A stretch of 64,000 bases of DNA from Altererythrobacter sp. TH136 (GTDB lineage Bacteria > Pseudomonadota > Alphaproteobacteria > Sphingomonadales > Sphingomonadaceae): the NCBI RefSeq assembly GCF_007065885.1, contig NZ_CP041409.1, positions 1 through 64,000 on the forward strand, read 5' to 3'. Positions 1-64,000 of this stretch are shown here, piece after piece. Made by a program: the position numbers and the translations under genes. Position 1 is the stretch's first letter. Every line of letters starts with the position of its first letter. The notes under the pieces were generated by a model, which was given only the letters and a program-made list of their open reading frames with translations, was not told where the DNA came from and did not search any database.

Positions 1-1749
1 GACGCTGTCTGCACCTGGGATATCATTGACCAGGACGTTTACCGTCACCGGCGCGTTCTCCGCCGCCTGACTGGCTGCGTCGGCGACCGCCGTGGGCTCA
101 TCATCGATAATCGTGATCGTGAACGTGTCGCTGTCGCTATCGCCGTCCACGTCGGTCACGGTGACGGGGATCGTCACCGTGGTGTCGTCGCCCCCGGTGT
201 TGTCAGTGAGCGTGAACGTATAGTCGACGGTGCCGGTGGTTGGATCGTATGCGGTGATCGTCAGCGCACCCTGCGGCAGGCTGATGACTTGCCCCGGGCC
301 CGTGACGACGACCCCGCCTACCTCGACGCTGGCGATGCCATCAGGCGCCGACACCGTGATCGTGCCGCTCGTGCTCTCGACATCGCTGGGCGAGTCGGTA
401 CCTGGCGCCTCGTTGGAACGTGCCGGCAGGCCCGCTTCGTCGACGATCGTGCCGGCCGATCCTGCGGGCGGCAAGGAGACGACCGCTGCGGGGCTGTCGT
501 CGATGGTGATCGTGAGTGTGGCGGTGTCGCTGCTGCCGTCACCATCAGTCAACGTGTACGTAAAGGTATCGGTGACGCCGCCCGCAGTGCCAGGCGTACG
601 AACAAAGGTATAGGAGCCATCCGCTTTCAGGGTCAGCGTGCCATATTGTCCGGCAACCACGAGGTTTCCGGTCGCGTCGTACGTGGAATCGCTCCCGCCA
701 AACCCGCTCACTGCGGTCACGCTCGCGCCGTCGGCACCCTGGACGTCGGCGCCAGCAGCGCCGCTGGTGGTGGCGGCGCCGGTTATCACGTTGCCAGTTT
801 CGGGTCCGTAGGTGCCAGCCGCGATCCGGTCAGTGTCGTTGTTCGCGACCGGCGCATCGTCGAGTACGGACACGGTGAGCGAAGCGTCCGCTGTGTCACC
901 ATCGGTGTCGGTCACGGTGACCGCAAAGGTATCGCCGGGCGTGCTGCCGACGACATTGTCGCTCAACGTGTAGCTGTAGCCGATCGCGCCGGGCGCAATA
1001 CTGGTGATCGTCAGGATGCCGTTCTTGCCCGCAATCGTCTGACCGATGGCGGTGATCGGAGTGCCGTTGATCGTGACGGAGGCCAGGCCGTCCGCCGCTG
1101 CGATCTGGATAGTCCCAATCGTGGTTTCCGAAGCGGCACCGGCGTCGCTGCCCGCCGGTTCGCCGTTGCCGCGCGCCGGCAGCCCTGCTTCTGCAACTTG
1201 CGCGGTAGCGAGCGTGGCACCCGCGGGCTGGTCGGGGGTGACGACGAATACATCCGGCTCGCGATCGATGAGCTGCGGGATGATTTCCTGTTCTTCCGGT
1301 TGGGGGAAGCTGAGCTCGGTGTAGGGGAGCAGATCACCCAGGCCGAACGCTGCCTGGAGCGGATCGACCGGACCGGCGAAGTCGCCGCCGGAACTCTGCG
1401 GGTTGCCTGCGGCAGGCTGCGGCTCGTTGCCGATGAGGAGTGCCGCGAGGTTGAGCGGCGGTATCGCGACATCGCCGATAACCAGTTGCGGCATGACAAT
1501 GGCGCCGTCGGGAATGACGTAACGCGTTCCATCGGCACCGGTGATGACCAGATCGCGCCCCTCGACACGGATGTTGTCGAGTTCGGTACCGGGCGGGAGG
1601 ATTACGACGCCTGCGGCATCGGGAGCGAGAACCTGCGCCGCAGCCCTGCCGCGTGGGGCCGCCGCAGAGACATTGGCCTGCATCAGATTGGAGGACTCGT
1701 CACCGACTGAGCGGTCCGCACCCGCCAGCGTGTTTTCATTGAAGTCCAT
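1..1749 (-). CDS. Giant Ig-like/VCBS-repeat adhesin, N-terminal part (runs off left edge)
   Basis: The frame is open on the minus strand from an ATG at 1749 to the window edge (583 codons seen), so the gene is incomplete. The first ~190 residues form a non-repetitive Pro/Ala-rich region with a short beta-rich stretch resembling the N-terminal prefix of BapA/LapA-type surface proteins. After this come repeats of roughly 100-140 residues with Asp-rich calcium-site-like motifs (for example VTVTDTDGDTADAS and DGDGSSDTATLTITIDD) and the recurrent phrase 'DEAGLPARxxE' that marks T1SS-143/DUF5801-type repeats. No signal peptide is visible, as expected for export by a type I secretion system whose signal is C-terminal. 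Likely a secreted or cell-surface biofilm adhesin. The repeat class is inferred by eye; the C-terminus and transporter genes are not in view. Confidence 0.8.
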   Translation of the reverse strand, partial: MDFNENTLAGADRSVGDESSNLMQANVSAAAPRGRAAAQVLAPDAAGVVILPPGTELDNIRVEGRDLVITGADGTRYVIPDGAIVMPQLVIGDVAIPPLNLAALLIGNEPQPAAGNPQSSGGDFAGPVDPLQAAFGLGDLLPYTELSFPQPEEQEIIPQLIDREPDVFVVTPDQPAGATLATAQVAEAGLPARGNGEPAGSDAGAASETTIGTIQIAAADGLASVTINGTPITAIGQTIAGKNGILTITSIAPGAIGYSYTLSDNVVGSTPGDTFAVTVTDTDGDTADASLTVSVLDDAPVANNDTDRIAAGTYGPETGNVITGAATTSGAAGADVQGADGASVTAVSGFGGSDSTYDATGNLVVAGQYGTLTLKADGSYTFVRTPGTAGGVTDTFTYTLTDGDGSSDTATLTITIDDSPAAVVSLPPAGSAGTIVDEAGLPARSNEAPGTDSPSDVESTSGTITVSAPDGIASVEVGGVVVTGPGQVISLPQGALTITAYDPTTGTVDYTFTLTDNTGGDDTTVTIPVTVTDVDGDSDSDTFTITIIDDEPTAVADAASQAAENAPVTVNVLVNDIPGADSV

Positions 1750-2132
1750 AGTCCTGTCCAATCTGAGACTGCGTTCGCATCGCGCGGCACATCAACGAGA
1801 TCGGAAGGCGTGCCGCGAGAAGTTCCAGACAAGCTGGAAACTCAACCCCCAATCGCGCGGCCCTGAACGCACTCACCAGCCGGGTAGCCCATGCGAGTCG
1901 TTCGTTAGTTCAAGTCGAACAGGATTCCGAAAAGGTTACAAGCTTATTTACCATTATAGCACCAGCGAGAGCGGTCCTGAGTTCAATCGTGCGCTCTCGG
2001 ATCGTTAGTTGATCCAGGCTGACACAAGTTGACTCTTGAAATTGCCTGCGGTGTTCTGAAGCGATCTTCTGTTGAAGGCGGGCGAGGGTTCCGAGTCGCT
2101 GAGGACAGCCGACATCCCGGGGGAGAGCCAAG
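1750..2132. other. Divergent intergenic region, no gene seen
   Basis: This 383-bp gap separates the leftward adhesin gene from a rightward hypothetical gene. It is clearly more AT-rich than its flanks around 1915-1965, where the promoters of both genes would be expected. I see no convincing coding frame, tRNA or strong inverted repeat. Confidence 0.5.
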
Positions 2133-2741
2133 ATGGCATCTGTATTGAGGGACAAAGTCGCTGTATCGGCCGTTGCCGCGGCGGCGCTGGCGCTGCTCGG
2201 CGGCGTTTCACTGATCCAGGCGGGAGGGGCAGGACGGCTTGCCGCTCCCATATACCCGCTCCGGTTCGAAATACCGGACCGTCAGGTGGCGACGCCGTTT
2301 CGCAGACCCGAGCTGGCGTCACCGGGCCAAGAGATTTTGGCGCCATCGCAGTCGAAAGGCCTCGAAGGTCCGGCAACCCTGCAGGTCGAGCCCCGTACTA
2401 AAAGCGTTTCGCCAGGAGTATTACCAGGCCTAGTCCCGGTCTCATTCCGCCTGCCTGGGGCAAAGCTGGAAGCCCCGTCGGACAATGGCGTGATTCCGGT
2501 TGCGATGCCGCTCTTTTATGATGGCATCGAGGTGGGGGTGGCGCCCATGTGGATCGATCCCGCAGGTGCCATCACGATCGATAGTGCTGCCTTGTCGAGT
2601 GCTGTAGCGACGGCCAATCCGCCGTTGGCAGACGCGGTGGCCCAATCGGGGCAGGATCGCACAAGCTTTTCGTCGCTGAGAGCGCGAGGCCTATCGGTCA
2701 ATTACGATCCGATCAATAATCGGGTCATCTTGCGAAATTAG
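2133..2741 (+). CDS. Hypothetical exported protein
   Basis: 202 residues, ATG start preceded by a GGGGGAGAG ribosome site. Residues ~9-30 form one hydrophobic Ala/Leu/Val-rich segment followed by a Gly-rich stretch, consistent with a signal peptide or anchor. The rest is Pro- and Ala-rich with no recognised domain; the C-terminal ~40 residues contain the phrase SLRARGLSVNYDPINNRVILRN, which looks like a small beta-structured end. It sits divergently from the giant adhesin and could serve its surface display, but nothing in the sequence proves this. Codon composition is like its neighbours. Function unknown. Confidence 0.55.
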   Translation: MASVLRDKVAVSAVAAAALALLGGVSLIQAGGAGRLAAPIYPLRFEIPDRQVATPFRRPELASPGQEILAPSQSKGLEGPATLQVEPRTKSVSPGVLPGLVPVSFRLPGAKLEAPSDNGVIPVAMPLFYDGIEVGVAPMWIDPAGAITIDSAALSSAVATANPPLADAVAQSGQDRTSFSSLRARGLSVNYDPINNRVILRN

Positions 2742-2755
2742 ACGCTACAGAGAGC

Positions 2756-3037
2756 CTACTGCGCCGGAACTGCGCTTCGCGAGGCTGGCGCTCGATCGCT
2801 GTTCCGCGCGATGCGCTTGCGCAATTGGCTGGCGGCGACGGCGGGGATGATCACCGACAATGCGATCCCGCCAAGTGAACAAAGCCCCAGCCATATGGCC
2901 ATCAGCGTCCCCCCCGCCTCGTACATGCCCCACAGCACGGGCACCGCAAGCACCAGCCCACGGATTTCGTTGAGGACCAGCGCGACGACACCCACTTTCA
3001 GCATAGCCGCAGCGAGGGATGATAACGAACCAAGCAT
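2756..3037 (-). CDS. Small hypothetical membrane protein
   Basis: 93 residues, ATG start. Two hydrophobic stretches (about residues 12-36 and 43-68) suggest two membrane passes, with a short basic loop (QLRKRIARN) and a polar tail rich in Ala, Ser and Arg. It lies 55 bp downstream of the M23 peptidase on the same strand, so it may be the last gene of the pilus transcript, and is convergent with the hypothetical exported protein (14-bp gap). No family recognised. Its small size keeps confidence moderate. Confidence 0.45.
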   Translation of the reverse strand: MLGSLSSLAAAMLKVGVVALVLNEIRGLVLAVPVLWGMYEAGGTLMAIWLGLCSLGGIALSVIIPAVAASQLRKRIARNSDRAPASRSAVPAQ

Positions 3038-3092
3038 GCGACACTAACTGGGCGAACAGAGTTTATATCCCGTTAAATGGGCGCTGCTTCGG

Positions 3093-3710
3093 TCATCGCG
3101 TCAGCGGATTGACTGCCCGTCCAGCCTGCCGGATTTCGTAGTGCAGATGCGGCCCGGTCGAGCGGCCGGTGGAGCCGACCAGGCCGACTACCTGGCCTTT
3201 GCTTACCCTCTGTCCCGGAGCGACCAGCAAACGGGAAAGGTGTGCAAAGCGCGTCTGGATCTGGTTGCCGTGGTCGACCACCACCAGTTGCCCGTAGCCG
3301 CCGTTCCAGTTGGCAAACGATACCACTCCGCTCGCCGTCGCGTAGACCGGCGAACCTGCAGGCGCGGCCAGATCGACGCCGCTATGCATGCGAACCCCGC
3401 CGGATACGGGATGTCCGCGCATTCCGAAGCGGCTGGTCAAGGACGACGATGCAAGCGGACGCCCGTCCACTCGCTGCGCCGCCGATGAGGCGAACGCCAT
3501 TCGTTGGTCCGCACGGACCGCGCCGTGCAGCGCAATCGGTGCTCCGAGGCCGTCGCCAGCCTTGCTGACGGTAATCACCGGCTTTGCAGCGGAATACGCC
3601 GTAGGGGTGGGCGCGGTTGACACCTCCTCCGCCCGTACAGCGCACCAACCAGCGCTCGCCGCCACCGCTTGGAGAACGGCGACATTCCTCCAGGCAGATC
3701 CCCGGGTCAT
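3093..3710 (-). CDS. M23 (LytM-type) peptidoglycan metallopeptidase
   Basis: 205 residues. A short N-terminal hydrophobic segment (residues ~9-25) points to export. The C-terminal half is a canonical M23 domain: MHSGVD (His109, Asp113), the FAHLS motif (His157) and the GPHLHYE motif (His188, His190), which supply the zinc ligands and catalytic His. Such enzymes cut glycyl or cross-bridge bonds in peptidoglycan in the periplasm. The start ATG overlaps the cpaA stop by 4 nt (ATGA), so translation is probably coupled to the pilus operon. This suggests a role in opening the cell wall for the Tad secretin or pilus, which is an inference; a general cell-wall enzyme is the alternative. Confidence 0.9.
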   Translation of the reverse strand: MTRGSAWRNVAVLQAVAASAGWCAVRAEEVSTAPTPTAYSAAKPVITVSKAGDGLGAPIALHGAVRADQRMAFASSAAQRVDGRPLASSSLTSRFGMRGHPVSGGVRMHSGVDLAAPAGSPVYATASGVVSFANWNGGYGQLVVVDHGNQIQTRFAHLSRLLVAPGQRVSKGQVVGLVGSTGRSTGPHLHYEIRQAGRAVNPLTR

Positions 3711-4183
3711 GCGAGCAACACCGCGACAAGGCCCCCGAAGCCAATGGCGACCCCGTAAGGCAACTTGTCGAAATCAGTAGACTCTCCAGGTGTCCTACGA
3801 GTCCGGCCATTTAGTCGGGTGACGAGGAAAACGACCAGCAGGATGAGCCCGCTGGCTCCCACTGCGGCCAGCAGCAGGAGACCACGATCGATCGGCAACC
3901 ATGCCGCAATGGCTGCATAGAACTTGGCGTCGCCCGCGCCGATGACCTTCATCGCGAACAGCGCCATGGTCACGATCAGTGCCGCAGCTAGATGAGCCAG
4001 AGCTAGGGCCGCGCCTTGCCAGCCTTGCTCGACGCCCACGTAAGCAAGACCCGCGAGCGCCGTCACTGCGCAGACCCAATTGGGGATTTTTCGCTGGAAT
4101 ATGTCTGTCCAGCAGGCCGTAGCGACCAGTCCGATAAGCAACGCCAGGAAGGCGATCTCAGGCAAGGCCAGCTTGTCGCCCAC
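3707..4183 (-). CDS. cpaA: Flp prepilin peptidase CpaA/TadV (A24 family)
   Basis: 158 residues, GTG start 7 nt after the preceding stop. An integral membrane aspartyl protease of the short type IVb class, without the methylase domain. The two catalytic aspartates are visible: Asp27 in TDIFQRKIPN and Asp85 in the GAGDAKF motif (GxGD). Several hydrophobic helices span residues 8-30, 37-78 and 95-122, and a last helix ends at residue 158. It cleaves the leader of the Flp pilin and the pilin-like TadE proteins at the inner membrane. It is placed near the end of the tad operon and overlaps the M23 peptidase downstream. Confidence 0.9.
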   Translation of the reverse strand: MGDKLALPEIAFLALLIGLVATACWTDIFQRKIPNWVCAVTALAGLAYVGVEQGWQGAALALAHLAAALIVTMALFAMKVIGAGDAKFYAAIAAWLPIDRGLLLLAAVGASGLILLVVFLVTRLNGRTRRTPGESTDFDKLPYGVAIGFGGLVAVLLA

Positions 4184-4190
4184 CGGGTTG

Positions 4191-4904
4191 TCAGTCCTTG
4201 GGCTCGGCCCGGCCGTCCTCGGTCCTGATCTCCGACAGCGCGAAGCGGATCGGATAGGACGGCGTTGCTGCGCGCCCGACTTGGATGACGGCCTGACGGC
4301 TGTCGCGTGCCACAGGTTCGGACCCGATCCGGACCTCGTTCACGGATACACGGTGCGCTGCGGTGCTTGAGGATTGCACGGTTATCCCGCCGCGCAGGCT
4401 TTTGACGGCATCGACGCGCTGGGGCGCGGCGGCGACTTGCATGGTTGGGGCGGCCGTGGCGCTTGGTTGAGGCTCGGGCAAGGGCACTGCCAGCACGGGT
4501 TCCGCGGCGCGCGGCATCCCGTTGCGGGTGTAGAACAGCGCCAAATTGGAGCGGTGCTTTTCCTCTTCGGGTGCAAGAGCGATCGCGGTCTGGAAAAACC
4601 GTTCAGTGAGGTCGCCGCGACCGAGGCGGCTGTACGCCACTGCCAAGCCGTTGAAAGCCGCGGCCGCATGCTCCGGGTAGGACTTCGCGATCATGAATGC
4701 GGCGATCGCATCCGATGTGCGGTTCTCGACCAAAGCAGTGCGGCCTTCCTCGAGTTGCTCTGCACCGAAGTTTTCCGGCAATGCCTGCGTATGTAGCGCG
4801 CTGCGCGACTGGCCGCCCATTCCGAGCATCTGGCATCCGCCAAGCGACAATGCGATGGCGACAGCCAGAGCTGCGGTTCTCGTCCTGGAATGGTTTGGGG
4901 ACAT
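4191..4904 (-). CDS. TadD-like TPR lipoprotein of the Tad pilus
   Basis: 237 residues from the ATG at 4904, which has an AGGAGG ribosome site 7 nt upstream. A longer frame reaches 4997 but its extra residues are antisense-like and lie inside tadC. The N-terminus is a lipoprotein signal (LSLGGC lipobox near residue 24). Residues ~50-130 contain TPR-like repeats (AIAAFMIAKSYPEHAAAAFN, LGRGDLTERFFQTAIALAPE). The C-terminal third is Pro/Ala-rich. TadD proteins are outer-membrane or periplasmic scaffolds that help assemble the secretin and pilus. It follows tadC with a 2-bp gap. Confidence 0.8.
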   Translation of the reverse strand: MSPNHSRTRTAALAVAIALSLGGCQMLGMGGQSRSALHTQALPENFGAEQLEEGRTALVENRTSDAIAAFMIAKSYPEHAAAAFNGLAVAYSRLGRGDLTERFFQTAIALAPEEEKHRSNLALFYTRNGMPRAAEPVLAVPLPEPQPSATAAPTMQVAAAPQRVDAVKSLRGGITVQSSSTAAHRVSVNEVRIGSEPVARDSRQAVIQVGRAATPSYPIRFALSEIRTEDGRAEPKD

Positions 4905-4906
4905 AT

Positions 4907-5884
4907 TCAGCCTCCTGACATGAGCGGGAAGATGTTGCGGACCATGAGGACCGCCGCGGGGAGCATGAGCGTGCCGATCATCGTCGGGAGCATGCACGCG
5001 ACGAGTGGTATGGAAATGAGCACCGGAAGGCGGTGCGCTTTTTCCTCGGCACGCATCTGGCGACGCTCGCGCATTTCCGCTGCGTAAACGCGCAAGGTGG
5101 TGGCTACGCTCGTGCCCAGCTTGTCCGACTGGATGATCAAGGTGGTGAAGGCTCGGATTTCGTCGACCGCCGATTCCTCGGCAAGCTTGCGGAAGGCTTC
5201 GTCACGCGAGGAGCCGGCCCGCAATTGCAGGACAGTGATCATGAGCAGCTCCGCGACCTTCGGGTGCGAGTTGACCATTTCGCGTCCGACCCGGTCCATC
5301 GCGGCCTCGAGCCCCAAGCCGGATTCGACACACACCAGCAGCAGATCGAGGCAGTCGGGGAAGCCATTGATGATCGCTTCCTTGCGCCGGTCCGCTCGCG
5401 CCCGGACGTAGAGGTTCGGCAAGTACAGGCCGACCAATGCCAGCACCGAGCCGATGAAATAGACCTTGAGGAACGACACTGGCTCGTCGCTCGAGTAAGC
5501 GAGCACGATATAACCGAGCGGCAGCACGAAAATCAGCATCAGCCGAACGAGCGTGTAGATGCGTGTCGCGGATGGCGAGGTGAACCCGGCTTGCTTCAGC
5601 AGCGCGGTGAGGCGTTCGTTCTTGGTATCGGCAAGATTGAGGCCCGCCCTCTCGACCGCAGCGGCGAGCTGGCTCCAAGCGGTTTTGCTCTCGCGTGCGC
5701 GCAGACTTTCCGATTGTCCGGGCACGAGCGCAGGGCCCGAAGTCAGACGTCCGAGCTGGTCGCGCACGGTTAGCCTGCGATTTGCGTAACTCAGGCCAAG
5801 GAGCGACAAACCGGCCACTACGCCGAACACGGCGAGGAGCAGCAAGATGCGGAACGTTGCGTTCTGTGCGGCGAGCTCGATCAT
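4907..5884 (-). CDS. tadC: Tad pilus inner-membrane platform protein TadC
   Basis: 325 residues, ATG start 1 bp after the tadB stop. N-terminal membrane helix (12-32), two further helices around 110-150, then the type II secretion F domain (~180-300; GFPDCLDLLLVCVESGLGLEAAMDRVGREM and LGTSVATTLRVYAAEMRERRQMRAEEKAHR) and a final helix. TadB and TadC together form the inner-membrane platform on which the CpaF ATPase acts to polymerise Flp. Length and motifs are normal for the family. Confidence 0.93.
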   Translation of the reverse strand: MIELAAQNATFRILLLLAVFGVVAGLSLLGLSYANRRLTVRDQLGRLTSGPALVPGQSESLRARESKTAWSQLAAAVERAGLNLADTKNERLTALLKQAGFTSPSATRIYTLVRLMLIFVLPLGYIVLAYSSDEPVSFLKVYFIGSVLALVGLYLPNLYVRARADRRKEAIINGFPDCLDLLLVCVESGLGLEAAMDRVGREMVNSHPKVAELLMITVLQLRAGSSRDEAFRKLAEESAVDEIRAFTTLIIQSDKLGTSVATTLRVYAAEMRERRQMRAEEKAHRLPVLISIPLVACMLPTMIGTLMLPAAVLMVRNIFPLMSGG

Positions 5885-5885
5885 G

Positions 5886-6887
5886 TCAGACCTTGATGTC
5901 CACGAGGGCGCGGATCCAGAAGACGCCGATGAAATACCACAGGATCATCAACGGCAGCCCGATGATGAAGATGATGTCCTGAGCAACGTCGAGGTAGAAG
6001 GCCGGATTGACGAGGAACATGCCGACAAAGGTCAGTACCGGAAGGACGGTGAGAATCCATCCGGTCATCCTGCCTTCGGAACTGAGCGCGCGGACCTTCA
6101 GGTACAGGCTCGCGCGGGCACGGATGATGGTCGACAGGTTCTCGAGAATCTCGGCGAGGTTGCCGCCGGTTTCACTCTGGACCGCCAGGCTGACGACGAA
6201 CATACGAATGTCCTCAAGGTCCCAGCGGTCGGCCATGGCGTCGAGAGCGTCGGTCAGGTCGGCGCCATAAGCCACCTCGTCGCCGATGAGGCCGAATTCG
6301 CTGCCCAGAGGGTCTTCCATTTCATTGGTCAGCAGATTGATCGCACCGGCGACCGGATGGCCCGAGCGGAGTGCCCGCACGAAGATGTCGAGCGCAATCG
6401 GGAATTGCTGCTCCATCTTTTTCCGCCGCCGCTGGCCAATGCCGTTGATAATCATCACCGGCAGGCCGACCGCCACGGCAAAGGCGAACGCGAAGCACAA
6501 CAGGAAGACGCCAGGTGTCAGCGGAAAGCCCGAGAACGAGGCGCTCAGAAGCAAAACTGTCGCGACCAGCAGCATCCCCGCGCCCATGCCCAGGAGCAGC
6601 TGCTGCAGGGTAAGCGGGATGGCGGACGCGAAGAGCGAGCGCTGCAGGCTGCGCATGAAGGCGGCGACCGGACCGGGTAATTCCTTGAAGTCGCTTGGTG
6701 CGTTCTTGCGAAGCTGTGCGGCGATCTCCAATCGATCGTTGCCTTGCCGGATCAGTTGAAGCCGCTTGTTGACCGCGGCGACGCGAGCCCGGTTGCGCCA
6801 AACCGTGCCGAGCAAGACCTGGCTGAGCAGGAAGACCGAGGCGAAGATCGCCAGCAGGATCACGACGCGGACAATAAGGTCGAGCAT
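5886..6887 (-). CDS. tadB: Tad pilus inner-membrane platform protein TadB
   Basis: 333 residues, ATG start, overlapping the cpaF stop by one base. Membrane helix at the N-terminus, two helices around 95-150, a type II secretion F domain (~165-290; FPIALDIFVRALRSGHPVAGAINLL, QSETGGNLAEILENLSTIIRAR) and two C-terminal helices. It pairs with TadC as the pilus assembly platform. No unusual feature. Confidence 0.93.
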   Translation of the reverse strand: MLDLIVRVVILLAIFASVFLLSQVLLGTVWRNRARVAAVNKRLQLIRQGNDRLEIAAQLRKNAPSDFKELPGPVAAFMRSLQRSLFASAIPLTLQQLLLGMGAGMLLVATVLLLSASFSGFPLTPGVFLLCFAFAFAVAVGLPVMIINGIGQRRRKKMEQQFPIALDIFVRALRSGHPVAGAINLLTNEMEDPLGSEFGLIGDEVAYGADLTDALDAMADRWDLEDIRMFVVSLAVQSETGGNLAEILENLSTIIRARASLYLKVRALSSEGRMTGWILTVLPVLTFVGMFLVNPAFYLDVAQDIIFIIGLPLMILWYFIGVFWIRALVDIKV

Positions 6888-8263
6888 CAGGAGAACTGCA
6901 ACTCGGGACGGAACAGGTCCGCGGGCAAGTCGATGCCGCTGGCGCTTGCATCCGCGAGCAGCTTGGGCCGAATACCGGTTGCCTCGAAGTGGCCCAGCAC
7001 TTCATTCTGATCGGACCGGCCGGTGATCTTGTAGCGGAAGATCTCCTGCATGGTGATGGTCGAGCTTTCCATGCCGGTCACCTCGGTTAGGCTGGTCACC
7101 TTGCGGCGTCCGTCGGCCAGACGAGCGACCTGAACCACGATGTCGATTGCCGAGGCGATCTGGGCACGCGCGGAGGCGGGTGATATTTCGATCCCGCTCA
7201 TGCCGATCATCTGCTCGATGCGGGACAGCGCGTCGCGCGGCGTGTTCGCGTGCACCGTGGTCATCGAGCCGTCGTGGCCGGTGTTCATCGCCTGGAGCAT
7301 GTCGAAGGCTTCCCCGGCGCGTACTTCACCGATGATGATGCGGTCCGGCCGCATGCGGAGCGCGTTCTTGACGAGGTCACGCTGATTCACCTCGCCGCGA
7401 CCTTCGATGTTGGCCGGGCGGGTTTCGAGACGCGCCACGTGCTCCTGCTGCAACTGCAATTCAGCCGAATCTTCGATCGTGACGATCCGCTCGCGCGAAT
7501 CGATGAACGAGGACATCGCGTTGAGCAGCGTCGTCTTGCCCGAGCCGGTGCCGCCGGAAATCAGCACGTTCTTCCGCGATGCCACCATCGCCCGCATGAC
7601 TTGCGCCATCGGCTCAGGGACGCTGCCGAGTTCAATCAGGCGATCGATCCCGATCCGCTTCTTCGCGAATTTGCGCACCGAGAGCAGCGAACCATCGATC
7701 GCCAGCGGCGCGATGATCGCGTTGACGCGCGAGCCATCGGCGAGGCGAGCATCGACAAATGGCGAGGATTCGTCGATCCGCCGCCCCACGGCACTGACGA
7801 TCTTCTGGATGATCCGCAGCAGATGCTTCTCATCCTGAAAGCGCGTCTGCACCCGCTCAAGTAGACCGAGCCGCTCGACAAACACGGTGAGATGGCCGTT
7901 GACGAGGATATCGGTGATCGACTCATCCTTGAGCAGCGGCTCGAGCGGGCCGAGCCCCAACAGTTCATCGAGGACCTCGATTACCAAGGCGTCGCGTTCG
8001 GCCGCGTTCAAAGCCTCGCGGCGCTCCGCGAGAAGCTCGCGGACGATGTCACGTATCTCCTGCTCGATCTGCGCGCGGGGAAGTTGGTCGAGCGCGGCCA
8101 GGTTGATCTTGTCGAGCAGGGCGCGATGGATGGAGACTTTCAGGCCGAGATTACGGTCAGGCGCCGGCGTGTCGGCCGTCGCCTTCGCAACGATGTTGGA
8201 ATCGGTGACCGTGGACCGCGTTGGCTGAGACGCGGTCGGTAGCTTGATCGACCACGCGTTCAT
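6887..8263 (-). CDS. cpaF: Tad pilus assembly/retraction ATPase CpaF (TadA)
   Basis: 458 residues. GspE/VirB11-like secretion ATPase: Walker A at residues 237-245 (GGTGSGKTT), Asp-box and Walker B region RMRPDRIIIGEVRAGEAFD, and the His-box GHDGSMTTVHAN. The N-terminal ~100 residues form the all-helical CpaF extension. It hydrolyses ATP at the cytoplasmic face of TadB/TadC to drive pilus extension, and in Caulobacter also retraction. The start overlaps the cpaE stop by 4 nt. Length is normal. Confidence 0.95.
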   Translation of the reverse strand: MNAWSIKLPTASQPTRSTVTDSNIVAKATADTPAPDRNLGLKVSIHRALLDKINLAALDQLPRAQIEQEIRDIVRELLAERREALNAAERDALVIEVLDELLGLGPLEPLLKDESITDILVNGHLTVFVERLGLLERVQTRFQDEKHLLRIIQKIVSAVGRRIDESSPFVDARLADGSRVNAIIAPLAIDGSLLSVRKFAKKRIGIDRLIELGSVPEPMAQVMRAMVASRKNVLISGGTGSGKTTLLNAMSSFIDSRERIVTIEDSAELQLQQEHVARLETRPANIEGRGEVNQRDLVKNALRMRPDRIIIGEVRAGEAFDMLQAMNTGHDGSMTTVHANTPRDALSRIEQMIGMSGIEISPASARAQIASAIDIVVQVARLADGRRKVTSLTEVTGMESSTITMQEIFRYKITGRSDQNEVLGHFEATGIRPKLLADASASGIDLPADLFRPELQFS

Positions 8264-9456
8264 CGGTCGGATCCTGCACCGTCAACGATCATTCCGGCAA
8301 GCGCGGCGATATCGGTTGAAAAGCGATTCTTGCCATGGGTCGCCGAGATCAGCAGCCCCTGGTCCTGCGCCGCGCGCAGCGGCGGACCGGCGTCGGCAAT
8401 CGTTGCCAGCAGCGGCGCACCCAAAGTCCGCTCGATATCGGGGGTCCGGAGGCTGCGAAATACGCCGCGCTCCACACGATTGACGACCACACCCGTGCGA
8501 TTGGCGGGCACCTCGACGCTGGACAGGAGGTTGAGTGTCCGCTTCGCCTGGTTGAGACCGGAGATCGACGTGTCGGTGAGAAGCAGAATCTGGTTTGACC
8601 AGCTCACCAGCGACAGGGACCAGTCGGTCCACATCGGCGGGAGATCGAACACCACGTAGTCAAAGCTGGCCTGGATCAGCTTGATTGTCGCGATGAGATG
8701 GTCGACGTCGATCCGGTCCACCGGTGCGATCACCGATGGGGCGGCAATGACGCTGAAGCCAAGGGCCGTGTCGGTCACCGCGCTTTGCATCAGTTCGCGG
8801 TCGAGCCGGGTGCCGGCATCGAGCAGCGACTGGATGCTCACTTGCGGTTCGAGACCAAGATACGAGGCGACCGTGCCTTTCTGCAAATCGAGATCGACCA
8901 GGCAGACCCCGCGACTGCCTTCGTTCTTCTTGCTGAGAGCGGAAGCGAGATGCGTCAGCACGCTGGTCGCGCCGGCGCCCCCGGTCGCGCCGATCAGGGA
9001 GATCGACTGGCCAAGGTCGGCCGGCGACTGCAGTTCCGCCTGCGATGACCATGCGTCAAGCAACTGCTCCTGCAGCTGCGGGAGTGAAAATGGCAGTTCG
9101 GTAACGTCGATCACGCCCTGCCGGATCAGGGCGCGCACCAGGGAAAGATCCGTCTGCCGCAGGGCTGCTATGATCGCGACGGTAGGATGACCGGCGCGAA
9201 TGGCGGCAAGCCTACGCAGTGAAGCGTCATCACCAGCATCCACCTCAAGCACCATCACGCGCACGTTCCGAACAAGGTCGTCGGGGATGGCGGCGTAGGC
9301 CGGGAGCGGATGCAACGCAGCGGCGCCCATTACGCCTGCCGGCTCGAGCGCGTGAAGACTTGAAAGGAAGCGATCCTCGGCAACAATCAGCGTCTGGCCG
9401 GTCAAGCTGGCGTTCATGGCGTCTCGCATGGGGAAGGGGTGAGCCTGGCTGGTCAT
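8260..9456 (-). CDS. cpaE: Tad pilus localisation protein CpaE/TadZ
   Basis: 398 residues. N-terminal receiver-like domain (~20-130) without an obvious acidic phosphorylation pocket, followed by a MinD/ParA-like ATPase domain (~150-390). The nucleotide loop reads GATGGAGATS, i.e. the deviant Walker A without the usual lysines. DLDLQKGTVASYLGL and the VVNRVERG region follow the family. TadZ proteins place the pilus apparatus at a cell pole. Two nearby internal ATGs make the exact start uncertain by up to 13 residues. Confidence 0.9.
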   Translation of the reverse strand: MTSQAHPFPMRDAMNASLTGQTLIVAEDRFLSSLHALEPAGVMGAAALHPLPAYAAIPDDLVRNVRVMVLEVDAGDDASLRRLAAIRAGHPTVAIIAALRQTDLSLVRALIRQGVIDVTELPFSLPQLQEQLLDAWSSQAELQSPADLGQSISLIGATGGAGATSVLTHLASALSKKNEGSRGVCLVDLDLQKGTVASYLGLEPQVSIQSLLDAGTRLDRELMQSAVTDTALGFSVIAAPSVIAPVDRIDVDHLIATIKLIQASFDYVVFDLPPMWTDWSLSLVSWSNQILLLTDTSISGLNQAKRTLNLLSSVEVPANRTGVVVNRVERGVFRSLRTPDIERTLGAPLLATIADAGPPLRAAQDQGLLISATHGKNRFSTDIAALAGMIVDGAGSDR

Positions 9457-9464
9457 TGTCGCAC

Positions 9465-10127
9465 CTAGTTGGAGTACGTTCCGGCACCGTCTTCCATCGT
9501 CAGCGAATACGATGCGCCGGGAATACCTATCGCGATCAGGCTGCCGAGGAAGAGAGGACGAAATTCAAGACTATCGATCCGCACGGTGACGACGGGCGCT
9601 ACATCGGGTCCGTTGGGATCGCCCGAATAGCCCAAGCCGGACCAGGCATATTCGACGTCGACATCCGCAGAATTCAGCCGCGGCTGGATGTCCTGCATGC
9701 GGCCCACCAGCGCATCAAAGGCGGTTTGCGCAGTCGCGTCGATAGTCGTGCTGAACGGGCAGGTCGCAGCGCATGCGCAGGCAAGGGTCCCGCTTGGTGA
9801 GCTGCAGGTGACCGTCGGGAAATTTGCCTGTGGCACGGGCAGGCCCTGATCAACGATGCCATTGATCGCATAACTGTAGCATTTCAGGCCCGCAGTAGCC
9901 GCTCCAGAGGTAGCACAACCGATGTCGCCGCCTGGTATGATGTCGGTCGCCACTGCCCAGCGCGCTCCGATCTGCGCGGCTTTTTCGTTTTCGTTAACGA
10001 ACCAGATGAACCGGCCGACATCGATGATCCCGAGCAGGAACAGCAAGAACGTCGGCAGCACCAACGCGAATTCCGCAGCAGAGGCGCCGCTGCGGTCTTG
10101 CATGAAGGAGCGGAGCACGCGCAACAT
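9465..10127 (-). CDS. TadE-like minor pilin
   Basis: 220 residues from the ATG at 10127, which sits 1 bp after the preceding gene's stop. A longer frame to 10235 is only an antisense-type extension. The N-terminus carries a prepilin-like site (DRSGASAAEFALVLP, Glu five residues after the Gly) followed by one membrane helix, and the rest is periplasmic with several Cys residues that may form disulfides. TadE-family pseudopilins are cleaved by CpaA and are needed for Flp assembly or adhesion. Confidence 0.85.
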   Translation of the reverse strand: MLRVLRSFMQDRSGASAAEFALVLPTFLLFLLGIIDVGRFIWFVNENEKAAQIGARWAVATDIIPGGDIGCATSGAATAGLKCYSYAINGIVDQGLPVPQANFPTVTCSSPSGTLACACAATCPFSTTIDATAQTAFDALVGRMQDIQPRLNSADVDVEYAWSGLGYSGDPNGPDVAPVVTVRIDSLEFRPLFLGSLIAIGIPGASYSLTMEDGAGTYSN

Positions 10128-10128
10128 G

Positions 10129-10653
10129 CTATAGCCCCATGACCGCGGCCTGCGCTTGCGCACGGACGATGGCGCCCTCGGTGTCGAAGCCAAGCGCGCC
10201 GAACAGCGAGGGATAGGCGACCTTGCTCGAGACAAGCACCCGCGGCGCGGTTCCGAGGTCCTCGTAGATGCCCGTGGTAGTGGCCGCGTGGCACGAGACG
10301 CTTACGCTGACATCGGCGGCATCCCAGCCGTAGATGCGTGCCACGCCCCCGCCAGGCTTGCCGCTGAGGGTGACGTTGGCGATGTCTTCTTTGACATCGG
10401 CGATCGACGGGAGTCCGGTGCCCGAGGCAGGCACCGTAAGATCAGGGCCGCATCCGGTATAGTACTCGTACGGCAGGCGCGCGGCGTAGCGGGCGCCGTC
10501 CCGCACGCCCTTAATGACCTTGTGCTCAGCCAGCATGTAATTGCCGGCTTCGAACCCGCCGAACATCAGCACCATGACCATCGGCAGGCACAGGGCCAGC
10601 TCAGCGGCCGCAGCACCGCTTTCGCAGCGCCAGAGGGTCAGCGATCGCCTCAT
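10129..10653 (-). CDS. TadE/TadF-like minor pilin
   Basis: 174 residues, ATG start overlapping the tadG-like stop by 4 nt. Prepilin-like start ESGAAAAELALCLPMVM with the conserved Glu at +5, one helix, then a periplasmic domain with a Cys pair (YYTGCGP and VSVSCH). It is the second TadE-like protein in the operon and takes the position of TadF. Likely a minor pilin matured by CpaA. Confidence 0.85.
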   Translation of the reverse strand: MRRSLTLWRCESGAAAAELALCLPMVMVLMFGGFEAGNYMLAEHKVIKGVRDGARYAARLPYEYYTGCGPDLTVPASGTGLPSIADVKEDIANVTLSGKPGGGVARIYGWDAADVSVSVSCHAATTTGIYEDLGTAPRVLVSSKVAYPSLFGALGFDTEGAIVRAQAQAAVMGL

Positions 10654-12332
10654 TGAATGAGATACGGCACGTCGCGCCGTACCTCCTGCGAAGAATACGT
10701 GCCATTGCCCGCGAGGCGCGACTTCCCGATGATCTCGAAATAGACCGCATCACGGAAAGGATTGTGCCGGTCGGCATTGTCGGTCGAGGGCTCCACCAGA
10801 AACGCGTCGATCCATTCGTCGATGATCACCTCGGTGGAGGTGCCGGATAGCTGGGCGCAATTCGATACCACCGCCAGGGTCATGACGCGGCGATTGGCAT
10901 CGCCGGCGGGAAGACCACACACGGGCGCACGTCCCCGTCCGGCACCGATCTCCCATAAGTAGGTTTTGTAGCGCGTGATGGTTTCCCACCCGGTTGGACG
11001 GGTCACGCCGGCGTGGTTGGTGGCGAAGTAGTCCTCGCGCGCCCACACTCCGTCGCCGAAGCGGCCGCCCGCGACGCTGCCGCACAGGCCCGTGCCGTTG
11101 AAGGTGTCATAGTGGCAAAGATCGCGCGGCAGGCCCATGCGGGAGATATTGCTATCGTACCGGGTACTCGAATTCGCGGGCGAGACCGCTACCGGATTGA
11201 ATTCATTGCCTCCGCTGGGCATCTGGAACCCGTTGTTGCCCATGCGGCAGGTGTTTCCGCCGCCGCCGCCGCTGCCACCGCTGCCGCCGCCCCCATTACC
11301 GTTATTACCGTTGCTGTTTCCGCCGCCACCGCCGTTGCCGTTGCCCGTGTTGACGTGATCCATGATCACGTTCGGCGCCGGCGGGCAGTCGCCGCCCTCA
11401 CAGCTCGACAGCGCGTTTCCTCCGTTGGAGGGGAAATCGTAGATGCCGAAGCGTGTGTTGATCGCGTCGTAGAGGCCTTGCGGGTTGCCGGTGTTCACGC
11501 GGTTGCCGTCGACCGAGACGCAGTCGATCGGCGGGTTCGCGAAGGCGAGTGCCTGGAGGAGGCGGGCGTTGCGGCTGTTCGCTGTGCCATCCTGAACCTG
11601 CAAGAAGCCGAAATTGCCGGGTGACCATTTGTTGTTGATGTCGTCGCCAGGTGCGCCGCCCTGGCCCGCGCTCTTGGTTGAATGCCCGGTTGCGACGATG
11701 CCTTGGCCGGTACGTCCGTCGGCATTGAACGGCTTGGTAGGATCGGGGCTGCAGATCATGATCGGCGGCACCTTGCACACCGCGCTGCCGACCCCGGCGA
11801 GCGCGGCTGCGTGAAGATCGCCCGATCCGCGCGCCGTCGCCATGATCGGCGTGAGCGCGTAGAGCGCCTCGCGCGGGTTCACGAAAACCTCGACGAACTT
11901 GGCCTCCGCATCGGTATTGGCCACCTGCGTCTTGTTTCGGTCCTTGAAGAACCTGACCCACTGGAAGCCGGCCTCGCCCGGGCGCTTCGTCAGATCGCCC
12001 GCGCCGCACGCGTTGGTGCCGGTGACCGTGATCTGGTTGCCGCCGCCGTCGTTGGACAGCATGCTGAGATTGCTCAAGAGGCCAACGGCGGCCGCGCTCG
12101 CCCGGGCGCATGCCCCCGGGGTCGTGCCCACGGGCCCCCGGCCGTCGAGCTGTGTGGCAGCGGCGAGGGCGGCCTGGTCGGCGGCGTTCTGCAGCTCGCT
12201 GTCGATCGCGACCATGCGGGTGTAATCGTAACCGACGCCGGCCACGATCACGAGGCCAGTCAGCGCAATGGCATACGTCGCGGCGACCGCGCCGCCTTGG
12301 TCACGCCAGAACTGTCGGGTTCGCGTGATCAC
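10650..12332 (-). CDS. TadG-like pilus protein with Gly/Asn-rich insert
   Basis: 560 residues. N-terminal TadE/G-type segment (DQGGAVAATYAIALTGLVIVAGVGYDYTRM) followed by the typical ELQNAADQAALAAATQLDG phrase of TadG-like proteins. The usual Glu of the prepilin motif is absent (ATY instead of AEF). Residues ~328-361 are a low-complexity Gly/Asn/Ser run, encoded by degenerate CCG-type repeats at about 11250-11347. The remaining C-terminal part is Cys-containing with no von Willebrand MIDAS motif that I can see. Probably an envelope-anchored pilus accessory or adhesin. Confidence 0.8.
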   Translation of the reverse strand: MITRTRQFWRDQGGAVAATYAIALTGLVIVAGVGYDYTRMVAIDSELQNAADQAALAAATQLDGRGPVGTTPGACARASAAAVGLLSNLSMLSNDGGGNQITVTGTNACGAGDLTKRPGEAGFQWVRFFKDRNKTQVANTDAEAKFVEVFVNPREALYALTPIMATARGSGDLHAAALAGVGSAVCKVPPIMICSPDPTKPFNADGRTGQGIVATGHSTKSAGQGGAPGDDINNKWSPGNFGFLQVQDGTANSRNARLLQALAFANPPIDCVSVDGNRVNTGNPQGLYDAINTRFGIYDFPSNGGNALSSCEGGDCPPAPNVIMDHVNTGNGNGGGGGNSNGNNGNGGGGSGGSGGGGGNTCRMGNNGFQMPSGGNEFNPVAVSPANSSTRYDSNISRMGLPRDLCHYDTFNGTGLCGSVAGGRFGDGVWAREDYFATNHAGVTRPTGWETITRYKTYLWEIGAGRGRAPVCGLPAGDANRRVMTLAVVSNCAQLSGTSTEVIIDEWIDAFLVEPSTDNADRHNPFRDAVYFEIIGKSRLAGNGTYSSQEVRRDVPYLIQ

Positions 12333-12343
12333 CGCACACCAGC

Positions 12344-12619
12344 CTACTGCGGCCCGCCGGACCCTGAGGACGTCGTCTGCCGCACCGGCTGCTTGACCTT
12401 GTCGGTGCGATAGCGCTCCGCCGCCTGTCCGGCGTGCTCGCCGCTGGTGGGCGGGTTGAGCGTGTCATACTGCGGGTCCGGGTCGACGACCTGGGCCGCC
12501 ATCGTCTGGCGGTTGGCCTCGCCGAACTCGGATGCGGGCGGTCCGGGATAGTTATGCGTGCACGCCGCCACCGCCGGCAGCAGGGCGAGGATCCCGGCGC
12601 TTCGGGCGTTAATACGCAT
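12344..12619 (-). CDS. Short CpaD-like lipoprotein
   Basis: 91 residues. The ATG at 12619 lies inside the 3' end of cpaC (11-nt overlap in another frame), which argues for translational coupling. A longer frame to 12826 is an antisense-like extension inside cpaC. Signal peptide and lipobox VAAC near residue 20. The mature part EFGEANRQTMAAQVVDPDP resembles the end of CpaD pilus lipoproteins (the stretch around the conserved 'N..AMVADP'), followed by ERYRTDKVKQP. Normal CpaD is about 200 residues, so this is less than half length. It probably acts with the CpaC secretin at the outer membrane. The CpaD link rests on position plus one short motif. Confidence 0.65.
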   Translation of the reverse strand: MRINARSAGILALLPAVAACTHNYPGPPASEFGEANRQTMAAQVVDPDPQYDTLNPPTSGEHAGQAAERYRTDKVKQPVRQTTSSGSGGPQ

Positions 12620-14054
12620 ATCCGTCTCCCTCGGTGGTGGCGGCGGCGGTCGCCGCCGCGGCAGGCTGCGAGGCCGCTCCGGCGGCTGCGATCGGCACAG
12701 CGCCGGGCTGCGGGGGCAGGGCGACCGGGCGATAGCTGTCACCGGTGGTGAGGACGTCGGTCGGCTTTGGATCGGCGATCCGGTCGGTCGGCAGGCGCAC
12801 CTGTTCGGGACGGATCGGCGCGACAAGCCGCGGAGTGACGACGATCAGCAGCTCGGTCTCGCCCTTCTGGAAGCTGGAAGAGCGGAACAATGCGCCCAGG
12901 ATCGGGATGTTGCCCAGCAGCGGAAGCTGGCGCACCGTCGTCTGGTAATCGTTACGCAGCAGACCGGCGATGGCAAAACTTTCGCCGTCGCGCAGCTCCA
13001 CCGTGGTGCTGGCGCGGCGAGTCTGCAGGCCGGGCACGGTCAGGCCGTTGACGGTGACCGAGGCGCTCGAATCGATCGAGCTGACTTCGGGTTCGACCAC
13101 CAGGCTGATCACCTTGTCGCTCAGCACCGTGGGCGTGAACCCCAGGCTCACGCCGAACGGCTTGAATTCGACGGTGATGGTATTGCCACCGCCGCCGCTG
13201 CCGCCGCTCGATTGTGCGACGGGGATCGGGAACTCGCCGCCTGCCAGGAACGAGGCGCGTTCACCGGACAGCGCCACCAGGGTCGGTTCGGCGAGGGTCT
13301 TCGACAGGCCCTTGCGCTCCAGCACGTCGAGCGTCGCATCGATGTTGAGCGATCCGATGCTGAACGCCTTGCTGAGGATGCCGAAGGAATCGACGATCGC
13401 GCCAAGCGTCAGGCCGTTTTCGGCGTCGAGCCCAGCGCCTTCTCCGATCGCACCCCGGAAGGTGCCGTCGTTCGACAGGCCGAAGCCACCGACCCCCAGT
13501 CGCTCACCCATCTGGCGGTTGATCTCGGCGAACTTGACCTCGAGCATGACCTGCTGGCTGCCGCCGACCTGGATCATGTTGATCACGTCTTCGCCGCCGT
13601 AAGCCTTGGCGATCTGGTAGGCGCGGTTAGCGGCGCCGGCATCGTTGACGAGCCCGGTCAACACCAGCTTGCCGGCCGAGATGCGCGCTTCCACCGGCTG
13701 CCCGGGGACGAGCTCGGCAATCTGCGTGCGAAGACCTTCGACATCGGGCCCCACCTCGACATCCATCACCGCGATCACGCGGTTGGCGCGGTCGTAGAGG
13801 GTGAGGCTGGTGGTGCCGAACTTCTTACCCAGCACATAGACCGACTGTTCGGAGATCGGCAGCACATCGGCCACTTCGGCATTGCCGACCATCGCGCGGG
13901 CGATAGCCCGGTCGGCGGAGACGACCTGGCTCTTGTTGACCGGAACCTCAATCGATCCGGCGTGGATGCCGCTCGACTGGGCCAGCGCCGGCGCGGCGGT
14001 CAGGCCGGCGGCGGAGAGCGCCAGTGCGGCGCACATGGTGCGGAACGAGTTCAT
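12609..14054 (-). CDS. cpaC: Tad pilus secretin CpaC/RcpA
   Basis: 481 residues with a cleavable signal peptide (residues 1-25, ending PALAQ). N-terminal pilus-formation domain (~30-100; GNAEVADVLPISEQSVYVLGKKFGTTSLTLYD), a BON-like segment (~110-170), and a secretin domain (~230-430; SGERASFLAGGEFPIPV and GFTPTVLSDKVISLVVEPEVS). It forms the outer-membrane channel for the Flp pilus. A Gly/Ser run at ~281-291 interrupts the secretin domain before NTITVEFKPFG. The start overlaps the cpaB stop by 4 nt. Confidence 0.95.
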   Translation of the reverse strand: MNSFRTMCAALALSAAGLTAAPALAQSSGIHAGSIEVPVNKSQVVSADRAIARAMVGNAEVADVLPISEQSVYVLGKKFGTTSLTLYDRANRVIAVMDVEVGPDVEGLRTQIAELVPGQPVEARISAGKLVLTGLVNDAGAANRAYQIAKAYGGEDVINMIQVGGSQQVMLEVKFAEINRQMGERLGVGGFGLSNDGTFRGAIGEGAGLDAENGLTLGAIVDSFGILSKAFSIGSLNIDATLDVLERKGLSKTLAEPTLVALSGERASFLAGGEFPIPVAQSSGGSGGGGNTITVEFKPFGVSLGFTPTVLSDKVISLVVEPEVSSIDSSASVTVNGLTVPGLQTRRASTTVELRDGESFAIAGLLRNDYQTTVRQLPLLGNIPILGALFRSSSFQKGETELLIVVTPRLVAPIRPEQVRLPTDRIADPKPTDVLTTGDSYRPVALPPQPGAVPIAAAGAASQPAAAATAAATTEGDGYAY

Positions 14055-15025
14055 CGACGGCCTCCCAGGGTGCCGACTTCGTAATTGGTCGGCTCGGTGC
14101 CGCGCACGACAGTCATCGCGGGGCCGGAATAGACAGGCACGGCCGCCGCGGGCACGGAGCCGGTGGCGGGCGGGCTGATCGAGGCGAAGACGGGCGCGCG
14201 CGGCGCGCTGGCGGTGTTGCCACCACCCGAACCGCCGCCGCCCCCGCCGCCACGGCCGCCGATCGCAAGGCGCGGCATGCCGAGATTGCGACTGGTCATC
14301 GTCTTGGCGACGCGCTGATGTGGGCCTTCACCGTCGACTACGAAATCGGGCTCTATCTTGCGCAGGGTAAGCTGGAGGGTACCCATCCGGTTGGCTACTG
14401 CCAGACGCGAGGCATCGGTGGGGTTTACGGCTAGGGTTACCGTCTTGCTAGGAAGGGGGTTGCCCTCCTTGTCGTTGGCCATCTGATCGACCGCCAGGAC
14501 TTGCGCGCTTTCGAGCACGACATCGGCGCGCTGATCCTGTGGGCTGGCACCGTCGCCTTCGATCTGGCGCAGCAGCAGCACATCGACCAGCATTCCCGGC
14601 AGCACGAATCCGGCCACGCCGTTCACATTGTCAACCGGAATCGAAATCGCCCGAAAGCCATCGGGCAGGAGAGCGGCGAGCGTAGCGCGGCCATCGGTGC
14701 CGCTGACCTTGCTGGCCAGCACTGGCTCTCCGGGGACGATCGGGCGAAGTGCCACGCGATTGTCCTTGAGAGCGGCGGGAATGGAGGTGAACGCTCCCTG
14801 TGGCACGGAAGAGGCGGGCCAATTCTGAAGCTTGAGGTTTTGCGCGGTCAGCGGCTGCCCGAATTCGAGCGGCTGAGTGGCAACCACGATGCGGGCGAGC
14901 CTGTTCTGCTCGGCTTCCGCTTCCGATTTCTGTTCGACACCTGAGAAGTACGCATTTGCCAAGATGACAGCCACAAGGCCGAGCACCAAGGCTGCACCGA
15001 CCAATAGCAGATTGCGTCCCTGCAT
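14051..15025 (-). CDS. cpaB: Tad pilus assembly protein CpaB/RcpC
   Basis: 324 residues from ATG 15025, with a GGGGGG ribosome site just upstream; a TTG at 15037 would add four residues. N-terminal membrane helix (5-26), then an SAF/antifreeze-like domain (LARIVVATQPLEFGQPLTAQNLKLQNWP) and the RcpC-type beta domain (~100-230). The C-terminus has a Gly-rich run at ~254-271 and a Pro/Ala linker. CpaB is a periplasmic partner of the secretin. First gene after the pilin; a strong hairpin lies between them. Confidence 0.92.
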   Translation of the reverse strand: MQGRNLLLVGAALVLGLVAVILANAYFSGVEQKSEAEAEQNRLARIVVATQPLEFGQPLTAQNLKLQNWPASSVPQGAFTSIPAALKDNRVALRPIVPGEPVLASKVSGTDGRATLAALLPDGFRAISIPVDNVNGVAGFVLPGMLVDVLLLRQIEGDGASPQDQRADVVLESAQVLAVDQMANDKEGNPLPSKTVTLAVNPTDASRLAVANRMGTLQLTLRKIEPDFVVDGEGPHQRVAKTMTSRNLGMPRLAIGGRGGGGGGGSGGGNTASAPRAPVFASISPPATGSVPAAAVPVYSGPAMTVVRGTEPTNYEVGTLGGRR

Positions 15026-15046
15026 TTTGCCCCCCAAACAAGATGA

Positions 15047-15077
15047 TAACCGGCTGCGACTACGTCGCAGCCGGTTA
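15047..15077 (-). terminator. Strong hairpin between flp and cpaB (partial terminator/processing element)
   Basis: A perfect 14-bp inverted repeat, TAACCGGCTGCGAC and its complement, with a 3-nt loop, lies 5 bp downstream of the flp stop and ~20 bp before cpaB. On the minus strand it is followed by ATCATCTTGTTT, which is not a clean U-run. It would stabilise the pilin mRNA 3' end or attenuate read-through, giving much more pilin than machinery. Confidence 0.75.
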
Positions 15078-15082
15078 TGTGA

Positions 15083-15316
15083 TTAGGCGCAGGTATCGGC
15101 AGTGGACCAGGTTTCGGACGTGGCGCCGGTCTTGCCCGTGCTATTGTTGCAGTTGTGGACGTCGTTGGCTGCGGTGCCGATCGCGTTGGTCACGTTGTTG
15201 CCGAGCACGAGAGCAGCGGCACCGATGCCGACGCCGACGATGGCGATGATCAGGGCGTATTCGGCAGCCGAGGCGCCGGATTCGTCAGCGATAAAGCTCT
15301 TGAGAAAAGTCTTCAT
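15083..15316 (-). CDS. flp: Flp-type type IVb major pilin
   Basis: 77 residues from ATG 15316 (a GTG at 15322 would add two). Leader MKTFLKSFIADESG, then the cleavage context G-ASAAEYALIIAIVGVGIGAAAL with the Glu-Tyr pair typical of Flp pilins, and a single hydrophobic helix that packs the fibre. The C-terminal tail holds two Cys (HNCNNSTGK and ADTCA) that could form a disulfide; the tail is somewhat longer than in the shortest Flp pilins. CpaA would process it. It heads the tad operon and is followed by a strong hairpin. Confidence 0.95.
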   Translation of the reverse strand: MKTFLKSFIADESGASAAEYALIIAIVGVGIGAAALVLGNNVTNAIGTAANDVHNCNNSTGKTGATSETWSTADTCA

Positions 15317-15339
15317 GGTCACATTCCCATCAAATTGGC

Positions 15340-15383
15340 GCCGGGGTCATGATAAGGCGCACGTTTCCTGTCATGGCCCCGGC
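15340..15383. promoter_or_regulatory. Inverted repeat in the flp leader
   Basis: Arms GCCGGGGTCATGA (15340-15352) and TCATGGCCCCGGC (15371-15383) are complementary at 12 of 13 positions with an 18-nt spacer. The nearer arm ends 24 bp from the flp ATG. It could be an RNA hairpin that controls pilin translation or a split operator for a dimeric regulator. Confidence 0.5.
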
Positions 15384-15500
15384 ATCTATTTCCGGCTGGC
15401 CAGTCCAAAGGCTGGTTTAATGTTCGGACCCGGTATCGTTGTTTTCTACGGCGAGGCCAGGCTTTGCCCGATCACCACACCATCCTTCGAAACCGACACT

Positions 15501-15529
15501 ATTTTCGTATTTTGAGGGAACCGGGTCAA
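15501..15529 (-). promoter_or_regulatory. Possible sigma70-type promoter of the tad operon
   Basis: On the minus strand TTGACC (15524-15529) is followed after 17 bp by GAAAAT (15501-15506), four of six matches to the -10 consensus. Transcription would start near 15494 and give a leader of about 178 nt containing the 15340-15383 inverted repeat. Found by eye only. Confidence 0.35.
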
Positions 15530-15755
15530 ACTAAAAGCGTTAGCACAAAATTAACGTTGAAAATCAGTGCGCTAAGGCTTTCTAATATTAATCAGATGGG
15601 TTAATGTAATCCGGGTGGTGCGAATCCATCACGCTCCGAAAGGGGGGAATCCGGCGATTCGTGCGCGCTTTTTGGGGATAAAAGAGTTAACGCGGTTGCC
15701 CGAGTCGGGGGGTGCGATCGTTACCTTCAAAGTGCTCAAAAACTAATGAGGTGAG

Positions 15756-16571
15756 ATGACCGGTTTCTGGCGCCGCTACACCGCATCAGTGCGCCGCCGC
15801 AGCGAGCGAATCCCGCCCGCGCTCGCCCGTTTGGCACCGGCGTTGTGCCTCGCCTGGACCGGCGTTTTCATGATGTTCGCGTGCCTGCGCGTGATCGCTT
15901 CCCCCGCGCCGGGGACGCTCGGTGAGCTGGCGCAGATCCTCGCGTGCTATACCGTCATCGCGCTGGCCCCGCTGGCGGGATATTCACTCGCCGCCGCGGC
16001 TTATCCGAGCGCACGAATGGTGCGAGCCTCGCGTCTCCACCTGCCGATCCCGGGCCGCTGGCGGTTCCTGAGCGCGGAGGACGCACGCCGCCACCCGCTG
16101 TTCGGGCCGGCCGGCTTCATGGCATCGCTGCTGATCGGCCTGTTGCTGAATGTCGTTATGCGGAGCGGGGAATTCCTCCTCGCCGTTCCCGCGCTGAGCG
16201 CCAGCGCCCCGCGATGGGCGGAGACCATGTTCGTGCTGATGGCGGCCAATGTCGCGGTGATGAGCTTCCTCTACATGGCGTGTTTCGCGATGGCCCTGCG
16301 CAGCGTTCCGCTGTTTCCGCGCATGATGGGCTTCATCTGGCTGCTCGACATCGCCTTTCAGCTGTTCATCTCGCGCAGCCTGGGCGCGATCCCCGGCTTG
16401 CCGGGAGAGGTCGCCGCGCCGCTCGGCACCCTTCTCCAGGGCAACATCCACAAGGTGCTGATCAGCGCCTTCGTGTGGCTGCCCTATCTGCTGCTGTCGG
16501 ACCGGGTGAACGTGACCTACCGCCACCGCCTGCCGGCCACCGTCCCCCTGCCGGGGCGTGCTTCCGGCTAG
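15756..16571 (+). CDS. Polytopic membrane protein, DUF2569-like
   Basis: 271 residues, ATG start with GAGGTGAG upstream. Hydrophobic segments around 27-48, 60-82, 125-150, 160-185 and 190-212, plus a C-terminal helix. The end ISAFVWLPYLLLSDRVNVTYRHRLP matches the 'iWiPYl..S.RV..Tf' signature of the DUF2569 family, so I assign it there with moderate confidence. Function unknown. It is convergent with the HerA-like gene; the two stop codons share the sequence CTAG. Confidence 0.6.
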   Translation: MTGFWRRYTASVRRRSERIPPALARLAPALCLAWTGVFMMFACLRVIASPAPGTLGELAQILACYTVIALAPLAGYSLAAAAYPSARMVRASRLHLPIPGRWRFLSAEDARRHPLFGPAGFMASLLIGLLLNVVMRSGEFLLAVPALSASAPRWAETMFVLMAANVAVMSFLYMACFAMALRSVPLFPRMMGFIWLLDIAFQLFISRSLGAIPGLPGEVAAPLGTLLQGNIHKVLISAFVWLPYLLLSDRVNVTYRHRLPATVPLPGRASG

Positions 16572-18265
16572 CGCTCCGCTCGCCAGCGGCGCATGACCGC
16601 GCCCAGCGTATCGCGGTCAGCCCGGTCGTCGCCCCATTTCTCGCTGAACGAGGGATCATCCGACGCCGGGCGCTTCGCCGGCTCCAGCGTGTCGATCATC
16701 ACCCGCATCGGCAACGGCACCCCTTCGCCGCTGATGATGCATTCACGGTTGCGCAGCGCGCCGACCGCCCCGGCGATGCTGCGCGCGCCTTCGGTCAGCG
16801 CGGCGATGAGATGCCCCTGGTCCGCCTGGTTGTTGAGCCGCAGCGACATGATGGTGCCGCACTGCGACAGCGCGGTGCTGGAGAGTTCCGACGGGCGCTG
16901 GCTGACAAGGCCCAGGCATACGCCGTACTTGCGCCCTTCGCGCGCGATCCGCTCGAGCTGCCGACGGACCGACCGTGTCGCCTCGGACGGGGCGTGCGGC
17001 AAATAACGGTGCGCCTCCTCGCACACCAGCAGCACGGGCGCCTGCTCCTGGCGCGGCGCCCAGATCGCGTAGTCGAGCGTCAGCCGTGCCAGAGTGGCGA
17101 CGACGACGTTGACCACCTCGGTCGGCACGCCGGCCAGGTTGACGATGGAGATCGGCTTGCCGGCATTGGGGATGCGCAGCAGATCGCCCAGCAGTTGCTC
17201 GATCGAGGACGAAGCGTGCTCGGCCGCGAACATGAAGCGAAAGCGGCGATCGTTGAAGAACTGCTCGATGGTCAAGCGCAGGTGGGTATATCGGCTCGCC
17301 TCGGCGATGCGCTCAAGCCGGCCGGCTTCGCTCTCCAGCGCCTCGATCAGGTCTTCGTACTGGTAGGATATCGGGGTATCGGCGGTGATCCGTCCCGGAT
17401 CGAGCGCCTGGATGTTGCGCATCCGCGCCCGCTGCAGCGCCTTGGCCATGATGTTGGTATCGATCGTCCGCTCGTCGCCCTCGGCCGCGACGAACACGTC
17501 GCAGTGCTCCTCCAGATTGAGCGCCCAGTATGGCACCACGAGGTTGTCGACGTCCCACACCTGCGCGCGGTCGCCGAAGGCTCGCGCATACTCGCCGTGC
17601 GGGTCCAGGACCACGACATGCCCCCCGCCGATTTCATCGACGATCCGGTGGAGCATGAGCGCCACCGAGGTAGACTTCCCCGAGCCACTCGATCCCACGA
17701 TCGCGAAGTGCCGGCCGAGCAACTGGTCGAACAGCACCGGCGCGCGCACGCCCTTTGTCGGGAACACCGTGCCAATGCTGATATGCGCCGCAGCGGGAGG
17801 GGCGAAAATGGTCGCCAACTCGCTTTCGGTGGCCATGCGGACCGGGTCGCCCGGTTGCGGAAAATTGACGACGCCGCGGCGGAAGCCGGTCAGGGAGTCG
17901 ATCGTGCCGAGGGTGCCTTCGCCGATGTATTCGCATTCGGCGATCAGCTTGGTGCCATCGGCGGGATCGGTGTGCAGGCTCACTATGGTTCCGAAGACCG
18001 GCGTTCCGCGCACGTCGATGCGGACAATCGCGCCTACCGACCGGTTCTTCGCGGTCTGGTCGTCACCATCGCCTTGATCGCCCCAGGCTCCCAACCCGAA
18101 CCTGCAGGTCGCTACGCGACCGTCGGTGCCGAAGATATGACCGAGCGGCTGCCTACCAGTTTCCCCCACCAGTATTCCCCCTACAACGCATGATCGAACG
18201 CGCTCAGAAGTGGAACTGACCACAAAATGAGAATGGAAGCCAGCCGGTGCAGCGGCTTTGTTCAT
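16568..18265 (-). CDS. HerA-like ATP-binding protein (DUF87)
   Basis: 565 residues, ATG start. N-terminal HerA beta-barrel (~25-150; RIDVRGTPVFGTIVSLHTDP), then a FtsK/HerA-type ATPase with Walker A GSSGSGKSTSVALML (near 195-209), Walker B VVVLDPHGEYARAFGD, and a C-terminal motor part (LLVCEEAHRYLP, REGRKYGVCLGLVSQRPSELSSTALSQCGTIMSLRLNN) with the conserved Arg-finger region. HerA hexamers translocate DNA, usually with the nuclease NurA. No nuclease partner is adjacent, as is common for the bacterial orphan form. Its role here, repair or phage defence, is not shown by context. Confidence 0.9.
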   Translation of the reverse strand: MNKAAAPAGFHSHFVVSSTSERVRSCVVGGILVGETGRQPLGHIFGTDGRVATCRFGLGAWGDQGDGDDQTAKNRSVGAIVRIDVRGTPVFGTIVSLHTDPADGTKLIAECEYIGEGTLGTIDSLTGFRRGVVNFPQPGDPVRMATESELATIFAPPAAAHISIGTVFPTKGVRAPVLFDQLLGRHFAIVGSSGSGKSTSVALMLHRIVDEIGGGHVVVLDPHGEYARAFGDRAQVWDVDNLVVPYWALNLEEHCDVFVAAEGDERTIDTNIMAKALQRARMRNIQALDPGRITADTPISYQYEDLIEALESEAGRLERIAEASRYTHLRLTIEQFFNDRRFRFMFAAEHASSSIEQLLGDLLRIPNAGKPISIVNLAGVPTEVVNVVVATLARLTLDYAIWAPRQEQAPVLLVCEEAHRYLPHAPSEATRSVRRQLERIAREGRKYGVCLGLVSQRPSELSSTALSQCGTIMSLRLNNQADQGHLIAALTEGARSIAGAVGALRNRECIISGEGVPLPMRVMIDTLEPAKRPASDDPSFSEKWGDDRADRDTLGAVMRRWRAER

Positions 18266-18700
18266 GCTTGACGCTGTCGGGAAGAATTTTTCCTGAGCAT
18301 TCGAGATCAGAGATCAGGCGAGCTTAGTCGTAGCAAGGCTCGATCCTTTAAGCGCAGGGGATCATAGCGTAAGACACACGGGCGAGCGGAGAAGGCAGAA
18401 GTGCAAGTCATCGGCGGGAACGATGCAGCCGTGCCTGACGGAAAATTACTATACAAATCAGCGCCGCTTTTGCATTGTTCTCGAGAAGCCCGCTGGGGAG
18501 CGGGGATCAACTGCTGTTGTAGGGAGCGACAAGTTGCAGACGCGGTGCGGACTGGAATCGCAAAACTGGTCTCGCCGCGCAGTTCCTACTTCTCGCCGCC
18601 GGCGGTGTAATACTGCGACGGCAGGGGCGTACCTCCTTCCCCACAAAATGACGGCCCATCATAACGTTTCCCGCGTTTCGCGCGCTCTTCGGCCCAATCG
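18266..18700. other. Intergenic region without a supported gene
   Basis: 435 bp between the divergent HerA-like and wHTH-receiver genes. Short frames exist on both strands but none has good start signals or a recognisable product. The segment 18440-18480 is relatively AT-rich and could hold a promoter. A minus-strand frame of 48 codons (18586-18732) is discussed under findings. Confidence 0.4.
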
Positions 18701-19729
18701 GTGATGCCGATAGCGAGCCACGGATCCTGCACCCGCCTGCGCCGCGACGAACAGACGGGCGTGTGGGAGTGCGGCCACGTCGCGTTCTCGCCGGACGGAG
18801 AGTGGCTTTCCATCGGGGATCAGCAGACAGTGCTCGATCACCGCTCCGCCGCGCTGTTGCGGGGGTTGGTCGAGGCAGGTGGCCGCGTCGTCAGCAAGGA
18901 CGAGCTGATGGCCCGCGCCTGGTCGGGGCGGGTGGTGCACGAGAACTCGATCGCCAAGGCCATCAGCAAGCTGCGCGTTCTGCTTGCAGGGTCCGGTCTC
19001 GTGATCGTGACGGTGCATGGCATCGGCTACCGCCTGGAATGCGCGGAGATGCAGCCGGCACCCGCGCATGAGCCGACCCCGGCGCCCACGCCTGCGGCTT
19101 CCGACGCGCTTGCGGATGACACAGCGCCATCTTCCCGGCGAACATCCCGGCGCAACATGCTGCTCGCGGCCGCTTTGGCCGTGGTGGTCGGTTTGTTCGG
19201 CTGGGCGGCGCTCGAGTGGAGCCGTGGCGGGCTATTCCACGTTCCCGTGCGCAGCGCTCCCCCGCTGACCAACGACCCGCGCAACGCGATCGGGACGGTC
19301 TTGTGGGTGGATGACAACCCGCAGAACAATGCGCTGGACGTGCAGTATCTCCGGTCGCGTCGGGTGGCGGTCCACCTTGCGCCATCCTCAGCCGAGGCGG
19401 ATCATCTCCTGGCGATCAACCACTATGACCTGGTCATTTCCGATCTCGGGCGAGGAGAGGATCGGCTGGCCGGGATCAAGCTTGCCCGGGACGCGAGAGC
19501 ACGCGGCTTCACCATGCCGATCATGATCTACACGATGCGGCCTCCGGATCCTGCTCGTCAGCGGGCGCAGCGGGAACTGGTTGATCGTCCGGCGGTCGCC
19601 CGGCGAGCAGCTGCTGATTGTCGAGACAATGCTGGCTCTATTGATCGCCGCGATCGGCGTGGCCCTGTTGCCGTTTCGCTGGCTCGCGTGGTTCGCGGCA
19701 CGGCCGGGGGCGGGTTGCATCGCGGCTGA
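18701..19729 (+). pseudogene. CadC-like winged helix-TM-receiver protein, 3' end truncated
   Basis: 342 codons. Residues ~25-115 are an OmpR/CadC-type winged helix (VLDHRSAALLRGLVEAGGRVVSKDELMARAWSGRVVHENSIAKAISKLR, TVHGIGYRL). A Pro/Ala linker follows, then one membrane helix (152-171) and a receiver domain from ~198 (VLWVDDNPQNN, phospho-acceptor candidate Asp248 in VISDLGRGED, MIYTMRPP). At about residue 293 the receiver stops before its last strand and helix, and the remaining ~50 residues are an Arg/Ala-rich off-frame reading of the next gene, so the domain is incomplete. The start at 18701 is not firm; GTG codons downstream are possible. With one membrane pass and a cytoplasmic winged helix, the receiver would face the periplasm, which is odd. 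Likely a decayed or rearranged regulator, perhaps still DNA-binding. Confidence 0.65.
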
Positions 19730-19991
19730 ACCGGACCAGGCCAACGGGATCGCGCGGGTGATCGAAAGCTGTGCCGCGCGCTCCCCGCTGCGCGCCAAAT
19801 GCTTTGAGCAGGGGCTTGTCGCGGTGTGGCTGCTGCGGCGTGGGGGGTACTCAGCCACGCTGCATTATGGTGTGGCCAGAATGGACGAAAAGGTCGTTGC
19901 CCATGTCTGGGTGCTTTCGGGGGATCAGCCGGTCGTGGGGTGTGCCAACCGCCACGCATTTGCGGAACTCGCGCGCTTCCCCAAGACGTAG
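19581..19991 (+). CDS. Lasso peptide biosynthesis B2-type leader protease
   Basis: 136 residues if the TTG at 19581 is used; it overlaps the preceding frame by 149 nt. Hydrophobic N-terminus (PGEQLLIVETMLALLIAAIGVALLPFRWLAWF), then the transglutaminase-like B2 core: Cys74 in RSPLRAKCFEQGLVAVWLLRRGGYSATLHYGVAR, His108 in VVAHVWV, and Asp115 in SGDQPVV form the expected Cys-His-Asp triad. B2 proteins cut the leader from a lasso precursor bound by the B1 (RRE) protein. No B1, no ATP-dependent cyclase (C) and no clear precursor are within the window, so this is an orphan or the remnant of a cluster. The family assignment rests on the motifs. Confidence 0.75.
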   Translation: MIVRRSPGEQLLIVETMLALLIAAIGVALLPFRWLAWFAARPGAGCIAAEPDQANGIARVIESCAARSPLRAKCFEQGLVAVWLLRRGGYSATLHYGVARMDEKVVAHVWVLSGDQPVVGCANRHAFAELARFPKT

Positions 19992-20085
19992 TTCTACAAT
20001 CCCTCCGGCTGCCTGTCTCAATCGCGCGGTCGTGCGGACCTTGGTGTGGCTTGAAGTTGCCCTCTGGCAGGAGCAGTTATCCGCG

Positions 20086-20526
20086 GTGCTTTCCCAGAAA
20101 ACCCGTTACGCCATCCGGGCGATGCAGCATCTGACCGATCGGCACGGCCAGGGTCCAATCCGGTTGAGCGAGATTGCGGAAGTGCAGAATATCCCCGCTA
20201 ACTTCCTGACCACGATCCTGTCAGAACTCTCCCGTCTGGGCATCGTCGCTTCGCAGCGCGGCAAAGACGGGGGCTATTGGCTCGCCGTGTCGCCAATCGA
20301 CATTACGTACGGCGACTTGATCCGGGTCATGCGCGGTTCGCTCGCGCTGGTCCCTTGCGCCAGCCGGTTTGCGCACGAGAAGTGCCGCAACTGCGTCGAG
20401 GAGGGCGACTGCCGCACCCGGGCACTGATGCTCAAGGTCCGCGACCAGACCGCTGAAATTCTCGATGCCATCAGGCTGTCCGACAGGATCGATCCGGTAC
20501 CCGCGACCTTGGTGGACGAAGATTAG
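20086..20526 (+). CDS. Rrf2-family Fe-S transcriptional regulator
   Basis: 146 residues from GTG 20086, with AGGAG about 12 nt upstream; the frame extends far upstream but only as an antisense-like tail. The N-terminal winged helix (LSQKTRYAIRAMQHLTDRH, LSEIAEVQNIPANFLTTILSELSRLGIVASQRGKDGGYWLA) is textbook Rrf2. Four cysteines (Cys91, 100, 103, 109) in the C-terminal arm can bind an iron-sulfur cluster, as in IscR and NsrR. Together with the YezD-like protein and sulfur-type transporters downstream, this points to control of sulfur acquisition, similar to CymR. A palindromic dyad lies just downstream at 20577-20593. Confidence 0.9.
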   Translation: MLSQKTRYAIRAMQHLTDRHGQGPIRLSEIAEVQNIPANFLTTILSELSRLGIVASQRGKDGGYWLAVSPIDITYGDLIRVMRGSLALVPCASRFAHEKCRNCVEEGDCRTRALMLKVRDQTAEILDAIRLSDRIDPVPATLVDED

Positions 20527-20576
20527 CTTGCTCCGGCTCATGCCGAATTTCTGCACGCATCGTCGCAAGATCATTG

Positions 20577-20593
20577 TCAACTAATTCAGTTGA
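20577..20593. promoter_or_regulatory. IscR/Rrf2-like operator dyad
   Basis: TCAACT-AATTC-AGTTGA is a perfect 6-bp dyad with a 5-nt centre. Its core ACT-AATTC-AGT fits the ACT-RWWWY-AGT core of IscR type 1 sites; the flanking G and C of that consensus are A and T here. It lies 50 bp after the Rrf2 gene and 50 bp before the yezD-like gene, an ideal place for control of the downstream operon. Confidence 0.55.
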
Positions 20594-20642
20594 GAATACG
20601 GGAGCTGCTCACGCGGCGTGCCGCAATCCACGGAGAGACAGC

Positions 20643-20804
20643 ATGGCTGCAGTTCCCGAGCGCTTCGATCCCGCCCTTCTTCCAGAGCATCTGCGCGTCG
20701 TGGCCGAGGCGCTCGAGCGGCTCAGCTATGGCGTGGTTCAACTCACCGTGCACGACGGCAAGCTCATGCAAGTGGACGTCACCGAGCGTCGCCGCTTCTC
20801 CTAA
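20643..20804 (+). CDS. YezD-like small protein (DUF2292)
   Basis: 53 residues from ATG 20643, preceded by GGAGAG. A longer frame to 20574 would begin inside the operator. The sequence LRVVAEALERLSYGVVQLTVHDGKLMQVDVTERRR matches the DUF2292/YezD family, small proteins encoded with sulfate, sulfonate or cysteine-metabolism genes in many bacteria. Molecular function unknown. Its place between the Rrf2 regulator and the transporters supports a sulfur regulon. Confidence 0.8.
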   Translation: MAAVPERFDPALLPEHLRVVAEALERLSYGVVQLTVHDGKLMQVDVTERRRFS

Positions 20805-20933
20805 GTCCTGTGCCGCCGACGGGCGGCGATAGACAATCGCACAGGCCAGACCGGACCTCCGGATGTGCCCCAGACAAGAACACCTCGCCGCTGTCGGTGA
20901 GGCATCGTTCGGGCCATCACGAGGAACACGATC

Positions 20934-23408
20934 TTGACCATTCGCAGCCTGTTGCTCGCCGGCGTTGCCGTGAGCATGCTTTCCACTCCGGCATTGGGGC
21001 AACAAACAGATGCCGATGCAGCGACCGATCCGCAGGACGACCTTGCTGCCCCCTCAAGCGACGTCGGAGAGTCGCCATCGTCGGCTGGCACCGGCGCGCG
21101 TGACGAAGACGCGATCGTAGTGACCGCGACCCGCCGTTCGCAGCAGGCGCAGGACGTGCCGATTGCCGTTTCCGTCGTGGGCGGGGAGCACATCGACAGC
21201 ACCGGCAGCTTCAACGTCGGCCGTTTGCAACAACTTACGCCGACCTTGCAGTTCTACAGTTCCAATCCGCGCAACACGGCTGTCAACATCCGCGGCATTG
21301 GCGTGCCCTTCGGCCTGACCAACGACGGGATCGAGCAGGGCGTCGGCATCTATATCGACGACGTTTACAACTCGCGGGTCGCCTCGGCGACGTTCGACTT
21401 TCTCGATGTCGCGCAGATCGAGGTGCTGCGCGGCCCGCAGGGTACGCTCTACGGGAAGAACACCACCGCGGGCGCTATCAACATCACCACGCGCCAGCCC
21501 ACCTTTGAATTCGAAGGACGCGCCGAGGTGTCGATCGGCAATCGCGGGTTCCGACAGGCGAAGGCAGCGGTCTCCGGTCCGTTGAGCGACACGGTTGCCG
21601 CGCGGCTGGCGATTTCGAGCACCGGGCGCGACGGAACAATCTATAACGTGACGTCGCAGCGACCGATCAACGAACAGGACAATCTGGGCCTGCGCGGGCA
21701 AATCCTCTGGCAGCCTTCGAGCTCGATCGACCTGACGCTGGCCGGCGATTACAGCAAGCAGGATCCCGAATGCTGCGGCACGGTGTTCGTGCGGACCGGC
21801 GCCACCCAACGGCCACTCGCGCGGCAGTTTGCCGCATTGGCCGCGGCGCAGAACTATGCCCCCGTCAGCACCGATCCGTTCGACCGGCTGACCGACCTCG
21901 ACGCCAGTCTGAATGCGGGCAACAAGCTTGGCGGTGTGTCGCTCCGCGCAAACTGGGACGTGGGCCCGGGTACGATCACCTCGGTGACCGCCTGGCGGTT
22001 CTGGGACTGGAAACCTGAGAATGATCGGGACTTCACCGGGTTGCCGGTGACCACCGAATCGAACAATCCTTCGCAGCAGGACCAGTGGACGCAGGAATTC
22101 CGCTTTGCCGGGACGGTGGGCGATCTCGACTTCGTGCTCGGTGCGTTTGGCTTCAAGCAGAAGGTGCGCACCCAGGGATTGCAGGAACAGGGCCCGGTGG
22201 CCAGCCGGTGGCTATTATCGGGAGCGCTGGCCAATGACCCGACCGTCCTTGATGGCCTGCGGGCGGAAAACGACATCCGGCTCGACAACGTCAGTGCGGC
22301 TCTGTTCGGGCGGGCCAGTTGGCATGTCACCGATGCACTGACGATCACGCCCGGCGTTCGGCTGAATTACGACAAGAAGGACGGACTTTACGATTCGGTC
22401 GTGACCAACGGGGCTGGCCAACTCGTCACTTTTGCCAGCAATGATCCACGGATCGTGGCGCAGCGCGGCGTGCTCGCCCCGCAGCGGTTCGAGGTTGCTT
22501 ATCGTGACTGGAACATTGGTTACGATCTGTCAGTTGCCTACGAACTCAACCCGGATGTGCTGGCGTATGCGACCTATGCGAAAACCTTCAAGTCGGGCGG
22601 CGTTAACCTGAACGGCGTTCCAGCGGACGCACAGGGGAACCCCATCCTGGCCGCCGGGACCGTCGATCCCGAGGCGGTCCGTCATTATGAGGCGGGGCTG
22701 AAAAGCCAGTTCTGGGACCGGCGGATTACCGCCAACCTCGCCGCGTTCCGCACCGACATCGCCAATTACCAGGCGCTCGTCACTAACGGCCAACTCGGCG
22801 TGCTGCGCGGCTATCTTGCCAGCGCGGAGGCGGTGCGCACTCAGGGCGCTGAAATCGACCTGTCGCTGCGGCCCAGCGAGCGGTTCAACCTGTACGTCAA
22901 CGGCGCTTACACCGACGCAAAGTATCGTAATTTCGTCGATGCGCCTTGCCCACCGGAGCTGTCCGGCGGCACGGTCGCAGGACCCGGACAGACACCCAGT
23001 CAACCCGGCACGCCAGGGGGCACCAGTCCGGCCAACTGCGATATCTCCGGTCAGCGCTTACCGGGCGTTTCGAAATGGTCCTTCTCGTTTGGAGGCGAGG
23101 CCAATCTGCCCGCCACGGTGCTGGGTCTGCCGGGCCAGGCTTACCTCGGCTATGACGGGAGCTATCGAAGCGACTTTTCGTCCAACCCGACGCCCTCCGC
23201 CTACACCTGGGTCGATGGCTATTCGCTGCATAACTTCCGCTTGGGCTTTCGCAGCGAGGAAGGGTTCAATCTGTTTGGGTGGGTCCGCAACGCTTTTGGT
23301 GAACGCTATTTCGAGCAGCTCCAGGTACCGAGCGGGAACACCGGGCTGATCGTCGGCAACCTGGGCGATCCGCGCACCTACGGCCTTACGATACAAACGC
23401 AGTTTTGA
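20934..23408 (+). CDS. TonB-dependent outer-membrane receptor
   Basis: 824 residues, TTG start with a GAGGA ribosome site 9 nt upstream. Signal peptide of ~23 residues (ending PALGQ). Plug domain (~55-170; IVVTATRRSQQAQDVPIAVSVVGGEHID, VEVLRGPQGTLYGKNTTAGAINI) and a 22-strand-type beta barrel ending in an aromatic C-terminus (IQTQF). It takes up a substrate across the outer membrane with TonB energy. Substrate not recognisable; neighbours (Rrf2, YezD, TauE/SafE) suggest a sulfur compound such as a sulfonate or sulfate ester. Likely one transcript with yezD and the exporter. Confidence 0.93.
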   Translation: MTIRSLLLAGVAVSMLSTPALGQQTDADAATDPQDDLAAPSSDVGESPSSAGTGARDEDAIVVTATRRSQQAQDVPIAVSVVGGEHIDSTGSFNVGRLQQLTPTLQFYSSNPRNTAVNIRGIGVPFGLTNDGIEQGVGIYIDDVYNSRVASATFDFLDVAQIEVLRGPQGTLYGKNTTAGAINITTRQPTFEFEGRAEVSIGNRGFRQAKAAVSGPLSDTVAARLAISSTGRDGTIYNVTSQRPINEQDNLGLRGQILWQPSSSIDLTLAGDYSKQDPECCGTVFVRTGATQRPLARQFAALAAAQNYAPVSTDPFDRLTDLDASLNAGNKLGGVSLRANWDVGPGTITSVTAWRFWDWKPENDRDFTGLPVTTESNNPSQQDQWTQEFRFAGTVGDLDFVLGAFGFKQKVRTQGLQEQGPVASRWLLSGALANDPTVLDGLRAENDIRLDNVSAALFGRASWHVTDALTITPGVRLNYDKKDGLYDSVVTNGAGQLVTFASNDPRIVAQRGVLAPQRFEVAYRDWNIGYDLSVAYELNPDVLAYATYAKTFKSGGVNLNGVPADAQGNPILAAGTVDPEAVRHYEAGLKSQFWDRRITANLAAFRTDIANYQALVTNGQLGVLRGYLASAEAVRTQGAEIDLSLRPSERFNLYVNGAYTDAKYRNFVDAPCPPELSGGTVAGPGQTPSQPGTPGGTSPANCDISGQRLPGVSKWSFSFGGEANLPATVLGLPGQAYLGYDGSYRSDFSSNPTPSAYTWVDGYSLHNFRLGFRSEEGFNLFGWVRNAFGERYFEQLQVPSGNTGLIVGNLGDPRTYGLTIQTQF

Positions 23409-23430
23409 CCTCTCGAGAGGAGATACGCAC

Positions 23431-24207
23431 TTGCTTGAGTTATCCACCTGGACGCTTGCGGGGCTCTTGCCGTTCATCGCGATCGGCTTTGTCGCCCAGC
23501 TCATCGACGGCGCTCTCGGCATGGCGTTCGGGGTCATTTCCCAAACCTTGCTGGTGACGATCGGAGTGCCGCCGGCCGCTGCTTCGGCCAGCGTCCATCT
23601 GGTCGAGGTGTTCACCACCGGCGCGTCCGGCGCGAGCCATATCTGGCATCGCAATGTGGATTGGGGACTGTTCAAGCGGCTGGTGCCTTTTGGCGTCGCC
23701 GGCGGAACTTTGGGGGCATATCTGTTGTCGAACGTCGACGCGTCTGCGGCCCGGCCGTTCGTGATGGCGTACCTCGCCGCGATCGGGTTTTACCTGCTGT
23801 ATCGCGCTTTCAGGATGAACCTTGAGCCCGTGTTCGCGGATCCCAAGACGACGCGCCCGCTCGCCCTGGTCGGCGGGTTCCTTGACGCGGCCGGAGGTGG
23901 CGGCTGGGGACCCGTGGTGACATCCAACCTGCTGATCCAGGGAGGCGAGCCGCGCCGGATCATCGGCACGGTCAACTCTGCCGAGTTCCTGCTCGCGCTG
24001 ACGGTATCGATCACCTTCCTGCTGACGATCGGATTGGAAGCGTTCACCATCGCGGCGGTGGGACTGATCCTGGGCGGGGTCGCAGCGGCCCCCTTCGGAG
24101 CAATCTTCGCCAAGCGGATCAGGCCGCAGTTACTGCTGTTCGCGGTGTCGATCGTACTTATCGCCACCAGTGTCTACAGCATCGCAAAGGCATGGCCCAT
24201 TTTCTGA
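23431..24207 (+). CDS. TauE/SafE (TSUP) family anion permease
   Basis: 258 residues, TTG start after a GAGAGGAG ribosome site. Seven to eight hydrophobic helices. The N-terminal phrase LIDGALGMAFGVISQTLLVTIGVPPAAASASVHLVEVFTTGASG and the internal repeat GGFLDAAGGGGWGPVVTSNLL are characteristic of the TSUP family, which exports or imports sulfite, sulfoacetate and related anions. It follows the receptor by 22 bp, so the two are co-transcribed. Confidence 0.92.
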   Translation: MLELSTWTLAGLLPFIAIGFVAQLIDGALGMAFGVISQTLLVTIGVPPAAASASVHLVEVFTTGASGASHIWHRNVDWGLFKRLVPFGVAGGTLGAYLLSNVDASAARPFVMAYLAAIGFYLLYRAFRMNLEPVFADPKTTRPLALVGGFLDAAGGGGWGPVVTSNLLIQGGEPRRIIGTVNSAEFLLALTVSITFLLTIGLEAFTIAAVGLILGGVAAAPFGAIFAKRIRPQLLLFAVSIVLIATSVYSIAKAWPIF

Positions 24208-24343
24208 TGGGGCGGCCACGAATGTCTTTTGACGGCGGAGGCGCAAGTTCGTATCTGCATCGTACCGGGACCAAGCAACCTCCCGGACAGGCCCTGAGCC
24301 CAAGCGTTGCCTTCACGTCCCTGCACATGCGGGGTCAGAAGGT

Positions 24344-25618
24344 ATGACGAGCATGGACACGATAGCGCCGAACCATCCCACCCTGAGAGAGCTTACCCGC
24401 GTGTCCGCGCGCATCGGTTGCCTGTCCTTTGGCGGACCAGCGGGACAAATCGCCCTGATGCACCGCGAGATCGTGGAGGAGCGGCAGTGGGTCGACGAGG
24501 AAGAATATCTGCAGGCCCTCAACCTGTGTCACCTGCTCCCCGGCCCGGAAGCGCAACAACTCGCCACCTGGATCGGCTGGAAGTTCCACGGGTGGAAGGG
24601 CGGGGCGATCGCGGGCATCCTGTTCGTGATCCCAGGCGCGCTGGTCATGCTTGCGCTGTCGATCCTCTATGCGCTTGCTGCCGACCTCGATTGGTTCGCT
24701 GCGATCTTCCTTGGCATCAAGGCGGCGGTCCTGGCGATCATCGCCCAGGCCCTTCTGCGTATTGCCGGGCGGGCTCTAAAGACGAGAGCGCAGCGTGTCC
24801 TTGCGGTGTCTGCGTTCACCGCCCTGTTCCTGTTCGATGCACCGTTCCCCGCAGTGGTGCTGGGCGCGCTGGCGATCGGAGCGCTGATTGGCCGCTCCCG
24901 TCCGGACCTTCTGGCGATAAAGCCCGCACCGTGTTCCGAAACGCCTGAGGCCGCTCCCTGGGGGGCGACGATCAAGGCGGTGCTGGTATGGCTTGCGATC
25001 TGGGCGGCGCCCATGGCCGCCGTGTTGGCATACCTCGGTCCGGATCACGTGATGTGGGACATCGGGGTGTTCTTCTCCAAACTGGCGGTGGTCACGTTCG
25101 GCGGCGCTTACGCGGTGTTGGCATACATGGCGCAGGAGGCGGTGACCGGTCTCGGCTGGCTGAGCGGGGGCGAGATGGCCGACGGGCTGGGGCTTGCCGA
25201 GACGACGCCCGGTCCCCTGATCATGGTCACGCAGTTCGTGGGGTTCCTGGCCGCGTTTCGCGCACCCGAACCCTTCGGCCCGATCGTCGCGGGCACACTC
25301 GCAGCAGGTCTGACAACGTGGGTCACTTTCGCACCGTGCTTCCTGTGGATTTTCGCCATGGCGCCATGGATGGACCGGATGCAGCGGGCGCCGGCGCTGA
25401 AAGGGGGGCTTGCCGCGGTGACGGCCGCCGTGGTGGGCGTCATCGCGAATCTCGGAGTGTGGTTCGCCCTGCACGTTCTGTTCGCCCGTGTGTTCAGGGT
25501 TACCGAGGGGCCGCTTCGGATCAACGTCCCGGACCTCGCGACGTTCGACTGGCGCGCCGCCCTGCTCGCCATCGGAGCGCTTGTGGTCGTCTTCAGATTT
25601 AACTGGAGTATTCCTTAA
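24344..25618 (+). CDS. chrA: Chromate transporter ChrA (long form), last helix lost
   Basis: 424 residues. Two homologous ChrA halves: N-terminal ARIGCLSFGGPAGQIALMHREIVEERQWVDEEEYLQALNLCHLLPGPEAQQLATWIGW, and C-terminal SKLAVVTFGGAYAVLAYMAQEAV, LAETTPGPLIMVTQFVGF. This is the bidomain CHR family that exports chromate as an oxyanion. The stop TAA at 25616-25618 comes inside the final hydrophobic segment: the same frame continues for 17 more sense codons (TLLAAALGGMLLSGTVF) to a second TAA at 25670-25672. The full-length family ends with such a helix, so a nonsense change or codon insertion seems to have clipped it. Located 136 bp after the TSUP gene. Confidence 0.88.
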   Translation: MTSMDTIAPNHPTLRELTRVSARIGCLSFGGPAGQIALMHREIVEERQWVDEEEYLQALNLCHLLPGPEAQQLATWIGWKFHGWKGGAIAGILFVIPGALVMLALSILYALAADLDWFAAIFLGIKAAVLAIIAQALLRIAGRALKTRAQRVLAVSAFTALFLFDAPFPAVVLGALAIGALIGRSRPDLLAIKPAPCSETPEAAPWGATIKAVLVWLAIWAAPMAAVLAYLGPDHVMWDIGVFFSKLAVVTFGGAYAVLAYMAQEAVTGLGWLSGGEMADGLGLAETTPGPLIMVTQFVGFLAAFRAPEPFGPIVAGTLAAGLTTWVTFAPCFLWIFAMAPWMDRMQRAPALKGGLAAVTAAVVGVIANLGVWFALHVLFARVFRVTEGPLRINVPDLATFDWRAALLAIGALVVVFRFNWSIP

Positions 25619-25826
25619 ACCCTGCTCGCGGCGGCGCTGGGCGGAATGTTGCTGTCGGGCACAGTTTTCTAAACAACGGGGACGAAGGGGCTGCGTTAGC
25701 GGTCGGGATAGTCCGAGCATTTCTCCGGCTGGGAGCTGAAATTCCGGGTGCCGCTTCACGCAAGCGGTTTGCTCCCGGTGCCAGAATGGCCTTGATCGGA
25801 CCGACTGTGTTGTCGATATATAACAC

Positions 25827-26339
25827 ATGGAGCAGGTTCTTCCCGACGTTCGCGACGAAAACGATCAAGACGTCGAAGTCGATAGCTCGCTTACCGCGCT
25901 GCACGCCCATCACCTGAAGGTCCTGCGTCTCCAGACTGCGCTTGCGGTTGCGCCGGCCATCGTCGGAGCAATCGTGCTGGAGACAACGGGTTTATTGCCG
26001 CGCGGGGTAGGTCTGATTGGAGTGCTCGTGGTGGCGGCGGTGCTGATTGCGCGGGTGCCACTCCGACGGTTCCGTGCGACCGGCTACTCGGTCGAGGGCA
26101 ATCGCCTGCGGATCGTGCGCGGGCTCTGGGTGCGGAGCGACACCACCGTCCCGTTCGGCCGGGTGCAGCACATCGATGTCAGGCAAGGCCCGCTGGAGCG
26201 CCTCTTTGGTCTTGCCACGCTGACGGTCCACACCGCGGGGACCCACAACGCATCGGTCCACCTGCCGGGCCTTGGTTACCACGACGCGACTGCCATGCGC
26301 CAGGCGATCCGCTCGCATATCGAGCGCGAGACGCGGTGA
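25827..26339 (+). CDS. PH-domain membrane protein, YdbS-like (bPH_2)
   Basis: 170 residues. Two adjacent membrane helices (~33-75) followed by one bacterial PH domain (DUF304): FRATGYSVEGNRLRIVRGLWVRSDTTVPFGRVQHIDVRQGPLERLFGLATLTVHTAG. The stop overlaps the start of the next PH-domain gene by 4 nt. Paired YdbS/YdbT proteins occur in many bacteria, sit in the inner membrane and are linked to envelope or lipid processes, without a defined activity. Confidence 0.88.
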   Translation: MEQVLPDVRDENDQDVEVDSSLTALHAHHLKVLRLQTALAVAPAIVGAIVLETTGLLPRGVGLIGVLVVAAVLIARVPLRRFRATGYSVEGNRLRIVRGLWVRSDTTVPFGRVQHIDVRQGPLERLFGLATLTVHTAGTHNASVHLPGLGYHDATAMRQAIRSHIERETR

Positions 26340-27853
26340 CCGGCACAGCCGCCGCATCCGCGGCGCCCCGAAGAACCGCTCCGATCGGGATCGTACTGTC
26401 GGCGATTTCCGGATTGCGGAATTCGCTCGCCGGCCTCGCGGCGCTCCTGTTCGTCACGCGGGACGAGACGACGATCCTGTGGATCGGCATCGCCGCCATT
26501 CTCGCGTTGCTGGCTCTGACCATCGGGACAGCCGCTCTCAAATGGCGGCGCCTGACCTTCACGGTCGGGGACGATGACCTGCGGGTGGATAGCGGGCTGC
26601 TGTCACGCGCATCCCGGGCAGTTCCTTACGCCCGCATTCACGACATCAATCTCGAACAAGGACCACTGGCGCGGGTGTTGGGCCTGGTGAAGGTCACGTT
26701 CGACACAGGCACCGGCGGCCATGAGGATGTGTCGCTTGCCTACCTCAAGGCCAGTGACGGAGAGGCTCTTCGCAAGGTTGTCCGTGCGCGCAAGGATCCG
26801 CGCATGCCGCCTGGTCCCGTTGGCGGGACGGCACCCGCAGCGCCGGCCGAGCAATCCACGGTCCTTTTCACGATGGGCCCGCGCCGGATACTGATCTTCG
26901 GCCTGTTTGAATTCTCGCTGGCGGCCATCGCGGTGCTCTTCGGCGTCACGCAACAGTTCGATTTCCTGCTGCCGTTCGACATGTGGGACTGGCGCGGTTG
27001 GCAAGAGCGGGTGGCCGAGGAAGGCGCTTGGTTATCGGGATTGGGCCGAACGCTTCAGGTGGTCGCCGCGATGCTCGCCCTCCTGTCGCTCATCATCGTC
27101 GGTTTCATGACTGGCCTCACGCGCACGTCGCTGCGGGAGTGGGGTTTTCTACTCGAACACACCGAGCGCGGCCTCCGGCGGCGGCGCGGGCTGCTGACGC
27201 GGACCGATGTGGTCATGCCAACACACCGGGTGCAGGCCATGCGGCTCAGCACCGGCGTCCTGCGCCGCCGGTTCGGGTGGCATGCGCTGACATTCCTCAG
27301 CTTGGCGCAAGATGCTGGCTCCGAGAGCCACGTCGTGGCCCCATTCGGACGGCTTGAGGAGCTTTGGCGCATCGCCCGGATTGCCGGCTTTAATGAACCT
27401 GATGAAGCGACGCGCTGGGAGCGTCAGTCGCCGCTCTATCGGCGCGACGGCATGGTGCTGGCAGCGGCGCTAGCCCCCGCCGGCATGGCGTGGGCGCTCG
27501 CGGTGGGCATCCCGCTTCTGAGTGTGGCAGCGGTCGCCCTTAGCACAGCTCTCTTAGGAGAACGCTGGTTAAGCTGGCGGCACAGCGGTTATGCCATGGA
27601 CCGGAGCCAGATCATGGCGCGACGAGGCTGGCTCGCGCCCCGACTAACGATCGCACCACGTGCAAAGCTGCAATCGTTTGAATTTCGCCAGGGACCGCTG
27701 GGGCGCCTGCACGGGTATGGCACCGTTCACCTGGGTGTAGCCGGGGGGACCATGTCTATCGCGGGCGTCTCCAGGGATCGCGTCGACACTCTGCGACGCG
27801 CGGTTCTGGAAAGCGCCGGCGAGAGCGATTTCTCTCAGCTCAATCAGGCATAG
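26336..27853 (+). CDS. PH-domain membrane protein, YdbT-like (three bPH_2 domains)
   Basis: 505 residues, GTG start overlapping the YdbS-like stop (GTGA). Three DUF304 PH domains at about 70-150 (LTFTVGDDDLRVDSGLLSRASRAVPYARIHDINLEQGPLARVLGLVKVTFDTG), 250-350 (RRRRGLLTRTDVVMPTHRVQAMRLSTGVLRRRFG) and 415-500 (MDRSQIMARRGWLAPRLTIAPRAKLQSFEFRQGPLGRLHGYGTVHL), each preceded by a pair of membrane helices. Forms a two-gene unit with its partner. Molecular role unknown. Confidence 0.88.
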   Translation: MTGTAAASAAPRRTAPIGIVLSAISGLRNSLAGLAALLFVTRDETTILWIGIAAILALLALTIGTAALKWRRLTFTVGDDDLRVDSGLLSRASRAVPYARIHDINLEQGPLARVLGLVKVTFDTGTGGHEDVSLAYLKASDGEALRKVVRARKDPRMPPGPVGGTAPAAPAEQSTVLFTMGPRRILIFGLFEFSLAAIAVLFGVTQQFDFLLPFDMWDWRGWQERVAEEGAWLSGLGRTLQVVAAMLALLSLIIVGFMTGLTRTSLREWGFLLEHTERGLRRRRGLLTRTDVVMPTHRVQAMRLSTGVLRRRFGWHALTFLSLAQDAGSESHVVAPFGRLEELWRIARIAGFNEPDEATRWERQSPLYRRDGMVLAAALAPAGMAWALAVGIPLLSVAAVALSTALLGERWLSWRHSGYAMDRSQIMARRGWLAPRLTIAPRAKLQSFEFRQGPLGRLHGYGTVHLGVAGGTMSIAGVSRDRVDTLRRAVLESAGESDFSQLNQA

Positions 27854-27953
27854 CCAACACGGGAGCTCTCACGTCCCACGCGTAGCCGCTCACTCGTTCC
27901 CGATCGAAGACGCGACGTGTCGTGAATCGCGTTTAGCGCCCGAGGGCGTACGA

Positions 27954-28892
27954 TCATCTGACAATACGAGGGACGCCTTTCTGGCCAAGTGCGCAGGTCA
28001 GGTTCTTGTCCCACCCGGCCAGCATCGCCGCCGCATCATACGTCGCGTGCAGGAACTCCAGCAATGCGGCTCGGGGGTCCGGCGCGGAGCGGACTGCTTC
28101 GTACGGCAGAATGAACTCGCCCAGATCGTTGTCGAACCGTGCGCCTCCAGGTCTCACCGGCTGGCCCGAAAAGTCGGCGGGCGAGGGATAGGCGTAGGAA
28201 TAGAAGCATGGTTCGTCGATACCGCCCCCGCCGGGCCAGAAGCCGGCGGAACTGACCTCGTGGCTGTAGGCTTCCTGCGTCACCGTATCGGGCAGGTTGG
28301 GGATGCCGCCCGGGTGCAACGGCGCGGCCCGGCCGGAAAAGCGTGTCACGGCCAGATCAAAGCTTCCCCAGAACAAGTGGACCGGGCTGACTTTGCCGAG
28401 GAAACCGGTGCGGAATTCGTTGAAGACCGCATCTATCCGCACCAGCGCACGGTGGAACCTGGAGACCGCTTCGGCATCCCACAGCCTCGCGGCGGTGTCA
28501 TCGGCGAACGGAATGACCTCCGGCAGTTCATTCGGGCAGCCGTGATAGCTGGGCGAGCCGCCAACCGTGCTGATGGCCGTCTTGAACCTTGCATCGAACT
28601 CGGCGACCGTCATCGGCTCCAACGCAAATGCGCTGCTTTTTCCGGTTGCACAGGAGGCGATGAGCCGCTGGCGCTGAAGATCGAACTGGACGGTAACGCC
28701 CGGACCATCGGGGATCAGTCCGGTCGTCAGTCCGTCAGCATTGACGTAGAGGGTCGCGTGCCAGGAATGATTGACCCACGGCGTGTGAGCGAGCCGATAC
28801 TTGCCAACGATCTGCGCATAAAGGTGCAAAGCTGCACAGGTGTCCTTCCAGGGTTCGAAGGGAATGGAAGGCCACTCAGCGGAGTCGGTCAA
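27954..28892 (-). CDS. DUF5996 family protein
   Basis: 312 residues, ATG start. Opening WPSIPFEPWKDTCAALHLYAQIVGKYRLAHTPWVNHSWHATLYV and the phrases SPVHLFWGSFDLAVTRFSGR and EAYSHEVSSAGFWPGG define the DUF5996 family, soluble bacterial proteins of unknown function. No signal peptide. It is monocistronic, convergent with the PH-domain pair and divergent from the large TonB receptor. Confidence 0.85.
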   Translation of the reverse strand: MTDSAEWPSIPFEPWKDTCAALHLYAQIVGKYRLAHTPWVNHSWHATLYVNADGLTTGLIPDGPGVTVQFDLQRQRLIASCATGKSSAFALEPMTVAEFDARFKTAISTVGGSPSYHGCPNELPEVIPFADDTAARLWDAEAVSRFHRALVRIDAVFNEFRTGFLGKVSPVHLFWGSFDLAVTRFSGRAAPLHPGGIPNLPDTVTQEAYSHEVSSAGFWPGGGGIDEPCFYSYAYPSPADFSGQPVRPGGARFDNDLGEFILPYEAVRSAPDPRAALLEFLHATYDAAAMLAGWDKNLTCALGQKGVPRIVR

Positions 28893-29149
28893 TGTGCTGC
28901 TCCTCGGCTCGTTCCGGTGAATACGACCACCTTGGCAGCGCCCGCATGAGACGGTGGCCTTCTGGCCGGTACCTTAATGATAGTCCCGGTGCTCGTTCTA
29001 ACGCGTGCATTCGTGACACACAAAGTCCCGATCAATCCCCGGTCCAGTGCGACAGGAGGGATGCCGCTTGACTTCGTTCTCACAATAGCATGAATTCGGG
29101 ACAACGGTGTCCGCGGTTACGTGAGAATGCCGGTAAATGGGAGAGATCG

Positions 29150-32100
29150 ATGACCAAATGGACTCTACGTCACTCGTGCGCCTGTGCGGGGCTTTGCATC
29201 GCTACATTGGCGCAGCCGGTACTGGCCCAGGTCGGCACTCAGGACAGCGGTGAAACCCGCCCGGCTGCCACTCCCGAGATTTCGCAGTCCACTCCGGCGA
29301 ACGATCCGATCACCGAAGAGCAGACGGGTCGCGAGATCGTTGTCACCGGCACGCTGATCCGTGGGTCCAGTGAACAGGCGCCGGTGCCGATCGATGTCAT
29401 CAGCAGCGAAGAGCTTGCCAAGCAAGGTTCGCCGAGCGTGATCGATCTGCTCAAGAACCTGCCCACATCAAACGGCATCATCGGCGACGCCAATCAGTTC
29501 GACGCGCGCGCGCAGGGCAACGAGGGCGTGGCTTCGGTCAACCTGCGCGGCCTCGGTCCGCAGCGCACCCTGGTCCTGTTGAACGGCAAGCGCATCGTCC
29601 AGTCGGGCGGCAGCGGTATCCCCATCGTCGACGTCAACCTGATCCCGGCCGCGGCGATTGGCCGGATCGAGGTGCTGAAGGACGGCGCTGCCGCTACCTA
29701 CGGATCCGATGCGATCGGCGGCGTGGTCAACTTCATCACCAAGACCAATCAGGACGGGTTCCTGGTGTCGGGCGATTATCGATATATCAAGGGGTCGAAG
29801 GGCGACTATGGCGGCGCCATCAGCTACGGCACGGAAGTCGATGGCCTGCGCCTGTTCCTGTCGGCCGGCTACCAGCGCCGTTCGGAGCTGGAGACCAACG
29901 ACCGCGATTTCGTGATCCAGCCGTACCCGGTGAATCCGCAAGGCGGTTACACTGGCGGTGGCAATCCCGGCAACTTTGACTTCAATAGCACCGGGGTGCC
30001 GTTCATCGATCCGGTCAGCGGTCGAAACTTCGGCAATGCCAACTTCATCCGCGACCTGGGTTGCGAGGATCTGGGCGGCTTCCGCAGCCTGCCCGGCTCA
30101 TTCACGCCCTCGGCCACTGGCAACGTGCCGACAGACCGCTGCTTTAACCAGTACGGACTGTTCGGCAATCTGGTCGAGCCGGAGGAGCGTTTCCAGATCT
30201 TCGCCGATCTGGAATTCGATGTCGGCGAAAGCAGCACGCTGCGCTTCAACGCGCTGTGGGGTCACTCCGAAACCCAGATCACCACTTCGCCGACGTATCT
30301 CCCCACGCTGCCGCCATCGGCTTACGCAGCCAACGGCCTGACTGCCGTGCCGGCTGGCACCCTGACGCCTGCCCAGGCCGCTGGTCTCGGCGTGTTCGTG
30401 ATTCCGACCTATGCCCCCGCCTTGCGCGATTACTGCGCCACTTACGGAGCGGCGGCCGGCTGCTTGACCAGTGCCACGGGCGCGCCGCTCGCACCGGCGA
30501 TCGCGTTTCCGGTGCTGTTCCGCCCTGCGCTGCTCGGCGGAAATCCTCTGGGCCAGAATGATCGCGGCTCCGCGATCTCGCCCCGCAGGTCGGATCAGGT
30601 GATGGTCAGCGCGGAATTCCGCACCCGGCTGAGCGATCGCTTCGACCTGACCACCACTGCCACCTACAGTGAATATGACCGCTTCTTCGGCGGTACCGAC
30701 ACCTTCGGCGACCTCTTGCAGAACGCGCTGGCAGGCTTCGGCGGGCCCAATTGCGCCTATGCGTCCGCTCAGTCGCGGGTCGGTCTGACCGCGGCGCAGC
30801 AGGCGGCGCTCGCCGGCACAAACGGGTGTACGTTCTTCAATCCGTTTTCGACCGCGGTGCAGGGGAACCCGGTCACCGGGGACGTCAATCCCAACTACGC
30901 CGGCGCTCGCCCGACCAACGGGCTGTCTACGACCCCGGGCGCGGGCCTGATCAATGACGTCGCCACGTTCGACAACTTCTTCCAGAGCACCGGCACGCGC
31001 GCGGTGACTCGTCTATTCGTGGCCGATGCGGTTCTGTCGGGGCAGAGCGGCATCTCCCTGCCGGGCGGAGAGATCGGGTTCGCTATCGGCGCGCAGTACC
31101 GGAAAAACTGGTACAGCAGCGACTACAACGCGGTCAGCAATCTCGACTTCTTCCCTTGCCCGGGCTCGCCGCTCGATCCTAACGCGGTGTGCGCGCAGCA
31201 GACCGGTGCCTTGGGCTTCCTTGGCACCAACCGGCCCGGCCGTTCGACCGGCGACGTAAAGGCGGCTTTTGCCGAACTTCAGTTGCCGATCTTCGACCGG
31301 CTGCAGGTGCAGTTGGCCGCCCGGTTTGAGGATTACGGCGGCAATGTTGGATCGACCTTCGATCCGCAGGCGCGCGCCAAGTTCGAGCTGACCGATTGGC
31401 TGGCCATTCGCGGCGGCATTGGTACCACGTTTCGTGGACCGCCGGCGCAGCAGCTGGGCGGCAACCTAACCTCGCTGCAGATCATCGGTTCTTCCTTCCG
31501 TGCGGTCGACGTGGGCGGCAATCCCAACCTGACTCCGGAATCGGCGACGACCTACAACGCGGGCGTGCTGATCGACACTGATCGGTTCAACGCCAGCGTC
31601 GATTACTTCCGTTACGACGTGAATGACCAGATCGAAGGCGAACCGGTGCAGGGTATCCTCAACGCCCTGTTCGGAACGACGGGAGCGGACAACTGCAACA
31701 ACGCGGCCTACGCCGCGTTGCGCGATCGCTTCACCTTCACCGGACAGGGTTGCGCCATTGCCAACGTGCAGCGGTTGCGGACGCAGATCGTCAACAGTGC
31801 CGGCCTGCGGACTTCGGGAATTGATTTCCAGGCGTCCTACAATCTTCCGTTCGGCGGTGACGGGGCCATCAGCGCTGGCGTCGCGGGTACCTACGTCATC
31901 GAGTACAAGACCAACGACGTGTTTGTGGAGGGCATCCTGGTGCAGCCCGCCTTCGATGCGGTGGGCCTGCTGAATTACCAGACGACCGCCTATCCCCTGC
32001 CGGAGTGGAAGGGCAATGCGTACCTCCAGGGCGACTTCGGCGATCATTCGCTGCGGCTGCAGGTGAACTACATCGACGGTTATACCGACCAGCGCGGCGC

Positions 32101-32350
32101 TTCGATTTTCGGACCGAACACCGGCGCACTGGCAGGAGCTTCGGTGACCACCGGCAAGGAGATCGGGGCGTTCACGACGGTCGATGCCACTTACAGGGTC
32201 GTCCTGCCCACGCGCACGACCATTGCCGTGGCCCTGCAGAACATCCTGGACGAGGAACCGCCGTTCGCTCGCCTCGACCAGAACTACGATCCGTTCACCG
32301 CGAGCCCGCTCGGCTTCACTGCCAAGATCTCGGTGTCTCAAGGGTTCTAG
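29150..32350 (+). CDS. Large TonB-dependent receptor
   Basis: 1066 residues from ATG 29150, preceded by GGGAGAG; a longer frame to 29090 adds an implausible charged N-terminus. Signal peptide ~1-26 (ending PVLAQ). Plug domain (~60-190; EIVVTGTLIRGSSEQAPVPIDVISSEELAKQG, VNLRGLGPQRTLVLLNGKRIV, VEVLKDGAAATYGSDAIGGVVNFIT) and a long barrel with extended loops carrying Cys pairs, ending SVSQGF. The VNLRGLGPQRTLVLLNGKR signature belongs to the Oar/sugar-or-peptide receptor type abundant in Sphingomonadales. It is followed by a terminator and an MFS gene, which may move the same substrate across the inner membrane. Substrate unknown. Confidence 0.93.
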   Translation: MTKWTLRHSCACAGLCIATLAQPVLAQVGTQDSGETRPAATPEISQSTPANDPITEEQTGREIVVTGTLIRGSSEQAPVPIDVISSEELAKQGSPSVIDLLKNLPTSNGIIGDANQFDARAQGNEGVASVNLRGLGPQRTLVLLNGKRIVQSGGSGIPIVDVNLIPAAAIGRIEVLKDGAAATYGSDAIGGVVNFITKTNQDGFLVSGDYRYIKGSKGDYGGAISYGTEVDGLRLFLSAGYQRRSELETNDRDFVIQPYPVNPQGGYTGGGNPGNFDFNSTGVPFIDPVSGRNFGNANFIRDLGCEDLGGFRSLPGSFTPSATGNVPTDRCFNQYGLFGNLVEPEERFQIFADLEFDVGESSTLRFNALWGHSETQITTSPTYLPTLPPSAYAANGLTAVPAGTLTPAQAAGLGVFVIPTYAPALRDYCATYGAAAGCLTSATGAPLAPAIAFPVLFRPALLGGNPLGQNDRGSAISPRRSDQVMVSAEFRTRLSDRFDLTTTATYSEYDRFFGGTDTFGDLLQNALAGFGGPNCAYASAQSRVGLTAAQQAALAGTNGCTFFNPFSTAVQGNPVTGDVNPNYAGARPTNGLSTTPGAGLINDVATFDNFFQSTGTRAVTRLFVADAVLSGQSGISLPGGEIGFAIGAQYRKNWYSSDYNAVSNLDFFPCPGSPLDPNAVCAQQTGALGFLGTNRPGRSTGDVKAAFAELQLPIFDRLQVQLAARFEDYGGNVGSTFDPQARAKFELTDWLAIRGGIGTTFRGPPAQQLGGNLTSLQIIGSSFRAVDVGGNPNLTPESATTYNAGVLIDTDRFNASVDYFRYDVNDQIEGEPVQGILNALFGTTGADNCNNAAYAALRDRFTFTGQGCAIANVQRLRTQIVNSAGLRTSGIDFQASYNLPFGGDGAISAGVAGTYVIEYKTNDVFVEGILVQPAFDAVGLLNYQTTAYPLPEWKGNAYLQGDFGDHSLRLQVNYIDGYTDQRGASIFGPNTGALAGASVTTGKEIGAFTTVDATYRVVLPTRTTIAVALQNILDEEPPFARLDQNYDPFTASPLGFTAKISVSQGF

Positions 32351-32673
32351 GTCATATCCAGTCTGCCTGGGCTCGGCCGATTGGCCAAAGGGGCCAGGTG
32401 GTAAAATCCAAGCATACGGAGGGCTCTGCCGGTGGCGGGGCCCTCTGCTTTTGGGGCACCATGGAAACTTGATGGGCGGGTCCGGTTCGGTAAGGCCGGC
32501 CACCAGTGAGTGGAATGCGTAGCCCCGTCCTCTGTTGGCAAAGCACGTATTGCGACAGATGGGCTTTACCTCTGATGCGAATTCTCAGAGGATGCCGCCA
32601 ACGACATAAATCTGCGATGCCGGGACAGGGTCCAATTCACGATCGGCATCGACGGAACTGCTTGGGAAGATAG
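32351..32673. other. Intergenic region with a terminator
   Basis: 323 bp between the receptor and the MFS gene. It contains the hairpin at 32419-32452 and otherwise no supported gene; the MFS promoter should lie in 32530-32670. Confidence 0.5.
32419..32452 (+). terminator. Rho-independent terminator after the TonB receptor
   Basis: GAGGGC (32419-32424) pairs with GCCCTC (32440-32445) around a GC-rich loop that can add base pairs, followed by TGCTTTT. It lies 69 bp after the receptor stop. Confidence 0.6.
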
Positions 32674-34194
32674 ATGGCCGAAACGACCATGAACGCGCCG
32701 GCGAATGCGGTTCCCGCGTCTGAGGGCTTCGGCTCGGCAAGCTATCGCGCGTACGTGCTCAGTGCATTGCTGATCGTCTATATCTTCAACTTCATCGATC
32801 GCACGATCGTCAACATCCTGACTGAACCGATCAAGCTCACCTTCGGTCTGGAAGACTGGCAGATGGGGTTGCTCGGCGGTCCGGCTTTCGCGGTGTTATA
32901 CACCTTCATCGGTATTCCGATCGCGCGCGGCGCGGAGCGGTATAACCGCGTGATCATCATCGCGCTCGCGACCGCCGTCTGGAGCCTGTTCACCGCGCTG
33001 TGCGGCTTTGCCATTTCGTTCATGATGCTGTTCCTCTTCAGGGTCGGGGTCAGCATCGGCGAAGCAGGATGCACGCCGCCCGCTCAATCGCTGATCGCGG
33101 ATTACTTCAAGCCGTCCAGCCGCGCGACCGCCGTGTCGGTCTATGCCCTGGGTGTGCCGCTGGGGGGCATGTTGGCATCCATCTTCGGCGGTCAGTTGGC
33201 AGGCCTGGAAGGCGCGCAGTTTGGCGCCTGGATCAATTCGGTTGGCCTGGGATTTCTGTTCGGCGACCTCGACTGGTCGCAGGTGGAAGGCTGGCGCATC
33301 GCATTCGTGGTGGTCGGCCTGCCGGGGCTGCTGATATCGCTGATCGTGTGGCGCACCATCAAGGAGCCGCCCCGCGGCTATACTGATCCGGCCGCGCTGC
33401 AGGGGCTGGAAAAAAGCAGCTTCAAGGACGCCCTGGCCGTTCTCAGCAAGAAGCCGGCTTACCGACATGTGGTGTTCGGCGCGACGCTCGCATCGTTCGT
33501 GGGGTATGGCGTCGGGCAGTTCACCACGTCGTTCCTGCTCCGCACGCACGGCTTGTCGATCCAGGAAGCATCTCTGCTCTACGGCATCGTTCTGGGCATC
33601 ATGGCTGCGATTGGCGTGTTCGCGTCAGGCTGGCTGGCTGACAAAATGGCCAAACGGCATCCCAATTCGCTGTCGTGGCTACCGGCAGTCGGCATGGCTG
33701 CCTCGGTCCCGCTCTATGCTTTCGGCTTCCTGATGGAGAACCTGTGGCTGGCGGTCCCGGCGTTGATGATCGCCGCCATGATTCACTATTTCTACCTCGG
33801 GCCGATGTATGCGGTATCGGGCGGGGTGGTTGACAGCCGAATGCGCGCTACCTCGGTCGCGATCACGTTGTTCGTGGTGAATTTGCTCGGCTATGGTCTG
33901 GGACCACCGTTGATCGGCGTGTTGTCCACTTTCCTGAAGACGGTGTTTCTCGATGGCGCGGGCCTTGGCCTGACCCTGGAGGCGTGCAAGCCGCTACTTT
34001 CGATGTCGGCTGACGCCAAGGCACTGCTCGGCGGGGCGGAGTTGCAAGCGGCCAATGCCTGCGCGAGCGCCGAGGCGCGCGGTTTGCAGTGGTCGATCGT
34101 CATCTTCTGTGCCGGTTATGGCTGGGCTGCGCTGCATTATCTCCTCGCGGGTCGCACATTGCAGCGCGACATGGTTGCCTATTCCGCGAGCTGA
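32674..34194 (+). CDS. MFS transporter, spinster-like
   Basis: 506 residues, ATG start. Twelve hydrophobic helices with a cytoplasmic loop after helix 6 (~230-260). Motif A-like loop IPIARGAERYNRVIIIALATAVWSLFTALCGFA and the phrase RVGVSIGEAGCTPPAQSLIADYFKPSSRATAVSVYALGVPLGG are typical of the spinster/anion-cation symporter branch that is often encoded with TonB receptors in sphingomonads. A likely inner-membrane importer for the substrate of the upstream receptor; the actual solute is unknown. Confidence 0.9.
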   Translation: MAETTMNAPANAVPASEGFGSASYRAYVLSALLIVYIFNFIDRTIVNILTEPIKLTFGLEDWQMGLLGGPAFAVLYTFIGIPIARGAERYNRVIIIALATAVWSLFTALCGFAISFMMLFLFRVGVSIGEAGCTPPAQSLIADYFKPSSRATAVSVYALGVPLGGMLASIFGGQLAGLEGAQFGAWINSVGLGFLFGDLDWSQVEGWRIAFVVVGLPGLLISLIVWRTIKEPPRGYTDPAALQGLEKSSFKDALAVLSKKPAYRHVVFGATLASFVGYGVGQFTTSFLLRTHGLSIQEASLLYGIVLGIMAAIGVFASGWLADKMAKRHPNSLSWLPAVGMAASVPLYAFGFLMENLWLAVPALMIAAMIHYFYLGPMYAVSGGVVDSRMRATSVAITLFVVNLLGYGLGPPLIGVLSTFLKTVFLDGAGLGLTLEACKPLLSMSADAKALLGGAELQAANACASAEARGLQWSIVIFCAGYGWAALHYLLAGRTLQRDMVAYSAS

Positions 34195-34308
34195 CGTCCT
34201 CTAGCGGCACGGCTTTCGGGCGCGAGTTCTCGCCCAGGAGCTTGAGGTTGGGCGAGCGTGGCCGAGGCTGTCCGCTGGTCCTCGTGACGGGGCTAATTCA
34301 GTTCGTGG

Positions 34309-34785
34309 CTAGCCGCTCGTTATTGGTGCAACTTCGATCGCGATGATCTCGATCGCGTCATCGGTGTCCCCGAGTGGCAGAAGGTCCCCCACCTCGGCCC
34401 CCAGGATCGCTTGCGCCAACGGTGCCTTGAACGAAATCGTCCCCGACGCCGGGTCGGCTTCATCGTCGCCCACGATCCCGAAGTGTTTTGACCTTCCGTG
34501 GATCAGCAGGTGCGCGGTGACGCCGAATTCGACTTTATCACCGCTGGCTGGAGGCTGCACTTCAGCGGTGATTTGCCGCGCCTGCCAATAGCGCAGGTCG
34601 CGCTTGATCGCGGCAATCTTTGCGTCCTCGGTGGCGAGCGCGAGCTCTTGCTGAAGACGCCTGACGGTCTCCCCGATCAGCTCAAGGCCGCGCGCCGTAA
34701 CCCAGTTTGGACCGGCCGGGACGGGCAGCTCAAACTTGGGCTCCAGGCGCTCTTCGTCGCTATCCCGGCGGAATGCGACGCTCAT
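34309..34785 (-). CDS. GreA/GreB-family transcription factor
   Basis: 158 residues from ATG 34785, overlapping the GST stop by 4 nt; upstream residues in the same frame are antisense-like. N-terminal coiled-coil segment (TARGLELIGETVRRLQQELALATEDAKIAAIKRDLRYWQARQITAEV) and C-terminal FKBP-like domain (GIVGDDEADPASGTISFKAPLAQAILGAEVGDLL) as in Gre factors. It lacks the usual DFYE-like acidic tip in a clear form (ATEDAK is present), so it may be a Gre-like or Rnk-type RNA polymerase secondary-channel protein rather than true GreB. Last gene of a four-gene operon. Confidence 0.82.
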   Translation of the reverse strand: MSVAFRRDSDEERLEPKFELPVPAGPNWVTARGLELIGETVRRLQQELALATEDAKIAAIKRDLRYWQARQITAEVQPPASGDKVEFGVTAHLLIHGRSKHFGIVGDDEADPASGTISFKAPLAQAILGAEVGDLLPLGDTDDAIEIIAIEVAPITSG

Positions 34786-35399
34786 GGGACACCGCTTTCC
34801 TCGGGTATCCAGGGCGCTGAGCGGACCATGACCGTCTGAAAGAGGGGCGAGGCGATGTGCTCCTCCAACCAAGCGTGCAGATGGTGAAGCGGCTGGCCCA
34901 AGAACCACTCGCGGTCGACCGCCGCGAACTGCCGGACGAAGGGCATGATGGCTGCATCCGCAAGGCCGGGCTCCGGTCCGCACAGCTGCCCTGCGGGGGC
35001 GAGCCGAGCGTCCAGTTCAAACAGAATATCCATCGCGCAATCACGATGGGGGAGCGGATCGGAATCGTAGCGGTCGGGATATTTGTAGCGATCCAGCGCA
35101 TGCTTGAATGGGCCGTCGATGCGCGCAATCAGCGCGGCATCGTCGCGTGCAAGCCAACCGGCGGGATCATGTCGCGCCAGCGCCCAGTGCATGATCGACA
35201 GGCTCTCGTCGATGACGGTGCCGTCTTCGAGCACGAGCACCGGAACTGTCCCCTTGGGTGATGCAGCCAACATGGCGTCCGGCTTGTGAGCAAGCTTCAC
35301 TTCGCGCAGTGTGTAGGGCATCTCGCTGATAGCGAGAGCGAGCCGTGCCCGGATGGCGTAGGGACACCGGCGAAAGCTGTAGAGGATCGGCTCAGCCAT
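34782..35399 (-). CDS. Glutathione S-transferase
   Basis: 205 residues from ATG 35399, overlapping the TrhO stop by 8 nt; the longer frame to 35981 is antisense to TrhO. N-terminal thioredoxin fold (ILYSFRRCPYAIRARLALAISEMPYTLREVKLAHKPDAML, PKGTVPVLVLEDGTVIDESLSIMHWA) with Cys11 in RRCPYAIR as the likely thiol site, and a helical C-terminal domain. A catalytic-Cys glutathione transferase or glutaredoxin-like enzyme. Operon partner of TrhO and the Gre factor. Confidence 0.88.
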   Translation of the reverse strand: MAEPILYSFRRCPYAIRARLALAISEMPYTLREVKLAHKPDAMLAASPKGTVPVLVLEDGTVIDESLSIMHWALARHDPAGWLARDDAALIARIDGPFKHALDRYKYPDRYDSDPLPHRDCAMDILFELDARLAPAGQLCGPEPGLADAAIMPFVRQFAAVDREWFLGQPLHHLHAWLEEHIASPLFQTVMVRSAPWIPEESGVP

Positions 35400-36381
35400 C
35401 GCGGCCTTCTTCCGGTTTCCGCAAGACAGCGCCGACGTGAGCCCGACCCTGACGGGCCGCCTGCTGTTCCTGCCGATGCCGCTCCCGATAGGACGCCCTC
35501 TGCTGCTCGTCCCGTTCCTCATGGCACGCCGGGCAACTCGCCCCCGCCTCGTACAAGGGGGAAGCCAGGTCTTCAGGAGCGACCGGCCGGCGACAGGCGA
35601 AGCACAAGCTGTGCGTGCCCGGCGCAAGTCCGTGTCCCACCGCCACCCGCTGATCGAACACGAAACATTCGCCGTGCCAGCGACTTTCCGTTGCCGGGAC
35701 ATGCTCCAGGTAGGCGAGGACGCCGCCCTTGAGATGGAAGACCTCGTCGACCCCCTCTCGCTTGAGGAATGCTGACGCCTTTTCGCAGCGGATTCCCCCG
35801 GTGCAGAACATGGCCACCCGGGGCTGCTTCCCGGAACCGAGCAGGCGATCCCGTTCATTGCGGAACCACTCGGGGAATTCGCGGAAGGAAGAAGTGCCAG
35901 GATCGACAGCGCCGGCAAAGGAGCCAACCGCAACTTCGTAAGCATTGCGCGTATCGATGACGATCGTATCGGGATCGTCAATCAGGGCGTTCCAGTCGCC
36001 AGGCGCCACATAGGTTCCGGCGCCCCGCACCGGATCGATTCCGGGCTGTCCCATCGTGACGATTTCTGCCTTTAGGCGGACCTTCAGGCGGTGGAACGGC
36101 ATGATCGCGGCGGCGGAAAATTTGACCTCCATTTCCGCGAAGCCGGGCCAGCTGCGGATGCGGTCCAGCACGCGGTCGATGCCTTCCACGGGTCCGGCGA
36201 TCGTGCCGTTGATTCCCTCGGAAGCCAGGAGCAGCGTACCCTTGACCCCTTTCGCGCGGCACAGCGTTTCCAGCTCATTCCGCAGCGCGCTGGACGCGTC
36301 GAGCCGGGCAAAGCAGTAGAGGGCGGCAACGCGGATCGTGGGGAAGGGCTGTTTCGTATGCACGGCAGTCGGCCCGCTCAA
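35392..36381 (-). CDS. trhO: tRNA uridine hydroxylase TrhO (rhodanese family, UPF0176)
   Basis: 329 residues if the TTG at 36381 (overlapping the HNH stop as TTGA) is used; a GTG at 36363 is an alternative. UPF0176 N-terminal domain (GTLLLASEGINGTIAGP) and a rhodanese domain with the active Cys loop MFCTGGIRCEKASAF. A C-terminal Cys-rich extension (CFACRRPV and CPACHEE) could bind zinc. TrhO makes 5-hydroxyuridine at the tRNA wobble position U34, an oxygen-dependent modification. Confidence 0.92.
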   Translation of the reverse strand: MSGPTAVHTKQPFPTIRVAALYCFARLDASSALRNELETLCRAKGVKGTLLLASEGINGTIAGPVEGIDRVLDRIRSWPGFAEMEVKFSAAAIMPFHRLKVRLKAEIVTMGQPGIDPVRGAGTYVAPGDWNALIDDPDTIVIDTRNAYEVAVGSFAGAVDPGTSSFREFPEWFRNERDRLLGSGKQPRVAMFCTGGIRCEKASAFLKREGVDEVFHLKGGVLAYLEHVPATESRWHGECFVFDQRVAVGHGLAPGTHSLCFACRRPVAPEDLASPLYEAGASCPACHEERDEQQRASYRERHRQEQQAARQGRAHVGAVLRKPEEGRDG

Positions 36382-36716
36382 CGCTGCTTCTTGGATGGGC
36401 TGGCGTTGAAATCCGGATCCTTCTTGGCCACCCAGTCCACAAATTTGCGCATGTTGGGGGCGGCGAGGATCGCGTCGACATCAAGGGCGTGGCGCTGCAG
36501 CTCCGAATTGGTGAAGTTGGCGGTCAGCGTCTGCTGGCAAATGGGATGCATGGGCACGACGTCGCGACCGCCCCGGCTCTTGGGCACGGGATGGTGCCAG
36601 ACGATCGCCTTGCCCAGCGGGCGCCCGCACAGCCAGCACGGTGCGACCGAGGGTACCTGGTCATCCTCCTGTGCGTGGTCCTCATAAGGGCCATGTTTGG
36701 GATGCTTGCGGGCCAT
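36378..36716 (-). CDS. HNH endonuclease-like protein
   Basis: 112 residues, ATG start. Treble-clef HNH features: CWLCGRPL near residue 27, WHHPVPKSRGGRDVVPMHPICQQTLTANFTN. The paired His in WHHPVPKSRGG and the later Asn/His positions fit the HNH signature, with two Cys pairs for zinc. It is the first gene of the HNH-TrhO-GST-Gre unit. Housekeeping HNH proteins of this kind are common in alphaproteobacteria; substrate unknown. Confidence 0.82.
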   Translation of the reverse strand: MARKHPKHGPYEDHAQEDDQVPSVAPCWLCGRPLGKAIVWHHPVPKSRGGRDVVPMHPICQQTLTANFTNSELQRHALDVDAILAAPNMRKFVDWVAKKDPDFNASPSKKQR

Positions 36717-36879
36717 ATGGGTCGTTCACCGGTCTTCTTCTGGGGGTTCAACACGAACCGAGTTCGGAGCAGTGCGGGTCCCTTATGTGCCTGCGGCCCG
36801 AAAGTCTGCTTCTAAGGTGGCGTCTCTTACACAAGGCGACATGTCCAAAACACGTCGCGCGTGGTCCCAGGCCAGTTGG

Positions 36880-37170
36880 TCACGATAGCAGGGCGGGCAA
36901 ACCCTGATAAGCGATGGCCACGATTGCGACCGCCTGCCCCATCCCGGCGATACCAGACACCCAGGTGTCGAACGCGTCGGCGCCCGTTCGCGGTTGTCTG
37001 AGCAGGTTGATCAGGAGGAACCCAGTCGCTCCGCCACAGGCAATCGTCAGCAAACCGACCAGCCATCGCGCTATTTCGGTCCCGGGAAAAATGCTGGCGA
37101 TGATATACGCGCCGAAGAACTGCGCCGCCCACAAGAGCGGACCACTCAGCATTCTCACCCACGCTCTCAC
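36880..37170 (-). CDS. Small membrane protein coupled to the caa3 oxidase
   Basis: 96 residues from GTG 37170, which overlaps the stop of the fused oxidase gene as GTGA. Three hydrophobic segments (residues ~5-25, 33-55, 70-94), with a short basic loop (LLRQPRTG). Its coupling and size make it a candidate small subunit or assembly factor of the oxidase, in the position of a CoxD/subunit IV gene. No family recognised. Confidence 0.7.
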   Translation of the reverse strand: MRAWVRMLSGPLLWAAQFFGAYIIASIFPGTEIARWLVGLLTIACGGATGFLLINLLRQPRTGADAFDTWVSGIAGMGQAVAIVAIAYQGLPALLS

Positions 37171-39707
37171 GCCGCACCAAGCGGGACGATGCGCATCAGG
37201 ATGGCAGTCGCGGCGCCCTGTGCCGCGGTGTATCCGAGAAAGAGACACACGACGTCGAAAGTCGTATTTGCGGGCCGGCTCACCAGGTTGCGGCTCGTGC
37301 GTGCCGCGAGGTAACCGGCCATGAGCAGACCGACCGCGATCAGGAACCCCTGGAGGGCCAGGAACGCATGTGAGAACGCACCTTGCGAGGTGAGTTCGGG
37401 GTCAAACCCCTGCGCCTGCCAGGTGAACCAGTCGACCGCGAACGCGCCCGTCAGGAACACGGCAGCGAACAGGACGGCGGCGGTGGGGCTCCACAAGGTC
37501 GATTTTTCGCGCGGCAGCAACCAGCGCGCAAGGATCAGCAGCAATCCGCCCGCAGCGTACAACGCCGCGATCGGGACTGCCCACCAGCGTTCGGTCGGCG
37601 GGGCCCAGAAGCTGGGATGTACGCCGTACACGAACAGGTAGCCGAACACCGCCATGAGGAAGACCATTGCTGCGACCACCAATACGCAGATGATGGCCCA
37701 CCAGCCGTGGCTGCTGGGTCCGGTGCGATACGTCGGCAGCATGATACCGGCACCGACATCGACTTCCTTGGTTTCGACCGGCCGATCGGTGTCCCAAAGC
37801 CAGCGCAGGATCGAGAACGTCGCCAACGGAAGGCAGATGATCGACGGCACGTAGGCTTGGACGGTGAGCAGCAGGAAGAAGCCGGCCGTGAACGCGGCCG
37901 CGGCGAGCGGCCAGACCGATGGGCCCATCATGATCTGGAGGTACTGCGGCTCGGCCCGCACGGGGCTCGTGATCAGCGTTTCCCGCAAGCCCGTAACGGA
38001 ATTGGGTAGGAAGTATCGCCCCTGTTCGACATCGGCGGCGAGGTCGGGATCGTCCCACAACGGCGTGCGGCTTTTCACCACCGGGATGCTGCGGCTGGAG
38101 TAAAGACCCGTCGGCAACCATTCCAACGTGCCCCCGCCGTACACGTTGCCCACGTCATCCTCGACCGTGAAGCGAAAGTTGCGCGCCAGATCCACCAGGA
38201 AGACAGCCACGCCCGCACCCAGGACGAATGCCCCTGCCGTGGAGATGAGGTTGGTCCATTCCCACTCCATGCCCGGCAGATAGGTGTAGACGCGGCGCGG
38301 CATCCCCATAAGTCCGGTCAGGTGCATCGGCAGGAAAGTGATCTGCATTCCGGCGAACATCAGCCAGAACACCCACTTGCCCAGCCGCTCCGACAACGCG
38401 CGCCGGCTGGTCATCCCGAACCAGTAATAGAATGCCGCGAAGACCGGGAACACCGCCCCGCCGATCAGCACGTAATGCAGGTGCGCGACGATGAAGTGCG
38501 TGTCGTGCGCCTGCCAGTCGAAGGGCACCATCGCCACCATCACGCCGGTCAGCCCGCCCATGACGAACGTCACGATCCCGCCCACCAGGAACAGGGTCGG
38601 CGTGTTGTGGACGGCCCGGCCGATCGCGAGCGTCGCGATCCAGCTGAATACCTGAATACCGGCCGGCAGGCTGACGGCCATGCTAGCCGCCGAAAAGAAG
38701 CCCACGGACAGGCTCGGCATGCCGGTCGCGAACATATGGTGCGCCCAGACGCCAAAGCTGATGAAGCCCGTGGCCAGCAAGGCGAGCACGATGAGCTGGT
38801 ATCCCACCAGTTCGGTCTTCGCGAGATTGGCGACCATCATCGAAACCAGCCCCGCCGCGGGCAGGAAGATGATGTACACTTCCGGATGCCCGAAGAACCA
38901 GAACAGGTGCTGCCACAGCATCGGATCACCGCCGCGCGCGGCGTCGAAGAAGGGCCAGTTGAGCGCCCGTTCCATTTCCAGCAGCAAGGTGGCCAGGATC
39001 ACCGCTGGGAAGGCGATCAGGATCATGCCCGCGAACACCAGCATCGCCCAGGCGAACAGCGGCATGCGCGCCAATGTCATCCCCGGCGCCCGGGTCTTGA
39101 GCACCCCCACAAGAATCTCGATCGCACCCGCGATCGCCGAGATTTCGATGAAGCCGATGCCCAGCAACCAGAAATCGGCATTGATGCCGGGCGAGTACGT
39201 CATGCTGGTGAGCGGGGGGTACATGAACCAGCCGCCATTCGGCGCCAGTCCGACGAAGATTGAGGCAAAGAAGCACAGCCCGCCAATCAGGTATGCCCAG
39301 AAAGCGTATGCCGAGAGGCGCGGAAACGGCAGGTCCCGTGCGGCCAGCATTTGCGGCAGCAGCATGACTCCGATCGCTTCCATGATGGGAACGGCGAACA
39401 GGAACATCATCACCGTGCCGTGCATGGTAAAGAACTGGTTGTAGGTTTCCTGTGGCAGGATCCCCAGCATCGGCAGCGCGAGCTGTGCGCGCATGACCAG
39501 CGCAAGAACGCCCGCCAGCAGAAAAAACAGGAACGCGGCGGCCACATACCACACGCCGACGTAGTTGTTGTTGACGATCGTCAGCCGTGCCCAACCGGTG
39601 GGCGCGGCCCAGACCTTTTCCAGCTCCTCCAGCTCGCCTGCGGGACGCGGCTCCGTGGTTGGGAAGCGATCGTACAGCGCCGGGTCGAAGCCGGTCTCGG
39701 ACTTCAC
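37167..39707 (-). CDS. Cytochrome c oxidase subunit I-III fusion
   Basis: 846 residues. Residues ~1-560 are subunit I (heme-copper core) with WFFGHPEVYIIFLPAAG carrying the His-Tyr cofactor pair, GVWAHHMFATGMP, and HDTHFIVAHLHYVLIGG with the heme ligands. Residues ~590-846 are subunit III with seven-helix features, containing WWAIICVLVVAAMVFLMAVFGYLF and the C-terminal HAFLALQGFLIAVGLLMAGYLAAR. It reduces oxygen at the inner membrane with electrons from the fused cytochrome c of CoxB. The start overlaps the coxB stop by 4 nt. I-III fusions are known in several caa3-type oxidases. Confidence 0.95.
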   Translation of the reverse strand: MKSETGFDPALYDRFPTTEPRPAGELEELEKVWAAPTGWARLTIVNNNYVGVWYVAAAFLFFLLAGVLALVMRAQLALPMLGILPQETYNQFFTMHGTVMMFLFAVPIMEAIGVMLLPQMLAARDLPFPRLSAYAFWAYLIGGLCFFASIFVGLAPNGGWFMYPPLTSMTYSPGINADFWLLGIGFIEISAIAGAIEILVGVLKTRAPGMTLARMPLFAWAMLVFAGMILIAFPAVILATLLLEMERALNWPFFDAARGGDPMLWQHLFWFFGHPEVYIIFLPAAGLVSMMVANLAKTELVGYQLIVLALLATGFISFGVWAHHMFATGMPSLSVGFFSAASMAVSLPAGIQVFSWIATLAIGRAVHNTPTLFLVGGIVTFVMGGLTGVMVAMVPFDWQAHDTHFIVAHLHYVLIGGAVFPVFAAFYYWFGMTSRRALSERLGKWVFWLMFAGMQITFLPMHLTGLMGMPRRVYTYLPGMEWEWTNLISTAGAFVLGAGVAVFLVDLARNFRFTVEDDVGNVYGGGTLEWLPTGLYSSRSIPVVKSRTPLWDDPDLAADVEQGRYFLPNSVTGLRETLITSPVRAEPQYLQIMMGPSVWPLAAAAFTAGFFLLLTVQAYVPSIICLPLATFSILRWLWDTDRPVETKEVDVGAGIMLPTYRTGPSSHGWWAIICVLVVAAMVFLMAVFGYLFVYGVHPSFWAPPTERWWAVPIAALYAAGGLLLILARWLLPREKSTLWSPTAAVLFAAVFLTGAFAVDWFTWQAQGFDPELTSQGAFSHAFLALQGFLIAVGLLMAGYLAARTSRNLVSRPANTTFDVVCLFLGYTAAQGAATAILMRIVPLGAA

Positions 39708-40642
39708 TTCTGCGCTTCCAGGTACTGGGCCAGCTCGGTCAGCTGATCGCTCGACAGCATCGTGTAGGGAGGCATGCGATTGTTAGGCTTGATCGCCTGG
39801 CTGTTGCCGATCCAGCCCATCAAGGTGCCGCGGTGGTTTTGCAGGATACCAGCCCCCACCGATCCGCGCGCGCCCATGTAGGTGAGGTCCGGTCCCGCCA
39901 GACCGTTCGCCGCGGTTCCGGCGATCCGGTGGCACGCGGCACAACCTGCGTCCTGAAACAGCCTGGCCCCCGGTATTGTCGCGGTTTGTGGCGCGGTCTC
40001 GCGCATCCTGCGCGCCTGCATCATCTGCGCGAACCGTTCGGGCGGGTGCGCGATCACGGTGAAGCCCATGAGGGCGTGTGGACCTCCGCAGAATTCAGCA
40101 CATTGTCCGCCGAACGTGCCGGGAGCGTCCGCTTGAATGCGCATCAGGTTGCGCCGGCCGGGGATCATGTCGAGCTTGCCCGACAGTCGCGGCACCCAGA
40201 AGCTGTGGATCACGTCGCCGGATTCCAGTTCCAGCACCACCGGTTCCCCGGCGGGGATGTGAAGCTCGTTGGCATCGTGAATGACGGCGTTGCCGCCTTC
40301 GTCGAGATAGGCGACCCGCCACCACCACATCTCGCCGGTGATGCGTACGCGCATCTCATCCCCCCTGATGTCGTCCGACAGATGGCTCGTCAGCGACAGC
40401 CCATAGACCAGCAATGCCGTCAGGACGACCAGTGGGAAGGCAATCCCGCCGACCCAGATGACCGGCTTGCCTCCCAGCTTTTCCTGGAGGGAGCGGCGAC
40501 CGAACAACGCCACGTAGAGCGCGGCCAGCACCACGAGCAGGACGACAGCGCCCATGGCGAACAGGATCCAGCTGAGCAGCGTGACCGATCCTGCATACGG
40601 ACCGGCAGGGTCGAGAACCGGAGGAGGCCAGCCTTCGAACAT
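39704..40642 (-). CDS. Cytochrome c oxidase subunit II with C-terminal heme c (caa3 type)
   Basis: 312 residues. Two N-terminal membrane helices (~20-45, 63-83), the CuA domain with His146, GGQCAEFCGGPHALMGF (Cys181, Glu183, Cys185, His189, Met192), then a cytochrome c domain with CAACH (Cys234, Cys237, His238) and a Met ligand in NNRMPPYTMLSS. The fusion delivers electrons straight to CuA, the hallmark of caa3 oxidases. ATG start one base after the cytochrome c gene upstream, whose stop codon begins at 40645. Confidence 0.95.
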   Translation of the reverse strand: MFEGWPPPVLDPAGPYAGSVTLLSWILFAMGAVVLLVVLAALYVALFGRRSLQEKLGGKPVIWVGGIAFPLVVLTALLVYGLSLTSHLSDDIRGDEMRVRITGEMWWWRVAYLDEGGNAVIHDANELHIPAGEPVVLELESGDVIHSFWVPRLSGKLDMIPGRRNLMRIQADAPGTFGGQCAEFCGGPHALMGFTVIAHPPERFAQMMQARRMRETAPQTATIPGARLFQDAGCAACHRIAGTAANGLAGPDLTYMGARGSVGAGILQNHRGTLMGWIGNSQAIKPNNRMPPYTMLSSDQLTELAQYLEAQK

Positions 40643-40996
40643 TCAGCGTTGCCCCTTTTCGTAAAGATACGCGGCCACGTCGCGCGCTTCGTCGGCGCTG
40701 ACGGGCATCGCCGGCATGCCTGATCCTGGTACAAGCGCAGGCGCGTTCTGGATATATGCTGCCAGGAGATCGGGCCGATTGGGGAGCTTTCCCGCGATCA
40801 ACGCCCGGTTGGCAAGGCCGCCCAATGCGGGTCCGACCGTTCCCTTGGGCCAGTCGACGCCGGGGATCACGTGGCAACTGCCGCAGCCCACGCGCTCTAT
40901 GACCTGCAAGCCTGCTTGCGCATCGGCGCCTGGCATGGCCTGGCGATCATCTGGCGGGGGTTTGCAACTCACAATCGTTAACGACAGCAGTGCCAG
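40643..40996 (-). CDS. Monoheme cytochrome c lipoprotein, start codon unclear
   Basis: About 117 residues. The heme site GCGSCH with the Met of GSGMPAMPVSADE gives a class I cytochrome c, likely an electron donor to the caa3 oxidase. The N-terminus reads RLALLSLTIVSC, a plausible lipoprotein signal, but no ATG, GTG or TTG occurs in frame at a suitable place upstream. A CTG at 40994-40996, 6 nt after an AGGGGG ribosome site, is the best candidate. A GTG at 40972 or ATG at 40936 would lose the signal. The frame continues upstream only as antisense to the next cytochrome gene. Start uncertain. Confidence 0.75.
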   Translation of the reverse strand: MALLSLTIVSCKPPPDDRQAMPGADAQAGLQVIERVGCGSCHVIPGVDWPKGTVGPALGGLANRALIAGKLPNRPDLLAAYIQNAPALVPGSGMPAMPVSADEARDVAAYLYEKGQR

Positions 40997-41035
40997 CCGG
41001 AACCCCCTGTTGGGCCGGCTGGTTGAGCGGTTGAA

Positions 41036-41803
41036 ATGCTGCGACGCTCGCTGACCCTTTGCCTGACGACCGCGTCGCTGACTGGCTGCACAGCTGCGGA
41101 TACTACTTCGCTCGATCGATTTGCCGCGACTGGCGAGTTGGTGGCGTTGAGCGGGGCCGGCGCGGGCGCTGCCAATGCGTGCGTCACCTGTCACGGCCTC
41201 CAGGGGCAGGGCGACGGGGCGGGCGCTCCCCGACTGGCCGGGCTCGATGCCGGATATCTTGAACGACAACTGGGCGCGTACGCGGAAGGGCAGCGGTACC
41301 ATCCGCAGATGGCCTGGATCGCCGGGCGGTTGAGCGAGCGCGAACGCGTCTCGGTCTCCTTCCATTACGCGAACCTTCCGTTCGATGTGCCCGCGACTGG
41401 CGCCGCTGGCGCTGAACGCGCCGAAGGCGCTGCGCTTTACCACCGCGGCGATCCAGCGCGCGGGCTGCCATCGTGCGCCAGCTGCCATGGATCCGGCGGA
41501 GCGGGGATCGGTCCTGCCAACCCGCCACTTGCCGGCCAAAGCGAGGCTTACCTGGGCGAGCAGATGGACCAGTGGCGCACAGGCCGGCGACGCACTGATC
41601 CCGGCGGGGTGATGCTGCGGATCAGCCAGCTTCTGACTCCGGCCGAGGCCCGGGCGGTGACGGCGTATGCCGCGCGCCTTGACGGTCGTCCTGCCAATCC
41701 GGAATCTCCGGCAGCATCCCGCGCAGCACATCGTGCCGATCCCAGAAGTGATGCTTCAGGGCCGCCCCTACATGTGCCGGAATCAGCAAGAGCAGCAGAA
41801 TGA
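41036..41803 (+). CDS. Diheme cytochrome c (c4-like) lipoprotein
   Basis: 255 residues. Lipoprotein signal (LTTASLTGC). Two heme sites, CVTCHG and CASCHG, each followed by the expected Met-ligand region, and the phrase NPPLAGQSEAYLGEQMDQWRTGRRRTD of cytochrome c4. The last ~40 residues (after DGRPAN) lie antisense to the 3' end of the cytochrome b gene and look non-structural, so the conserved part stops near 41690. It is transcribed opposite to the rest of the respiratory island and 39 bp from the leftward cytochrome c. Probably an electron carrier between quinol or PQQ dehydrogenase and the oxidase. Confidence 0.88.
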   Translation: MLRRSLTLCLTTASLTGCTAADTTSLDRFAATGELVALSGAGAGAANACVTCHGLQGQGDGAGAPRLAGLDAGYLERQLGAYAEGQRYHPQMAWIAGRLSERERVSVSFHYANLPFDVPATGAAGAERAEGAALYHRGDPARGLPSCASCHGSGGAGIGPANPPLAGQSEAYLGEQMDQWRTGRRRTDPGGVMLRISQLLTPAEARAVTAYAARLDGRPANPESPAASRAAHRADPRSDASGPPLHVPESARAAE

Positions 41804-42293
41804 CCGAGGCGGTGTGAACGTCTTCCGCAAGGTCGAGGATCACGAATGCGATCCGCGGCTCAAGCGCCGCGAACGGGAGTTGCGGCCACGGCACGACGCC
41901 GGCGAGATACAGCGGACCGGGCGGGGCGATCGCGGACCACATCATCCAGCCAGACAGCGGCAAGGTGAAAAACGTCAGATAGAACAGCATCGCCGTCACA
42001 TGCGCGATCCGGGTCTGTACGCCTTGCGTGTCGGCATCGTTGTAGGGATCAGTGATCAGTGTGCGCCATCCGATCCTGCCGATAGCAAGCAACAAGACCG
42101 CTAAGCCTGCAGCGCTGTGCACCTGATATGCCGCGATCTTGTCGCCGCCGGGCATCATCCAGTCTGTCCAGAAGCCCCAACCGATCTGGAACAGCACCAG
42201 TGCAGCCATGATCCAGTGAAACGCGATACCGACGGGTGAGTATCGCCCGCGCCGGGTGTAGCTGTTACCCCAGGCGCGCAAGCGATCGATCAC
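41622..42293 (-). CDS. Cytochrome b561 (YceJ/CybB-type)
   Basis: 223 residues from GTG 42293, overlapping the CtaG stop as GTGA. Four membrane helices with the conserved His ligands: FHWIMAALVLFQIGWGFW, YQVHSAAGLAVLLLAIGRIGWR, FTLPLSGWMMW, and DVHTASVILLLLLIPAHVGAALKHHFWDRHDVLRGMLP. Residues after LPEIPDWQ form a Pro/Arg-rich tail overlapping the opposite cytochrome c gene by ~180 bp. It is an inner-membrane quinol-interacting heme b protein, here operonic with CtaG and the PQQ enzyme. Confidence 0.9.
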   Translation of the reverse strand: MIDRLRAWGNSYTRRGRYSPVGIAFHWIMAALVLFQIGWGFWTDWMMPGGDKIAAYQVHSAAGLAVLLLAIGRIGWRTLITDPYNDADTQGVQTRIAHVTAMLFYLTFFTLPLSGWMMWSAIAPPGPLYLAGVVPWPQLPFAALEPRIAFVILDLAEDVHTASVILLLLLIPAHVGAALKHHFWDRHDVLRGMLPEIPDWQDDRQGARHTPSPPGPRPESEAG

Positions 42294-43027
42294 GCGGCGA
42301 TCTCGCGATCTTCGCGCGCCATCCAGCGTCCCGCCACCCACAGCGCGGCCGCAAGATACAGAGCGGCCGAGGGGGCCCACATGATCAGCCCGGCCAATTG
42401 CTGATCCTGCAACGGCGTGTACCCCCAAGACGCGGTGGTGAAATAGTGCGGCGCGAAAAGTGGTGCGCGTGCAAAGGTGATGAGCGCGCCGAGCAGGCCC
42501 ATCTGCACCGTGCTGACCAGCAACGCCGCGACCGCCGACAGCCCGCCCGCGCGGCGCACCGCACTCCAGAACCCGACAGCCGTACCCAGCAGGGTCAACT
42601 GCATCGCCCAGTATGTCGCGTCACTCGACAACGCCGCTTCATACATCGGGGGCGCGTGCCACGCCCAGAAGGTGAGGGCGTGAACGCCAGTCCAGAACGA
42701 CAGGCTGCCGCGCCAGCGCTGGATGCGCACTGGCAAAGCGTACACGAGTAGAGGCGCAATGACTGCGGTCAGGACCACATGGTGCGTCACGCGAGCAGAG
42801 AATAGCGCGGAACTCAGCGCGCAGAACGGCGAGACAAACAGTATCACGGAGAGCGCAATAGCGGTTCCAGCGTGGGCACGCCGGTCGCTCCATCGCCAGG
42901 TGACGAATGCCGCAAGTGACAAGCCTGCAAGCAGGATCGGATCGAAATTCCAGCGCGCCAGCAACTCGGCCGGCACCGGCGCGGCGCCGCAGTAAGGCGC
43001 CCACGCCGGCGCCGCTGAGGCGTTCAC
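42290..43027 (-). CDS. ctaG: Cytochrome c oxidase assembly protein CtaG (caa3 type)
   Basis: 245 residues from GTG 43027, overlapping the PQQ-enzyme stop as GTGA; an upstream frame to 43081 is inside that gene. Seven or so membrane helices. The Caa3_CtaG signature is visible: SPFCALSSALFSARVTHHVVLTAVIAPLLVYALP and FWAWHAPPMYEAAL, SWGYTPLQDQQLAGLIMWAPSAALYL. It inserts CuA or CuB copper in caa3-type oxidases and belongs functionally with the oxidase genes downstream. Confidence 0.93.
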   Translation of the reverse strand: MNASAAPAWAPYCGAAPVPAELLARWNFDPILLAGLSLAAFVTWRWSDRRAHAGTAIALSVILFVSPFCALSSALFSARVTHHVVLTAVIAPLLVYALPVRIQRWRGSLSFWTGVHALTFWAWHAPPMYEAALSSDATYWAMQLTLLGTAVGFWSAVRRAGGLSAVAALLVSTVQMGLLGALITFARAPLFAPHYFTTASWGYTPLQDQQLAGLIMWAPSAALYLAAALWVAGRWMAREDREIAA

Positions 43028-44343
43028 AGGTTCGCTGGCGCCGGACGCGCTGCCGATGGACTGGAAGGGGTGACCCGCCACAACGTGTTGGACAGGTCGT
43101 CGGCCACGATCAATGCCCCGCGCGGATCGACGGTCACCCCGACCGGACGCCCGAAGGTTTTCCCATCCGCCTGGAAACCTGTCACTACGTCGACTGGCTT
43201 TCCGGCTGGCCGTCCTCCGCGAAAGGGAACGAATACGACCTTGTATCCAACCTGGACCTCGCGGTTCCAGCTACCGTGCATCCCGACGAAAGCACCTTCG
43301 GCAAATGGCCCGCCCATTGCTGCGGTCGAGAATGCAAGGCCCAAGGGCGCGGTGTGTGACCCCAGACTGTAGTCGGGCCGCACCGTCTTGCTGACCATCT
43401 CTTCCTTGAAAGGCTGCACGCGCCGGTCTGGGTTGTTGCCCCAGTAAGCGTAAGGCCAGCCGTAAAATGCGCCTTGCCGCACCGACGTAAGATAGTCGGG
43501 CACCAGATTTGCGCCCAGCTCGTCACGCTCGTTCACGACGGCCCACAATTCGCCGATCCCTGGCTGCACCGCCAGCGCGGTGGGGTTCCTGAGGCCGGTC
43601 GCAAACCGGCGCGAGGCGCCGGTCTCGACGTCCACTTCCCACACCATGGCGCGTTCTTCTTCAACCGCCATGCCTCGCTCGCCGATGTTGCTGTTCGATC
43701 CGATGCCGACATACAGGAAGCGGCCATCGGCGCTGGCGGCCAGCGCCTTGGTCCAGTGGTGGTTGATTTCGGCCGGCAGCTTGGTGAGCAGGACCGGCGC
43801 CCGGTCCGCGCGTGTCTGGCCGGGTTGGTAATCGAAATAGACCAGGGCGTCTTGGTTGGCGACGAACAACCGGTTGCCGATCAGCGCGAGGCCATATGGG
43901 GCATTGAGCTTTTCGGCAAAGACAGTCCGCCCCTCATACACGCCGTCGCCGTCTGCATCGCGCAACAACGTGAGCCGGTCGCCGCCTTTGACCGAACTGG
44001 TGCCCTTCTTCTTGATGAAGCCGGCGATCATATCCTTCGGCCGCATGACGGGTGCGTCGCCGCCGCCTTTCCCTTCGGCCACCAGGATGTCGCCATTCGG
44101 AAGGACCAGCGACTGGCGCGGGATCTTGAGGTCGGTGGCGATTGCAGCGATCTGATATCCTGAAGGCACCACCGGCCTTCGATCGCCCCACCCGGCGGGA
44201 TCGGCGATGGTCATGCTGGGGAGCAGGCCACGGTTTGCTTCGGGCAGGGTAGGGGTCGCGCCGTACTGGTCGACCTCCTCCTCGCGTCCGCATCCGGACA
44301 TCAGGGCGAGCGCGGCTGCCGCCAGAAGGATCTTACCGGTCAT
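43024..44343 (-). CDS. PQQ-dependent sugar dehydrogenase (sorbosone/GSDH-like), lipoprotein
   Basis: 439 residues from ATG 44343, overlapping the DUF2231 stop as ATGA; the longer frame is out of the gene. Lipobox ALMSGC at residues ~13-18. Six-bladed propeller with GDRLTLLRDADGDGVYEGRTVFAEKLNAPYGLALI, GRFLYVGIGSNSNIGERG, and RNPTALAVQPGIGELW, the calcium/PQQ pocket region of soluble glucose or sorbosone dehydrogenases. Oxidises sugars or alcohols in the periplasm and could pass electrons to the neighbouring cytochromes. Substrate not determinable. Confidence 0.88.
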   Translation of the reverse strand: MTGKILLAAAALALMSGCGREEEVDQYGATPTLPEANRGLLPSMTIADPAGWGDRRPVVPSGYQIAAIATDLKIPRQSLVLPNGDILVAEGKGGGDAPVMRPKDMIAGFIKKKGTSSVKGGDRLTLLRDADGDGVYEGRTVFAEKLNAPYGLALIGNRLFVANQDALVYFDYQPGQTRADRAPVLLTKLPAEINHHWTKALAASADGRFLYVGIGSNSNIGERGMAVEEERAMVWEVDVETGASRRFATGLRNPTALAVQPGIGELWAVVNERDELGANLVPDYLTSVRQGAFYGWPYAYWGNNPDRRVQPFKEEMVSKTVRPDYSLGSHTAPLGLAFSTAAMGGPFAEGAFVGMHGSWNREVQVGYKVVFVPFRGGRPAGKPVDVVTGFQADGKTFGRPVGVTVDPRGALIVADDLSNTLWRVTPSSPSAARPAPANL

Positions 44344-44759
44344 CGTGCAACCTCCCTGTTCCGCGCGCTGAAGCCAAGCCAAACTGCCGCGCAGGCCAGC
44401 AGGAATACCAGAACGGACAGGATCAACCCGGCTGGCATCGTAGCCCAGGCATCCTTCGCGTGGACAAGTGCGTTGATGAACCCAAGGACGAACACACCAA
44501 CTACCACCGCGACAAAGATCCACGACCGGCGTCCGGACGAGGCAGGCAGGAGAGCCGAAACGAGCGACCAGGCGATCGCAAGACCGACGATCACCAGCGC
44601 GCCTGCATTCAGCCAGGAGGCGAAGTTGCTCCATTGGATGTTGAAGGTGTTCGAATAGGCCCAGTCGCTCAGCAATGTCCCCAGAAACAGGGGCAGGCTC
44701 GTCGCAAACAGGACCGCAGGTCCCCGCCGGGGCACCCCGTGGCTCAATCGCGTCGTCAT
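44340..44759 (-). CDS. DUF2231-like membrane protein
   Basis: 139 residues from ATG 44759 with a GGGGAT-type site upstream. Four hydrophobic segments: LPLFLGTLLSDWAYS, SWLNAGALVIVGLAIAWSLV, WIFVAVVVGVFVLGFINAL and a C-terminal LILSVLVFLLACAAVWLGF. The pattern and a conserved D-WAYS start resemble the DUF2231 family, which often precedes PQQ-dependent sorbosone dehydrogenases. It may act as the membrane electron partner of the PQQ enzyme. Family placement is moderate. Confidence 0.7.
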   Translation of the reverse strand: MTTRLSHGVPRRGPAVLFATSLPLFLGTLLSDWAYSNTFNIQWSNFASWLNAGALVIVGLAIAWSLVSALLPASSGRRSWIFVAVVVGVFVLGFINALVHAKDAWATMPAGLILSVLVFLLACAAVWLGFSARNREVAR

Positions 44760-44983
44760 GGCAGATCCCCTGTTGTTGGCCCGGACTAAATGTTCGCGTA
44801 AGCCTGAGATTGCGCGCATTGGCCTGATAGCGAAGAACGACTGGCGAAAGTCTTCAACGCGCGCGAGCTTGTATGACTAATGCACAAACATCAGTTTTGT
44901 TCTCAAACACTGGAGGCCGGCCCGTGGGAGAAGATTAGGGACGGATGATCTGGCGCGATCCAATCCTCGATGGCAGGGATGAA

Positions 44984-45217
44984 TTAGACCCTGGCCGGAC
45001 CGGTCTTCGTCCCGCTATCGTCAACCGCCTTCTTGCGCTCCGAATATTTCTTGAGCGCGTATCCGCCGGCTGCTGCCGCGATCATTCCCGGGATGCCAAA
45101 ACGGCGGGCAAGCGCGACGGATGCGATCCCGACCAGCGCCCCGCCGGATTCGTTGGCACCGCGCGTGTGTTTAGCGGCCTTCGCGCCAAGGACGCCGCCA
45201 ATGATCTTGCCCAACAT
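44984..45217 (-). CDS. Small hypothetical protein with glycine-rich zipper
   Basis: 77 residues from ATG 45217, which has AAAGGAG upstream. The sequence IIGGVLGAKAAKHTRGANESGGALVGIASVALARRFGIPGMIAAAAGGYALKKYSERKK has GxxxG-type glycine spacing and a basic tail, consistent with a small membrane-associated protein. No family recognised. It lies among other small leftward stress-type ORFs. Confidence 0.55.
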   Translation of the reverse strand: MLGKIIGGVLGAKAAKHTRGANESGGALVGIASVALARRFGIPGMIAAAAGGYALKKYSERKKAVDDSGTKTGPARV

Positions 45218-45300
45218 CAAGTAATCTCCTTTTTCAGAAAGACGCAGACCCGACATGGTTGTTCCGCGCCTGGGGTCGTTGTCGGTGGCTCGCCAAGCCG

Positions 45301-45486
45301 CTACACCGTCAGCTTCGCGAGTGTCTGGCGGTCGATCTTGCCGGACAGCCCTGGCACCTCATTCAGCTGTCGCAGGCTATCGAAGTGCCCGCGTTCATCG
45401 CGATAGCGGACGATCTCAAAGCCGTGCCCCTTCAAGCCGTCGAGACTGTCCAGTTCCTCGCAACTGGCGTGATTGACGTTGAGCAT
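45301..45486 (-). CDS. Small helix-hairpin-helix protein
   Basis: 61 residues, ATG start just after the acidic small gene (5-bp gap). MLNVNHASCEELDSLDGLKGHGFEIVRYRDERGHFDSLRQLNEVPGL is a ComEA-like helix-hairpin-helix fold, followed by SGKIDRQTLAKLTV. Such minimal HhH proteins resemble the DNA-binding half of ComEA without a membrane anchor. Likely DNA-binding or a decoy; function unknown. Confidence 0.6.
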   Translation of the reverse strand: MLNVNHASCEELDSLDGLKGHGFEIVRYRDERGHFDSLRQLNEVPGLSGKIDRQTLAKLTV

Positions 45487-45491
45487 TGTTG

Positions 45492-45752
45492 CTATTCCTC
45501 CGCATCCTCATCCGCATCTTCCACCAGGTCCTCCAGCGACTCGTCGTCGTCCTCCGGGCTCACATACTCGAGGGGGTTGAGGCCGAGTTCGGCGGCGACC
45601 TCCAGCTGGGTAGCGACGACGATCACTTCGCTGCCGTCCTCCAGCTCGATCACGGTGGTGCCTTCTTCCTCCCCGGGTGTCAGCTGGACGACTTCGTCGG
45701 AATCGATATCGACGTCATCGGCATCGGGTGTTTCAAAGCTTGCTGTCGGCAT
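45492..45752 (-). CDS. Small strongly acidic protein
   Basis: 86 residues, ATG start preceded by an AGGAGGTC site. About a third of residues are Asp or Glu. A central strand-rich part (GTTVIELEDGSEVIVVATQLEVAAELGLNPLEYV) is flanked by acidic tails (DADDVDIDSDEV, DEDAEE). No family recognised. Together with the HhH gene 5 bp downstream it forms a two-gene unit. An acidic protein next to a DNA-binding-type protein could be a DNA mimic or a partner; unproven. Confidence 0.6.
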   Translation of the reverse strand: MPTASFETPDADDVDIDSDEVVQLTPGEEEGTTVIELEDGSEVIVVATQLEVAAELGLNPLEYVSPEDDDESLEDLVEDADEDAEE

Positions 45753-45965
45753 GGTGACCTCCTGTGATCAAATCTCTGCAACGCAATTCCGGATGTGCGG
45801 GGAGGTTCCGCGGTTGTGCCAAGCCGCAGAATCCGGGCCCGCGAGGGCGTTTGCCTCAGGTCGGGAGCGACCGCTCTCATCGCATCTTGCGATGCGTCCC
45901 CAAGCGCATAGATGGTATGCAAGACCTCTCGGCTGCCCCGCAGTCGCCAACGGCAAGGATTGATC

Positions 45966-47393
45966 ATGCGCGAATATCTGCAGTTCTACATCGGCGGACA
46001 GTGGGTCGATCCGGTCACCCCCAAGACACTCGACGTGATCAACCCGGCGACCGAGGAGGTATGCGGCCATATCTCGATGGGTTCTGCGGAAGATGTCGAT
46101 CGCGCGGTAAAGGCCGCCCGCACGGCGTTCGAGACATGGTCGTGCACCTCGCGCGAAGAACGCATCGAGGTGATGGAGCGGATCGTCGCCGAATATAAGA
46201 AGCGATACGACGATATGGCAAAGGCGATCACCGAAGAAATGGGTGCGCCATCCTGGCTGGCCCAGCGCGCGCAGGCGGCGATGGGCGTCGGCCATCTGCA
46301 GACCGCTATCGAAATCCTGAAGACCTACAAGTTCGAAGAAGATCGCGGCGCTACCCGGCTGGCCAAGGAGCCGATCGGCGTGTGCGGCTTCATCACGCCG
46401 TGGAACTGGCCGGTCAACCAGATCGCAACCAAGGTCGCGCCGGCGCTGGCGACGGGCTGCACGATGGTACTGAAACCATCCGAAGTGGCGCCTTACAGCG
46501 GCTACATCTGGACCGAGATCCTCGATGCGGCAGGCGTTCCCGCAGGGGTGTTCAACATGGTCAACGGCGATGGGCCCACGGTCGGCGCGGCGATCAGTTC
46601 GCATCCCGGGGTCGACATGGTGTCGTTCACCGGTTCCACCCGCGCCGGCATCGAAGTCGCAAAGAACGCTGCGGCGACCGTCAAGCGGGTTCATCAGGAA
46701 TTGGGCGGCAAGAGCCCGAACATCATTCTTGAGAATGCAGACTATCAGAAGGCGGTGGGCGGCGGCATCGCATCGGTGATGGTCAACTCCGGCCAGTCGT
46801 GCAACGCACCCACCCGTATGCTCGTCCCGCACGGCAGGATGGACGAGGCGATCGCGATCGCGAAAGCTACCGTCGAGGCGCATGATGTCGGCGATCCCAA
46901 TGGCAATGCGAAGATGGGGCCGGTCGTCTCCGAGGTGCAGTTCAACAAGATCCAGAGCCTGATCCAAAAAGGGATCGAAGAGGGAGCGACTCTGGTTGCT
47001 GGTGGGCCCGGCCGTCCGGAGAGCCTGGACAAGGGGTATTACGTCAAGCCGACGGTATTCGCCAACGTGACCAACGATATGACCATCGCGCGCGAGGAAA
47101 TCTTCGGGCCAGTCGTATCGATCGTGGGCTACGAGACCGTGGAGGAAGCCATTCAGGTCGGCAACGATACCGAGTACGGGCTGGCTGCGTACGTGTCCGG
47201 CAACGACCCGGACGAAGTGCGGCGGGTGGCGTCCAAGTTGCGGGCGGGTCAGGTGAGCCTGAACGGTGCATCACCAGGCATGATGGACCCCTTTGGCGGC
47301 TACAAGATGAGCGGTAACGGACGCGAATGGGGTGATCACGCGTTTGCGGAGTTCCTCGAGACCAAGGCGATCATCGGCTACACGCCCACATAA
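45966..47393 (+). CDS. NAD-dependent aldehyde dehydrogenase
   Basis: 475 residues from ATG 45966. Class of ALDH with NAD fold and catalytic Glu in HQELGGKSPNIILE, nucleophile Cys in NSGQSCNAPTRMLVP, and the GYKMSGNGREWG end. Upstream alternative codons give a longer, unlikely N-terminus. Located 143 bp before frmA, so it may help oxidise formaldehyde- or aldehyde-derived products; the specific substrate is not evident. Confidence 0.93.
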   Translation: MREYLQFYIGGQWVDPVTPKTLDVINPATEEVCGHISMGSAEDVDRAVKAARTAFETWSCTSREERIEVMERIVAEYKKRYDDMAKAITEEMGAPSWLAQRAQAAMGVGHLQTAIEILKTYKFEEDRGATRLAKEPIGVCGFITPWNWPVNQIATKVAPALATGCTMVLKPSEVAPYSGYIWTEILDAAGVPAGVFNMVNGDGPTVGAAISSHPGVDMVSFTGSTRAGIEVAKNAAATVKRVHQELGGKSPNIILENADYQKAVGGGIASVMVNSGQSCNAPTRMLVPHGRMDEAIAIAKATVEAHDVGDPNGNAKMGPVVSEVQFNKIQSLIQKGIEEGATLVAGGPGRPESLDKGYYVKPTVFANVTNDMTIAREEIFGPVVSIVGYETVEEAIQVGNDTEYGLAAYVSGNDPDEVRRVASKLRAGQVSLNGASPGMMDPFGGYKMSGNGREWGDHAFAEFLETKAIIGYTPT

Positions 47394-47438
47394 CCGCTTC
47401 CAGCCGGGGGCGCGGGTCCTCGCAAGGCGGAACGGAGT

Positions 47439-47466
47439 AGCCCGCGCGAGTTTGCCCGCGCGGGCT
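47439..47466. repeat. Perfect 10-bp hairpin between aldehyde dehydrogenase and frmA
   Basis: AGCCCGCGCG (47439-47448) and CGCGCGGGCT (47457-47466) around the 8-nt loop AGTTTGCC. No U-run follows, so it is not a standard terminator; it may slow transcription or act as an mRNA processing stem. Confidence 0.55.
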
Positions 47467-47536
47467 GCGGCGTTGACGGGGCGGGCGCGTTGTTGCCAAG
47501 GCCATCGGCGGACCCGCCCGATCAAGGATACGCTAC

Positions 47537-48649
47537 ATGAAAACCCGCGCCGCCGTCGCTTTCGAGGCCAAGCAGCCGCTCGAGATAGTTGAACTCGACC
47601 TCGAAGGGCCGAAGGCGGGTGAGGTGCTGGTAGAGATTATGGCGACCGGCATCTGCCACACCGACGCCTACACCCTCGACGGCCTCGACAGCGAAGGGCT
47701 GTTCCCGAGCGTGCTGGGGCATGAAGGCTCCGGGATCGTGCGAGAAGTGGGCGCGGGCGTGACCAGCGTGAAGCCCGGCGATCACGTGATTCCGCTCTAC
47801 ACGCCAGAATGCGGCCAGTGCAAAAGCTGCCTCAGTGGCAAGACCAACCTGTGCACGGCGATCCGCGCCACCCAGGGCAAGGGGGTGATGCCCGACGGGA
47901 CCAGCCGGTTCAGCTACAAGGGCAAGACGATCTACCACTACATGGGCTGTTCGACCTTTTCGAACTTCACCGTGCTGCCGGAGATCGCGGTCGCTAAAAT
48001 CCGTCAGGACGCGCCGTTTCAGTCCAGTTGCTACATCGGCTGCGGAGTGACGACCGGCGTGGGCGCGGTGCTCAATACGGCAAAGGTTGAACCGGGTGAC
48101 AACGTTGCCGTGTTTGGGCTGGGCGGCATCGGACTCAACGTGATCCAGGGCGCGAAGCTGGCCGGGGCAGGCAGGATCGTCGGCATCGACATCAACCCGG
48201 ATCGCGAGGAATGGGGCCGCCGGTTCGGAATGACCGACTTCCTGAACACTGCCGGCATGAGCCGGGATGAGACCATCGCGCAGGTTGCCGCACTGACCGA
48301 CGGCGGGGCAGACTACAGCTTCGACTGCACCGGCAACACCGAGGTCATGCGCACCGCGCTCGAATGCTGCCACCGCGGCTGGGGCACCAGCATCATCATC
48401 GGCGTGGCGGAAGCGGGGAAGGAAATTGCCACCCGGCCGTTCCAGTTGGTCACCGGGCGCAACTGGCGCGGCACGGCTTTCGGCGGTGCCAAGGGCCGCA
48501 CCGACGTGCCTAAGATCGTCGACATGTACATGGACGGCCAGATCGCCATCGACCCGATGATCACCCACGTGCTGACCCTGGATGAGATCAACAAGGGCTT
48601 CGACCTGATGCATGCCGGGGAAAGCATCCGCAGCGTGGTGGTGTACTGA
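47537..48649 (+). CDS. frmA: S-(hydroxymethyl)glutathione dehydrogenase (class III ADH)
   Basis: 370 residues, ATG start. Zinc-dependent medium-chain alcohol dehydrogenase: catalytic zinc ligands in [14 protein letters not shown] and [13 protein letters not shown], structural zinc [15 protein letters not shown], and the nucleotide-binding [25 protein letters not shown]. Oxidises the glutathione-formaldehyde adduct to S-formylglutathione. Its stop overlaps the fghA start by one base, the classic formaldehyde-detoxification pair. Confidence 0.97.
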
Positions 48650-49491
48650 TGGAGCAGGTGAGCGCCGTTCGCAGCCACGGCGGCACCCAGGGCGTTTACA
48701 CCCACCATTCACGGGTTACCGGCACACCCATGACATTCGCTGTATTCGTGCCGGATCACGCGCCGGGTGAGCGCCTGCCGGTGCTGTGGTACCTGTCGGG
48801 GCTTACCTGCACCCATGCCAATGTGATGGAGAAAGGCGAATACCGCGCGGCATGTGCGGAACACAAAGTCATCTTCATCGCGCCCGACACTTCGCCGCGT
48901 GGCGCGGACGTGCCGGATGTTGATGAGTACGACTTCGGGCAGGGGGCGGGATTTTATGTCGACGCGACACAGGCGCCGTGGTCGGCCAATTTCCGGATGC
49001 GCAGCTATATCGAAGACGAGCTGACAGACCTGATTGCGCGAGAGTTTCCTACCGCCGACATGGCGCGCCAGGGAATCACCGGACATTCGATGGGCGGGCA
49101 CGGAGCGCTGACAATCGCGTTGCGCAATCCGGGACGATTTCGCTCGGTCAGTGCGTTTTCGCCGATCGCCAGCCCGCTTCACTGTCCTTGGGGCGAAAAG
49201 GCGCTGTCCGGCTACCTCAGCCCTGACAGGGACAGGTGGCGGGAATACGATGCCTGTGCCTTGATCGAGGACGGAGGGCGCTTGCCCAGGCTGCTCGTGG
49301 ACCAAGGCACGGCCGATCCCTTTCTGGCAGAGCAGCTCAGGATCGATCTGCTGGGAAAGGCGTGCGATGCGACCGGGCTACCCGCGACCATTCGCTCGCA
49401 AGAGGGTTACGATCACTCGTACTACTTCATTTCGACCTTCATGGCCGAGCATGTGAGCTGGCACGCGGCTAGCCTCAACGGGGCGCTCTAG
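48649..49491 (+). CDS. fghA: S-formylglutathione hydrolase
   Basis: 280 residues, ATG shares one base with the frmA stop. Esterase D family: nucleophile Ser in GHSMGGHGALTIAL, Asp in DQGTADPFL and His in GYDHSYYFI complete the triad. Hydrolyses S-formylglutathione to formate and glutathione, finishing the pathway begun by FrmA. Standard length. Confidence 0.96.
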   Translation: MEQVSAVRSHGGTQGVYTHHSRVTGTPMTFAVFVPDHAPGERLPVLWYLSGLTCTHANVMEKGEYRAACAEHKVIFIAPDTSPRGADVPDVDEYDFGQGAGFYVDATQAPWSANFRMRSYIEDELTDLIAREFPTADMARQGITGHSMGGHGALTIALRNPGRFRSVSAFSPIASPLHCPWGEKALSGYLSPDRDRWREYDACALIEDGGRLPRLLVDQGTADPFLAEQLRIDLLGKACDATGLPATIRSQEGYDHSYYFISTFMAEHVSWHAASLNGAL

Positions 49492-49537
49492 ATACCATCG
49501 CCGTGAATTTCGGCTGGCGCTCGAGCGGCTCAGGGAG

Positions 49538-51745
49538 TCAGCCGGCGATGGGCCGCGCGCTTTGATAGACCCCGGCGAACCGATCGATGGCCGACTGGAG
49601 CGACGGCATCGTGCGTCCGCGGTGGCTGGTAAGAGGACAAAAGCCGGGCCGTTCTGCAATCCACGCGGCTTGCGCAGCCGGAATGGCGGTGATCAGATCC
49701 TCGGCGGAGCCCGTCGCCGCAGCCAGGCGCCGCGCGAACTGATACCAGCTGATGCGTTCGTCGTTGGTGAGGTGCCAGATCCCATCTTTACCATCTATCA
49801 GCAGGTCGATCGTCTCGCGGCACAAGTCGGGAACGTAGGTCGGGGATATCACGCAATCGTCGACCGCCATGAAGCGCTCCCCCCGGCGAAGCGTGTCGAT
49901 GCAATGCACGGCGAAGTTGTGGCGGTCGTGCGGCGAGAAGAACGCCGCCGTGCGTACAATCAAGGCGCCATCGACCTTGGCCAAGGCGCTTTCCAGCGCC
50001 GCCTTGCTGGCTCCGTACACGTTGCGCGGCGCCGTTGCGGCGTCTTCTGAGTAGGGGGCACTTGCAGTCCCGTCGAACACCAGGTCGCTGGAGAAGCTGA
50101 CGCTTGCGATGCCTTCCTTCGCACAGGCTTCCGCCAGCGCGATCGCTCCGGTGGCGTTGGCGGCATGGCACGCCTCGCTCTCGGCTTCCGCGTCATCGAC
50201 CCGCACCCACCCCGCCGCGTTGATGACCGCCCACGGCTGATGGCGCTCGATCGCGGAGGCGATGGAGCCGGCGTCGAGCAGATCGAGCTCAGCGCGCGCG
50301 GTAATCACCGCAGGCAGGTCGCGGTGATGACACTCGCTCGTGAATGCCCGACCGAGCGTGCCGGTGGCCCCGGCGATCAAGATCGGCCGGTTGGCGGCTT
50401 CGCTTGTCCTACGGTGAACCGCCATCGGGGCAGGAGCGGCCGCGCGGGGGAAGGCGAGCCGGATGTCACGCCGCCACCATCCGTTACCGGCGCAATTCGC
50501 TGGCAAAGCCCCGCGCGCGCGAACGACATTCGCCAAAGCGGTCTCGCGCGGATGGCCGGAACTGACGTCGAAGGCGCCCGGCTCGTACCGGCCTTGCTTC
50601 GTAAGGAGCGTGTCCCAGCCCTGGCTGCCGAACAGCGCCCAGGCGGTCACCGCACGCACATCGACGCCGCGGGCGCGGGCCGCGCGCGCAGCCGCCCATG
50701 CTTCGGCCAGCCACCTGATCTGTTCCTCCCGCGTGCAACCGTTATGCACCTCGGTAAGTGCAAGAGGGCGGCCATAGCGGCTCCACGCCTCGTCGATCGC
50801 ACCCCGCAACCCCTGCGGGCCGGGGTCGAGCGCGCGAACTGCTTCGACGTCGGCGAACCGGGTCCGGTCGCTCCCGCCAACGGTTTCCGGAGGATAATTA
50901 TCGGTCCGATGATCAAGCAGGCGGTCACTGGTCAAATAGTGGTTGATGCCGATCACGTCGGGCGGAGAAGGATCGGCGTGGATGGCTTCGAGCCGGGCCT
51001 GCAGGCCGTACCCGCACAGGCGCGGCCACAGCGGGTGGTGCGCATCGACCATCCCGCACAGCAGGTCCCAGCTCATCCAGCGCCGCTGGTTGTCGAACGC
51101 CGCCTGGTTTCGCACAGCGAGGGTCGCGTACGTTCGGCCAAGATCTTCGGTCTGGATCAGACGGGCCGCCGGATTGACCCTTCGGATGGCGCGCATAGCC
51201 AGGCGGGTGGCATCGATTTGATTGAGCAAAGCCTTCCAGAACGATCGTTCGTCGGTCAGGTGGGGGTACCAGAAGCCGTATAGGGCTGAAAAGCGCGCGG
51301 TGGTGAGCGGCTCATTCACCGGCGTCCAGTCGTCGATCCAGGGGTATCGCTCCACCGTCCGGGCAGCATGATCCGCAAGGCCGGCCGCAAAGGCGGGGTC
51401 GAGCAGTGACGTATGCCGTGGGCCGCTGCCATGATGGATAAGCCCGGCGATAATGCCGATGCCGGAGGCGCGGAGCGTGCTTACACCCCGGTCGGTCCAG
51501 GTCCAGTCAGGAGGTCGATCCGGCGCAGGAGACACTCGCTCCCACAGGATCGGGAAGCGGACGGCGGACAAGCCCAGCGTGGCCATTAAACCGAAGTCAC
51601 CATCGCGCGAACCATGCTTGGTCGCGCACAACTGGTCGCCGAAGGCATCGTTGACCCGGTTAACCGTGCACTCGGCGCCGCCCCAGGCTTCGATAATTTC
51701 CGTCAGGTTCTCGCTCCGATCGCGTTCCTGAATAACAAATATCAA
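49538..51745 (-). CDS. Fusion of GH1-like glycosidase and RmlD-like sugar-nucleotide reductase
   Basis: About 735 residues; start uncertain (TTG 51745 is the upstream-most reasonable codon; the conserved part begins at IIEAWGGAECTVNRV). Residues ~15-430 are a GH1-family barrel: WGGAECTVNRV, SAVRFPILWERVSP, acid/base Glu in WTPVNEPLTTARF, and a nucleophile Glu in LALTEVHNG. Residues ~450-735 are an NAD(P)-binding Rossmann fold of the dTDP-4-dehydrorhamnose reductase type: ILIAGATGTLGRAF, and the catalytic YGASKAALE motif. No signal peptide. It is divergent from the GT-Glf gene (78 bp between the proposed starts). Probable role in a surface polysaccharide or glycoside. The frame continues far upstream only as antisense. 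Confidence 0.85.
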   Translation of the reverse strand: MIFVIQERDRSENLTEIIEAWGGAECTVNRVNDAFGDQLCATKHGSRDGDFGLMATLGLSAVRFPILWERVSPAPDRPPDWTWTDRGVSTLRASGIGIIAGLIHHGSGPRHTSLLDPAFAAGLADHAARTVERYPWIDDWTPVNEPLTTARFSALYGFWYPHLTDERSFWKALLNQIDATRLAMRAIRRVNPAARLIQTEDLGRTYATLAVRNQAAFDNQRRWMSWDLLCGMVDAHHPLWPRLCGYGLQARLEAIHADPSPPDVIGINHYLTSDRLLDHRTDNYPPETVGGSDRTRFADVEAVRALDPGPQGLRGAIDEAWSRYGRPLALTEVHNGCTREEQIRWLAEAWAAARAARARGVDVRAVTAWALFGSQGWDTLLTKQGRYEPGAFDVSSGHPRETALANVVRARGALPANCAGNGWWRRDIRLAFPRAAAPAPMAVHRRTSEAANRPILIAGATGTLGRAFTSECHHRDLPAVITARAELDLLDAGSIASAIERHQPWAVINAAGWVRVDDAEAESEACHAANATGAIALAEACAKEGIASVSFSSDLVFDGTASAPYSEDAATAPRNVYGASKAALESALAKVDGALIVRTAAFFSPHDRHNFAVHCIDTLRRGERFMAVDDCVISPTYVPDLCRETIDLLIDGKDGIWHLTNDERISWYQFARRLAAATGSAEDLITAIPAAQAAWIAERPGFCPLTSHRGRTMPSLQSAIDRFAGVYQSARPIAG

Positions 51746-51823
51746 GTATCTGATTTCACTGGCATAACCACGGAACCTTGCAGGGAGATAACGGTTCCCT
51801 TCACTCAACAGCAAGGATTCGAC

Positions 51824-54160
51824 ATGACGGACAAGGCCATGGTTCCGGGTGAGCGGGACGTAATGGGCGGGACGCTGATCTGCTTCAGCCATCTTCGCTG
51901 GAATTTCGTTTTCCAACGCCCGCAGCACCTCATGACCCGTCTCGCTCAATTCAACCGGGTGTTTTTCTGGGAAGAGCCGATCGAACGCCACGATGGCGGT
52001 GCGCCCGAACTGTCGGTCCAGCTTGATGCTGCGAGCGGCGTTACCGTGATCACGCCGCAATTGCCGGCAGGGTTGAGCGGCGAAGACGCCAACCGGATCC
52101 TCGCTGAGCTGCTGGACAATCTCGCCACCGGTCTGACCGGCCGCATGGTCCTGTGGTATTATACTCCCATGATGCTGCCGATCTCGCGGCAGCTCAACGC
52201 GGATTGCGTCGTATACGATTGCATGGACGAGCTGGCCAACTTCCGGTTCGCTCCGCCAGAGTTGCTGCCGCTGGAAAGCGAACTGATCGGGCGTGCCGAT
52301 CTGGTCTTCACCGGCGGATACAGCCTGTACGAGGCCAAGCGGGACCGCCATGCACGGGTGCATCCGTTCCCCTCGAGTGTCGATGGCCCGCATTTCGCGG
52401 CTGCGCGTGCGGGCGCGAACGATCCCGCGGATCAGGCCGGCTTCCCGCGGCCGCGCCTCGGCTTCTACGGCGTCATCGACGAACGGCTCGATCTGGAGCT
52501 GCTCGCGACCGTGGCCGATGCACGTCCGGACTGGTCGCTGGTGATGGTCGGGCCGGTGGTAAAGATTAGCGAAGACGACCTGCCGCGCCGCCCCAACATC
52601 CATTACCTGGGCGGCAAGGACTACACCGATCTGCCTGCGTATCTCAGCGGCTGGGATGCCGCATTGATGCCGTTTGCCATCAACGACGCCACCAAGTTCA
52701 TCAGTCCCACCAAGACCCCCGAATACCTCGCTGCGGGCCGTCCGGTGGTGTGCACCCCGATCACCGATGTCGTGCGCCACTATGGCGAGTTGGAAGGCGT
52801 GTTCATCGCCGGCGAGGCAGATGCCTTCATCGATGGTTGCGAGAAGGCCCTCGCACTCGGCAAGCAGGGGACCTGGCTCGACAAAGCCGACCGTGCGCTG
52901 GCGACGATGGACTGGGATCGCACGGTGACTGCAATGTGGCGCCTCGTGGACGAGCGGGTCGCCGAGAATGCAAAGCAGAGCTCGATCGTTTCGCCCAGGG
53001 GACTCGGCCCGGGCGAGGACGGTTACGACGTGCTGATCGTCGGCGCTGGATTCGCTGGAGCGGTGATGGCTGAACGGTTCGCAAGCCAGGAAGGCAAGCG
53101 AGTGCTGGTGGTCGACCGGCGACCTCACATCGCGGGCAATGCATACGACAAGCTCGATGATGCCGGGGTGCTGATCCATCAGTACGGGCCGCACATCTTC
53201 CACACCAACAGCGCTGAAATCTTCGACTACCTGTCGCAGTTCACCAGCTGGCGGCCGTATGAGCATCGCGTTCTGGCGCAGGTCGATGATCAGCTGGTGC
53301 CCATGCCGATCAACCGCACGACGCTCAACATGCTCTACGGGCTCGACCTGAAAAGCGATGCCGATGTCGAGCAGTTCCTCGCTGCCCGCGCGGAGCCGCT
53401 CGAGACCATCGAGACCTCGGAAGACGTCGTGGTCGCTGCGGTCGGGCGCGAATTGTATGAGACGTTTTTTCGCGGGTACACACGCAAGCAGTGGGGCCTC
53501 GATCCGTCAGAGTTGGACCGCAGCGTGACCGCGCGGGTCCCGACCCGCACCAATACCGATGATCGCTATTTCACCGATCGCTATCAGTTCATGCCCGCGA
53601 ACGGTTACACCGCGATGTTTGAACGGATGCTCGATCATCCCAATATCGATGTGCTGCTGGGGACGGATTACCGGGAAATTCGCGATATCTATCCGCACGC
53701 GCACCTCGTCTACACCGGGCCGATCGACGAATTCTTCGACCACCGCTTCGGGAAACTGCCGTATCGTTCGCTGCGCTTCGAACACGAGACGCTGGAGCAG
53801 GAGTGGTACCAGGAGACCGGCACGGTCAACTATCCCGACGAAGCGGTGCCTTTTACCCGCATTTCGGAATACAAATACCTGACCGGCCAGGATCATCCCT
53901 GCACCAGCGTGACTCGCGAATATCCTGCGGCAGAGGGTGATCCGTATTACCCGATCCCTCGCCCGGAGAACCAGGAACTGTTCAAGCGTTACGAAGCGTT
54001 GGCCCGCGCGCGAACCGATGTGACCTTTGTGGGACGGCTGGCGACGTACCGGTATTACAATATGGACCAGATCGTCGGGCAGGCGCTCGCATCCTTCCGT
54101 CGCTGGCAAGCCGCCTACGCAGCGGGCGAACAGCGCGAGTTGATCGCCACCGCCGCCTGA
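51824..54160 (+). CDS. Fusion of glycosyltransferase and UDP-galactopyranose mutase
   Basis: 778 residues from ATG 51824 (AAGGA upstream); a longer frame to 51614 is antisense to the divergent gene. Residues ~10-390 are a GT-B glycosyltransferase: LICFSHLRWNFVFQRPQHLMTR, VYDCMDELANF, PRLGFYGVIDERLDLELLATVA, FISPTKTPEYLAAGRPVVCTPI. Residues ~400-770 are a Glf-type mutase: FAD motif VLIVGAGFAGAVMAERFA, YGPHIFHTNSAEIFDYL, FFRGYTRKQWGLDPSELD. Glf turns UDP-galactopyranose into UDP-galactofuranose, and the fused transferase may use it or a partner sugar. Reported for a few bacteria, here complete and in frame. Confidence 0.92.
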   Translation: MTDKAMVPGERDVMGGTLICFSHLRWNFVFQRPQHLMTRLAQFNRVFFWEEPIERHDGGAPELSVQLDAASGVTVITPQLPAGLSGEDANRILAELLDNLATGLTGRMVLWYYTPMMLPISRQLNADCVVYDCMDELANFRFAPPELLPLESELIGRADLVFTGGYSLYEAKRDRHARVHPFPSSVDGPHFAAARAGANDPADQAGFPRPRLGFYGVIDERLDLELLATVADARPDWSLVMVGPVVKISEDDLPRRPNIHYLGGKDYTDLPAYLSGWDAALMPFAINDATKFISPTKTPEYLAAGRPVVCTPITDVVRHYGELEGVFIAGEADAFIDGCEKALALGKQGTWLDKADRALATMDWDRTVTAMWRLVDERVAENAKQSSIVSPRGLGPGEDGYDVLIVGAGFAGAVMAERFASQEGKRVLVVDRRPHIAGNAYDKLDDAGVLIHQYGPHIFHTNSAEIFDYLSQFTSWRPYEHRVLAQVDDQLVPMPINRTTLNMLYGLDLKSDADVEQFLAARAEPLETIETSEDVVVAAVGRELYETFFRGYTRKQWGLDPSELDRSVTARVPTRTNTDDRYFTDRYQFMPANGYTAMFERMLDHPNIDVLLGTDYREIRDIYPHAHLVYTGPIDEFFDHRFGKLPYRSLRFEHETLEQEWYQETGTVNYPDEAVPFTRISEYKYLTGQDHPCTSVTREYPAAEGDPYYPIPRPENQELFKRYEALARARTDVTFVGRLATYRYYNMDQIVGQALASFRRWQAAYAAGEQRELIATAA

Positions 54161-54249
54161 TCGTTACGTTCTCCCGCGCAAATCGCTTGCCATGCCCGCC
54201 TCCGAACGGCAGGTTGACGCAAACGTAAAGCTGCACGGGAGAGCGGGCG

Positions 54250-55230
54250 ATGGCCTTCAAGACGCGGATCACCGAAATGTTCGGCATCGAAACCCCGATC
54301 CTGATGGGTGGCATGACTGGCGTCGGGTACGGAGAGCTGGTCGCGGCGGTTGCCGAGGCGGGTGCGCTGGGTTTCATCACCGCGCACATGTTCCCCTCCG
54401 GGACCGCGCTGAAGGAAGAGATCGACAAGGTCCGCGGGCTTACCAGCAAGCCGTTTGGGGTGAACCTCACGCTGCTGCCGTCGATCAACCCAATCCCTTA
54501 CGATGAGTATCGCGAAGCGATCATCGAAAGCGGCCTGACGATCGTCGAAACCGCGGGCCGGGCGCCCACCGACCACCTTCCTGCCTTCAAGGAGGCCGGC
54601 GTGCGCGTCATCCACAAATGCACCAGCGTGCGCCATTCGGAAAGCGCGGTGCGCAAGGGCGTCGACGTGATCAGCATCGACGGTTTCGAATGCGCCGGCC
54701 ATCCGGGTGAAGACGATGTCGGCCTGGTGGTCCTGCTGCCCGCGACGGTGGATGCGCTTCCCGAAACGCCCATTGTCGCTAGCGGCGGCATGGCCGACGG
54801 GCGGGGACTGGTCGCGGCGCTCGCGCTGGGGGCGGACGCGGTCAACATGGGCACCCGATTCTGCGCCACGCAGGAAGCCGCGATCCATTCACACGTAAAG
54901 CGCAAGATCGTGGAGAACACGGAACTTGATACCGTGCTGGTCGGACGACCTTTCCGCAACACGGCGCGAGTGGCGCGCAACGCAGTTTCGGAAGAAGTGG
55001 CCACTATCCAGCGCAACCCCAACACCACTTTCGATGAGGTCAAGCACCTGATGGCCGGCGCGCGGGGCCGCGACCTCGTCTACGGGCAGGGCGACATGGA
55101 TGGCGGTATCTGGAGCGCTGGACAAAGCCAGGCGCTGATCCACGACGTCCCGACGTGCAAGGAACTGGTCGCCAACATCATGGCCGAGGCCGAAGCGGTG
55201 CGCAGCCGGATCGACCGGATCGCTGGCTGA
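54250..55230 (+). CDS. FMN-dependent nitronate monooxygenase-like enzyme
   Basis: 326 residues, ATG start with GGGAGAG upstream. TIM-barrel 2-nitropropane dioxygenase family: PILMGGMTGVGYGELVAAVAEAGALGFITA, DGFECAGHPGEDDVGLVVLLP, PIVASGGMADGRGLVAALALGADAVNMGTRF with the FMN-phosphate glycine loop. Oxidises alkyl nitronates; in many alphaproteobacteria such genes are general detoxification enzymes. Monocistronic, upstream of the tRNA. Confidence 0.9.
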   Translation: MAFKTRITEMFGIETPILMGGMTGVGYGELVAAVAEAGALGFITAHMFPSGTALKEEIDKVRGLTSKPFGVNLTLLPSINPIPYDEYREAIIESGLTIVETAGRAPTDHLPAFKEAGVRVIHKCTSVRHSESAVRKGVDVISIDGFECAGHPGEDDVGLVVLLPATVDALPETPIVASGGMADGRGLVAALALGADAVNMGTRFCATQEAAIHSHVKRKIVENTELDTVLVGRPFRNTARVARNAVSEEVATIQRNPNTTFDEVKHLMAGARGRDLVYGQGDMDGGIWSAGQSQALIHDVPTCKELVANIMAEAEAVRSRIDRIAG

Positions 55231-55268
55231 CGCACCCGCACGAGGGGCAAGACGGGCACCAGGAGCCT

Positions 55269-55280
55269 TTCCTTAAGGAA
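55269..55280. repeat. 12-bp perfect palindrome upstream of tRNA-Gln
   Basis: TTCCTTAAGGAA, 28 bp before the mature tRNA end. A TATAGG at 55290-55295 could be the -10 box of the tRNA promoter, so the palindrome would overlap its -35 region. Function unknown. Confidence 0.4.
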
Positions 55281-55308
55281 TTCGCACGCTATAGGGGCGC
55301 CGGTCTGC

Positions 55309-55383
55309 TGGGGCGTCGCCAAGTGGTAAGGCACCGGTTTTTGGTACCGGCATTCGCAGGTTCGAATCCTGCCGCCCCAGCCA
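55309..55383 (+). tRNA. tRNA-Gln (anticodon TTG)
   Basis: 75 nt including an encoded CCA (55381-55383). Acceptor stem TGGGGCG/CGCCCCA with discriminator G, anticodon arm CCGGT-TTTTGGT-ACCGG giving anticodon TTG, and T arm GCAGG-TTCGAAT-CCTGC. All four arms fold, reading CAA glutamine codons. Confidence 0.96.
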
Positions 55384-55474
55384 GTCAGACCTAATCGCCG
55401 GCTTACCCGCCTGCGGATCGCTCGCTCTGGCAACGCGCGGGTTTTGCGCCGCGTGGCCCGACCTCGCGCAGGCG

Positions 55475-56353
55475 TTACTCTTTGCGGTCGGTTTTCCAGA
55501 TAATCCGGTCCAGCAGCGACGGTTCGAGGACATCAAAATCGCTCGCCGCGTGCCGTTCGGGCATCGCCGCGGTGTTCACCAGACGGCCCCGCCGGGCGGC
55601 GGGGCGGGCGTCGATGGCGCGCACCCAGCGCGCGACGTTGGCGTATTCGTGCATCGACAGGAAGGTCGCGGCGTCATTGTAGGCATCGCCGCGAATGATG
55701 GCGCCCATCCAGCCCCAGGCGGCCACATCGGCGATCGAATAGTCCTTGCCGCCCAGGTACTCTGTCTCGCCCAACCGGTTGTCGGCGACCGAGAAAATGC
55801 GCTTGGCCTCCATCGCATAGCGGTTGATCGCGTATTCGAACTTGGCCGGGGCGTAGGCATAGAAATGACCGAAGCCGCCGCCCAGGAATGGCGCCGTGCC
55901 CATTTGCCACATCAGCCAACTCAGCACTTCTGCGCGCGCAGGGTTCGCGCGGGGAAGCAGGAAGTCGAACTTTTCCGCCAGATGCACCAGGATCGCGCCG
56001 CTTTCGAACACGCGGAACGGCTCCGGCCCGCTCCGATCCTCAAGGGCCGGAATCTTGCTGTTGGGATTGAGCGCGGTGAAGCCGCTGCCGAATTGGTCGC
56101 CGTCACGGATGTTGACCATCCACGCGTCGTATTCCGCATCGCTGAAGCCGGCGGCGAGCAGCTCCTCCAGCATGACGGTGACCTTCTGCCCGTTGGGCGT
56201 GCCGAGCGAATAAAGCTGGAACGGATGCTCGCCGACCGGCAGTTCCCGGTCGTGGCGTGGCCCCGCGGTGGGTCGGTTGATGCCCGCGAACACCCCGCCG
56301 TTTTCACTGTCATAAGTCCACACTGCAGGCGGGGTGTAGGTATCGTCGGCCAT
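55475..56353 (-). CDS. yghU: YghU-type glutathione S-transferase/disulfide reductase
   Basis: 292 residues from ATG 56353 (AGGAG upstream); a longer frame is possible but weak. N-terminal extension PPAVWTYDSENGGVFAGINRPTAGPRHDRELPVGEHPFQLYSLGTPNGQKVTVMLEELLAAG is diagnostic of YghU, with the glutathione site NPNSKIPALED and the helical part FGHFYAYAP. YghU reduces disulfides with bound glutathione and protects against oxidants. Lies beside the tRNA on the opposite strand. Confidence 0.93.
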   Translation of the reverse strand: MADDTYTPPAVWTYDSENGGVFAGINRPTAGPRHDRELPVGEHPFQLYSLGTPNGQKVTVMLEELLAAGFSDAEYDAWMVNIRDGDQFGSGFTALNPNSKIPALEDRSGPEPFRVFESGAILVHLAEKFDFLLPRANPARAEVLSWLMWQMGTAPFLGGGFGHFYAYAPAKFEYAINRYAMEAKRIFSVADNRLGETEYLGGKDYSIADVAAWGWMGAIIRGDAYNDAATFLSMHEYANVARWVRAIDARPAARRGRLVNTAAMPERHAASDFDVLEPSLLDRIIWKTDRKE

Positions 56354-56450
56354 CGCGCGCTCCTGTTGGTAACGCGCCGAAGATGCGTACTCGTTCACAT
56401 AAGCGCAAGAACCCGGAACCGGTCAGCCACGGTGCACGTTGGGCGGGACA

Positions 56451-57458
56451 ATGGCGTCTTCCCTGCAATATGTCGAAGACTCCGGCGCGGGGATTACCCG
56501 GAAGAAAGTCGCGCATGGGTGGGCGTACTACGATCCGGATGGCGCCCGCATCACTGACCGCGACGAGATCGAGCGACTTAACAAGATTGCTTTGCCACCG
56601 GCATATACCGATGCCTGGTACTGCCCTGACGACTGCGGTCACCTGCTGGCGACCGGCATCGATGCCAGGGGGCGCAAGCAGTACCGCTACAACCCGGAAT
56701 TCCGCGCGCAGCAGGAAGCCGAGAAGTTCGACGGCACCGCGCAGTTCGGACGTCTCCTGCCCAAGGTGCGCAAGCGCGTGGACAAGGATCTCGCCCGGCG
56801 AAAGCTGACCCGCGACCGCGCGGTCGCCAGCGTGGTCCGTCTGCTTGACTTGGGTGTTATCCGTGTCGGGAACGCCAGTTACGCCAAGGCGAACAAGAGC
56901 TTCGGTGCGACCACGCTGCTGCGCCGCCACGCAAAGCTGTCGGGCGCGAACCTGAAGCTTCGCTTCAAGGCCAAGAGCGGGGTGCTGCGCGAGACGAGCG
57001 TGTCGGACAAAAGCCTCGCCCGCTTCGTCCGCGCGGTCCAGGACTTGCCCGGCCAGCACCTGTTCCAGTGGGTCGATGATGAGGGTGAGGCGCACAACGT
57101 CGGGTCGACCGATGTGAACGCGTATCTGTGCGATGCGATGGGCGAACACTTCACCGCCAAGAACTTCCGCACCTGGCACGCCAGCGTGCTGGCCTTCCGG
57201 CTGCTGGCAGAAGCGGAGCGCCCGTTGACGATCAAGCAGTTGACCACCGAGGTGGCCGAACATCTCGGCAATACTCCGGCCATGGCGCGCAAGAGTTACA
57301 TCCACCCCGCTGTCATCGCGTTGGTGGACAAGCAGCTCAAGTGGCGTGCCAGGCTCAAGCTGCCGCGCTCCACCAAGTGGTTGAGCGGCGAAGAGCGCGG
57401 TCTGATCAAGTTGCTCGAGAGTGGTCCCAAGGCGGCCAAGCTGCTGTCCGCAACTTGA
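56451..57458 (+). CDS. Eukaryotic-type DNA topoisomerase IB
   Basis: 335 residues from ATG 56451 (GGGCGGG upstream); a TTG at 56439 would add four. Poxvirus-like TopIB: N-terminal domain with RYNPEFRAQQEAEKFD, and catalytic residues in VRLLDLGVIRVGNASYA, KSGVLRETSVSDKSLARF, NFRTWHASVLAF and the active Tyr in MARKSYIHPAVI. It relaxes supercoils by nicking one strand through a 3'-phosphotyrosine. Widespread as an accessory topoisomerase in alphaproteobacteria. Confidence 0.94.
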   Translation: MASSLQYVEDSGAGITRKKVAHGWAYYDPDGARITDRDEIERLNKIALPPAYTDAWYCPDDCGHLLATGIDARGRKQYRYNPEFRAQQEAEKFDGTAQFGRLLPKVRKRVDKDLARRKLTRDRAVASVVRLLDLGVIRVGNASYAKANKSFGATTLLRRHAKLSGANLKLRFKAKSGVLRETSVSDKSLARFVRAVQDLPGQHLFQWVDDEGEAHNVGSTDVNAYLCDAMGEHFTAKNFRTWHASVLAFRLLAEAERPLTIKQLTTEVAEHLGNTPAMARKSYIHPAVIALVDKQLKWRARLKLPRSTKWLSGEERGLIKLLESGPKAAKLLSAT

Positions 57459-57506
57459 TCTGCATTCAGTTTGGAACGGGCGGTTCGCGCAGACGGTTTA
57501 GCGACG

Positions 57507-58027
57507 ATGACAGGACCAAAGACCGCCGAAACGCTGGAGGGCGCTTTACCCGAAGCGCTGGACCGCCATGCCTGCAAGCTGCTCGACAAGGCGCATGAGC
57601 GCGAAAAAATGCTCGCAACGGCTGAAAGCTGTACCGGAGGGCTGCTCGCCGCCCTGCTGACTGACGTGCGCGGGCGGGGGCATGTGTTCGAGCGCGGCTT
57701 CGTCACGTATTCGGAAGAAGCGAAAAGCGACTTGCTCGGCATTCCGCTGGAAACGATCAAGCAGCACAATGCCGTCAGCCGCACCGTGGCCCTCGCCATG
57801 GCGAAAGGCGCGCTTGACCGCTCTCGCGCCGACATGGCGTTGTCGATCACCGGCTTCGCCGGCCCGGGCGGGGACGACGATGAGGAGGGGCTGGTACACT
57901 TCGCCTGCGCCCGCCGCGATGGGACAACCTGTCACCGGGAGGAGCACTTCGGGGCGATCGGCCGTGCCGGCGTGCGGCTCGCTGCGCTTGAAGTCGCGCT
58001 CCAGATGCTGGAAGAAGCACTCGACAC

Positions 58028-58031
<4 letters not shown>
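57507..58031 (+). CDS. pncC: Nicotinamide-nucleotide amidase PncC (CinA C-terminal family)
   Basis: 174 residues from ATG 57507. CinA C-terminal fold: LATAESCTGGLLAALLTDVRG (catalytic Ser), FERGFVTYSEEAKSDLLGIPLETI, and SITGFAGPGG. Converts nicotinamide mononucleotide to nicotinic acid mononucleotide, recycling NAD breakdown products. Its stop overlaps the NadE start by 4 nt, so the two NAD-recycling steps are encoded together. Confidence 0.92.
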
Positions 58032-60094
<2,063 letters not shown>

Positions 60095-60154
60095 CCGGCA
60101 CAAAGCGCAGCGCGCCGCGTTTTAGTTTCAACTAGCGACGGACACCTGCACTTC

Positions 60155-61210
60155 ATGGCCACGATCACGGGACTTGCGACCGCAGTCCCTCACCTCGATT
60201 TCGAGCAGGATTATCGCCGCTGGGCGCTGGCGCGCCTTGGGGACAGCCGTGAGGCGAAGCTGTACGACCGGATGGCGGCACGGTCCGGCATCGAACATCG
60301 CTGGTCAGTGCTGACGGAGGACGATGCGCGGCTCGATCAGGGCGTCGGCTTTTATGGCGGAGCGTCTCCGTCGACCTCTGCCCGGATGGAGATTTATGCG
60401 CGCGAAGCGCCGGAGCTGGCCTTGAAAGCGATAGCCGCGCTGCCGGACCTCGGCGAACCGACGCACATCGTGGTTGCCAGTTGCACCGGCTTCGTCGCGC
60501 CTGGCATCGATCAGATCATCGCGCGCCGGCTAGGCCTGACCGATCAGGTGGAACGGGTGCTGATCGGTTTCATGGGCTGCTATGCCGCGGTCACCGCGCT
60601 GCGAACCGCGCGGCACATCGTCCGCTCCCAACCCGAAGCGCGCGTGCTGGTGGTGACGGTGGAGTTGTCGAGCCTGCACCACCAGGAAGAGATGGATCTC
60701 GAACCCCTGCTGATGGGCGCCCAGTTCGGTGACGGCGCCGCCGCGGCGATCGTCACGCGCGACGGGGCCGGGCTGGAGCTGGGCGAAGGCATCTCAGCAG
60801 CGCTGGAGGACAGCGAGGAACTGATCACCTGGCGCATCGGCGACACGGGCTTCCACATGCGACTGTCGGGGGAAGTGCCCGGGCGGATCGCCGCCGCGCT
60901 CGCCAACCCTGGGGTGCAGGAGCGGATCACCGGCGGTGCCGTGCCGCACGAGATCGAGGGCTGGGCGGTTCACGCGGGCGGCCGGTCGATCCTGGACGCG
61001 GTGGAAAAGGGCCTGCACCTGCCCGCCACCGCGCTCGACGAATCCCGCGAAGTGCTGCGGATGTGCGGCAATATGAGTTCCTCCACCCTGATGTTCGCGC
61101 TCGGCAAGATCATGCGCCGCCGCCCTCCAAGCGGAGTGGCGCTGGCCTTCGGGCCCGGCCTCGCGATGGAGGGCTTCCGCTTCGGCTGGCGCGATGCTGG
61201 CTCTGCTTGA
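60155..61210 (+). CDS. Type III polyketide synthase
   Basis: 351 residues, ATG start. Chalcone-synthase fold with the triad Cys110 (VVASCTGFVAPG), His273 (GWAVHAGG) and Asn306 (RMCGNMSSST), and GFMGCYAAVTALR. Condenses a fatty acyl-CoA or ACP starter with malonyl units into an alkylpyrone or alkylresorcinol, by analogy with SrsA/BpsA-type enzymes. First gene of a tight three-gene operon; no PKS modules or T3PKS regulator are near. Confidence 0.92.
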   Translation: MATITGLATAVPHLDFEQDYRRWALARLGDSREAKLYDRMAARSGIEHRWSVLTEDDARLDQGVGFYGGASPSTSARMEIYAREAPELALKAIAALPDLGEPTHIVVASCTGFVAPGIDQIIARRLGLTDQVERVLIGFMGCYAAVTALRTARHIVRSQPEARVLVVTVELSSLHHQEEMDLEPLLMGAQFGDGAAAAIVTRDGAGLELGEGISAALEDSEELITWRIGDTGFHMRLSGEVPGRIAAALANPGVQERITGGAVPHEIEGWAVHAGGRSILDAVEKGLHLPATALDESREVLRMCGNMSSSTLMFALGKIMRRRPPSGVALAFGPGLAMEGFRFGWRDAGSA

Positions 61211-61897
61211 GTGCTGAGCGAACGGTCCCCTCGCGAAGAGCTGATGGACGACCCCGCCCTGGACGCGGGCACTTACACCCGGGTGTTGCACGATCTGGCG
61301 CGGGTCAACACGGTCACCCTCGCGCGGCGGCCGACGCTGGCCTTCCTGAAGCGCGCCATCGGCACGCACAAAAGGTTCAACCTGCTCGATGTCGGCTTCG
61401 GTGACGGCGACATGCTGCGCAGGATCGCGAAGTGGGCGAAACGGCGCGGCATCGAAGCGCGGTTGACCGGGGTCGATCTCAATTCCCGCAGCGTCAGCGC
61501 GGCGCGCGACGTTACCCCGGCCGAGCTTGGGATCGAGTATCGCACCGGCGATTATGCCGAGCTGGCGGGCGAAGGGTGGGATTGCGTCATCTCCAGCCTG
61601 GTCGCCCATCACATGACCCGCGAGCAACTGGTCGCGTTCCTGCAGTTCATGGAGCGGGAGGCGCGGGCCGGGTGGCTGGTCAATGACCTGCACCGCCACG
61701 GCTTTGCCTATGCCGGCTGGCCGCTGCTCGCCGGTGTGATGCGGTGGCACCCGATCGTGCGGCATGACGGCCATCTGTCGATCGCCCGGTCTTACCGGCC
61801 TCCCGAGTGGCCCCCGCTCCTGGCGGAGGCCGGCGTGCAAGGGGCGCGGGTGTTCCGCCAGTTTCCGTTTCGCCTGTGCGTGGAGAAAGTGCGCTGA
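61211..61897 (+). CDS. SAM-dependent methyltransferase of the PKS operon
   Basis: 228 residues, GTG immediately after the PKS stop. Class I methyltransferase: motif I LLDVGFGDGDMLRR, acidic GVDLNSRSVSAAR, and CVISSLVAHHM, followed by LVNDLHRHGFAYAGWPLLAG. In phenolic-lipid operons such as srsABC the second gene methylates the PKS product; this placement and coupling suggest the same job. Its stop overlaps the flavoprotein start by one base. Confidence 0.88.
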   Translation: MLSERSPREELMDDPALDAGTYTRVLHDLARVNTVTLARRPTLAFLKRAIGTHKRFNLLDVGFGDGDMLRRIAKWAKRRGIEARLTGVDLNSRSVSAARDVTPAELGIEYRTGDYAELAGEGWDCVISSLVAHHMTREQLVAFLQFMEREARAGWLVNDLHRHGFAYAGWPLLAGVMRWHPIVRHDGHLSIARSYRPPEWPPLLAEAGVQGARVFRQFPFRLCVEKVR

Positions 61898-62961
61898 TGC
61901 CGCCGCTGGTCTTGGGTGCGGGGCCAGCCGGCAGCATCGCCGCGATCGTGTTGGCGAGGGCTGGCGCGGAGCCGGTGCTGATGGACCGCGATGCACAGGT
62001 GGGGGACGCGCTGTGCGGCGGGTTCCTGTCATGGCGGAGTGCCGACCGGCTGCGGGCGATCGGGGCGGATCCGGCGGAGCTTGGCGGCCACCCGGTCCAC
62101 ACGCTGGCGCTGATCGCCGGGAGGCACGTGGCTGTCGCGCCCCTGCCGGCGGCCGGGTTCGGGTTGTCGCGCCGGGCGCTCGATACGGCTCTGCGCGCTC
62201 GGGCGATGGCAGATGGGGCGCGGCTGGTGATCGAGCGGGCGCGCGCGGTCCGGCCCGGCGCAATCGAGGGCGACAGCCGCGAGTGGCCTTCAGAGGCGAT
62301 TTTCCTGGCGACCGGCAAGCACGACGTGCGCGGCGAGCCGCGACCACGCACCGCTAGCGACCCCGCGCTGGGCCTGCGCATACGCCTGCCGGCCCAGGCT
62401 GGACTGCATTCTCTCCTGCGCGGGCGGATCGAGTTGCACCTGTTCGATGGCGGCTATGCCGGCATCGTCCTGCAGGAAGATGGCTCCGCGAACGTGTGCT
62501 TGGCCTTGCGCAAATCGCGGCTGGCGGCGGCGGGCGGCGACCCCCGCGCGCTGCTTGACCACCTCGCCGGCGCGCACCCGCGCTTCGCTGAGCGGATGGC
62601 GTTTGCCGGCACGGACTTGCCCATCGATACCGTCGGCTCGGTGCCTTACGGGTGGATTGCGCGGGATACGGAGAGCGGTCTGTTTCGCCTGGGAGATCAG
62701 GCGGCGGTAATCCCGTCGCTGGCGGGAGAGGGGATGGCCATCGCAATGACCAGCGGTGAACTCGCCGCGAAGGCGTGGCTGGCGGGGGAAAGCGCGCCCC
62801 GTTTCCAGCGGCGCTTCGCTCGCCGCGCGTGGCGCCCGGTCAGGACCGCGCAGCTCGTATGGGCAACCGCCGAACGCCCGCTCGGTGCGCGGCTGCTGGC
62901 GGCGCTGGCGGGCGAAGCGCCGATGCTGGCGCGCGCCGCCATGGCGCTGACCCGGATCTAG
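61897..62961 (+). CDS. FAD-dependent monooxygenase/reductase of the PKS operon
   Basis: 354 residues from ATG 61897, overlapping the methyltransferase stop by one base. FAD-binding GxGxxG (VLGAGPAGSIAAIVLARAG), middle DG-like motif in LGLRIRLPAQ, and the GD motif LGDQAAVIPSLAGEGMAIAM of p-hydroxybenzoate hydroxylase-type or geranylgeranyl reductase-type flavoproteins. In srsABC-type operons a flavoprotein hydroxylates the methylated resorcinol to a quinone; that is the working assumption here. Convergent with ilvE, sharing stop bases. Confidence 0.85.
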   Translation: MPPLVLGAGPAGSIAAIVLARAGAEPVLMDRDAQVGDALCGGFLSWRSADRLRAIGADPAELGGHPVHTLALIAGRHVAVAPLPAAGFGLSRRALDTALRARAMADGARLVIERARAVRPGAIEGDSREWPSEAIFLATGKHDVRGEPRPRTASDPALGLRIRLPAQAGLHSLLRGRIELHLFDGGYAGIVLQEDGSANVCLALRKSRLAAAGGDPRALLDHLAGAHPRFAERMAFAGTDLPIDTVGSVPYGWIARDTESGLFRLGDQAAVIPSLAGEGMAIAMTSGELAAKAWLAGESAPRFQRRFARRAWRPVRTAQLVWATAERPLGARLLAALAGEAPMLARAAMALTRI

Positions 62962-64000
62962 AGCGCGACCACCCAGCCGTGCGGATCGGGTTGCTCGCCG
63001 CGCTGGATGCCGACCAGCCGCTCACGCAGCCGCGTCGTCAGCTGGCCGGGACCGCCTGACCCGATGGTGAATTCAAAGTCCGGCGCGGCGACCTTGCCGA
63101 CCGGGGTCACCACCGCCGCGGTGCCGCACGCCATCGTCTCCACCAGACGGCCGGACGCCGTATCGGCTCGCCACTGGTCAATCGCGTAGCGTTCCTCGCG
63201 GATAGTCAGCCCCTCGTCGCGCAGCAGCTGGATCAGGCTGTCGCGGGTGACGCCGGGCAGGATCGTGCCGCCGAGCGGGGGGGTGATCACGCTGCCATCG
63301 TCGAACACGAAGAACAGGTTCATGCCGCCCAGTTCCTCGATCCAGCGGCGTTCCACCGCGTCGAGGAACACCACCTGGTCGTGCCCCTTGGCGATCGCCT
63401 CCGCCTGCGGAACCAGGCTCGCCGCATAATTGCCGCCGGTCTTGGCCGCGCCGGTGCCGCCGGGGGCGGCGCGGACATAGTCCTGGCTGACCCAGATCGA
63501 CACCGCCGGCGCGCCCGACTTGAAGTAATTGCCCACCGGGCTGGCAATCACCAGGAACTTGTATTCGCGCGCGGGCCGCACCCCCAGGAACGCCTCCGAC
63601 GCGAACATGAAGGGACGCAGGTACAGCGAGCCGCCATCGACGGTGGGAAACCAGTCGCGATCCTTCAGCACCAGTTCGCGGCAGGCGGCGATGAACAGGT
63701 CTTCGGGCAAGCGCGGCATCGCCAGCCGATCCGCCGACTGGTTGAGCCGCGCGGCGTTCACCTCGGGACGGAACATCGCCAGGCTACCATCGGGGTGGCG
63801 GTAGGCTTTCAACCCTTCGAAGATTTCCTGCGCGTAATGCAGCACCGCGCACGCGGGATCGATGATCAGCGGCTCGCGCGGGCCGATCCGCGGCGAGTGC
63901 CAGCCTTTTTCGGCATGGTAATCGATCGTGACCATGTGATCGGTGAACACCGAGCCGAAGCCGGGGTCGGCAATGGCCTGGGCGCGAGTTTCGCCGGGGA
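62958..64000 (-). CDS. ilvE: Branched-chain amino acid aminotransferase (N-terminus off right edge)
   Basis: About 347 codons visible, open to the window edge. A GTG at 63950 lies inside the frame, which continues with GETRAQAIADPGFGSV, so the true start is outside. PLP-enzyme of fold type IV: YAQEIFEGLKAYRHPDGSLAMFRPEVN, GTGAAKTGGNYAASL (Lys of the Schiff base) and ACGTAAVVTPVGKV. Catalyses the last step of Leu, Ile and Val synthesis. Its stop overlaps the flavoprotein stop in the shared tetranucleotide CTAG. Confidence 0.96.
   Translation of the reverse strand, partial: PGETRAQAIADPGFGSVFTDHMVTIDYHAEKGWHSPRIGPREPLIIDPACAVLHYAQEIFEGLKAYRHPDGSLAMFRPEVNAARLNQSADRLAMPRLPEDLFIAACRELVLKDRDWFPTVDGGSLYLRPFMFASEAFLGVRPAREYKFLVIASPVGNYFKSGAPAVSIWVSQDYVRAAPGGTGAAKTGGNYAASLVPQAEAIAKGHDQVVFLDAVERRWIEELGGMNLFFVFDDGSVITPPLGGTILPGVTRDSLIQLLRDEGLTIREERYAIDQWRADTASGRLVETMACGTAAVVTPVGKVAAPDFEFTIGSGGPGQLTTRLRERLVGIQRGEQPDPHGWVVAL

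Follow-up and report, generated by a model that had tools for sequence, protein, structure and literature searches.

A divergent pair of fusion genes in Altererythrobacter sp. TH136 as a candidate stress-regulated module for making and editing a galactofuranose conjugate

The DNA analysed here, referred to as the window, is a stretch of 64,000 nucleotides from Altererythrobacter sp. TH136, and it carries two divergent genes that each encode a two-domain fusion protein (Table 1). Pfam and NCBIfam profiles identify the minus-strand product as GH1-RmlD and the plus-strand product as a glycosyltransferase (GT) joined to a UDP-galactopyranose mutase (UGM), in agreement with the preliminary description of the locus, whose gene starts have been corrected. 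The mechanical ORFs (49538-53266 on the minus strand and 51614-54160 on the plus strand) overlap, and a true antisense overlap of long ORFs was rejected because both ORF starts are over-extended. In GH1 homologues an ATG, GTG or TTG occurs no more than 20 codons ahead of the conserved W-G-x-E-C in 62 of 66 ORFs. The options for GH1-RmlD in this genome are a TTG, or a CTG found by eye with GGAG ahead of it, and depending on which is used the intergenic gap is 78 or 117 bp; the ATG of GT-UGM has AAGGA ahead of it. The start codons in Table 1 are the probable ones. Inspection by eye shows no signal peptide. The flanking genes are ordinary: one flank encodes an aldehyde dehydrogenase, a class III alcohol dehydrogenase and an S-formylglutathione hydrolase, the opposite flank a nitronate-monooxygenase-like protein and topoisomerase IB. 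As reported before, no Wzx or Wzy was seen beside the pair in a Pfam scan of the nearest flanking genes, and no acceptor, polymerase or exporter gene lies near it in the window.

Table 1. Genes, domains and promoter signatures of the divergent pair, in window coordinates.
Feature	Position	Strand	Remarks
GH1-RmlD fusion gene	49538..51706	-	predicted start CTG 51706, alternative TTG 51745
GT-UGM fusion gene	51824..54160	+	778 aa
GH1 (beta/alpha)8 domain	50431..51703	-	boundaries approximate; acid/base Glu in TPVNEP, nucleophile Glu in TEVHNG
RmlD-like NAD(P)-dependent reductase domain	49541..50385	-	boundaries approximate; GATGTLG and YGASK present
GT-B glycosyltransferase domain, TuaH-like, fold near MshA-type GT4	51869..52972	+	boundaries approximate
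UDP-galactopyranose mutase (UGM) domain, D. radiodurans type	53024..54100	+	boundaries approximate
Palindrome GGAAC-N17-GTTCC	51772..51798	both	EcfG-type promoter signature
EcfG-type signature, plus strand	GGAAC 51772-51776, GTT 51794-51796	+	
EcfG-type signature, minus strand	GGAAC 51798-51794, GTT 51776-51774	-	

The N-terminal half of the minus-strand protein matches PF00232 with 28.3 bits (cut-off 22.6). Structure prediction, one of the checks proposed in the preliminary description, succeeded for GH1-RmlD (AlphaFold mean pLDDT 93.2) and gave a weaker, partial model for GT-UGM (mean pLDDT 75), in which the UGM half is poor because GT-only sequences made up most of the alignment rows. The GH1-RmlD model was compared to solved structures by Foldseek and VIA-align, and its GH1 half superposes on T. 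maritima BglA (2j7h) as a (beta/alpha)8 fold with a Z of 33.9 and an rmsd of 3.0 over 375 residues. In an alignment of 68 GH1-RmlD rows, from which L074, L081 and L097 were left out as partial or frame-broken, the acid/base and nucleophile glutamates (E148 and E335 of P0002) are kept in every row, as are the N-x-Y pair, the second His of HHGSGP and two Trp. The usual glycone contacts of GH1 beta-glucosidases, Gln20 and Glu405 by T. maritima numbering, are not conserved in this way. The position of Glu405, in the C-terminal E-W pair, is Asp in 45 rows and Gly in the other 23, and the Gln20 position, mapped by eye from the W-G motif, is Asn in 51 rows and V, A, L or S in the rest. The domain scores 48.6 bits against the TIGR03356 BGL equivalog, which has a cut-off of 478.5. 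It resembles the GH1 beta-glucosidases (T. maritima BglA, the Caldicellulosiruptor enzyme and other BGLs) in fold (Z ~34) and in both catalytic glutamates, but is only 18% identical to them, has replaced the E-W Glu and the N-terminal Gln, and is fused to RmlD. The catalytic motifs earlier described as intact are present in the window proteins, but the GH1 sugar-binding pocket differs from that of characterised GH1 enzymes. Since the catalytic glutamates are kept and the glycone contacts are changed, the domain has probably retained glycoside chemistry with a pocket that is not a beta-glucosidase's.

The C-terminal half of the same protein matches PF04321 (195.3 bits), and in the AlphaFold model it superposes on 1vl0 with a Z of 37.1 and 27% identity. 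It is like the RmlD dTDP-4-dehydrorhamnose reductase in its Rossmann fold and in the GxxGxxG and YxxxK motifs of the window protein. It is unlike that reductase in scoring below the cut-off of the TIGR01214 equivalog (198.9 against 224.05 bits), in having lost the motif in part of the family, and in having no Rml gene adjoining it. The Tyr of YxxxK is retained in 48 of the 68 rows, with a gap in 8 more. Some lineages that retain full GH1, GT and UGM have an RmlD domain that is decayed (without YxxxK) or absent; these are L075-L078, L080, L082, L083, L085, L087-L092, L094 and L095, of which L076-L078 were judged on length and match range and L089 ends at a contig edge. RmlD as an obligatory partner is weakened by these cases, which leave the earlier picture of GH1 and RmlD as a tight two-enzyme unit unsupported. 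Because RmlD is lost while GH1, GT and UGM persist, the domain looks accessory or optional. A second RmlD homologue is found elsewhere in the genome, at C1:1699016.

In the plus-strand protein the GT-B domain matches PF13692 (34.8 bits) and the UGM domain PF03275 (274.9 bits). The latter scores 397.2 bits against the TIGR00031 UGM equivalog, above the cut-off of 303.75, and shares 69% of its residues with the D. radiodurans UGM of known structure (Glf, 3hdq). Unlike 3hdq, which is a free-standing chain, the window UGM sits behind a GT-B domain on the same chain. Enzymes of the UGM family interconvert UDP-Galp and UDP-Galf, and the domain very probably forms UDP-galactofuranose (UDP-Galf). The GT half has a fold that resembles MshA and sucrose-phosphate synthase, the nearest structures being retaining GT4-type enzymes. 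Its best NCBIfam relative is TuaH of teichuronic acid biosynthesis (NF047676), yet it scores 88.2 bits where the cut-off is 550, and we know of no teichuronic acid pathway in Gram-negatives. The fold thus suggests a retaining enzyme that would give alpha-Galf, a product that sits uneasily with the beta-linkages on which enzymes of GH1 and GH2 work.

The two fusions occur together. In a sample of 59 genomes of the family, drawn by tool, GH1-RmlD was found in nine (one of them, G029, matched only up to residue 494) and GT plus UGM in 14, and all nine lie inside the 14 (hypergeometric p = 1.6e-7, kinship ignored). GT and UGM are fused in 12 of the 14 genomes and are adjacent single genes in the other two. 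The gene order varies, being divergent in the window and G008, convergent in G053 and collinear in G029, with a three-gene row of GT, UGM and GH1-RmlD in G012 and G022 and the two genes on separate contigs in G034, G010 and G050. G047, the only further genome of this genus among the 59, has neither GH1-RmlD nor GT-UGM. In 84,980 species genomes scanned, 70 GH1-RmlD loci were found, mostly from sphingomonads and Massilia, with others from cyanobacteria, Ktedonobacteria, Thermomicrobiales, Bacteriovoracales, Cytophagales, Terriglobales, a Byssovorax MAG and Microbacteriaceae. Sphingobium indicum and Sphingomonas melonis are examples of laboratory sphingomonads with the pair. A further GH1-RmlD set comprised the window and 57 scan loci, including L074 and excluding near-duplicates as well as L044, L076-L078, L081, L088-L092, L094, L095 and L097. 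GT and/or UGM genes are within the fetched flank at 47 of the 70 loci, and a genome-wide search behind the other 23 loci and L065 found GT in 23 of 23 genomes (47-68% identity) and UGM in 20 of 23. Phyletic co-occurrence, another check put forward in the preliminary description, is therefore borne out both within the family and in the re-searched genomes, and it indicates that GH1-RmlD and GT-UGM are functional partners.

GH1-RmlD recurs in cyanobacteria, Chloroflexota, Deinococcus, Bacteriovoracales, Bacteroidota and actinobacteria, and is partly plasmid-borne, with 25 plasmid records (including Sphingobium, Deinococcus, Caballeronia, Runella and Gloeothece) carrying it or its GH1 part. Stress genes are seen beside plasmid loci, namely catalase and a Fur-family regulator in D. 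deserti and a ferritin-like protein and dinB in Runella.

The UGM at these loci is of more than one type, as defined by identity and profile scores. Most loci have a UGM of the D. radiodurans type, 60-81% identical to that of the window. In Bacteriovoracales and actinobacteria (Microbacteriaceae) the order is GT, GH1(-RmlD), UGM, and the UGM is a classical one of 35-41% identity; among those scored against TIGR00031, L093 falls slightly below the cut-off and L095 slightly above it. In Massilia (L100-L102, three genomes read) the GT shares its chain with a different flavoprotein, and the best PDB relatives of the L100 protein, the only one searched, are the eukaryotic-type UGMs 4dsg and 3ute (E ~1e-47). 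That one GT lineage is joined to three sequence-distinct UGM types is the best evidence for its donor and argues that the GT uses UDP-Galf; on this ground there is good reason to predict that the domain transfers Galf from it. The galactofuranose theme of the preliminary description is supported.

Other genes are found near these loci. Among 71 loci, with cluster counts that are lower bounds, GalE-like neighbours occur at at least 8, GH2 at at least 11 and GH5-like proteins at at least 11. The nearest named PDB relatives of the neighbouring GH2 are the beta-D-galactofuranosidases 9j6n and 9j6m, and its best PDB match is 7XYR; 9J6M is assigned to GH2_18 and 7XYR to GH2_19, a group active on furanosides (PMC12243196). 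A constant GH2 component was rejected for the window genome, which has no match to it; it is found in 3 of the 59 family genomes (E 1e-30). The GH5-like neighbour has no PDB relative at E 0.1. The neighbouring GalE-like and cytosolic glycosidase-like proteins, the exchange of UGM types and the EcfG-type promoter described below are additions to the preliminary description.

Between the two genes lies a palindrome from which GGAAC-N17-GTT reads toward both of them. Published EcfG promoters have the form GGAAC-N17-20-GTT in S. melonis Fr1 (PMC6599016) and GGAAC-N16-CGTT in Sphingopyxis granuli TFA (PMC7083833), so the pair resembles the known EcfG regulons in having a promoter of the GGAAC-N16-20-GTT kind. 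The motif GGAAC-N16-18-GTT was searched within 300 bp upstream. It faces the GT in 15 of 16 divergent alphaproteobacterial pairs, the window included, and forms a two-way palindrome in three of these (window, L030, L034), while L037 and L098 have one site per direction. It is ahead of the GT at 35 of 44 other alphaproteobacterial loci, the exact motif being absent from nine, compared to 1 of 23 loci outside the class, a comparison that is free of the operon problem. Ahead of control genes at the alphaproteobacterial loci it was found in 20 of 564, but these include operon-internal genes and mechanical ORFs and had a 250-bp instead of a 300-bp window, so that this contrast is overstated. Scrambled -35 boxes were found at 0, 0, 1 and 0 of the 44 loci and the reversed motif at none; the one-base-shifted box GAACG was found at 11, because it overlaps the true site. 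No pair of the GT loci is 99% identical, and clustering at 80% DNA identity gave 28 groups, with the motif in 21 (any member) or 19 (every member). Where the two genes lie apart, the motif is present at both in three of four genomes (G050, G034 and G053) and at the GT only in G010. Among stand-alone alphaproteobacterial GH1 genes 5 of 15 have the motif, and at further plasmid loci it is within 300 bp in 3 of 4, with the site of L137 just beyond.

The same genome encodes NepR, an adjoining EcfG-like sigma factor (assigned as the sigma-70 r2/r4 protein beside nepR), PhyR and an HWE kinase. The palindrome has four sites in 2.6 Mb, of which one is 23 bp before nepR and one is between photolyase and PAP2 genes. 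It is not enriched genome-wide (4 sites versus 9 for a reversed control pattern), so the EcfG case is one of placement and conservation. For a case made from motifs it is strong, and EcfG control of both genes is predicted with some confidence; outside the alphaproteobacteria regulation must differ. The topoisomerase IB gene of the window also has the motif just upstream, and topoisomerase IB is a listed EcfG target in S. melonis Fr1 (PMC6599016). The GH1-RmlD/GT-UGM pair is not named among the top S. melonis EcfG targets in main-text passages of PMC6599016, nor for the S. granuli EcfG regulon in those of PMC7083833. The literature searched, main text with few subscription papers, mentions neither a GH1-RmlD/UGM pair nor a UGM under EcfG. 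The EcfG-type promoter on the pair is new here, and the two genes may already stand in a published EcfG regulon table.

We consider it fairly probable that the pair is a stress-regulon module which makes and edits a Galf conjugate. Under stress, EcfG would transcribe both genes from the one palindromic promoter, as suggested by the motif, its conservation and a genome that encodes NepR, an EcfG-like protein and PhyR. The UGM domain would convert UDP-Galp to UDP-Galf, as expected from its family and its identity to 3hdq, and the GT domain of the same chain would pass Galf from UDP-Galf to some acceptor, a step suggested by its recurring association, by pairing or fusion, with UGMs of different types. 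The cytosolic GH1 may then trim or transglycosylate the Galf product or the acceptor, and its invariant catalytic glutamates and changed glycone contacts point to a sugar other than the usual beta-glucoside. The RmlD domain would be an optional reductase or scaffold. The outcome is probably a surface glycan, glycolipid or glycoside, for which a protective nature is plausible. More tentatively, the genes may form a mobile stress-induced Galf system in which a GH1-fold enzyme that is no longer hydrolytic acts as a cytosolic biosynthetic transglycosidase making a protective glycoside or glycolipid. The hosts, as this reading has them, are exposed-habitat bacteria from sphingomonads to Deinococcus and cyanobacteria.

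The genes might instead belong to a scattered pathway for a structural surface polysaccharide or lipid glycan, with the stress control incidental and GH1 serving as a cytosolic quality-control glycosidase. Envelope glycan pathways typically include UGM and TuaH-like GTs, a related locus in Azospirillum has an ABC transporter (membrane and ATPase domains), and in L058, L087 and L096 the same genes have transporter homologues of at least 53% identity next to them. We nevertheless regard this as rather unlikely, given an EcfG motif that is conserved over many alphaproteobacterial genera and stands on both genes when they are apart, the lack of a polymerase or flippase adjoining the window pair, and a frequent plasmid carriage and patchy spread that are unlike a core envelope pathway.

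It is improbable that the module is catabolic, with GH1 and its GH2 and GH5 neighbours freeing sugars from an imported glycoside and the UGM interconverting the nucleotide sugar. Clan-A glycosidases do prevail in the neighbourhood, and one cyanobacterial plasmid locus has galK, galT and GH2, but the fusion of a chain that forms or uses UDP-Gal to a GT points to synthesis, a sugar importer is absent from the module's own genes in the window, and catabolism induced by its substrate seldom relies on stress-type promoters. That GT-UGM is the sole functional unit and GH1-RmlD a chance neighbour is very improbable. GT-UGM does occur without GH1-RmlD in 5 of the 14 family genomes, in rhizobia and in Azospirillum, but adjacency recurs in several gene orders and phyla, co-occurrence is complete in the nine family genomes, and the promoter motif is common to both genes when they are apart. 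Moreover, in Azospirillum, rhizobia, Deinococcus and some sphingomonads GT and UGM have near them, in place of GH1-RmlD, a distantly related GH1 ('GGFECSTHRR', 25% identity, E 2e-9); in G046, Azospirillum and the rhizobia it stands near GT-UGM.

Many general stress response targets are entered as hypothetical proteins in PMC6599016. If the pair is indeed a stress-regulon module for a Galf conjugate, galactofuranose would also serve free-living bacteria as a stress metabolite or glycan, controlled by the general stress response of alphaproteobacteria, and a GH1 subfamily whose sugar pocket is altered would have come to light. Galactofuranose is best known from the cell walls of pathogens. In D. 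gobiensis the distant GH1 relative is fused to an acyl-CoA dehydrogenase and lies beside PIG-L and NodS-like genes.

The topoisomerase IB gene of the window is preceded directly by an EcfG-like motif (GGAAC-N16-18-GTT). As topoisomerase IB is among the EcfG targets listed for S. melonis Fr1 (PMC6599016), this site serves as a positive control. From their upstream motifs, the class III alcohol dehydrogenase and the ORF at 15756 are possible EcfG targets. Elsewhere in the TH136 genome, the stretch separating nepR-ecfG from a CHASE-HWE histidine kinase gene holds the palindrome found in the window; the kinase may be autoregulated together with the sigma factor. A palindromic EcfG-like site also occupies the gap between DNA photolyase and PAP2 phosphatase genes.

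EcfG-like sites and GGFECSTHRR-family loci
Feature	Location	Strand	Context
EcfG-like motif	window 56415-56440		before topoisomerase IB
Topoisomerase IB ORF	window, from 56439		likely ATG 56451
EcfG-like motif	window 47429	+	before class III alcohol dehydrogenase (47537)
EcfG-like motif	window 15517	+	before ORF 15756
Palindrome	L117 4993-5019 (C1:2267992)		nepR-ecfG/CHASE-HWE kinase gap
Palindromic site	L118 ~2178-2205 (C1:599677)		photolyase/PAP2 gap
GGFECSTHRR family	L137 8491-9636		near GT-UGM
GGFECSTHRR family	L139 994-3342		near GT-UGM
GGFECSTHRR family	L125, L128, L136, L138		near GT-UGM

In other genomes, the RmlD half of GH1-RmlD is decayed or absent while the GH1 catalytic residues are kept (loci L075-L078, L080, L082, L083, L085, L087-L092, L094, L095). 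The 38.8 kb Runella slithyformis plasmid pRUNSL05 (L115) bears GT and GH1-RmlD, with a ferritin-like protein and dinB. In Massilia (L100, L101, L102), the GT is fused to a flavoprotein different from the window's UGM; in L100 this flavoprotein is a eukaryotic-type UGM, and a GH2 gene adjoins the fusion in L100 and L101. The GGFECSTHRR proteins form a second, Pfam-poor cytosolic glycosidase-like family close to GT-UGM. In D. gobiensis the protein is fused to an acyl-CoA dehydrogenase and accompanied by PIG-L and NodS-like genes, and in Azospirillum the gene is followed by an ABC transporter.
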